Shown here piece after piece: positions 1 to 64,000 of a stretch of 64,000 bases of DNA. Numbering within the stretch: the stretch's first letter is position 1; every line of letters starts with the position of its first letter. Below the pieces are notes generated by a model, which worked only from the letters and a program-made list of their open reading frames with translations, searched no databases and was not told the origin of the DNA. The DNA is from Odontesthes bonariensis (lineage: Eukaryota; Chordata; Actinopteri; Atheriniformes; Atherinopsidae). The stretch covers positions 22,549,784 to 22,613,783 of the forward strand of contig NC_134526.1 of assembly GCF_027942865.1 (NCBI RefSeq), written 5' to 3'. Made by a program: the position numbers and the translations under genes.

Positions 1-2111
1 CTTCTCTCACCTTTCTTCCATCTGCCCGTGGTCAACCTCTGCCACCGATTCAATCCGTTTCATTTTTCTGACTACTTCCAGAGCCTTTATTGTTGCCTGC
101 ATCAGACATCCCATAGTCCAACCATTAATATGCCCTATTCTGTATTGGATGCTTTGATGAAATCTGCATCACACATTTATTGCTGTCATCTCATGAATCT
201 TTCCACTAACATGTGCTATCATTTCAGACCCTGCTTGTCTTCTCCTGCTCCCATCATAGTCATCTTACCTCCCATCTGAGTGCAGACAGGACCTTCTTCA
301 TCCCATTATTAACACTATCTTAGATACTGTACCACAACTTCCTGATTATATCGTCTATCAAACCCGTAGTATTTTGCCATTATGTGTTATGTGCACTGAT
401 GAATTGGATATTAAACATTACATTTTGCTGTTAGAGTTCACCCTATACCAGACAAGACAATTTGTGAATGTAAGGTTGAAATACATTTACTTAATCAAGA
501 TTTGTCTTTCTGGAATGTTGAAGATGTCTTTTGGGTTAAACTATTTCTTCATATCTTCAAGTGGTTGCCAGTGAGAAATAAACTTCTTGTTAAGTTGTTG
601 TAATATAGATAGAACAGTGTGTAGTTTGGTCAGTTAAAAATGTGTAGTGTTGTTGTGGCTCCAGAGTAGAGTAAAATAAATTACAACGGGAAAATGGGCT
701 ACTGTAATGAAGGTAATCTTCATTACTGACTTTTGGTCTTTGAGGTCACATGAGTAGTATTTTTAATAATGTGGCATAAATAAATTGTCAAATGTTTTAT
801 TGAATGTGTATATTAACAACAGGTGGGTGTGCAGGTCCTGTGTTGCCCTCAGCGGGGAGTGAGGGGGGACCAGGCCTGTAAAGGGAAACATCCAGTCAGT
901 TAGTAGCCTGAAATGCTCTGTGATAAGGATACGTGTAGCTAAAGGATGTGATAAACTGTGAGGTGACTATGCTGTTTGGAATTGTGAATTCTGAAATTTG
1001 TGTGTAAAGTCATTCACCAATGTCTCCTCTCCAGGGTGCTCAGTCAAAAGAGTCCCTACATTCAGTCTGCAGCGTTTGAAGGTTCCGGGTCGTACCATGT
1101 GCTGATTAGTGTAGGGGGGAGTGCACCAGAATCAGTTAGGGGAAGTCTTTGGTAGATTTGGTACTTTTGTTTAGACATGCTAGGAATTGATTGATTTTAT
1201 AATAGAGGGTAAATGTATTTTAAGGTTTTTGTGTGTTGTTGTTATGGGGATGTGTAATGGGAGGAGCAGAATCCCCTAGGGGTTTGGTTGGTGGAGCCAG
1301 AGTAGGATATAAGGCTGCCAGTTGTACCATGTGAGAGAGTTGGTCCTGTTACTACGAATGCTGCTAGGACCACAGTGCTCCTGGTCCGCAGTATGTGTCC
1401 ATGTTAAAGTGTATGATTGATGTAAATGTTGGTGAATAAAACACCCGGTTGGTTCATCACTACCTCTGCCTCAAGCCTCCTACCTTGCGTATCCAGCTGC
1501 TACATGGCCATCCTAACAGATACATATGTCCATGTACAGTATTCTAAATCATGTAAGCACAACCTAATGATTACTTTTGGTCTTAACCACCCATTATTTT
1601 ACATTAAATATGTCAAATAAAATAAATTTTTATTTTCTTGACGTGTCTTGTAAAATGGCAACTGGAAACAAACTTTAGCCAAATAGACAGTTTTTAATTT
1701 CATTATTACAATGGCAGGTTATCACATTCACAAATAGGCTAAAGGGCTGCAAGGCAAAGACAATGTTGAACAGTTGTTTTACAGACATCTAAGATAGTGT
1801 TAATAATGGGATGAAGAAGGTTCTGTCTGCACTCAGATGGGAGGTAAGATGACTATGATGGGAGCAGGAGAAGACAAGCAGGGTCTGAAATGATAGCACA
1901 TGTTAGTGGAAAGATTCATGAGATGACAGCAATAAATGTGTGATGCAGATTTCATCAAAGCATCCAATACAGAATAGGGCATATTAATGGTTGGACTATG
2001 GGATGTCTGATGCAGGCAACAATAAAGGCTCTGGAAGTAGTCAGAAAAATGAAACGGATTGAATCGGTGGCAGAGGTTGACCACGGGCAGATGGAAGAAA
2101 GGTGAGAGAAG
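1..2111. mobile_element. Element bounded by ~326-bp inverted repeats
   Basis: The first ~326 bases reappear in reverse complement at about 1786-2111. The arms are almost identical; one clear mismatch lies near bases 290 and 1830. Both arms contain the same 83-codon open frame, which is a by-product of the duplication and not a recognised protein. Near-identity implies recent insertion or gene conversion. The left arm starts at the window edge, so it may extend further and the outer end and target-site duplication cannot be judged. The interior (327-1785) is AT-rich with no transposase frame, so the element would be non-autonomous. Family not recognised. Confidence 0.7.
1110..1504 (+). repeat. 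LTR-like segment inside the inverted-repeat element
   Basis: The stretch reads like a solo long terminal repeat. A TATA-like GGATATAAGG lies near 1305, and AATAAA near 1435 is followed by GT/CT-rich sequence ending in ...CTACA at 1504. The 5' TG boundary (perhaps 1111) and a target-site duplication could not be fixed, and no retroviral or Gypsy coding sequence is adjacent. It could instead be ordinary interior sequence of the surrounding element. Confidence 0.3.
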
Positions 2112-2199
2112 TCATTGTTTCTAGATAAAAGAACATGATAATAAAGTCAACAAGTAAAGAAGACTCTTGTAAATAGTTAGACGTAAAATGCATGAACTT

Positions 2200-4170
2200 T
2201 TTCTTTTTCCTATGTAGTGAAAGACAGGAGATCCTCATGGAAATTAAAATGAACATGGAGAGGCGAGGACTCCTGTGAATTTTGGGACAAAGAAAGGTTT
2301 CACAAATTCTAAAGTGTGTTTGATATCATTTATATCATGTGATCAATGATTAAACCCATATTTAATCATTTTTCATACAGGTTCTGGTTTTGGATGGTCC
2401 AAATGAAAAGAAGAAAGAAAGCTCAGAGGAACTTTTTGAATTTTCAATGACCAAATAAAGTTTTCACAAATAATAAAATGTGTTTTAAAGACTCTGTACC
2501 CTCTTTAGAATAATTCCATCCAGATTTGAGCAGTCTAAGTAATGTAGTTTCCATACAGGACCCAGTTCAGGGTGATCAGAATACCAAAAAAGCAGTGAAA
2601 TGGCCCTGTTCTGTATTTTCACAAATCAGAAAAAGGTTTCACAAATCCCAAACAAGGTTTTAATGAATCTATAGCCTCTTTAGAATAATTCCATCCAGAT
2701 TTGAGCAGTCTAAGTAATGTAGTTTCCATACAGGACCCAGTTCAGGGTGATCAGAATACCAAAAAAGCAGTGAAATGGCCCTGTTCTGTATTTTCACAAA
2801 TCAGAAAAAGGTTTCACAAATCCCAAACAAGATTTTAATGAATCTACAACCTCTTTAGAATAATTCCATCCAGATTTGATCAGTGTAACTTTTGTAGTTT
2901 CCATACAGGACCTTGTTTTGGTCGATCAAAATGCAAAAAAAGCAGTGAAATGGCCCTGTTCTGTATTTTCACAAATCAGAAAAAGGTTTCACAAATCCCA
3001 AACAAGGTTTTAATGAATCTATAGCCTCTTTAGAATAATTCCATCCAGATTTGAGCAGTCTAAGTAATGTAGTTTCCATACAGGACCCAGTTCAGGGTGA
3101 TCAGAATTCCAAAAAAGCAGTGAATGGCCCTGTTCTGTATTTTCACAAATCAGAAAAAGGTTTCACAAATCCCAAACAAGGTTTTAATGAATCTATAGCC
3201 TCTTTAGAATAATTCCATCCAGATTTGAGCAGTCTAAGTAATGTAGTTTCCATACAGGACCCAGTTCTGGGTGATCAGAATACCAAAAAAGCAGTGAAAT
3301 GGCCCTGTTCTGTATTTTTACAAATCAGAAAAAGGTTTCACAAATCCCAAACAAGGTTTTAATGAATCTATAGCCTCTTTAGAATAATTATATCAAGATT
3401 TGAGCTGTCTAAGTAATATAGTTTCCATACAGGACCCAGTTCAGGGTGATCAGAATACCAAAAAAGCAGTGAAATGGCCCTGTTCTGTATTTTCACAAAT
3501 CAGAAAAAGGTTTCACAAATCCCAAACAAGGTTTTAATGAATCTATAGACTCTTTAGAATAATTCCATCCAGATTTGAGCAGTCTAAGTAATGTAGTTTC
3601 CATACAGGACCCAGTTCAGGGTGATCAGAATTCCAAAAAAGCAGTGAAATGGCCCTGTTCTGTATTTTCACAAATCAGAAAAAGGTTTCACAAATCCCAA
3701 ACAAGGTTTTAATGAATCTATAGCCTCTTTAGAATAATTCTATCCAGATTTGAGCAGTCTAAGTAATGTAGTTTCCATACAGGACCCAGTTCAGGGTGAT
3801 CAGAATTCCAAAAAAGCAGTGAAATGGCCCTGTTCTGTATTTTCACAAATCAGAAAAAGGTTTCACAAATCCCAAACAAGGTTTTAATGAATCTATAGCC
3901 TCTTTAGAATAATTCCATCCAGATTTGAGCTGTCTAAGTAATGTAGTTTCTATACAGGACCCAGTTCAGGGTGATCAGAATACCAAAAAAGCAGTGAATG
4001 GCTCTGTTCTGTATTTTCACAAATCAGAAAAAGGTTTCACAAATCCCAAACAAGATTTTAATGAATCTACAACCTCTTTAGAATAATTCCATCCAGATTT
4101 GATCAGTGTAACTTTTGTAGTTTCCATACAGGACCTTGTTTTGGTCGATCAAAATGCAAAAAAAGCAGTG
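2200..4170. repeat. Tandem array of ~175-bp satellite monomers
   Basis: The landmark CTCTTTAGAATAATT recurs at about 2501, 2676, 2851, 3026, 3200, 3375, 3550, 3725, 3900 and 4074, giving ten monomers of 174-175 bp. Two or three more diverged units lie upstream (landmark TTTCACAAAT near 2297, 2461 and 2636). Most monomers belong to one type. Those at 2851 and 4074 share a second type (GATCAGTGTAACTTTTG, GACCTTGTTTTGGTCGATC) and are exactly seven monomers apart. Each monomer carries a pyrimidine-ACAG motif resembling a splice acceptor. The period is not a multiple of three, so the array as a whole is not coding. Confidence 0.9.
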
Positions 4171-5950
4171 AAATGGCCCTTTATACCCACCCCTTTAATG
4201 CGCGAATCGGAGGCTGGCGAATCGGATGCCAACTTCAGCGTCGTGCGTGAACTCGTGTGTTTTTTACGCATTCCGTCGCGTGATCAACCAAAGGCTAATC
4301 GAGTCCCTGAAGGGCACTTCTATTTCCATCTGGCCGATTTAGTTCCATGGCAACAAAAGATAGAAAAACCTCAAAGTTGCAAACATGTCGTTTACTCTGA
4401 ATGAGCAATGATCCAAGTAACGGAGGTCTTATTCAATATCCATTCTTCATTCATCCGGAATATATTCAGAAAACTGAACTGAATCGTCCTCTTTTTTTTT
4501 TTTTTTTAATTCGTGTCCACTTTTAATTCGAATTTAGCCCACTCGCAAAATTCCACAATCGTACTTTTAAATTTTAAACTCAAATTTGAACATCCTGTTG
4601 CCACTTTATTTTAACTTTAATTTTAATTTTTTTTTTTTATCTTTCTTTTCGTAAGTGTATTTTGTTGCCAAGCACCAGACGGACAGCTTTTTCCATGTAT
4701 CCTAGGCCATGCCTATTGCAGCTGTGCATTGATCTAAATACTTTTATGGTATCTCCAGAAACAAGTGGTTATCTGCAAAGTAGTGAAGATGTAGATAAGT
4801 CCAATGTAAATTGTGGGTAGAAATGTTAATGAACTGTTTCTGTGATAGTGAAAATAGAAACAGTGAAGTAGGTAACTCCAAAATTACATAAGAAGCTGAA
4901 GAAACTTGCTAAAAAACCTTAGGCCTTTATGTAATCTGTGTCACAGGCTTTTTCCTCACAGTTGTCATTTTGACATAAAACAACAGATGCAGCAATCGCA
5001 ACACATCACTTTAAGCTCTAACGCTAATACTGGAGAATCTGGCCAAGTTGTTGCTTTTGGTTCCCTTCCAGGTTTGGGATGTAACATCAGTATCATAAAA
5101 ATAAATCTCCATGTGAGTCCTGCAGATGTACAGTCATACATGTGAATTTGTTGGGGCACACATAGGGCAGTTTCAGGACCATGAACGGGCATTACAAAAG
5201 TAAATGTACTTCAAAGAGAGTCAGAAGTGCTTCGCTTTAAGGTTCACAAACTTTGTTAATGTCTTCACAGGCTAACACCTGGGATTTCTGGTTATTTCAT
5301 GCCAAAATAGTCTAAACAGCCATATACATTTTTCACTGTTGGAATTTTGACTTATCAAACCACCTCAGCAAGCAGAAATCATTGGGGGACCTTCAGACCC
5401 CCCCTAAATGTTAGAGGCTTTGTCAATTTACTATCTGGGACTATCTGTGAATATTCACTGAATATTCTCTGATGGTGACAGCGTGAAGGAACCAGGGAAC
5501 TCAGGGAGCCATTCTTGAACATTGTGAAATAGTGAACCCCTGTGCACGACAGCAGGATGTGTCCAAAATTAAAAGCATGCGTCACTGAATTCCCCTGCAT
5601 ATACCCTGCTGCGACGGGCCAAAATGTCAGCTATAAAGAGGGTCTATTGGGTGTACAAGAGAAACTTTGAAATGTTGTTAATGTCGGAGAAGAAAGGAAG
5701 CTGATTTTGTTTCTAAATAAATGTAATAGGCTCTGATTTGCGAAAGATCAAATGCAAATGTTGCAAGCACTGTCTTTTTATAGTCTTTTCAGAGTCTTGA
5801 ATTAGAAGAAGTTGACAGTGTTGTACAAACTGAAAAGTTTTCTTTCCAGCAAAACGTGCGACATTGCACTGAAGCAGTAAAACCGACTTGTGTTGAGTGA
5901 GTTACTATCTGTAACTTGTCCCTCCTCGCCGCACCGAAAGCGGAACCAAA
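4171..5950. other. Intergenic: CpG-rich tail of the satellite, then AT-rich sequence
   Basis: At about 4175 the last monomer breaks into unrelated CpG-rich sequence (4190-4330) with repeated GCGAATCGGA words. An open frame of 101 codons (4099-4404) starts in the satellite and runs through this block; nothing in it is recognised. Beyond 4430 there are T-homopolymers (about 4490-4508 and 4628-4640) and AT-rich sequence without a convincing gene, leading into the ap5z1 promoter. Confidence 0.5.
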
Positions 5951-5956
5951 GCCATG

Positions 5957-5964
5957 TCATGTGA
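5957..5964. promoter_or_regulatory. M-box-like TCATGTGA upstream of ap5z1
   Basis: TCATGTGA, the M-box form of the E-box recognised by MiT/TFE factors (MITF, TFEB, TFE3), lies 88-95 bases before the ap5z1 start codon. It sits in a GC-richer segment (5920-5960) that looks like a TATA-less promoter. The link to lysosomal gene control is inference from motif and position. Confidence 0.35.
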
Positions 5965-6051
5965 TTGCACTCAGGACTTGAATAGCGACTGCACTGTTTA
6001 CCTTCCGCTGCAGGCAGATGTAGCACAGAACTGCCTGGTCTTTCTGTCAAA

Positions 6052-9000
6052 ATGTATTCTCACGGTTCAGAAAGTTTAATTAAACAAGCGAGGTAAGGAA
6101 GCCTAAATAAAGGACTTTCTTTTCTACGCTAATGTCTTATTTTATTTGGCGTCATTAAATCTGTTGAGCTTACCAAGCTAAAGCTAGCTTGCCTGTCAGA
6201 TGCTTTTTCTTTTTTTTCGCTAAACGGAAACGTTTAGGTTAATTTCCTTATATGTTTAGTTATTGAGGCTTATGTACATTATCAAAGATGATGCACGATT
6301 ATTAATTTGCTTTTTCAAAACGAGACTGTGCAGGCAAAAGCTTCGTTGTTTTTTTTTTTTTCTGCCACTGGTCAACTTTTTGAGTCTACACCTTCCGGTG
6401 TCCACTCCTTCTTGAACTGACTGTTAGGTTGCCAAAGCAGAGAAAGTACAGGTGTTATTCAAGAGGTTAAACTCTACTGCAGTCCATTCAGGTAAACTAA
6501 CTCAGTCAACAGGGGAACTTTGTGATGACGTCTGTTGATCCAACATCTCATCTTGTTTTCTTGTGTCGCCCTTTAAACTTAAAAAGGCAACTTTGTGTGA
6601 TAGTGCAGCGCTTTGCCTCGTGCGGCGATTGCTTTTATTTCTTTTAAATGAGAAATGTTTGAGAGTTTTAATGAATTATCTGCAGGTGTAGGTGGGAAAT
6701 TATTTTAGCAAAAAAAAAAAAACTCAATTTGTGTATGTGATTTCCAGAGAAATCCAAGAGCCCGAGCTGCAGAAGTTTTACAGCAGACTTTGTAAGCTCC
6801 TCCAGGTGAAGGAGCTCAGCCATGAGGCCGTGGACTCCCTGGGGAGGCTGCACCTCATTCTTGCTGCCAACAAGTACACCAGAATGTAAGATATCCACTC
6901 ACTCCATATAGGGCAGAGTAATATGTCAGTATTTTTAGATAAAATACACTAGATAGAGATACACTGTGTATATCTGGGTATGTTATGCTACTGTCAGTGG
7001 TTTGGAGAGAATCGCCGTCCGCAGACTTTCAGTCCACAGTCTTTCAGTCCACAGTCTTTCGGTCTGGGCTGTTTTTTTTACACTACACAGGGCACTTTCC
7101 TCTCGGTGTCATGTTTATAATGGTATTTCTCCTTTGTTGTCATTAACCAAAGGCTGCCTTCAGAGCTTGAGCAGAGACTGGTGTCACTCCTCTCATCACC
7201 TGCAGAGCAGTTTCAGGTGCTGAGCTCTGCTGTACTCAGAGAGACACTGCCCCTCTCTGGTCAGGAGTTGAACTACAGCCCAGAGAACGCTTGTCTGCTC
7301 AACAGCCACTATGCCTCTCTGCTGCTCTCGCAGGTGTGTAGAAGGGAAATAAACACACAGTTTGGTAACATATTGATTGCCGAAGAAGTTTGATTTTGGA
7401 TTCTGTTTCTCTTTTATCCTTTGACCCCAAAAAGGCTGGAACCAGGGCTGATTTGTCCAGTCTCTGTGCTCAGCTCATTCGTAGTCTGGAGAGCCGTCCA
7501 TGTGAGGGGCTCACGCACACCCTGCCGGTCCTCAACACCATCCTCTCACACAGTCCAGAGTGCCTCACCGAGGGTAACGGACACCTAATTGGAAAAAGCT
7601 CCTGGCAAACCAAAACCAAAGCTTAAAATCAAATAGGGATTCTGCGTTTCGTGCATTCTAATGAGTTTTCACGCAGATTTTTCTCAACATCAACAGATCA
7701 CATGACCCTGCTGAGTAAAAAGCTTGTTGACTGGCTGCGTTACGCTAGCATCATACAGGGAGGCGGCGCCGCCTCATCTGGGGGATTCTTCACAGTGTCC
7801 AGATCCCGTCAGGTCAGCGCTCTCTTCATAGATACAGACATTAGTTTTTGTTTAGCTTTTGTTTCGCTGCATTGTTGTGTTTGTTTGTGCCGAATCAGCC
7901 GGTGCCTACAGCAGAGCTGGATGGGACGGTGTCGGGGGATTTCTTCACAGTGCTCTGTGTGGGGCAGGGCTTCACCGAGGACCAGTGGATGAACGTTTAT
8001 TCGTTTTCTATGCTGCGCCACTGGCTTCTCACCTACCACTCTGTTTCCAGTGGCAACGCTGCCACGGACACTGGTATGAACACACAACTGAAATAGCCCA
8101 CAGCCATTCGCCTTCCCATACTGAAGGAGCTGTCGTGTCCTTTTTTGGGCAGATGACAACGCCGATTGTTGATCTTATGCTGCTCACATACTCACCCTGC
8201 AGAAATAAATGAATAAATGAACACCAAATAAGTATTATTGGAACCACAAAGGCTGTTACCCTGTCGTGTCAGCCAGCTTAGATGACCTGCTCTTTGTTTT
8301 CATCATCTCCAGCAAACAGGCTACAGCTCAGCCTCTCCCTCTCCCACTCATTTTCCAATGGTAAGACACCAGAGTTTGTGGACCTCCCATGCATTGCATG
8401 CACCTGCGGCTAAGAATCACAAAGAAGCTGAACTCCCGCATCTTCTGTTTAACTCGAGGGCAGCGCAATTGAACTCACAACCCTTTTCCGTGATTATGAC
8501 TCACAGCTACAGTTGATCTAACAAACAGCCCCTCAGCAGAAATCCCAATCTGTGACTTCTAACCTCCACCTTTTCTCTTGAATCTCTTCACATGTTTATA
8601 AGTATGACATAATCCGTGTCGTTAGTGCTGCTCTGGCAGCAACCGCTCTCAGAATGAGACGCTAATCGTGCTGTATGTCCCGCAGGTCTGTATTTTAACA
8701 TGTAGTGTGTAAATCATTTATCAGTCTTGAATGTAGAGGTGACTAAAACGCTTCTTCACTGACCGGCAGTTGTACTACAAAGCAAACAGCCTAGTTTTAG
8801 CCACGCGGTTACTCATGAAGAGTATTTCTTATGATGAACACTGCCTCTCACTTTTCTCATCTCTTCATCTAACCTTCTTTTACGAGCTGATTTCAGGTTC
8901 TAGCGTAACGTTGGTGTTGTATTAACATGCTTTTCTCACCTAATGACGTGGGCCTTCTAGAGAAAACAGATAAATGTACATTTTACGTGTGGTTCACAAA

Positions 9001-12000
9001 TCAGAATACATTTTTTCAGTCTGTTACCTAAAAAAAAAAAAGCTAAATTTGATATGGTGAATTTAATAATCTAATTGGTAAATTATTAAGTTGAAAGAGA
9101 TGTGTTGGGTTTTTCTTTTCTTTTGCCTAACCAGGTCACCTGTGTGATGCAAACTGCAGATTGGTAGAACATGTGAAGGCATCCTGACCGGTTGTGCGAG
9201 TCGTTGAGTGGGAACGTTCCCGCACACAAGCAGTTTGTAATGCAGTCTATGCGAAATGTTCCGTGTTACAGATGACCGGTCAGAGGTGGATGGGTCGGTG
9301 GTCTCCATAGTTTCGGCGACTTCCTCCTCCAGCCGCCTGCTGCCTCCGAAAGAGCGTCTGAGAGAGAAAGCTTTCCAGTATTGCCAACGGCTCATAGAAC
9401 AGTGTGATCGCAGTGAGTGTGTGAGGGCAAAGGTCGGCCATGAGACAGACAGAAAGACTCCCTTATATTGCATGTATTTTAGCCTCCATAAGTGTCCACT
9501 TTAATGTGTGTTCATCTCTCTTCCTCAGAGGCACACAAGAAGATGGACACAGAACTGCAAAGAGCGGTGAGTCTGCGTGTTCTTTGTCATCATCATCGAA
9601 GCATGAAGTGAACTCAAGACGCACAAAGTGGTTTGTTTCTGGTACAAAAAAAAAAAAGTCTTATTACCAGAAAGATGAACTTAAAGTTTAAGAAACCGCT
9701 CGAATGATTGTTGGCAATTTCGCCCGATTTAGCCCTCAATGTGTCTGTTTTATTCCTTCTGCTAGTGTCTGGTGGAGGCGGTGTGCGTCCTGGACTGCGT
9801 GTGCGTTGAGGATCCCTCGCTGGTCTACCGGGCGTTCCCGTGCATAAAGGCTCTGTTTGGTCGGCTCAACTCAGAGCTGTCGTTTGCCAGAATCCTGCTG
9901 CCCATAGCGCAGTTCTACCTCAACCACGGTGCGTGTGTAAACATCAGCATGTGCTCACAGCCGCCATATGTGCTGCGAATAACTCGGCAAGACCCGATGA
10001 CACATTCCTTCAACATTTTATGTACGCTTTATTATTTCCTTCGCTGCCAGATGTTGGAGCCCCCTGCGTGGTCAGTACTTTGTTACACCCCTTTGGCAAG
10101 CCTTCCAGTTGCTCTTTTAGGGACTTTTTTCATTCTTTCTGCAAAAAGCCTCCACTTCTATGAAGTTCTTAAGACTTTCTTGAAATCCCGCCCTTTCAGT
10201 GCCACAGATTTTGGGTGGTTTTTAGGTCCGGGAGCTGTAAAGGCTCAATTTGCACCTCGTGAAGTGGATAGTTGAGCATTCTAAAATGTGTTTAAGATCA
10301 TAGAAGCCACTCTCCTTTTATCTTTATCATTTTTACAGAGGGTGTGATGTTTGAGAGGTGTTCTTTTCATGATATTCTGCTTTGTTTTGGTCCCCTCCTT
10401 AATGCCATCATAGCTGTTTTAACAGTTTCATTTTTAAGATTGCATAAAACAAAAACAAAACACAAGAGGCTGAATGTGCGCTGAAATCTGCTCTCAGGCG
10501 AGTTGGCCGCAGTGGACTGTGATAGCGTGTGGAAGTTGGTGTTTGGCCGGTTTCCTGCCGAGCTGTTTAACGACCCCTTCCTGGCACACGAGCTCCTCCG
10601 CTTCCTCCGACTGAACCTGGAGAGCGTGCAGCTTCGGGCCCCACAGTACACACGCTTCTTCCCGAACCTCCTGAAGGTGAAAACCCCAGCAAACAAGAGC
10701 GCATTTCTGACAGTAAACTATACCCACTCATTCTGCAGACTGCGTAGGAAACATGCCTCACTGTTTGTGTAGTTTTTAGCGTGGGACAGTCCTGCAGTGG
10801 TGGATGACTTTGTGGATCTGCTGCCCTCCCTGGTCACTGCGGGTACTGCAGTGGAGCTGCTCCACACTCTGCTGGACCTCCCCTGTCTCTCTGCCACGCT
10901 GGTCTTGCAGCTCAGGTTTGTGGGGAAAAACAAAACTGTCAAAACCACCCACCGTACTGAATTTTACCCTAATCTCACTGCGCGTCTCTGTGTGTGTTGC
11001 AGGTCAACGTGTTTGCCCATCTCTGAGCCAGGCGGTCGAGGCCTCCTGTCTCTGGATGCGTTTCGAAACCCCTCTTACAGAGGACTTTTCTTATTTTTGC
11101 TTCGAGCTGAAGCAGGCTCAGGTAGCGACAGAAACATGGCACCTTTCTTGCCATTTCAAAACCAGTTCCTGGGGAACGTATCTGGTGAAAGTTGACTTGA
11201 AGTTTTGTCTCTTTCTTTCTGCAGGTGACACAATTGAACGGCTGGGCAGGCTCCACAAGCTGTTAGCCGAGGCCGCCGACTGGCCGAGAGTCGTTCGGTG
11301 TGCCCAGACGGTCCCCGTGCTGCTGCACATTTATTTCAACTCGGTTGTTGCGGTAAAATTTGCACATTTGTTCCAACCAAAGGGTGCACGTTGAGAAAAA
11401 CGCATTGGCTGAAGATGATAGCGAAGAGTTTAGCTTTATTTAAGAAAACTACACCGTATGTATGTGTTTGTGTTCAAGGTGGCCGACGAGAAACTTTTAG
11501 CCCACTTGATTCTGGTGATGTTGGAGAGAAGCAGCCTCCTCCTAAACATACCCACATACAGCAAAGAGATACACAGGTATGCCCGAACACATCCGTGGCT
11601 GTTGTCTGTCTGCAAGGGGGGTCGTGTGTATTTTGAGAAAAGCAGCCTGTTCGGCATGTTTCCAGTATAAACAGGGATCCACTTAGGGCAGGCATCTTTA
11701 TTTATATAGCGCATTTCATACCACAGGCAACTCAATGTGCTTTACATAAAGACAAGGCATTTAAAAGAACAGCATAAAGCAGCATAAAAACAAGCAATTT
11801 AAAGAGAAAAAAAAAATAGAATAAAAATTTAAACACAGTTAAAAGCAATCAAAGAAGAGGGGGAAAAGAAAAATATAAACTCAACCATAAGCACACCGAA
11901 AGAGAAATGTTTTTAACCTGGATTTAAAAGTGCTTACAGTTGGGGCTGATTTCAGTTCTGCTTGTAGTTTGTTCCAGTTGTATGCAGCATAACAGCTAAA

Positions 12001-13208
12001 AGCTGCTTCAACGTGTCTAGTTCAAACTCTGGGCTCCACTATCTGACCGGAGTCAGTAGATCTCAGAGCTCTACTGGGTTTATACTCTGCTAGCATGTCA
12101 TTCATGTATTCTGGACCTAAACCGTTCCGTGATTTGTAGACGAGCAGCAGAACTTTAAAATCTATTCTGTATCTGACCGGGAGCCAGTGTAAAGACTTGA
12201 GAACTGGGGTGATGTGATCTGATCTCTTTGTTCTGGTTAAAACTCGAGCTGCAGCGTTCCGAATGAGCTGCAGCTGTTTGAGACTCTTTTGGGGGAGTCC
12301 AGTCAGAAGACCGTTACAGTAGTCAAGTCTGCTGGAAACGAAAGCATGAAGCACATGTAGATGATGTGTGGAGACTTCAGTTACTCCTCCTTTGAATTCC
12401 TCCCCCATCTCGTCCCTTCTTGCTGTGGGCCTGCAGGGTGTTCAGCTGCCACCTGCTGAGGCTGTGCAAGCTCCACCCCTCGCTGGTGGTGGACCAGTCT
12501 CACGAGCTGCTGGAGATCGCTGGGACCACAGCCAACGTCTACAGCAAAGAAGAAATCTACACCCACGTGGTAATTAAACAAATGTCAGGCTGTGTATTCA
12601 GTGACACTTGACGGGGAAATAGAATGTTCCGTCTTCTCTGGCCCTCAGGTGTGGGTGCTGGGAGAGTACCTTTCGGCGTCGTCCGACTCCCGCTGCTCCG
12701 TGAGGCTCATCACTTCCTGTTTCGAAGCGCTGGAGGCGGTGCTGTTTGAGATCACCTCGTCTGCACCGCCCCCTGGCGCAGTGTGCCCCGCCCCTAAAGT
12801 CATCACCTCTTTAATGAGCGCTCTCGCCAAGCTGGCATCGCGATCACATGACCTCATACCTCGGTAACTTAGCTTTGTTTTCCATTACCTTTAGTTCACT
12901 CTACAGTGCTCGATAAACAGCTGGAATGTAAGAGCGTGTTTCTGTCTGTTTTTAGGGTTTCTCTGTTCCTTTCCAAGCTGAGGACGGTAACGAGAGGCGG
13001 ATCGGTCGTCTGGTGCTCCGACGAAGAGGACCTCGCCGCCATCGTAACACGGGGGGAGGAGCTGTGGTCGCTGCTGAAAGCCCCCGGCGTGGCTCAGAGC
13101 GCCCTGACCCCGCCTCCCCACGTCACCACAGCGCGGTGGCACAGGGACACCAACGTGGCCATGCCGCTGCAACTACGACTCCTCACCAGCCTCACGCACT
13201 CACGGTGA
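6052..13208 (+). CDS. ap5z1: AP-5 complex subunit zeta-1
   Basis: This is the large zeta subunit of adaptor complex AP-5, which works with SPG11/SPG15 at late endosomes and lysosomes. Exons: 6052-6092, 6748-6885, 7153-7333, 7435-7573, 7697-7812, 7899-8073, 9272-9412, 9529-9566, 9766-9928, 10498-10676, 10773-10915, 11003-11121, 11225-11352, 11479-11576, 12437-12569, 12649-12863, 12956-13208. All junctions are GT-AG and the frame closes to 799 codons (human about 807). Recognisable blocks are [20 protein letters not shown] at the start, [56 protein letters not shown] and [12 protein letters not shown]. The protein is alpha-solenoid-like, with no signal peptide or membrane segment. The start was chosen because MYSHGSESL matches the family N-terminus. 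An in-frame extra exon is possible at 8313-8360. Identity is secure; the exact small exons are inferred. Confidence 0.95.
8313..8360 (+). CDS. ap5z1: Possible in-frame cassette exon of ap5z1
   Basis: In the 1.2-kb intron after the sixth exon, 48 bases lie between a good acceptor (TTTTCATCATCTCCAG) and a good donor (ATG|GTAAGA). The flanking exons join in phase 1, and 48 nt inserts 16 codons ([16 protein letters not shown], with the phase-1 G) without a stop or frame change. I do not recognise these residues in mammalian AP5Z1, so this may be a fish-specific or alternative exon, or chance. Confidence 0.4.
11690..12400 (-). mobile_element. 5'-truncated L2-like LINE in ap5z1 intron 14
   Basis: On the minus strand, 12408-12022 encodes the C-terminal reverse-transcriptase region of an L2/CR1-type non-LTR element. 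It contains [44 protein letters not shown] and KVLLLVYKS. It is followed (12021-11690) by the AT-rich 3' tail with the teleost-typical TTTATATAGCGCATTTCATA when read on plus. The reading frame is open through the retained part, so the copy is moderately young, but it lacks the endonuclease and most of the polymerase. It occupies most of the intron and ends about 40-70 bases before the next acceptor. Confidence 0.85.
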
Positions 13209-14677
13209 CGCACGCCACACGCCTCCATCAGCTGAACGCTGCATCCCAACGAGCCCCGTTTGATTTTTTGCACATCATTCTTGTAAATAAATGAGGAAAG
13301 CCGATGTTTACGAAGCATGCACGACTTTCAGTGAACACACAGAAGCCTTACAGTGATTTTTTTATGTCTCTTCTTTAATATGGTGGTGTCACACAAATAT
13401 AGAATTTTACAAAAAATAGCTTCTGATTTAAAGAAAAAAATGCAAAAATATCAATTTCCTGAGTAAGTGCTCTGTTTTCTAAAAGCTTCAACTGAGACAG
13501 TTTACTGTAGAAAATGATTGCGGTCAGTACAGTGCTTGATTAAGAATAAAAGTAAAAAAATGGAAACTAACATCTATAATCTGCATGTATTTCATGTTCA
13601 TTCATCATCTCTGTCTTAATTTGGAGGATTTTGAGGAAATTCTACGTTCTAAATCACTGCTGCTGATCGAGAGGTGGATTAGAGTGCAATAATCAGACAA
13701 AACAACAGGCTTTCAGGAGTCCAGAGTACGCCAAAAGCCTAAATGCATTAGGTCTTCGGGACATTGGATCCACACGTAGTCAGAGTTCTGTAATGGTCTC
13801 AGGTTGAACTTTTCATCTTTCAAGTCGCACGAACCGAATCCGAGGCCGGAACGCAACAAAGACAAAATCCCAACAGGGTCACGGCGATGTCACTTTTACC
13901 TCAGCTAGGCAGACGACGTTTATCTCCATGAACCACATTCCTCAGAGTGACATGTGACCAGCCAGAATATTGTGACCTTGAGCATCCAGGCTGCTTCAGG
14001 CCGTCTCCGTCAACCTAATGAGCGCATTTCCTTCTAAAGCCTACAATATACTATCAAAAAACAGCTCTATGAACTTTTCTCTTGAGTGAAGACTGTCGCA
14101 TGATTTCACTTTCAGATGTCTCAGCACCGATATAAAGGAGTAAGTTCTGGCACGTGGTTACAGACAAGTAGGAATGCTCTGTCGGTTTGGTCCGGTAAAT
14201 ATGAGGCAGTTGCTTTGCTGGTTTAACATAAAAGAGGTGACATGCTGGTGTCACCATTAGCTGCATCTCTGAGTACAGCCGTACTGGCTGTTTTTACACT
14301 TGTTTCTTGTCGCTGTGCCAAACTAAGCTAGTGTTCTCCTGGCTTTTCCTCCAAATAATGCCGTGCAAAAGTTGTAACCGTTAAATGGAATAGGGGGTGC
14401 TTTAAAAAAATAATGCCATTGATCCTTTTTATTAGTGGTATGAGTTGCAATTTTAGTCCCGAGACTATACTACAGACTATACTTATTAGGTTTTTGGGTT
14501 GTTGTTTTTTTTCCCCAGCTGGGGAGAATTTCATCTCATCTTTAGCTATCAGACTCCTCTCGAGGGGCAAATCACCAGCACCAGCCCAGCATGTGAAGTT
14601 TTAGGTTAGTTGAAGTCAAAACAGTGATGTCATGGCTAAAAATGCCCTTTTGTCCGTCAGCCATTCAAAGCGGCCAG
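13209..14677. other. Convergent 3' ends of ap5z1 and mmd2
   Basis: An AATAAA at 13286-13291, 78 bases after the ap5z1 stop, is the probable ap5z1 polyadenylation signal. On the minus strand, AATAAA (plus TTTATT, 14428-14433) lies about 245 bases past the mmd2 stop. Between them the sequence is AT-rich with no further open frame of note. The two genes therefore end tail-to-tail roughly 1.1 kb apart. Confidence 0.55.
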
Positions 14678-17600
14678 TCACCTCGACGTCTGCAGCAGTG
14701 GGCCGGGAAGGTACAGGTACTTCCAAATGGCGTAATAATGAACGCTCGCCCCGACGGCAACGAAAAGATGCCAGATGGCGTGGGCGAACGGGACGAGGCC
14801 GTCGCTCTTAAAAAAGGCTACGCCCACCACGTAGAAGACGCCTCCCGCGGCCAGTTCGCACACACCTGCACGCTCCACCTGTGACGTGTCAGCAGAAACG
14901 TGGAAGTTAGGAGTTGGTGGCTTTTTCGGGGGGGCTTCATCAACAGCAATTCATCTCTCATCTTAAAGGGATAGTTCGCCTCTTTTGACATGAAGCTGTA
15001 TGACATCCCATATTAGCAATATCATTTATTAAATTTGACTTACCCCCCCACTGCGTCCTGTGAGCTGAGTTCCAGCCGAGTTTTGGCGTTGACCAAGGTA
15101 GTCCGGCTAGTTGGCTGGGGCCTAAAAAATAAAGCGTTTTGCTTCTCAAAACAATATGTGTTCAAAAGAGTAATGCATTTGCATCACAAAATCTTTCATC
15201 TAGAAATAGTCAGACCTCACAATTGCTTGGCGCTATTTTCTCTACCTTCGTATCACTGCGTGCTGTGTAGACCGTGGAGTCCCCTGCTTCCGAGCAGTAA
15301 ACACTGTAACGCATTGATATGAAGGTAAAGAAAATAGCGCCAAGCGATTGTGAGGTCTGACGTTTTCTGGATGAACGATTTTATGATGCAAATGTATTAT
15401 TCTTTTGAACACATATTATTTTGAGAAACAAAACGCTTTATTTTTGTGGCCCCAGCCAACTAGGACTACCTTCATCAACGCCAAAACTCGGCTGGAACTC
15501 GGCTCACAGGACGCAGCGGGGGGGTAAGTCAAATTTAATAAATTATATTGCTAATATGGGATGTCATACAGCTTCATGTCAAAAGAGGCGAACTATCCCT
15601 TTAAGCAAAACATGGTCAGTTTTAAAGATTAACCACAGCTCACAGGTTAAGACCCCGACGATACTGTTATGTTTCTAAAGTTGTCATGCTTACCATGGAC
15701 AAAATGACCAAAGCAGGAACGGCACCCATCGCCACATATCCCAGCAACTCTATCAACTTGTACCTGCGGGAAGAGAACAAGAGATAAAACCTCTGTGTTT
15801 TTTTTTTGTTTGTTTTCTGTGTATCTGTTGCTGCTTCAAACAGCGCTCCAGTGTTTAGTGTAAGCACGTGATGGGGCTGGAGTTGAGCTTTCAGGTTGAG
15901 CGTGTCGAACAGCACACAAAGAGACTCGGCTGTTACCTCTCGTGGAAGAAGAAGACGTATGCGGATCCTAAACCGGCCATGACCCAGATCAGCCAGCGCA
16001 TGTGGCACGCCCAGGGTCCCAGCTCCTGCAGCATCAGCCTGAGGACCGCATCAGCCACCATCACTGCACGTTCACTCGGATTTTTTTTTTTTTCATTTAT
16101 TTTTTATTTTGGCTGTCGTCACATGACTCACCAGGGAGAGTAGGAGGCGGCGATGAAGAAGTAGATGGCCATTCTGTCACACATGTGAAAACGCTGCTCC
16201 ACCTTCCTGCACAGAGAGAAGAAGAGAGCACGACATGCTTATGACAGATAAAAAGGTGTTTAATTAAAGTTCCACGTGGCTTCATCATTTCCTGATGAAT
16301 GCTAACCTTTGTGTTACTCCTGAAGTAAAGTGTTGAAAGTAAAGCTGAGTCATTACTTCATCACGACCTATCAACCCAACTTACTGACAAACAGCTTAGT
16401 TATCAGTATAAATTAACCAGTACTTGCTCAGCTGACCAATGATATTCTTCCTTCTAAAATAATTCTTACAGTCTGAAATCTGGCAGCAGCTATAACCCCC
16501 ACTGAGCCTTGTTTCTCTCAGACAATTCAACTGAGTGAACCGGGATTGATCGGTGCACGGAATGCACAGACATTAGAACACTGCTTTGGGATTTGCTTTG
16601 ATTGTGACGGTTCCAAAACTTCCATGAGTCCACCTCCACCATGTGTGTGTGCTTTCAGCTGTGCACAAACTCTAGTTCCACAAATAGCTTCTTTTTTTTT
16701 TTAACCGTTTTCAAGCAACTTATTTGATAGTTTGCATATATTTTTGTTGTCTCAATCTTTAACATATATATATACACATATATATGTATATAAAGACTGC
16801 CAGTACAACTCATCAACGGAATCCATCATTCGGTCATAGATGACAGAATACCAAATGAACCAAAAACGAGCTACACATATACCCTCATGCAGGTGAGGAA
16901 TGAACTCTCCATCTGTCTTTACTGAGTCAAAATGATTACAGTGTGGATTTTCACGGTCGCCCACGCAAAGCTATTTTGACCGTAACTCCGTTCTTCGAAC
17001 ACAGCAAAGTGAGTTTGCTCAATTTAATTGAATTTAACCTGATTTAATTTGAGTCCAAACTTGCACGATTACATCTGTTCCGTGTCAATTAAACAAGTTT
17101 ATGTAACTTTCCCCAAATTGAACAAACTCTTATGTTTACCTGAGGTCTTATTGGAGTTATTTTATTTATTTCTTTGATTGAGGATGTGTTTAGAGAAAAA
17201 AAAAAAGCATTTTAAAAAACAGTATAAGACGTCCCGCTGTTTTTTTCCTCTAACCTTAATAGCAAACCTTTGTGAGTATCTGTGCTGTTTCAAGCCAACA
17301 ACTGCTTTAACCTGTCGGAAACTGGCCAGACAAATAGTAACAAATGAAATGAAATTAAAGCAAAGCAATTTACAATCAATTAAAGAGTAAATGACCTACC
17401 TGCTCATTAAAGTATGACTTCCACATAATACATTCTAATAGTTATTCACATAGACAACAATAACTGACAGTAACACATTCAATATAAATGTGTTAAGAGA
17501 TCTTTAAATCTTTAAACGTGCAAAGCAGACATTCGGTCACTCTTCCAATAAGTTTGACAAATTTCAAGAGCCTTGCAGATCAAAAGCACATCGTTTCCAT

Positions 17601-20600
17601 ATGGAAAACAATGGAAGGTGATATAGGTACGCAACAGTTTCAAAGCGACCCTTCCTGAACCCTACACGTGATTAATAATTCAACTGAAAGTTGTAAATCT
17701 GATCCACTCTCTGCCAAAGTGGTTATAACCTGATGAAGAAGTCTCCCGTGGTCCTACGCTGTTATTTTTTCTGACATATAAGCAGTCATGTGAAAAAGAA
17801 AAGCACGCTTTCTGTCAGTGCAAAATCATCTGATCCTCATCGGATCTTATAATTTAGTAAATGCAACCTCTGATTAGCAATAACATGTGATATGTTACAC
17901 CGTGTCATTTATTTAATAAGGACTCAGCCTCAGGGCAGAGGCAGTATGTGAAAAACAAAGTCCACTCTTACTGATTCCATAGAAATTAGGAGTAAGTCTA
18001 AATGGGCTCGACCGGAGCAGCACAGACGCACACAAACACACACCTGAGGTGGCTGATTTTCCAGGCGGCAGTGTGGAAGAGCGTTGAGGTGACAAACAGG
18101 CCAGTGAGACCGCTCCCGTAGAGCAAGGCGGTGACTCGATGCCATTTGTCCGCTGATGAAAAGTAGAGCACAGACCCGCCCACCAGACTGGGGATGATCC
18201 ACAGCTACAAAATGTCAAAAAAAAGTTACAAGTTATTGTCGTTTTTCAGTACTCTAAAAATGGTTTACAGGAGATTTTTTAACATTCCTGTTTCACTCAA
18301 AGAAGAATAAACATCAATATCTGTTTAAAGGGAAATGTTGTTACTTGGCTATGTGCTTATGATTTCATACCAAACTTTAGCCTTTTAGTCTGGAAACTCA
18401 GTTTATCAACACTCTCCAAGAGGCGTTATAAAAGGGCATATATTGAAATGTATCTGGATACAATCGGATAGACCTGGAAAACAATCAAATAAAAAAATCA
18501 AAATATGTTGACCTGAACTGAATTCAACTCCATTGAATAAAACTTTATTAATCCCACAATGAGAAATGCTTTAGCAGCATAAAGAATTAATGCAGTTATT
18601 CGTCATTAGTCCTTGTTGAGCAGCTTTGGCAACATTCTTCTTTGCATAATCAGATTCAGGGGCTCCAGTGGGGTCTCCAGCACAGAACCAGCTTTCGTTG
18701 TAGGTTTGTTCAGTTTCTCTGAGTCACTGGCTCTGATGCTGCTGCCCCAACAGATGGCTGCCAACTAAACTGTACCGTCTACCTCAGCCTTATAGAGAGA
18801 CTTGTAGAAGATATTTTGCGGGAAAACATTGAATTCCAAACAAGTCTGTTGTCCAGCTGAACACCCAGGTTTTCTCTAGTCCACCAGCAGCTCCATCTCT
18901 TCTCCCAGGATTTGACTTATTCCTGGTCCTAGTCAAATCCACAATTATCTCTTTCGTTTTGTTTACCTTCAAGACGAGGCAACTGTTCCCACACCGTGCC
19001 ACAAAGCAGTTGAACAGTTCCCTGTACTCGGCCTCTCGCTCATCACTTTTATACCCAAAAGACTCTGAGTTTTGCTGGAAGTCTGAGGTGTACAGAGTGA
19101 AGAGAAGCGGTGAGAGTACAGTCCCCTGTGGTGCTCCTGTGGTGCTGAGCACCCTCTCAGAAACACAACCCTTCAGTTTGAATAATCCAGGCAGTTACCT
19201 GAATTCTTCTGAAAACTTCTCATATAACAGTGCCGACTTAAATGTATTAAAAAGCACGGAAGAAATCGAAGAACGTGATCCTCTCAGCGCTGCCCCAAAA
19301 TAAGCAAACTGTTGCAAGGTGTTCACTTTCCTGCTGTGGCGATCCAAGAACAGTCTGTACTGTACAGACTAAGGCAACTGGTCTGTTTTTGTTGAGGACA
19401 GTACCAGAACATTGTATCAAATAAATCTAGTGTTAGATAAACTGTTCTGACTGGACATGATGAGGGTAAAGTTTCTTTGAGTTGAAGGAGGGCTGGACAC
19501 ATGTATCTTGAAACAGGAGCTCTTGTCTGGTTTCCAAACTAACCAGTCTTATGTCTGTTCAGTAAATACTCTCAGCAGCAGTATTAGCTAACCACTAAGC
19601 ATAAATAAACAGCGAGCCTGGCTCTGCGCATATGAGAGAAAAACTTATAAATTACAACTTGTGTATTAAAAAAATGGATTGGAAAAAAAAACAAGCAAAC
19701 ATACAATGTTTTTTGTGGACGTATTGTTCCAGACTTTCTTGGTCAGGAACTAGCACATAGCTTTGTGATTCCCAGACACCTCTTGTATTTAGATAAATAA
19801 TATCCCCATAAATAACTCCATAAAATCATGAGGATTTTCAAAGATTTGAGAAGAAACCTGTTTCCCGTTTCAAGTACCTGTGCTAAGCTAGGCTAACCAG
19901 GCGTAGGATGTCGCTTTATACTTACCACACAGATTAAGTATAAATTTCATTTTTGTCACCAAACAAGAAAGAAAGAAAGTTTATTTCCCAAAATGTTAAA
20001 TTAGTTATTTTGTGACACTGTGTCAAACAGAAGGTGTGGTGAAGTGCAACAAAATGCCACCTTAGTGGGCAATGTAGCCGGAGTAAATCTATGGAAGAGC
20101 ACATGTGTTGATTCGAGCTAACAACTGAGAACTCTGCACCATTTGAGGCTCAATGGTCAGTAAGCTACTGCCATGTTACCGCTGCTTCTCTTTCTGTCTC
20201 TATCTGTCTTTTTGATTCAGTCGAAACCAGTCTGTGGCAGCAGCACGCAGGGATTACAGCAGATTAAAGAAAACTACAGGCTGACTCACAGATTACGGCC
20301 CACTGCTTCTACCACACGGACCAAAAAAATCCTACTCATTCTGCCTCATTCCTCGCAATCTTCTGCATCTCTTCAGAGGTCTCTCTCTCTGAACTGACAA
20401 ACTTACAACACAGGGCCACAGGATAGAGAAGGCTACACACGCCACAATCTACTATCTCTCATTCGGACTGTGTAGCAGGGTTTCTCTCTGGTTGTGTGTG
20501 TTTGGCTCACCCCATGCGTGGCACAGTTTGCAGCATGTTCATATTCTGTGGGCTGGTATCTCTTACTGGCCGGCACCCTGCAGTTCATGTACCTGAGAGA

Positions 20601-20744
20601 GGGGAGACAGACGGGGGAGAAAGTATGTGATCAGGCACTGAGGGTACATCCGGAGGCCAAACTGCTCATTGCTTTACAAGTTAATAAGTAAACTTTTAGC
20701 TTAAACCATGAAAGCCAATGGCGTGCTTATACTTGTGTGTGTTT

Positions 20745-20797
<53 letters not shown>

Positions 20798-23700
20798 GGT
20801 CATTCCAGGAGGATTTGCAGCTCTCTAATCCACATCACGCTGTCTGAATTTTGGTTTGCAACATCGTTACTGGGGCAACTGTCTGCGTTGCTATGGACAC
20901 CTGTGATGTCACCGTCTACACTACCACAACAGGATACCACTGGCCATTAATCATCAACTACATTTGCATTATTTGTCATGACAAAGTTACTACTTGTCCG
21001 TCTGCTTCTATCTTTGTGTCTGTGTTGTGTACTCTCTTTAATGAGCAGTAAATCCCTCAGTTCTGGCTTAAAGGGGGAAGCACATCTGGAGATGTTACGA
21101 AACCACATTTTATACGTCAAGATGAACACACTCACAAACAAGCGCACACTTATTTGAGTGTAGCTTCTCACGCAGGGCCACAGGTGTGTCTGCATTGGTC
21201 AGCTGTGTTATTTGATTACACATGTAGGTCATGTGCTCATCATCACGCACCCATACCTTGCTGTTTGCTGTAATGGTTCGGGGAAAGGAGCAATCAGGAG
21301 GAGGTGAAGCAGAAGAAGAAGCAGACAAAGAAAGGGAAAAACGATTGGCTCTTAAGCTATGGCGGCATGAATTCCAACGCTATCTTTCTATCCATCCGAC
21401 ACCTGCCTACCTAAAACTTCCCTAAATACAACTTGAACTGTTTACCTCACAACTAAATTTAGCAAGGAAGAAAAAAACTTTCTAGCACAATTTGCGGTAA
21501 AAGCCTTCCTTTAAACGTTCAGCATGTGTAGTGTTGAGGAAAAAACTTTCATTTTCAAAATACTGCTGCATGTTCTCCCCGTGCACGTGTGGATTTTCTT
21601 TGGGTTCTCCGGCTTCCTCCCGCTGTCAACAAACATGCAGTTTAGGTTAATTGCTGATTCTAAATTCAGGGTGAGTGTGAGAGTACGTGGTTGTTTGTCT
21701 TGTTTGTCTCTCTGTGACCCTGTCACCACTGGCAACCTGTCCAGGGTGTACCCCGCCTTTCAACAATGAGGTTTTCCGGTCTGGACCAGAGCAGAAGTTT
21801 TGTCCTGGTTTGCTTTGTCATACACACAAGCATTTTTTGTATCGAATCATCAGACCCCTAATACCCAGCAATTGATAAGAACCATACTGCCGAGGAAAAT
21901 ACACTGTAGCGGTGACACTGGTAACACTGGTAACACTGGTCCATGCTGCTTTCATATCCAAATCAAACTGCATCAGAGTTTGTTCATTCGGTGCGCACCA
22001 CGGTTTCAATTATATCCACACAAACTGGACAATCATACTACAACCAAACTGAGACGCCATCAAAGCAAGCATAAGAGGTTTTGATTGTGTAAGGAAAGTT
22101 AAAGCGTATATGTTTTTATGAAAGGTATTTCTCAGCATGATCTGTTTCTAAAATCTGCAGTTATATGGTTAATGGATCAAAGCATGTTCATTTCACAGAA
22201 CAGGTTGAAAAAGTGTTGGTTTTTTATTAGTTTGTAGTCATGCTCCATTACTTTCTCTTTACAGATTAACCTGCAGGATGAGGTAGGAGAGGGAGTGGTG
22301 GTATAAGTAGCAGGACTTTCAGCCAGGAGATGTTGGGGTTTTTCCCTGGTGCCTTTGTGTTTTGGACTGCTTTCATTTTAGTTAAAAAAAAAATAATTTC
22401 ATTCTACAATTGTCTATCTATCCATCCATCCATCCACTCGTTACCTTCCGCTTATCTGAGTTTGGGACGCGGAGACAACGGATCCTATTTCCCCAGCAAC
22501 ACTCTCAAGCTCCTCCTGGGGGATACTGAGGCATTCTCAGGCCAGGAGGGATATATAATCCTTCATGTAAGGATTTATTAGTCTTAATGTTAAGCTTACT
22601 GTTGTTTGCCATTGCTAATTGTCTTTTTTTTGCTCTCTGTTTGGTTAAAATGAGGTACCAAAACTACCTTGTAAGGTTTCAGAAAATAAAATAGTTTGGA
22701 CCCCAAGATGTTCAAGTTCATGTAACAAGGTTCCTTCTTCAATTTTCCAGTGTTACCATGGTGACAAATCCCACTATCAGTAACCCTCAATGCTCAGATG
22801 CATATCTCCCTTTACATCAGTGAACAAATATTGTTATACCGTTTTTATGTTGCATTTTGCATTGAACTAATTAATGTGTCACTCGTGTTTATGCGACACA
22901 AGGCACTAGCAAAATGTTTGCCCGTCCTTCAGTGTGCGCTGGTGAAAGACCCACCTGACAGTGACAAGTACGGAGGTGTGCAGCTGTTCTCCAGAAAAAG
23001 GCGAGAAATTGAACTGCTATTTTTTTTCATTCAGAGATTCATTTAAATTGATACAAAGTTATCTCCGTGATTATACACCAATAACGATGCATTGTCTGTC
23101 CTTTAACCCCAACGTCCCCACCACAACCCTCATAACAGTGATGTTTGTGTGTATACGTGTGTGTTTTTCTGTTATTGGTATGGTTAACAGATGGGGGCAT
23201 CAGGGTGCCATCTCCCAGACACACATAGGCACCCACATTTTCTCTGGAAATCATCCCTCACTTGTTTTTCTTTTGTGTTATATGTCATCTCAAGTCACTG
23301 GTCCAGCTTTTTTGGCTTTTAATAGACTTCCTATCTCCTTTTTATATAGCATCAAGTGAAAACCAGCATGACTCCCAACACAAAATTCGATAAACAACAG
23401 ATGAGCTTTCACTGTCAAGCTTTTGCTGCAATTCTGAGTCTACTGGGGGGGAAAAAAATTTATAAGAAAGCATCGGATTTTTGAGTAGCTGCCATTTATT
23501 CTTTTCTATGTCCTGCATCTCTTCAGGCTATGCCAAGCACATAACAAGAGCGCAGTATTTTTCTAAGCACTGTTGTGGTATTGTGGGCTCTCTGTGGTAC
23601 TCTGTGAGGTCCTCTAATCAGTTATGACAGAACTCTGTGTGTGTGCGTGTGTGTAATCAACTGAGAGGGAGGGATGGGGATTCACGGGCCGATCAGAGAG

Positions 23701-24101
23701 AATGGTATTGTTATCATCAGCACACTATACTCTCCTCTCTCGGCCTTCAATTGAAATAGTCATTTTCTTCTTCTTTGCACAGATGTGCGTCTGAATTTAA
23801 ATCTGTGTTCCCCCTCCATATGTGTGTGCGTACATTCAGCATGTGGAGTCCCAAATTTCACCTCATAAAGCAAGTGTTTAGGTTATGAAAGCCCCTTTTT
23901 CAGCACATGCCACATATTAATAGGATTAGTTGCATTGAAGGATAAGGATCAGAACCTCTGGATCCTGGTGTATGCCACAGGAATCTGTGTGTGTTTATAT
24001 ACGATCCCTGTAACTCCACGGTTATTCATTTTACAGCAAAGATCAAGTTAATCTCCTCTGGGACTTAAACTCTGTTTCTCACGATTATAGCCAGCTCCCA
24101 T

Positions 24102-24189
<88 letters not shown>

Positions 24190-24585
24190 AGTGAATGTCC
24201 TGAAGCAGATCTCTACATGATACACTGTAAACTCTTGTCACAGGCTCTGTACTACTGAACTATGACCAAGAGGAAAAGGCTGGCTGTTTGGAAAGTTGAT
24301 GAAGTGACCTCGTGCATGAAGTACAAAAATAACCAAAGATTGATAATCAAACTAATAAAAATAAATAAATAAATAACTGTCCTCCAATCACGCTGCCTCT
24401 ATTTCTCTTACTCTCATACGCAAAGTGATCTATAACATCCCTCTGCTTGTCCCTGTGCCAGCGCGTCAGTGCGCATGGATGCACAGCATCTGTCACATAT
24501 GACAAATACGGCGTGGGACTCTGAGCGCTCACACTTTCCTCGAGAAGTGCAATTACCTTCCAAATTTTGTCTTCTTGAAGTCCAT
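14678..24585 (-). CDS. mmd2: Monocyte to macrophage differentiation factor 2 (PAQR10)
   Basis: A seven-pass PAQR-family protein of the Golgi and endomembranes; the mammalian MMD2/MMD pair is reported to scaffold Ras/ERK signalling there. Exons in order: 24585-24557, 20592-20511, 18204-18044, 16206-16132, 16038-15937, 15763-15694, 14878-14678. They splice to 239 codons plus stop (family about 238-270). The three PAQR motifs are intact: E28-x3-N32-x3-H36, S77-x3-H81 and H206-x3-H210 (HAIWH), the set proposed to bind zinc. Other family blocks are [28 protein letters not shown] and [16 protein letters not shown]. The start [10 protein letters not shown] matches MMD2-type N-termini; the frame stays open upstream to 24744. 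MMD2 rather than MMD is chosen from the neighbours ap5z1 and wipi2. The last intron carries a 634-bp MITE. Confidence 0.93.
14967..15600. mobile_element. TTAA-flanked near-palindromic MITE in the last mmd2 intron
   Basis: The ends are AGGGATAGTTCGCC and GGCGAACTATCCCT, flanked by TTAA at 14963-14966 and 15601-15604. The inverted arms extend almost to the centre: 14967-~15255 pairs with ~15322-15600, including the blocks GCTAGTTGGCTGGGG and ATAGCGCCAAG. TTAA target sites are typical of piggyBac and Kolobok superfamilies; which one is not resolved. There is no coding capacity. A related copy lies at 38686-39466. Confidence 0.85.
18535..19190 (-). mobile_element. Decayed non-LTR LINE 3' fragment
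   Basis: Read on minus from about 19170, [20 protein letters not shown] marks the reverse-transcriptase thumb approach. [14 protein letters not shown] and [15 protein letters not shown] follow, then after frameshifts [32 protein letters not shown] and LPKLLN. The AATAAAACTTTATTAATCCC tail lies near 18536-18555 on plus. The catalytic xxDD segment is missing, so the copy is dead. It lies in an mmd2 intron. Confidence 0.8.
19230..20510. other. mmd2 intron 2 without further genes
   Basis: This stretch is AT-rich intronic sequence. A short block at 19870-19915 (GTGCTAAGCTAGGCTAACC) resembles an interspersed word common in teleost repeats. Small open frames such as 20173-20397 show no family resemblance. 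Confidence 0.4.
20747..20792. repeat. (GT)n microsatellite
   Basis: An uninterrupted run of about 23 GT units in mmd2 intron 1. Confidence 0.95.
21560..21770 (+). repeat. Teleost interspersed repeat fragment
   Basis: CATGTTCTCCCCGTGCACGT, then GGGTTCTCCGGCTTCCTCCC, GGTTAATTGCTGATTCTAAA and CCTGTCCAGGGTGTACCCCG follow in the order seen in a very common teleost dispersed repeat. No coding region is retained. The class (SINE or LINE derived) is not decided here. Confidence 0.6.
22405..22565 (+). mobile_element. RTE-like (Rex3-type) LINE end fragment, probable
   Basis: CCATCCATCCATCCACTCGT, CCGCTTATCTGAGTTTGGGA, CTCAAGCTCCTCCTGGGGGA and GGCATTCTCAGGCCAGGAGG follow the order of a widespread teleost RTE/Rex3-type repeat. 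Only about 160 bases remain. The assignment is from memory of the consensus. Confidence 0.5.
24105..24190. repeat. (CA)n microsatellite
   Basis: About 43 CA units interrupted by a few CG dinucleotides, in mmd2 intron 1 roughly 370 bases from its 5' splice site. Confidence 0.95.
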
Positions 24586-27500
24586 CACGCGCGTGGGGTG
24601 TACGGGGATGGGGTGGCGCTTGCGCTTTATCTGCCGAAACCAACGAGCGTCGCCTCGTCCTACGGATTTCCCATTCCGGATGTCCCACCGCGGCGCGTCC
24701 TCAGATAAACTCATAAAGTCCAACAGGGGCAACGACCTGCACACGGGGTCAACGGCACCTACACGGCTTCAGCCAAAGCTCTGAGACTCCCCCGCCCCCC
24801 CAAAAAAACGAGCCATCCCGGCACGAGCTCTGGAGGCGATGTGCAGTGATGGGAAACTGTGCAGAGTTTTGATCCGAGTCTCGGATGTGTTTGCAGGATG
24901 TTCCGCGGGACTGGGCTTGTAACCCCTCCCCTCCTCCCTTTCCCCTCCCTTTTCTCCCCTCTCCTGGGTGATGATAACACATTAGCAAACAGCAACCCCT
25001 CTCCACAAGGCATCAACGTCATGTGGACAAGTGCTGGAGCACAACGCAAAACCTCACCAAATGATTAAGGAAAGTTTTGCATGTTCCCATGACTTAATAT
25101 GTGGAGGAGAGTGCAAAGAATCAGAATAATAAACAACAATAGAGACAGCACTTTCAATGAGAGGTGCTTGACAGTCTGGCACTGACTGTGGGATTGTAGT
25201 TTAAGTTCTCCTACTTTACTTTGGTATTTACTTTTTAACTATATTCTCTGGGCATATTAATCAGTTTGGAAATGCATAGTCCAGTTCAGTGGAACTTGTT
25301 ATTTTCTTTTTTTTGACATTGTCTTTGTGGTTTAGAGCTTTCTCATTGGACTACATTTAACCGACAGCTTAGCTGGTTGCATGAAGCCCTCGAAGGAAGA
25401 CTGTATTTTGTTGTTGCTCTAACTTTAGGGTGGAAAAAAAGGGAAATGAGCAGGTCTTGGGAAAGCCTCAAACTTGAACTCTCGGATTACTTGCCCCTTT
25501 ATCAGTTTATCATAGTTATAGCTTGTCCGCATTAATTGGAAAGCCAGGTTATGCAAATGTCCTTTATATAACCTACTATGACTCTGCGAAACTCTCCCAC
25601 ATTGTGAGCTTAGCAGCTGCCCAGCACTGAAAGTCTAAGTTATAAATACCCGCAAAGCATGAGAAAACTATAAGAGTGCTCACATGGCTGTTCCCCAGTT
25701 TGCAATATAGTAAAGAAATTTGGCTTAACAGAAACAGTGGATGTAACTCAGGTCTGGAATGTTTAGAAAAGTTTTTTCGAGAACTGTTCATAAATTTCCA
25801 GAAGGGGTCAATTAAGACCTCTATTTGAGTGTAATTCAGGAAGATTGAGCAGACTCCGAAGTGGTGGTGTTGTTTTCTACTTCCACAGATGGTCATGGTT
25901 GAGTTATCAGGAAAAAAAACTTACCTACGTCCTCAAGGACTGCAAAATTTCACAAGAAGAACTCACATCTAACTGTTAAGCACGGGGGCGGATGTATCAT
26001 GCTTTGGGCTGGTGCTCCAGCCAGACCTTATTTCAGGTAGAGGGAAAAATGGATTCGGATGAATACAACCAGGTCTTGGAAGAAAACATCATATGTTGAA
26101 AGAAAAGAAAAAAAACAGCTCGGGACAAAGAGATTACTTTTATGACAGTATCATAATCCAAACATTCCTCAAAATCTTTACAGGCTCAAGCTGAATGTTC
26201 CACCGTGGCCTCCAAGCAGTAAGTCTGCGCACAGATTTCAGTGCATGCAACATGACCTGTGAATCTCACATTAAGAAAAACCTTTCTCTGTAAGAACGGG
26301 TGAAAATCCCCCGAAACAAGAAGTGCAGTAAACTAAAATTCTGTTCCCTGTACTTTTTAGCTGTATGAAACTGAAATAGAAATAGATTAGGTGAAAGCGT
26401 TATCTTTCACACTCTGCCCCGTGGTGCCCTGAAAGTGCTCTTTCACTCTCCCCAGTTAATCACAGAAACTTTATCCAAACTTTAGCGTGTCCTTGTACCT
26501 TTCAGATTAATGTTTCACACTGAATGCATGATGAACCTATAAAAATCCAGCTCACTGTTAAAGATTAAAAGTGACTTTCAAAAGGCTTGCCACGCTTTTC
26601 GACAATGCAACAATGAGATGTGTTTCAGGCTCTCACGTGTTGTCTTACAGGGATTTCTCCTCTAAATTTCTCACGATGGTCTTTTTCATCGGTCCACTCA
26701 GGGTAAACATTTAAATAACTTCACAAAAACACCAAAGACTGCACAACAGTTTGAAAAAAAAAGAAGAAGAAGAGGCTTACTCTACTTCCAACAGGTAGCT
26801 ACAACAAGAAAATGTGTACGCTGCAAAGTTGCATAAATCATTCTTTACTTTTACTTTCAACGCAGAACTACACTTCAGTAGAGTTTTTACATTCATTTAT
26901 TGGTTCCACTAAGATGAACACAAATTTTCGTGTCTGCTTATGTACAGAAACATTCTCCAGGACTGGCAATCTAAATTTTGTCCGACGAGATTTCAAAGCA
27001 ACGGGATTAAGTATCAGGTCCTCAAAGGGCTGACAGGTAAAAGAAGTGATGCATCAGTATAAAAAAAAAAGACTCATGCAAATCTTTGTAATTCCCTTAA
27101 ACATAAAAATACGTTGAATTTAAATAGAAATGGACAGTTTTTGCAGCTCTGGAGTCAGTTCACATCCTCAATATAAAAAGAGAAGGTTACTATTTTTTGT
27201 ATGTGTGTCTCACGGACTCACACATGCTAAAAGTGAATGGAAAATTAAACATTGGCCAACAATAACAGTGGGCAGCAGAAGCTGGCTTTGGCACAGTGCG
27301 GCAGCTGGGAGACAGAACAGATACAATATGCAAACACACAGACTCCCCAATAAGTTTCGATGCTGCAAGCAAAACATGTTTACACTTGCTGTGTTTAAAG
27401 ATAAGATTCGGTATCAATGACTGTAGTCAAACGCCCAAATTTTACAGGTAAATAACACTCCGAAGAATCGGGTTACATTTGTGTGTGTGTCTGTGTGTGG

Positions 27501-29600
27501 AAATGCTCAGGAATATGTAAATAGGTGAACAAATATAAATTACAGTCATCTGCAGTAGACATGTCAGCTCAGGTACAACGGTTCGTAAAGCCAGCCTGAG
27601 ATCTGTTGTTATCATCATCATTTTCATCAGTTGGGTTATGCCATACACGTAGCATTATGATCAACAAAAAAATCAAGTCTTTTTTTCCCCCTAAAAGCAA
27701 CTTTCAAACCGTGGATGTGGCTTTGCTTTCTGTTTCAAAAACTTCCCGACTGTCCCTCATGTTTGTTTGGAATCTCTGGTTTGGACCTCTGCCTGTGCTG
27801 ACAGACCTCTGGAGGACAAAAGGCCACTCAGTCCCTAGAAAACAGTAAACTGGACCAAAGGACACGGCTGACTCGGAACACTGACAATGGAGCAAACAGA
27901 GCGCCGGATGGAGTCGCTGTGGTCATTTTACAGATGAAGTTTAAAGACAACTGGATGCAGAATGCTCTGTAATGTTTTTTTTTTTATTTCCAGCAGGAAT
28001 CATCATCATTTTATTCAAGGCGCTAAATTCTGGAGGCCTGTTTCCCCCAATGCGAACAAGAAACTTTCATACTGTTAAGGGAGAGTATTTTGCTACAAAC
28101 TCTGTATTTTTACGTGGTATTTCAGATTTTGGAGTTAATAAGTCAGATGCTAAGTGAGACTTTGTGGCTACAAAATCAAGAATTAAAAAAAAAAGGTTTC
28201 CAAGACTTTTGTGATACTAAGTCAGAACTTTTAGATATTAAAACAGAAGTTTGACTCAGATCTTTTTTCATCAGTTTTCTCCACCATGGTGGCAAAAATG
28301 TTCACTGGTATTAGCCACTGCAACAGCCAATAATCGCAATTGCTTGTTTTCTTGTAAAACTTCTGGTTTCCCCCAGCTTTGTAGCGTTTTTTTCTGGCTT
28401 TCTCTCCCCTCCTATATTCAAGCCAACAAGCTGATTGTGTCTCAACTCTATATCCTCCCTTTGTTCTGTGAGATCCTCACACCGGATGAGCAGCAGCCTG
28501 CACTGTTTGGCTCCGTTTGCCAGACTTTCCATTTATCAGTTTCTGGAGAATGATTTCGGTTACGATTACGGTCCAACGTGCTCAGACTAATACCTGACAC
28601 TCCAGGTAAACCGTTTACCTACAAATACTGTTGAGTTGAGTTGTTTGATCGAATCGTGCACTGTAGAGGGACAGAAAGGTCATACAATCTTTCTTTGAGG
28701 AGCTTTGTTGTTGAGCACGTCCTTGATTTTATCCACCATTCATTGACAACTGGGGGTCCCCTGCCATCCTCTCCTCCAAAAGGACTAAGTGTTTGTTGGA
28801 TACTGATTTTGCACCAAATCATGGTTACAATACTTTGCTGACATCACCTGTCTGAAATTACATTCTGCTACCCTCTGCTGGAATCAGCTCTTATTGAAAC
28901 CTTGGCTCCATTTGTAGCTAATCCTTAAGATAAGTTAAAGACTTTCCTTTGAATTAATATGCCACCTTCACCTACCCCCTACATTTCTGTTTCACGCTTG
29001 CCTCGCAGTATGAAACTATTTAAATCTATAGTAACAATTATTTGCAGCTATTTGTTTGATTTACATTCTAATGCTGCTTTCATAAAAACCACGTGATACA
29101 ATATGTGATTGATTTGATCTTTCCTTATCTTTCCTCACTCATTTGAATGTTTTTTTTCCCCCAAGCTTAATGCAAACCCATCCTTTCCCAGACAAATGTC
29201 TTTCCACTATGTTCATATCATGAAGTGTTACGATATTGCAGCTTTTCATTGCTTCATGCATGTTTGCACAAAAATTATATCGATACTCCACAATGATATT
29301 GAGGCACCTTGTGCAATATTCAAGTTTTTCGTCACTTAACATGATCAGATGATATACATAATTGCGTTACAGTTTATCATCGACTGTTTGATTGAACATG
29401 ATCCATTTTAAAGGAAGACTTCAAGTTGACATGTTTAATGAATGTAATTTCCAACAACAGATGTACACTATGTATATCACAGTCCAGATAAACAGTAGTG
29501 TTCCGTACACAGTTAAGAGGACCTGTTTTTTGCAATGTGAATAAACAGGAAGAGGTGTCTTTAAAACATCTGGAATGGCACCTCATTCATTTTATATGTC
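24586..29600. other. Intergenic region between the mmd2 and wipi2 promoters
   Basis: mmd2 and wipi2 are transcribed divergently from the two ends of this ~5 kb. The first 350 bases next to mmd2 (24586-24930) are GC- and CpG-richer and are the likely mmd2 promoter/5' UTR. The remainder is AT-rich. Apart from a Tc1/mariner remnant near 25.9-26.1 kb I see no gene, RNA gene or long frame with family resemblance. Confidence 0.5.
25925..26110 (+). pseudogene. Tc1/mariner-type transposase remnant
   Basis: At 25972-26007 the plus strand reads TVKHGGGCIMLW, the conserved block ahead of the second catalytic aspartate in Tc1/mariner-type transposases. After a frame change it is followed by VEGKMDSDEYNQVLEENI. 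Upstream LRPQGLQNFTRRTH is in another frame. Stops and frameshifts make this a dead fragment, and no terminal inverted repeats were identified. Confidence 0.65.
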
Positions 29601-29689
29601 GTTTGCACCTTCCGACGGTGGGGGGGCGCTAGTACATTAAATCAAGAACTGTTGTTGTACAAAAGTGTCTTTTCGAGAGAACTTTCTCG

Positions 29690-30016
29690 ATTTGTTCTTT
29701 CTCTCCCATGTCTGACCGAAACAGAAAGAGAGATTCGGTTCGGGCTTGTGGCTGGTTTCAGTCTTTTTGCTGGCCGCTGTGATGGCGTTGCGCCTGAGGA
29801 AACGGTCCCTTTAAAAGCGCTGCACGCTGTGTGCTCTGAGCATGCGCAGTGAGACTCAGCGACATCCCCTATGAAAAACAACAACAATCACTACAGCAGG
29901 GCTGGGGAAAGAGATGGCCCCGTGAAGCTCAATACTTTTGGCCTTTTCGTTGAACTATTTCCTGTCCAACTGCTGCTATTTCAACCGGAGCTTTATATCT
30001 CGATGGTGCCAAGCCC
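29690..30016 (+). promoter_or_regulatory. wipi2 promoter / 5' UTR with NRF1-like site
   Basis: The segment is GC-richer than its flank and lacks a TATA box. GCATGCGCA at 29840-29848 matches the core of the NRF1 palindrome often found in housekeeping promoters. It lies about 170 bases before the start codon. The transcription start itself cannot be placed from sequence alone. Confidence 0.45.
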
Positions 30017-31419
30017 ATGAACTTGGCCAGTCAAAGCGAGGATGCTGGCGGAAGCCAGCTCCTCTTCGCCAACTTCAACCAGGACAACACGTAAGGCAGG
30101 GCCGGGAAGAGTGTCTGGGGATCCGATGGCCTGTGTGTGTTGTGAAGCTAGCGGACGTTAGCTAGCTAGTTAGCTCAGTCTGTACTTGTCTGGGCACCTA
30201 ACGGGTGTCCAGAAAATATCTGCGAGCAGGTTTCTAACTGTAGAATTCACCAAAATCAGGCGCTACTTTAAACCGTTTGACCAAACAACCCAGACACATT
30301 TTATAACATCAGACATTAGCATAGCTTTGTAGCTAGCATGATCCTGTGAGGTCGGGGGGGCTAACTTTAGCCACAATACAACTAGGGTTGACTATAGCTT
30401 AGGAGGGGGGTTGCGTGGAAGTTGTCGTGAATAATATGCACCAACTGTAGCAGAAGCAAAGATTATTTAGCTCCGTTGAGTCGCTGTAATGAGAAATGGC
30501 TGTTGTTTTCTAGCACAGGCGCTACAGCTGGAGCACTGTTGCATATTGTGAAACCCTGTAACTGGGCCACTGTATTTATTTTCTTGCTACTGTTGAACAA
30601 GACTGCCCAGGCCGTTTTAATTCTCAGCGGGGTGTTCCGCTGGTTTCACTGGGGACTGCCCTGGACCGCGGGGCCTGGTGTTATTGCAACACCGCTTCAG
30701 TCGTGTGACCAACGTCGCCATCTGACAGTTATGACAACTATACTCCACATAACTACTGACATGGAGGCGGCGGAGCTCACTGTTGACACGCGCGGCCGTT
30801 TATGGGCAGCAGCTGTGACCGTGAAGCTCACCTGTATTTGACTGTTATGTCTTGCTGATGCAACGCTCGTTCACAGCTGGCTGTCGTCTCTGTTTCATGT
30901 GTCCATGTAGGTCCCTGGCTGTTGGTACCAAAACAGGATACAAGTTTTTCTCCCTGTCTACTGTGGATAAATTGGAGCAGATATATGAATGTAGTAAGTA
31001 TTGTGCAAAGCTGTCCTCTTCTTCTGTCTAATTTGGTCTCCCCCGCAGGTGCATCCTCCTCCTGCAGGCTCTACACTAAACAGATGTGACCGCTTTAGAC
31101 CTCGAAACAATTCAAGCCGACAAGCCGCCATATCTGCTCGCTTGTATTTCTGCTCAGTCATATATTTTTTTAACTTTTTCCCTGTGTCTGGACAGGAAGC
31201 GACCACTTTACCGCTGGAGTATTGCTCATACGTTGAATATTAATAACATCCGTCAGCACTTTTCTCACGTCCATTTACTTCAGCACCAAGCATCTTCCTT
31301 TGATTAGCATGCATTATATGTTCTCTGCAGCATCCATTTTATTCACTTATGTATAGCAACGCGTACCTTTTTTGATCTTTTTGTTATATTTGAAAAGTAA
31401 GAGCAGGATATATACACAT

Positions 31420-31457
<38 letters not shown>

Positions 31458-34400
31458 TTAAAAACATGTTAAAGTGGCATACATTTTGGCATCTGAAAGC
31501 TGGAGAAACCTGCTTCGTGTTCCATTTCGCTTTTGTTTTTACCTCGCCTCAAATCAACATATAAGAGAATGACACTGTGCAAACACCCCCCGCAGTGACA
31601 CTTAGTGTTTGCTTGCGTCCCTGCAGCTGACACGGAGGACGTGTGTATCGTGGAGCGTCTGTTCTCCAGCAGCCTCGTGGCCATCGTGAGCCTGAAGGCC
31701 CCCAGGAAGCTCAAAGTCTGCCACTTCAAGAAGGGAACTGAAATCTGCAACTACTCATATTCAAACACCATACTGGCTGTCAAACTCAACAGACAGGTAG
31801 GACAAGGAGGGGTGAAGAGTCTCTGCCTGGGTCAAAAAAATGTGTGTATTCGTAAAGCGGTCTTCGTGTCTCGGGAGAAAATAGTTTTGTTGACTCGGGA
31901 AGCGGTTGGTTTGTTTCAGTTGTGTTTGGCAGCAGTGCTGATGTTTCGTTTGCTCCCCTGCAGAGGCTGATAGTGTGCCTGGAGGAGTCACTTTACATCC
32001 ACAACATCAGAGACATGAAAGTGCTGCACACTATCAGAGAGACTCCCCCCAACCCCTCAGGTGAGTTGTAAGAATGCCGTGCCACCCACACCTAACAAAA
32101 ACGAAAGCCAGGAATTAAATGTTCAGAATGACAGAATGTTGCGCGTCTCAGCTCTGTGTCAGTCGTTGTTTGGCTTTCGGGCTGGACTTAAGTTTTAGAT
32201 CATTTGGATTTCCTTAGGTTTTATTTTTGTCCGTCTCTGTGCTTCTCTCTTCGCAGGACTCTGTGCCCTCTCCATCAGCAATGACAACTGTTACCTGGCC
32301 TACCCAGGCAGTGCCACAATAGGAGAAGTCCAGGTGTTCGACACAGTCAACCTGGTAGGTGACCTGACACAGAGAGGCGTTCTGCCCTACCTTTTATTTG
32401 ACATATGCTGAAACCTTTGCAGCAGCTTCTTCTCTGCCTTTCATACACCTTTTAATGTCCGTTAACAATAAGTCTGCGGTACAGCATCTCTGACTAGAGG
32501 ATCTTTTTGTCTTCTAGAGGGCAGCAAACATGATTCCAGCCCATGACAGCCCCTTAGCGGCTTTGGCCTTCGACGCAAGTGGAACCAAACTGGCCACAGC
32601 ATCGGAGAAGGTATTGTCTCATACTCTGGCCTGTTGTTCACGTAGTAGATAAAGGTCCCCGTGTTTGTCTCCTTCTTTAAAGTTGTCTCGTGTCTTTCGC
32701 TTCCTCCCAGGGCACAGTCATTCGCGTCTTCTCCATCCCAGAGGGACAGAAACTCTTTGAGTTTCGGCGGGGAGTTAAGAGGTGAAGGATTTAGCCATCG
32801 GATCGTTGGAAGTTTGGGTTTTACAGAAATGAAAGGGCTCTCACTGTGTGTGTGTGTCCCTGCATGTGTTTGGATGTGCTGCACAGTTGCGTTCACCAGC
32901 TCACTCTGTACTCGTGTGCTTCTCGTCTCAGGTGTGTGAGCATCTGTTCGTTGGCGTTCAGCATGGAGGGTCTTTACCTCTCCGCCTCCAGCAACACGGA
33001 GACGGTTCACATCTTCAAATTAGAGACGCAGAAGGAGAAGTATGTGTAAGTGCTGTTTGTTGTTGAAAATGAGCTCTGTCAAGCACATGGACCTACAGAG
33101 GACTTTGTATCCCCACATACACACACACCAAGTGCAGCGACTCACGGTCTGTTTGCGCGTTCAGGCCGGCGGAGGAGCCGACCACATGGGGAGGATACCT
33201 GGGGAAGGTCCTGATGGCGTCCACCACCTATCTGCCTTCGCAGGTCACGGAAATGTTCACACAGGGTAGAGCCTTCGCCACCGTGCGTCTGCCCTTCTGT
33301 GGGCATAAGAACATCTGCGCCTTAGCTGTGTAAGTATACACACACTCTCACACTCAGACAGGCAGAATAAAATTCATCAGACTACAGACGTGGGCTCCTG
33401 TCGAACGTTTAAAGCGAGATTGGCATTTAATCTTTGTTTTGTACACTTTTCGTTTGGAAAATCGAAAAGGACGCCCGTGCAAAGCGGTTATCAATGTCTT
33501 AAAAACTTTATTAGCATTTTAGGCGAATGCTCGTTCCAGTCATCCCCCGTGAAGGACATTTTTCTTGAAAGCAGCTTTTAAGGATTGATAGAAAGACAAA
33601 TTCAAAGCTCATTTTGACTGCAAAAGACCTTCAGGAAGCTGCACGATTATGGCCTTCATCAGAGGAAAACCCTTCCCATTAACTCACCACAGAACAACAG
33701 AAGTGTGAAAATAAACATGGAAAGAATTTCCCACCCGGGATATTTGCCAAAGCAAACGTCAAATATAATACATCCAGAGCTTTCAGGGTGCTCCCACAGC
33801 TTTGCTTTTTAAACTACGACAAAGATAAGAAAAGGAAAATGGCTTTAACTTTATAACTCATTGACAGAAGGGTAACTTTGAACATGTACTCCATATTCTA
33901 ATTTCTAGAATTGTCGGCTTAACTGTTTACCAGATTTAGTTAGTAATAAATCTGGCTTTCAAGAGCACTTGAGTCATTTTGTCTGCTGGTGTACCTTTGT
34001 CACTGTTAATCACGCCTGCGACCAGCTCTCGTTATTTATAACAAAAAAAATAAGAAATACGCTGCTTCTGCCGCTGTAAACTATGAATCAGTTCCTGCAG
34101 CCGGGTGCCTCTTCAGCCGAGCTGTGGTGGCGTAAGTTGGCCGGAAAAGTCTCGACAGCCGCTGCCCTTCCGTCAGTTTTGTGGCATCACTGTGCGAGTT
34201 TCAGTGGCTTAAACGACTCCATCTTTAAAAAAAAACGCACCGAGATGTTTGTACATCTCAAAACTTTGTTGTTTTTTTTAAATAGGATTCAGAAGATTCC
34301 CCGGCTTCTGGTGGCGGCGGCCGACGGGTACCTGTATCTGTACAACTTGGATCCACAGGAGGGAGGGGAGTGCACGCTCATGAAGCAGCACAGGTATAAC

Positions 34401-35489
34401 ACACACGTGGTAGATACAGTGCGTCACGTCAAAGTTAATGAAACAAACTAGGAACTGAGGCTGTGTTCGAAAACGCATACTACATACTAGCAAACTGCAT
34501 ACTTCCATTCTGCATATGGCATACTGATCGATCAGACAGTATGCAGAGCGTTTACCCACAATGCATTTCGCTCCTGCCCGAGCCGAAATCAGCCGGCCTG
34601 AAGCTGATTTCACTTAGGCTCTAAACTCTGTAAACTTTAGCAACATTTGAAACATTTTCAGACGAGAAAGTAGTCGTTTAGATCCCTAACGTGTTGAAAA
34701 TTTGACAAAATACCGGCTATTTACAATTTTGTTCCGACGAATTCGGCGCTACTAAAGCTAGCCGCAGTGAGCAACACACTTCCGGTATTTTCACAAAATA
34801 AAATACCCGTTGCCTTTTATCATAGGGAAAGCCATTACGATACAATTGGTGCTTTTGTTTTGAAAACAGGAAGTGAACCTACCCTCGTTGTAGCTAGCTT
34901 GAAACTGCCGTTTTGACAGGAAATTACGATCGGCGACGTCACGTTACGTTGCATCTTGGGTAGTTTGAGTATGAGAAGTAACCTCATGATGCATACCCAA
35001 CATTTCGGCGAATCTAGTATGCATCTGGGAACTTCTCGCTTACTAAAACTCACATACTAACTCAAAAAGTTTGTATGAGTAGTAGGAGAAGTATGCGGTT
35101 TCGAACACAGCCTGAGAGTTTCTGTTGCTGACCTCAGGTTAGACAGCACCGCTGACCCCCCCAGTGAAATCCTGGAGCAGGGGTCCCATGATCGCCCCCT
35201 TGTGGCTCAAACCTACAGTGCCGCTGTCACTAAAGGTAGGAGACCCGTTTACAAGTTTGGTAAAAAATGGTTTTTAGAAGTGAATGCGAGTGCTTTGACT
35301 CCAAATCCAACGTTTGACACGGATGCATACAGACTGTCAAGTTTTTTTTGGTTTGACTGCTGAACTTGTTTCCTAGGTTACTGCGAAGAACAGGGTGCCG
35401 TGGGAGGGGCGGGGTTAGAGGAGGACCTCAATGATTTGCGCCTGGAGGACGAGAACGAGCAGCCGCCACTCATCCTCGAAACTGACTGA
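30017..35489 (+). CDS. wipi2: WD repeat domain phosphoinositide-interacting protein 2
   Basis: A seven-bladed beta-propeller PROPPIN that binds PI3P on forming autophagosomes and recruits ATG16L1. Exons: 30017-30090, 30911-30993, 31627-31796, 31964-32060, 32257-32354, 32518-32610, 32711-32781, 32932-33039, 33165-33329, 34286-34393, 35138-35235, 35377-35489. The frame closes to 425 codons. The N-terminus [20 protein letters not shown] matches WIPI2. FRRG, the phosphoinositide-binding motif, is residues 223-226. R108 (KLNR108), reported in human WIPI2b as needed for ATG16L1 binding, is conserved. The tail ends [12 protein letters not shown]. The first two exons join directly, as in shorter human isoforms. 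The intron before exon 11 contains a 652-bp MITE. Polyadenylation candidates are AATAAA at 35933 and 36765. Confidence 0.97.
31408..31456. repeat. (TA)n-rich microsatellite
   Basis: TA repeats with interspersed CA units in wipi2 intron 2. Confidence 0.85.
34460..35111. mobile_element. MITE with GCTGTGTTCGAAA terminal inverted repeats
   Basis: The left end GCTGTGTTCGAAAACGCATA and the right end (reverse complement GCTGTGTTCGAAACCGCATA) form inverted repeats. They are flanked by CTGAG at 34455-34459 and 35112-35116 as an apparent 5-bp target duplication. Subterminal GTATG/CATAC words repeat in both halves. It is non-coding, about 652 bp, and lies in wipi2 intron 10, ending 26 bases before exon 11. 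Superfamily not assigned. Confidence 0.8.
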
Positions 35490-38400
35490 CTCAACTGATG
35501 GCTGTACTGACCAATCAGGGGGCTCCTCTGGTGCTGCTATAAACATGTGACACAAGGGGGGGGTGCCGGGACCGGATCAAAGATGGGAGGGGGTGGGGGG
35601 GGGCGTTGTCCAAGAACCTGCCTGTCAGTCAATCTGTGCGTTTTTCTGTCTACATATACGTCTATCTTCTTCTTCCCTCCTCCGCTCCCTTTTCCCTCAG
35701 TTTGGCCTGCGCAGGCCAATCTGGAGCTTTGCATGTACATGTGCCAACCGCTAAAAAAAAAATATGACTACATATGAGTGTGAGTGTGGTCAAAGAAAAT
35801 GTAGCTGTGCCTCCCGTTTTTGGACACACGAAACGCACTGTGTAAAATGAAAGCGACTGTGTAAGTGCCTCTCTGCTCCACCGTCTTGGCTTGTCCTGTC
35901 TGAAAGTGGGGAGGATCTCTTTTCATTGGCGAAATAAAAAATCAGCTGTCAGTTTGTCGGATCTCATTCGAACGCGTGCCCTCTTTCCCGAACCTCCATG
36001 TGCGTCCCACGCTGTCCCGCCAAGAGTCGAGTTGGAAATGAATTCGGAGGCTTTAGGCGTGAGAGCAGATGCGAATAAGACTGTGTGTTTGTGCTGAAGC
36101 TTAATTTGTGTGTGTGTGTGTGTGTGAGTGTGCTGGGCATGTACATCAGCAAAACACCTAGTAATTAGCCACCACTTGTCCCCGCTCACTTTTACCTCAT
36201 TCAAACAGAGGCTCAGTGGACCTTCCCGGCACCCCTCCCCCCTCCTCGGGGCCTGCACTCGTTGATTGATTTTCCGTCTCGGACATTATTTGATCGTTTT
36301 TAAAATAACTAATCATAACCAATGATGTGTCATGCGTATGAAAACATGCATGGTGTTGTTGACGTGGTACTGTGCCCATACATCACAGAGACATGTGGCT
36401 GGTGATGATGAGTTGAGGAAGGCGGTAAAATGTCTCTTGTTACTCCTCATCCTACTGTATCGCTACTCTGTATATTGCTAGTTGTGGCAAAATGTACCTT
36501 GCGCCCTGTTCTTAGGTTATCATTTCAAGTCGGCACTCTGGGAAAGTGGATGTTTGACCACGGAGTGAACCGTGGATTGTAATTTCATTGCTCCGGAGTT
36601 GAGGCGGAGCCTCGTCAACTGGTCCAGGATGCTGCATGATTCCCTATTAATCCTTAGGCGCCTGAGGGGGGCTGAAAAGGATTAGCTGTGGGATTTTTGG
36701 AGCGTCAGGCGTTTTCTAATAATTTTGTATAAAATGTGAAACATTCATCTGAAACTAAAATGAAAATAAATTCTGTATTGATGTACGCGACCTGTGCCTT
36801 TTCCCTGTCACATTTGCACCAGCGTTCTACTACCCCCTGTCACAGGACATACACTTTTGGGAACTTGAAAGTAAATCTATCAGTATTGATGTATCAGGAC
36901 ATCACTCGCCTGCAGCCACACCGCTGCTCACACATGGTTCTGTCACTCTTCTGGCTCCACTGAGCTGCCAGTTTGTGACAAACTAGTGTACTCTTATCTA
37001 GAACTGCTGCTGCAGTTTTTGGGACGAATCATAAAGAAAAGAAATAGGACATGGGTTCACTTTTTCACACCAATGTTTTTATGCATTCAGCACATATGCA
37101 GAGCTTCTGTAGATCTGTGGCGAGGTCCTCCGCCTTTTCCCTGCAGCCTCCGCTGGACCTCCTTCAGGCTGGCGGCTCCTCAGCGCAACCAATTTGTGCC
37201 AGGGGAAGAGTGGGAGGAGAGACGGAAGAGGAGAGGAGAGGAGATCGTGGGAATAGATTAAAAAGTTTCAGGACTGACTCATTTGTATTTATTTTTATAT
37301 GACTCACAAATATAAATCTGATTAACTTCCATTCCAGCAGTTATTAAGACTCGTGTTCTACATTTTTCAAGCTGAGGGCTGTAAGATGGCTCGGGAATGA
37401 CTCCAACCTTGTTCTGTGCATGAGTATCAGTACAACACTTATATTCACAGTCCTGTCTCTTTCCTTCAGCCTCCATTATCTTTATTTCAGCACATACACA
37501 CACACACACTCGGTTCTAATTTACCAACCCGCAATCCTCTCCTCACTCTGTCTTATGCAATGTTCATCACATTTGCCACGTTGCAGTGAAAATCACAATT
37601 GTGACCCAATCAAAGGTCAGAGGTTTATTAGAGATTTTTTTTTTACTGTTCATCCTCCATCAGCCTACAGTTGTTGAGACATTTCATATATGATTAAAAT
37701 GCGGGTTAAGCGACACTGGCAGAAGAGTCGGGACAACTCTGAGGGATTCGGCCTGTATGGAACACGATTGCCTGAGTGAAATTTAACATCCAAAGCCATC
37801 AGATTTTTCAGATATTCCAGCCTGCCGCCACGGTGAAATAAAAAATTCAAAGTTTAGTTCCGTCTTAGCATGACAAACATCTGCAATGACCGTTTGTGCC
37901 TGCTTCTTATCTGGTTGCCCTAATAAGAATAAGTGAAATCGTCTGTTAGATTTTAATGCAGAACTTTTGGTCCCGTAACTCAGACCTGGTGCTCTTTGAG
38001 ATCGCAGCTGAGCATTCAGCATCAAGTTTGGAGTTGAACACACGCACACTACAGGGGATCAGGCTCTGTTTGGACGGTAAAACCAGAGGATCACACACGG
38101 TGTGTTTTCTCATTTTGTCATCGTGTTAAATGAGAAATTCAGATGGAGACACTGATGTAGCTGAATTTATTTAATCCCCACTCTTGATGTTAATCTGCTT
38201 ACCCTGTTTCCAGAACCATCGGGCAGTTTTCTACACAAACCTTTTTATTTTTTTTTCCCAGAACAGACACAAGTTGGAAAGAAATGATCTTTTAGTCAAC
38301 CAGATTCCAACTGTCTTATATAGCGGTGGACAGATGAAATCCTGACTGTTAGCCCGTCGTGTCATTTAGGTGAAATGTCTTTGCTGGAGGAAGGTTTACA

Positions 38401-38685
38401 CACTCTTTGCTCTGTGGCCAAATGCATTGTCATCCAAAAAAAAATGAAAAGTCTTGTGGTTTGTTCAGGCATAACTTTACAAACCCAGGCTGTGCTGCCA
38501 TGTTCTTTTCAGAGAGAAGGGGCTTTCTCGTGCAACCTTTCCAAATAAGCCACACATGTTGATTCTTTTTCTAATTTGTACCGCCGTGAACTTTTAACAT
38601 TTAACATGCTGACTGAGGCCTGTAGAGTCTGAGATGTAGCTCTTGGGTTATTTTGGGTTACTGGGACACTTGCAAATGCAAATAA
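35490..38685. other. wipi2 3' UTR and intergenic sequence
   Basis: Directly after the wipi2 stop comes probable 3' UTR, including a G-rich stretch (35558-35604), AATAAA signals at 35933 and 36765, and a short GT run at 36109-36127. From about 36.8 kb to 38.7 kb the sequence is AT-rich. Short open frames here have no recognisable family features. Confidence 0.5.
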
Positions 38686-38768
38686 TCCGTCCGGCTAGTT
38701 GGCTGGGGCCACAAAAATAAAGCGTTTTGCTTCTCAAAATAATATGCGTTCAAAAGAGTAAAACATTT

Positions 38769-38940
38769 CAGGGCAGTCTGTGGCGCAGTGGGTACAGCAG
38801 ACGCCCCATGTACAGAGGCTATAGTCCTCGCTGCAGCTGGCCCCGGTTCAAATCCTGCATCGGACAGCCCTTTGCTGCGTGTTATTCCCCCTGTCTCTCT
38901 CCACTGTATACAATAAAGACATAAAAAGCCCCCCCCCAAA
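38769..38940 (+). mobile_element. tRNA-derived SINE
   Basis: The 5' part contains Pol III promoter boxes: A box TGGCGCAGTGG and B box GGTTCAAATCC. It is followed by a unique tail ending in AATAAAGACATAAAAAGCCCC and an A/C-rich end. Imperfect 17-base target duplications flank it (AAAAGAGTAAAACATTT at 38752 and AAAAGAGTAATACATTT at 38941), and the insertion interrupts the MITE copy. A second copy's 3' part is at 45939-46042. The SINE family name is not assigned. Confidence 0.85.
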
Positions 38941-39097
38941 AAAAGAGTAATACATTTGCATCAAAAAATCATTGTCCAGGAAAAAGTCAGACCTCACAAT
39001 CGCTTGGTGCTATTTTCTCTCCCTTCGTATCACTGCGTGCTGCCGCCTGCCGTGAAACAGGCGCGGTTGTTTGCAGGCGGCAGCGTGCCAGCCAACA

Positions 39098-39415
39098 ATC
39101 AAATCAAATCAAATTTATTTGTATAGCACATTTCATGTACAAAACAATTCAAAGTGCTTTTAGATAAAATAAAAGCATTAAAAATACATAAAAGAATATA
39201 AAGAGAAACAAATAAAATAATTTCAATTAATTTAAAAACAAACAACAGTCAAGATAAATTAAAAGATATCGTGCAGATTTCATGCATAGACCTGGATTTA
39301 AAAATGTCTACATTTGGTGACAGTTTAATCTCCTCTGGCAGTTTGTTCCACTTGTTTGCAGCATAACAGCTAAATGCTGCTTCTCCATGTTTAGTCGGGA
39401 CTCTGGACTGGACCA
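39098..39415 (-). mobile_element. L2-like LINE 3' tail
   Basis: On plus it begins AATCAAATCAAATTTATTTG followed by TATAGCACATTTCATGTACA and ends with GCATAACAGCTAAATGCTGC. This closely parallels 11695-12005, the 3' end of the LINE in ap5z1. Only the non-coding tail is present. It is inserted inside the second MITE copy. Confidence 0.75.
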
Positions 39416-39466
39416 ACTAGCCGGACTACTTTCGTCAACACCAAAACGAGGCTGGAACTCGGCTCA

Positions 39467-40885
39467 CTTCATGCAAACTTCATGCAAACTCATCTCTTTG
39501 AACCGATGGAAAACACCAACCTTTTAGCACACAAACACACTGACATTGATCCACCATCTCCTTAAATTTGATCCTTAGAGTTCCTCTAAATTTAGCCTTG
39601 ATGATGAAGAGTTTGCTTTAAATTTCCTTGACAGAGCAGATCCTACTGGCTGTGATATCATTTCCAGCGTCATGTTAAATGGAGCATTTCTTGTTGAGTG
39701 TTTCAGCATTTTCTACAGCATAGCACTGTAATATCGTTCTCTCTTTCTGTGGGAAATGTGTGTGTGTGTGTGTGTGTATGTGTAAGCATCCCTATGTGGT
39801 TACCCTGTAGAAGTAGAAAACAGTTTGGAAGGAAGGGCCTTTCCTCTTTGAGGAGCAGGACCAGCAGGGGCCTGGGGGGACTTCTGGACTTCTTTTCCAC
39901 CCAGCTGTAGCCCACCTATGAGAAGTACAAACAGCTGAGCTGCACCTTTTTGTCACAAAGTCATAGAAAAACGTTCCACTACGCTTTCCTACTCAACCTT
40001 GCGCTCACATAAGCAGCCGTCTGAGTTGTTGGCGGAGTTCTTCACATATTTTGCTCGTGTAAAATGCCTGTTGCTGGGAGATTCCACCAGGGGGCACGCT
40101 AGCAAACTCTGACAATAAAGAACCTCAGGATTAGTTGAGATTGGTTGTAAATCCAGGATGTAAATAATGCACATAATTTAAAGCAGGTATATTCCCCGCC
40201 TAAAGGAGTTAATCTGGTTGAGTTTTGCTGGCAGAAGCCTTGTTTGAATGATGCGTCTCTCTGCTCATACCATGACTGCACAAACAAAGATGCAACACAG
40301 AGGGAAATAGAGGAGGAATCATGACATTTAGGTAAGTGGCAAACCAGTGCAGATATTAATGCAAAGAGCAGTAAAGAGGGAAGTGATTTTCAGGCCTTCA
40401 GCTCATAAAACCACGTCATTACATCAATGTGACAGTTCAAATCTCTGCTGCTCTTCTCAGTCACAACACACTTCAGTTCAGCTGGTATTACCGGCACAGA
40501 TCAGACATGATGTCACAACTAAGGTCATCGGAGGTCTGTTGCACAGCATGGCTCGAAGTGAACTCGTATAACGGCTACAATCGCACAGAGTGTAAGCTCC
40601 CTTTAGCTTCTTACAGAAGCCAGAGCGGGGAACTGCACCTGAAGGCATCCCTGAAGGGTTCAAACTTCTCAAGATCAAGTTCTTTTGGAATGTTATGAGA
40701 AAAAGGAGGAAGCCACAGAAGCTTGACCTTCACAGATACTCCCTTTTTTTCCCCTTTTAAATCTAGAAACATTATCTTTGCAAATAAAACACATTTTATG
40801 TATGTATACAGAATACTTTTTGATCTACTCCATTCACCCTCCACCGGCTAACACACATGCACATTCATGCATGCCTGCACACACA

Positions 40886-40936
<51 letters not shown>

Positions 40937-42335
40937 CACCAACTCAAAGCCCTTCTTCCTCCATGTACCCCACGAAAACCATAGTTTTCTAACTTGGTCA
41001 TCCTTGGACATCGCTTTAGCTCCACATTCAATCCATCCCACGGCTTCACTCCACATACAGAAATACAAAAACCTTTGAACGTCGTGTGGGCGCCAAGAGA
41101 TTCAAAATTCAAACCCCCTCTTTAAATCACAACCCCCATTTCTACTTGAAAACTCATTTGGAATATTACCAGAAAGCGGGTTGTTTTTGTGCCGTGAATG
41201 GACCAGATCCATACATTTTAATGCCTTAGATTTGTCAGTTTACAGTTGTTTGACTCAAATCACTACGTGTGCATTCTACAACATGGGAACCTTGTTTTGT
41301 GGGATTTTGAGTAATGCTTTTTTTTTAATCAATGGCTACAAGGAGGACTTATCTTCCAATGAAAACACTATCTGTAAATTGCCATGATAAAAAGAAAGGA
41401 GCATTGAGTTGAGTCACTTTGACAAACAAGAGGAAAATGATCATATTTAGAATATGGTCAAATGAAATCAAATCAAAAATCAAATAAAAGCTGCTGGTAT
41501 ATGTATACAGTTGAACTATGTTGTGTCTTTAAGTTGTTGTTGCCATATTTCAAAACAACTAGAAATCTAATTAGACTTTTTTCCCCCACGTGTAATCATG
41601 GCTGATCGCTGTTATTTGTTCTTCGTAGTTTAATTAGTCCTGGTTATGTAATGTGCAGAACTTTCATCAGATCTTATAGACTATAACATGCGTTCAGCTT
41701 GCAGCAGAGTTTCATGGCATCGCAGGTCTCCTGCAAAGTCTTCCCTCTCATTTCTGCTTGACTCGCTGAAATCAATGACTCTTCATCTCAACCTGTCTCA
41801 CTCGAGTCCCGGCTTCCCTCCAGAGTTCTATTGGCTGGTAGAGTTGGTAGAACATGTGACATCCACTCAGCAGCCTCCTGGGAAATGACTCTTGATTTGT
41901 CAAGCAGATCTAACGCCACAGAGATAAAAACACAGTCTGTAGGGCTCTATTCGTCTTAATTATTTTTCATTTTTGTTTCATTTTGTCTGGGCGTGTCTTC
42001 GCATCTCCTTGAAGGACTGATCCAAACTTATAGTAGAATAAATCAACACAAGTCTCAGTGTCAGCACCAGCATGATTAGTTGTCAGCCTAAAATGAATGC
42101 AGATCAGCTCCCCCTGAATTGAAGGGTAATTCTCACCGATCTTTGTGTAGCTGTCGGTTTTTGACTATTTTCAAATGATTACCTACAAAGACTGGAGGAG
42201 TTATTTTTGCCAAAAGCCTCCAGCACTGAGTTAGCCTGAATCATCCGGTCCTCCAGAAATCCCAGAGTAAAGAAGAAGAAGAATAGCTAAAGTGTTTACA
42301 ACAAGACGACAACAGATTAAATCAGGTCCGTGCTT
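39467..42335. other. Intergenic sequence, no gene recognised
   Basis: The sequence is AT-rich with a short GT run near 39759-39782 and a (CA)n run at 40878-40933. Remaining exons of the myosin relic would be expected here on the minus strand if the gene were intact, but no conserved myosin block was found. The open frames near 40.8-41.1 kb are by-products of the CA repeat. Confidence 0.5.
40878..40933. repeat. (CA)n microsatellite
   Basis: About 27 CA units, with one CT interruption near the left end. Confidence 0.95.
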
Positions 42336-42339
42336 CCAA

Positions 42340-43091
42340 ACACACACTTGCCCTGGAGTCTGGACAAGCTTTTTTTTAGTGTTTTCAGTCTTGCTCGCAC
42401 CAGATTCTCCACTATCTGAGAAGTACCGGAAACAACGAAGATGTTTATACAAGTGAGACATGAATCTCACATGGTTAGCCTGGTTGGAAGTAAACTAACA
42501 GATGTTGCGTCGTCTGGTCCTCGTGCTCTCTGATGACAGGAGATCAAAAGGGCAGAAAGAGAATAGAAACAGAGAGAGTGTGAGAGAGAAGGGAATAATT
42601 TCTGCTGATTTCCCTGCGAGCAGATCACAGGGCTGCTGATGTTCTCTGTCAGCGCTCTGAACAACACAGACAGCTGCCAGCTCTCCCCTGACGCTCCATA
42701 ATGACTTCAAAGTATTTTGCTACTCCCCGAGCAAGTCATCACACACCGCAGTCATCACACAGCTGCCCTCTGTCCACATGCAACCGTGCAACGACTTTCA
42801 AGCAACTTTTTCTCAATTCCCACCCCTCACTGACGTATGACTTATAATCATTTCTTTGCTCCCTCTGATCTTCAAAGCCCCCTGTATCGTTTTTTTTTTT
42901 CTCCTAATCATTCAGTAGCTCTGTTATCTGCAACCCTGCCATCGCTCTTTCCTCACCCATCATCGTGTCGTTGTAGGCATTGTCAGCGATGGCGAAGAGG
43001 TGCAGGGGAACCTCGCTGCATTTTTCCTCCCTGTACATCTGGGCCACTTTATAGATAGAAAGCCATTTGTATTGACTGACATGGTCCTTGA
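42340..43091 (-). pseudogene. myh16: Relic of a class II myosin heavy chain motor, probably myh16
   Basis: Three minus-strand exons fit the conserved vertebrate muscle-myosin structure. Exon 43091-42957 follows a TTTCTAG acceptor and reads QYKWLSIYKVAQMYREEKCS then EVPLHLFAIADNAYNDTMM, the family's VNPYKWLPVY...PPHIFAIADNAY block. It ends in phase 1 with donor GTGAGG. Exon 42527-42500 is exactly 28 nt (EHEDQTTQHL; family DREDQS-type) with donor GTTAGT. The exon from 42411 reads GESGASKTENTKK, the P-loop exon (family GESGAGKT). All three share one frame. Degeneration shows as the G-to-S change in the P-loop, loss of the PY context and residues in the first exon, and no further exons to the left. 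The assignment to myh16 rests on the head-to-head position with smurf1. The open frame continues upstream to 43332 with only weak resemblance to the myosin N-terminal domain. Confidence 0.7.
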
Positions 43092-43332
43092 CTAGAAATG
43101 GATTGTAATTGGCCATTTTTATACTTAAGTCAAGTCCTGTTTTTGTTGTTACTGTAAGTAAGTCACGTCCTCCCTGCCCCAGAATCTTTTCAAAGGCTTT
43201 GCATTTCACTTTCTTTGATTCGGGGGATGTGTAAGGAATAGGTTTGGCAATAATGGTCAAAACACAATCATTACTGTGTTTTGTAAGAACCTCTTTGCCT
43301 GTGAAATGCCTACGTCCGTACTTGTGCCACAC

Positions 43333-44530
43333 TTTTATAAAGCAATCATGTTTCCTAAGTGGACGAAACTCCCCTTATCACTCAATCTTCCCTGTACCAA
43401 AAGCCCAACTGGAACACTTGATTTGGTTTATTCATAGCACCCAAGCGCTCCTCCTCTGAGGGAACCAGAAACATAAAACACTTAGAAAACAAAGTCACTT
43501 ACCAGCTCACCCACTGGCTTCTACAGATATAGGCTGAGCAATGGCCAATCAATCAGAAATGAGGGTGTTTAACTGGTAAGAAGATAAGTGGCTATCAGCT
43601 CAACAAGATGCTTGTCTCAGATACTCATTGATGTAGGCAGAGTTATGTGTGGGTACAGCTCTAAAAGCAGAGATTATCACGAGGTCTCGTCCCTCTGATG
43701 TGTCTGGCACTGGGGATTTGGGGATCCTTCAGTCCATTTTAGCTGTTCTGTGAACAGCTATCCCTCAGGCTAAATCCTATCTTTTTTTCATCACTCCTCA
43801 TTTCCCCTCTTCCAATTTACTGTGTCCACTATTAAGCAGGTGTCTATTGATCTAAGTGCACCCTATGGAAGTTAGGACGAGTGAGGCAACTTAAACTGAG
43901 ACCACTGATACAGTATGTGAGTGGGTCATTTCAGTTTCATAGAAATCTTATGAAACTGAAATATGTTCTTATACTTTTAGGCACAAATTTGAAAATTGAT
44001 CTCAATGTAAAGTGTCCTTAAAGTCCCCCCTCCATTAAAAAATAGATGCAATACAAGCTAAGAGAAGTTTGTGTGGGGTTAGCGAGCAGGCGTTAGCCGC
44101 TAGCTGCAGCTGGTGCGTGGAGATGTGGACAGATCCAGATTAGCATATTCACAGATCCCAATTTACCTAATGCCAATGTCAACTGCTTCAAAATGTGTCA
44201 TTTTGAGGAACAAAGATGAGGTTTGAGGCGATTAATAACTGCTGGAGTGTTGCTTTAATGCTTATTTGGTGAATAAATCAATACTTATTACTGTTACCAT
44301 CTATTTGTGGACATATCAGGGTAAGCATGTGATTTCCAACCCCCATGTAGAGTGGAAAGATGAGTAGACTGCTGACAGAGCTGACATCTGCAGTCCACAT
44401 GGCCACATATAAATGGGCCAAGTGGATTTGTCCCAAGTCACTTATATGATAAGAAGTAAGAATATTTATGTCCACTGAAAGTTATTGTGGTACTTTCACA
44501 TAAACTTCCCTGTTGCAAACATCAACATCA
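43333..44530. other. Intergenic sequence with a possible TTAA-flanked MITE
   Basis: Mostly AT-rich without genes. A block from about 44018 to 44260 is bounded by TTAA, with loosely inverted ends (TTAAAGTCCCCCCTCC and, in reverse complement, TTAAAGCAACACTCC). It looks like a short non-autonomous element. Confidence 0.4.
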
Positions 44531-44540
44531 GTTCAGTTCA

Positions 44541-45080
44541 GAAAACTTTATTTATCTCAAATGTGCAATTCAGTTTATGTGCAATACAGGCTGCCCAGTT
44601 TTCCTGAAAAGATAGCTAAAAAAATCTGAGTAAACAAAGCAACACTTCAGTGGCAACAGATCAACATCTGTCAATCACAAATGGCCAGTGTGGATGCTGT
44701 AATCCAGAGATGACAACATCAAAAAGTTGAGATACAAACCTTAAGGTTACCGTCGGCAACGAGCAGCCAAACAGCAGACCTACAATATACTTTATGTCTG
44801 ATAGAAATGATGCGAAATATCTGTAGACACACTGAAAAAGTTCAGCTTCTACATCAACTGAAGTATTTTGCTTTTCTCACTTGGCGACTGACTCCGTGTT
44901 TGCTTGGAAGTTAAGTTGAGAGTCGAACACCGTTCCCAGATACTTTGAGGTTATCATCGCCCCGTCCAACAGCGTTTGTGTCATGGAGAAGAGACGTCGA
45001 GGCGGTGTTATCAGAAGACTTTACGAGATGTCTGCTCTTATTTAGTATGCGGTCTCAATCTCAACCTGAATCCTCAGAAC
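44541..45080 (-). mobile_element. LINE 3' fragment
   Basis: On minus near 44970-44890 the frame TSKYLGTVFDSQLNFQANTE matches the segment after the reverse-transcriptase palm in teleost non-LTR elements. The 3' tail (plus TCAGTTCAGAAAACTTTATT) is at 44541. Frames are otherwise broken. Confidence 0.65.
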
Positions 45081-45938
45081 TGAAACAGCTGTTGCACTTG
45101 GCACAGATGCATGTGTGAGGGCCTGTGTGTGTGTCTGGCATCGCTACAGCTGCTTTTTGAGTGTTGACGTAATCAAAAAGAAAGGGAAAAGAAAATCAGA
45201 AAGATGTGGATGCTATTATTTAGGATGACGACGGGATGATGACAAAGTCACCCGTGATTTTAGTGGTATGTGCCAATACATGTGCGAATTCAGAGGTTGA
45301 GTGAGTGTGTTGGGGAGTAGGATATTTGACTCAGACAGCTCAACGGATGAAAAACATTAAGAAAAATTAAATCTGCACGTGTGTGCTTTCATGACTAAGT
45401 GTGTGTGTTCGGGGTCCTGCCTCTGGGAGTGTGTGAGCAGCTTCAGTGCTTACCGTGGATTTACTGTGCCCTGTAAACAGCTTGAAGAGAGAGAGGGTCC
45501 ATTGTTCCCTCTGTTAATACTGCAGTCGTGCGGCTAACTCCCGCGCTGGTAAAGAACCAAATCCCACCAGCCATGATCCCTGATACCCCGCTTTCTCTCA
45601 GTCTTTCACAAAAGTTTCACACATCACATTCCTGATAAACATTTCTTAAAGCACACCAGATAATGAGCGGCATATGTGATTTTCAGGGGTTGTGCCGACC
45701 AGTTCTTCTTCCTCCCACGGTCAGTATCCTGTGGGAGCATCAGTTGTTGTCTGTCTTTTTGGGTTTGCCCTGGGACGGATCTCCAAGCTGTCCAGAGCGG
45801 ACACCACTTCTCATCCAGTGTATGTTGGGACAGATTTTATTCCCCTTGACGTCCTCCACAATATAAAACTGTAAAAGCTAATAAAAGGATACTTGGTTGT
45901 CCTAGATAATGTTATGCATTCCTTCAAACTTGATTTGT

Positions 45939-46042
45939 CGCATCGGACTGCCCTTTGCTGCATGTTGTTCCACCTCTCTCTGCCCCCTGCTTCCTGTTTC
46001 TCTACACTATCCTATCTAATAAAGGCATAAAAAAAACCCAAA
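45939..46042 (+). mobile_element. 5'-truncated SINE copy
   Basis: GCATCGGACTGCCCTTTGCTGC through TCTAATAAAGGCATAAAAAA parallels the 3' half of the SINE at 38769-38940. The tRNA-like head with A and B boxes is missing. Confidence 0.7.
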
Positions 46043-46875
46043 AAAATATTTTTTAAAAAGTGGCTATGACAGTGACTGTATGTATTGCAAGGTAAGCTGG
46101 CAGGGACTGAATCTAAAAGATGAATCCTATTGAGCTGCAGCCTTATACAGGCATTGTCTCATCAACAACTGGAAGGATTGCCTCAAACGTGGAATCAGAC
46201 AACACAGTCCTCCTTTAGGAAGTAAATTGTAATAAAGTGAATCTTGAAACTTCCCAACTTTTCATCTTTTATGACCAAAATATCCACACAATTACATCAA
46301 GAGATATCATCAATGTATTTATAGTTAGTTACAAAGAACTGGCTACATTAAGTCACTGCATGTTTGAGTCTGGTTCCATTATTTCTATCTATTGACTTCA
46401 GTTTGACTTTTGTTTCTTTAGATTACAAGTTATTTATTCATAATTTGTTAAATATTAACTGAAAATATTCAAACTAATCAGAGATGAGATGACTTATGAG
46501 CATGGCATCCTTTGTTTTCTTATGGATGAACAATGAAGCAGTGTAAAGTTTTGCAATGATGATAGCAAGTCACAAAGCTGACATCATAGGCAAACATGGG
46601 GATGACTCAAAAAATACATTCACTCAACATTTCAAAATGATTCTCAAATGATATTAGTCCTCCTTTCAGTCCACGTGGCCAGTGGAAGCACATTATTTAC
46701 TCTATTTTCTTCAGCAATTATTTCTCCGCCTTGATCACCAACATTTAGACGAAACTCACTGCTGGTGAGTTCTTTGCTTCTTGAAGACCATTTACAAAGC
46801 TTTGGACCTTTCTGGTGCATTAAAGTGAGAAATTTGAAAATGTCCTCCCCTGCGTTTAGACAGTGAGCCTTTTTT

Positions 46876-46877
<2 letters not shown>

Positions 46878-46951
<74 letters not shown>
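46878..46951. repeat. (TA)n dinucleotide run
   Basis: About 36 uninterrupted TA units. Self-complementary and able in principle to extrude a cruciform. Confidence 0.95.
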
Positions 46952-46952
<1 letters not shown>

Positions 46953-47389
46953 AAACTTGCATTTATTTTTGCTTAGCTACTAACACTCAAATAAGTCTTA
47001 CAGTATGATAGAAAACTGAATGTAAATTAGATATGGAAAGCAGTGTTGTGGGAAGTGGGGTGTAGGCGACAAAGAAAGGCAATTATGCACAAGAACCTAC
47101 ACAAGTGAAATTTGGATTGTTAAACATCATGTTGGAGAATAGAATTGCCATATAAAATATGCATTCACGTCCTACATGTTTTGTTACTCACAGAAATATG
47201 TATTAATATGTAGTGATGTCGGAAGACATAGGATAAATCTATGTCTATGTAACGTTTTAAATTAACATACTTTGTGTGACTTTCGTTGTTTTGATTTGTA
47301 GAAGATATTAATAAATACATTAGAACCAGTAATATTGAATCGGCTGTCTTATCCCCACCTAAAATTAAAGTAATTGGCAAGAGTATGAT

Positions 47390-47669
47390 TTTCACGGGCA
47401 CGCAAACGCTTTCCGGGGCGAGCACGTAACGTTAAGAACATGACGTCAGTCAGCTACGTGCTTGAGCCTGCCCGAAAATGTTCTCCCGTGTTGTTGGATT
47501 TCGAAGGAGCGCAGGACTTTGCAGTGAAATAATACATTTTTATCGGTGAAGAAAACAAAAACAGTCCGCATGTTTTTCAACTGAGGTCATTCGCAGTACC
47601 ATTTTTTGGTTAAGCTGTGATTTTAAACGACTCCAACGGGAAGTTTACGTGATCCTTTTTCCCGGAGTG
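47390..47669 (+). promoter_or_regulatory. smurf1 promoter / 5' UTR with a CRE
   Basis: Base composition shifts from AT-rich to CpG-containing at about 47395. A perfect palindromic cAMP response element, TGACGTCA, lies at 47441-47448, about 222 bases before the start codon. No TATA box is apparent. Confidence 0.45.
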
Positions 47670-62017
<14,348 letters not shown>

Positions 62018-62496
62018 CGAGTCCAACACCAAATCAAAGAACAGTCCCACTTGCTTGCACTTCCACACGACCGTCTGACATTTGACATTTATTTACACAC
62101 AAAACAGAATATCAACTACACACAGCAGCCGAGCGTCACAAGAAAACACCCAGTCTCTTGCCACCTCTGCAACGCCGAACTGTTGGGGGTTAAAGGAGGA
62201 AGCACAGCAAGAGGAGGGTTTTGGGGGGGGGGGGGGGTATTTTAAAATTTTTCAAAGTTTTGGAGAGCATTTTTATTCTTCAGTTTTAACAAGCTATGAT
62301 GTCATTCTTCAGAATGTCCAACCACAGCAAATTTGACTCCAGTCGCGCTCGAGTCTCTTTGGACAGAATCAGCCAATCACATGCGAGCCTGCGAACAGAG
62401 ACCTCAGATTTGTGAAGAACAAGACAAAGAACGGTCGTCTCTCTCTCTGAGAAGCTGATTGATCGACTAGTACTCATGCTTTATGTTTAACCACTG

Positions 62497-62557
<61 letters not shown>

Positions 62558-64000
62558 TGCATGCGAGAGAGTGAGAATTTGTTGAGTTTCTATGTAAGTT
62601 GGTGTGTGTGAGTGAGGGTGCGAGTGTGTGTGTGTGTCTAGCATGGCACTCAGTTATGCTGTAAAAATGATCAAATGAGCCCGGTCCTCTGTTTGGTAAC
62701 TTTTTGTCTCTTAAATTTGTATCTGCGACCACTCTGATCCACTCTGATATTTTATTATTTATTACTAAGTGATTACTGACCAAGCTGCTATGTGCTCTAC
62801 AACGAGCCCTCACTAATCTCTTAATTCAGCCCTCTTACCAGAGTTGAAGGGTCAATTCTCATGCAATTCAAGTAATCCACAAAGTGGGTTTTATTGAATT
62901 TTGTTACTCTTTTTTTTTTCTATTCTTTTTTTTTTTCTTTAACATTCATATTACTGTGGAGGAATGCTCTTGTCAGTGTATGATGACTGCAGATGTCTTG
63001 GTGTTTTAAGACACTAGGTTACATTTATTGAAGTGAAAGGGACATGACTTCTCCCAGCCATAGTTTTAAAATCGAACTCATCTGGCGCTATGAAGATATC
63101 CGAGGGCATGTTCAGGATTTTTGTTGTTGTTATTATTTTATTTTTTATTTTTATTTAGTTTTAAATCAAAATGAGCCTCAAGGAAGGAAAGGAGTCATTT
63201 TCAGGAGATCTTCATTTGTGACGTAAAATAAAATCACATAAGCCTTTCATACATGTTGCGTTACCCATATTGCTATATTTTTAATTCATGTTTGTCTGCC
63301 CATTTTTTAAATTTTTTTTCCATTTTATTTTATTTATTTTTTTCCCACCATTGCCCGAACGTTTGGTAAAGTAGTCCTCACGCTTCAGACCACCATGAAT
63401 GAGACTATTTTCAGTCATTAAAGCTCCACGGAAGAGAATGAAATCAAACTTCAATGTTGAGCAAGTAACCCGAAGAAGAAAAAAAAAGAAAAAGGTTGGA
63501 TCTGTTGTAGATTGAGGACTGTTCTGCAGTATTATTTCAATCTGCATTTTCTAGGGTCTGAGTTCACTGTGTAATGGATGCAAAAGTATTGTAACTTACA
63601 ATGTACTAAACATTTATGAAAAAATACAGTGTAAATAAGATTATATCTAAAGAGATTAAATTGAAAATACATTCCTTGTGTTATGTGTGTCGTCACTTTC
63701 AGAAGAACAATTTCAATTTCGTTTTGTGTTTAATGGAGTTATTTGCACAATATTTTTAGATACACATTTTTGTTTAGTTTTCATCTTGGAGCTAAAAAAA
63801 AGGTACTGAATCTCACATGCGTTTAATGATAAAATGCTGTAAGTGTAATTAATTTTAGAATATTTATTTATAATTTTCGTATGAGAAATGGTTAGCATTT
63901 TGTCTTGCATCGTACTTTTTAAAGCACATTTTTTTTGAGAATCCGTTTTACCTTTTTTTTTTTTTTTTAAATATGTATTTTAAACATAATTTACCTTCAT
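62018..64000 (+). other. smurf1 3' UTR and downstream sequence
   Basis: The region after the stop is typical of a long 3' UTR. It contains a poly-G tract (62222-62238), a (GT)n run (62499-62556) and many T/A homopolymers. An AATAAA lies at 63227-63232, and the sequence is AT-rich to the window end. The true cleavage site could be here or beyond. No other gene begins in this stretch. Confidence 0.55.
62499..62556. repeat. (GT)n microsatellite in smurf1 3' UTR
   Basis: About 29 uninterrupted GT units, followed by further short GT-rich tracts to 62638. Confidence 0.95.

Follow-up and report, generated by a model that had tools for sequence, protein, structure and literature searches.

In a stretch of 64,000 nucleotides of Odontesthes bonariensis DNA (hereafter the window), we found, in the interval from wipi2 to smurf1, the minus-strand relic of a myosin heavy chain (MYH) gene. 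Its exons lie in order and carry lesions, no close copy of it appeared among the genome matches listed, and in one short alignment it fell outside the MYH7/7B group. Very probably, the relic is an old, unprocessed (intron-bearing) unitary pseudogene of MYH16 whose function was lost long ago. The orthology to MYH16 is the most likely interpretation because of the position of the relic and its deep branching.

Exons of the relic and their lesions

The initial annotation had described three minus-strand exons (of 135 nt, of 28 nt and with the P-loop) joined in a single frame, with the donors GTGAGG and GTTAGT, and all of these were present (Table 1). Exons 5, 6 and 7 share one open frame, ...YKWLSIYKVAQMYREEKCSEVPLHLFAIADNAYNDTMM-EHEDQTTQHL-GESGASKTENTKK, with the P-loop exon read from 42411. 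The 135-nt piece and its donor were thus confirmed, but 135 nt is probably not the true length of exon 5, since this exon has 157 nt in vertebrate MYH genes, the other copies in the same genome start it with TYSGLFC, and the 'ctag' once read as its acceptor lines up close to the TYSGL codons, which are eroded. Two residues are missing in frame from the exon 5 remnant and about 10 nt net are missing near its 5' end. By itself this piece matched PDB entries with E=3e-5 and the Pfam Myosin_head profile with E=7.6e-5 (21.6 bits, below the curated cutoff of 33.3 bits). The 156-aa open frame that runs across exon 5 means little, because longer stop-free frames exist in the window, where stop-to-stop frames of 204, 185, 169 and 158 aa were also counted.

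Table 1. Remnants of the myosin gene and exons or domains of its neighbours, by position in the window
Feature	Position	Strand	Remarks
wipi2 exon near its 3' end	34275..34400	+	WIPI2 E=2.4e-17
Possible rod exon piece, AAAVLDKSTLVCHKLAAQWSQKSDRTM	36933..37013	-	Collinear; E=0.20 over whole window
Probable 3' end of loop-2 exon, SKRKGPSFQTVFYFYR	39804..39851	-	GT donor at the site used by functional copies
Exon 10, LLDKSRVISQEAAEW then CHMFYQLYQ in another frame	41811..41909	-	Acceptor gttag kept; 3' end approximate
Exon 9, GELICIHFRLTTNHAGADTET	42050..42113	-	tblastn 42113-42051; exactly 64 nt, ag / gt at ends
Exon 8, GFLEDRMIQANSVLEAFG--KNNSSS	42187..42262	-	tblastn 42262-42191; end placed by inference from sequence
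Exon 7, P-loop, GESGASKTENTKKKLVQ...	42346..42411	-	G-to-S in P-loop; 3' end uncertain
Exon 6, HEDQTTQH and split codons	42500..42527	-	Exactly 28 nt, donor GTTAGT
Exon 5 remnant, VSQYKWLSIY--KVAQMYREEKCSEVPLHLFAIADNAYNDTMM	42957..43091	-	135 nt, donor GTGAGG; 5' boundary uncertain
Doubtful piece of first coding exon, PSEEERLGAMNKP	43424..43498	-	Shuffle tests disagree among queries; left uncounted
smurf1 exon 1	47670..47723	+	smurf1 extends rightward from here
smurf1 C2 domain	55753-55878	+	Domain match
smurf1 WW domains	57721-57795 and 58196-58285	+	Domain match
smurf1 HECT domain	60186-61309	+	Domain match

The absence of downstream exons, as first reported, proved to be wrong: exons 8, 9 and 10 follow directly, and further down there are probably also a rod piece and the last part of the loop-2 exon. 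The downstream exons were sought by tblastn using an MYH7 sequence as query, with which exon 10, taken singly, was matched from 41907 with E=4.9. Chained together, five collinear tblastn pieces reached 144.4 bits, whereas none of 200 dinucleotide-shuffled versions of the window exceeded 78.5 bits. Preserving the sizes of 28 and 64 nt, the exons run collinearly and in order along a single strand, and they correspond to a class II muscle-type motor with the exon pattern of vertebrate MYH genes. All the pieces joined by hand matched PDB entries with a value of 2.8e-24, obtained with pieces that had been chosen for their myosin likeness.

Two fainter pieces lie further downstream, and we regard their belonging to the relic as likely rather than certain. 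The functional copies of the same genome end the loop-2 exon at the same point as the relic (SFQTVSALHR); when the interval was shuffled 300 times, the score of this piece was reached 4 times with the sarcomeric locus L001 as query and 14 times with MYH7, and the scored stretch extends into a CA repeat. The score of the rod piece was reached once in 300 such shuffles, the piece was absent among the matches listed when the Drosophila rod was the query, and a rival of similar score (26.9 bits, at 52185 on the plus strand) was a K/E-rich stretch that we took for simple sequence. The presence of these weak pieces suggests erosion along the whole length of the gene, from smurf1 to wipi2, rather than a sharp cut after the P-loop. 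Upstream, the score of the putative first coding exon was reached in none of 1000 shuffles against MYH7 and in 220, 325 and 637 of 1000 against three other myosins; the open frame at 43374-43093, compared with exon 3 of MYH7B, was matched in 7 of 1000 shuffles and, with the other three myosins, in 66, 282 and 373 of 1000, and it was also left uncounted.

Lesions were found in several of the exons. Exon 8 has 76 nt up to its inferred ancestral donor instead of 93: switch I, where NAKTVRNDNSSRF has become KNNSSS, has lost about 18 nt, and there is one extra nucleotide; the acceptor of this exon is tg instead of ag and was therefore lost. Exon 10 bears a net 2-nt deletion, after which the ancestral reading resumes in another frame, and the P-loop of exon 7 shows a change from G to S. 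The gaps were placed by alignment to two functional copies, and their exact positions differ between those two. With an altered P-loop, a partly deleted switch I and a broken frame, the relic can make no working motor, and most likely it now does nothing as a motor.

Eighteen of the 54 columns that are invariant over the class II myosins compared were changed in the relic, while five functional genes left out in turn as a control showed 0, 0, 2, 2 and 2 changes in 54-56 invariant columns; in a decayed MYH7B-type locus (L055) 3 of 38 were changed. If neutral, the 18 changes correspond to about 0.18 substitutions per site, which at teleost rates would put the loss, roughly, tens of millions of years ago. 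The loss was thus old, not the fairly recent one initially proposed, since a third of the invariant positions compared in the motor had changed, switch I was partly deleted and frame-breaking indels were present in exons 8 and 10. These same changes spoke against the proposal that the sequence was still under some constraint. Exons 5-7 in an open frame and with their donors kept could also be expected of a truncated gene whose short product or RNA is still under constraint, but we consider this very unlikely, given that the P-loop and switch I, the frame and one acceptor are broken, that a third of the invariant residues differ, and that long stop-free runs are common in the window. An assembly error in an intact gene is hardly credible, because the lesions and substitutions are spread across six exons and the contig measures 34 Mb.

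Affinity of the relic and search for a parent gene

The identity of the relic was 51-57% to 20 sarcomeric loci of the same genome (L001, L009-L027), 58.5% to MYH7, 56.9% to Drosophila Mhc, 53% to MYH9 and 52% to MYH7B, so that by plain identity MYH7 was slightly higher than Drosophila Mhc. When the joined pieces were compared with PDB entries, the order was Drosophila muscle (88.9 bits), scallop (86.8 bits), vertebrate cardiac (85.6 bits) and smooth muscle myosin (77.4 bits), the lead of invertebrate over vertebrate muscle myosin being only 3 bits. In the tree, the relic, Drosophila Mhc and MYH9 were separated from MYH7, MYH7B and 19 loci of the genome with a UFBoot of 99, the relic branching before the other vertebrate sarcomeric MYHs compared, on a long branch and in a short alignment in which its row was aligned by hand and four reference myosins were included. 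Within its side of the split, the relic paired with the non-muscle MYH9 (UFBoot 80, FastTree 0.455). Taken together, the sequence comparisons would set the relic apart from the MYH7/7B group; by PDB score, not by plain identity, it was a little nearer to the muscle myosins of invertebrates. Among vertebrate MYH genes, MYH16 has been called the most distantly related one (PMC6402096), and the deep branching of the relic fits this most distant of the vertebrate sarcomeric myosins.

At 23 columns diagnostic of sarcomeric or non-muscle myosins, the relic had the sarcomeric state in 11, the non-muscle state in 6 and neither in 6, and four of the six non-muscle states are also those of Drosophila muscle myosin. 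The columns were therefore not those of a non-muscle or smooth muscle myosin II, and we rejected a non-muscle origin on the basis of the 11 sarcomeric versus 6 non-muscle states, although the tree nonetheless paired the relic weakly with MYH9. A recent duplication of a canonical MYH gene was also rejected, given the identities of 51-57% to the 20 sarcomeric loci and the lack of a near match genome-wide among those listed.

A search of the 945-Mb assembly with exon 5 of the relic gave matches at 36 places at least, of which the relic itself scored 88.1 bits and the next one 32.6 bits. Thirty of the 35 other places listed were assigned to a type: 20 sarcomeric, one MYH7B-type, one decayed MYH7B-type, seven non-muscle or smooth (one of them typed by another exon only) and one unconventional; the remaining five (18.8-24.7 bits) were left out of the typing. 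With exons 8-10 joined there were at least five matches, three being the relic, one a sarcomeric gene and one of 20.5 bits that was taken as chance. No close parent copy of the relic was found among the genome matches listed for exon 5. A parent copy, whose presence nearby was among the observations that the initial annotation had named as speaking against its reading, was thus not seen at the 30 of 35 other matches typed, nor was a functional MYH16-like copy, the five low-scoring places being outside this count. As no working copy was found elsewhere among the genome matches listed, and the introns of the relic are kept and its lesions disabling, as in a unitary unprocessed pseudogene, the gene seems to have been lost in O. 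bonariensis, independently of the human loss.

Alternatively, the relic may have arisen as a duplicate of some other myosin II gene of this fish (fast, slow, MYH7B or non-muscle), a duplicate that decayed and lies next to smurf1 by chance. The many tandem MYH copies of the genome, of which one (L019) is itself degenerate, the decayed MYH7B-type copy L055 and the weak pairing with MYH9 in the tree all speak for such an origin, but the 20 sarcomeric loci are about equally distant and there is no obvious parent. Moreover, the MYH7/7B-group genes compared do not have the states TENTKK and RVISQ, and the states KWL, LED, IHF and RVISQ do not occur in the non-muscle genes compared. We consider this origin improbable.

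Other myosin loci with unusual features were observed during the search. L055 (C3:12513200-12516500, plus strand) is a second decayed MYH gene, of the MYH7B type, with separated exons and in-frame stops, and its P-loop (GASKT) is altered in the same way as that of the relic. L019 (C26:12843000-12849000) belongs to a tandem MYH cluster; it has a degenerate P-loop (GEKGAGR) and an altered switch I, and is perhaps a young pseudogene. L001 (C29:880438-882465, minus strand) is a sarcomeric MYH gene, intronless and retrogene-like, with its motor in one uninterrupted 1978-aa open frame; a literature search on an intronless vmhc found no paper.

Neighbourhood of the relic and its chromosome

The gene to the right of the relic was identified as smurf1 by its match to SMURF1 (3.1e-52, versus 9e-48 for SMURF2), and the peptide encoded by its exon 1 is presumably the SMURF1 N-terminus. 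To the left, the wipi2 frame reading PPLILETD, which we take to be the C-terminus of WIPI2, stops at 35489. The relic is therefore a divergent neighbour of smurf1, as MYH16 is of SMURF1 in human. The position "beside" SMURF1 given for human MYH16 in the initial annotation is to be taken loosely, since KPNA7 lies between the two genes. The initial view of a decayed sarcomeric-type myosin divergent to smurf1 was thus supported, with an MYH16 orthologue as its best explanation.

Along contig C26 we found an MYH11-type gene (L053) at 3.33 Mb, sarcomeric genes at 6.5 and 12.8 Mb, the relic at 22.59 Mb, an MYH10-type gene (L059) at 24.31 Mb and an MYH9-type gene (L035) at 25.1 Mb, and further genes of all three non-muscle types were carried by C4. 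The type names of L035, L053 and L059 are assumed from human motifs. In Sebastes schlegelii, chromosome 13 bears MYH9b, MYH10l, MYH11b, two tandem MYH clusters and an MYH16 of 1920 aa, and chromosome 5 bears MYH9a, MYH10 and MYH11a (PMC8228858, Tables 1 and 2). Because the Sebastes MYH16 shares its chromosome with MYH9b, MYH10l and MYH11b, MYH16 is expected on C26, where the relic sits.

Scans of the window gave no Rfam family at the gathering threshold and no tRNA. A tandem array of a 175-bp unit (9.7 copies, 94% matches) occupies positions 2482-4180. The minus-strand open frames at 12025-12441 and 39249-39416 resemble, by a motif, the tail of a LINE reverse transcriptase; the second of them sits within the eroded myosin gene.

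Comparison with known myosin losses

According to the explanation that we favour, MYH16, an ancient gene for the sarcomeric heavy chain of masticatory myosin, would have been on the minus strand in its ancestral divergent orientation to smurf1, and would have eroded once its function was lost. Motor exons 5-10 are still readable, the loop-2 exon and a rod exon are only faintly left, and the remaining gene would have been deleted or have passed beyond recognition. Relaxed selection on a jaw-specific myosin may have caused the loss, and the jaw muscles of O. bonariensis would presumably run on other MYH genes.

The relic shares with the human MYH16 pseudogene the loss of the masticatory myosin and the divergent orientation to SMURF1. 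For the human gene, however, 42 exons are predicted along 68 kb, and a single 2-nt deletion in exon 18 turned it into a pseudogene (PMC6402096), whereas the fish relic has six clear exons and two faint ones and would represent an independent loss. Losses of MYH16 have been described in anteaters, armadillos, pangolins and the echidna (PMC12906968); they have in common with the relic a repeated unitary loss with several lesions, but they concern ant-eaters with reduced chewing and not a fish. The sarcomeric gene MYH14 is also called MYH7b. In medaka, MYH14 was lost while its intronic miR-499 survives (PMC3716903). This was also the whole loss of an ancient sarcomeric MYH gene in a teleost, although of a different gene, and the medaka locus keeps miR-499, unlike the window of the relic with its negative Rfam scan. 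In S. schlegelii (PMC8228858) MYH16 has the same chromosomal company (MYH9b, MYH10l and MYH11b) and a 1920-aa coding sequence in place of a relic.

The kind of event is thus already known, from the repeated losses of MYH16 in mammals (PMC12906968) and the medaka loss of another ancient MYH gene (PMC3716903), and the new part would be the fish case of MYH16 loss. No mention of a fish MYH16 pseudogene was found in the titles and abstract openings of the open-access papers listed, but Fig. 1B of PMC8228858, which marks MYH losses among teleosts, may already include that of MYH16.

MYH16 is considered the oldest vertebrate sarcomeric myosin and has been connected with forceful closing of the jaw (PMC6402096); the human loss and that in ant-eating mammals have been discussed in published work (PMC6402096, PMC12906968). 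A loss of MYH16 in a fish, at a fixed site beside smurf1, makes it possible to ask independently, by comparing related fishes, whether the gene is lost in step with feeding mode. We suggest, only tentatively, that the masticatory myosin was lost deep in the lineage of this fish, independently of mammals, and that together with the loss at L055 it might reflect a clade-wide shift of ancient myosins in fish muscle, which could be dated by shared lesions.
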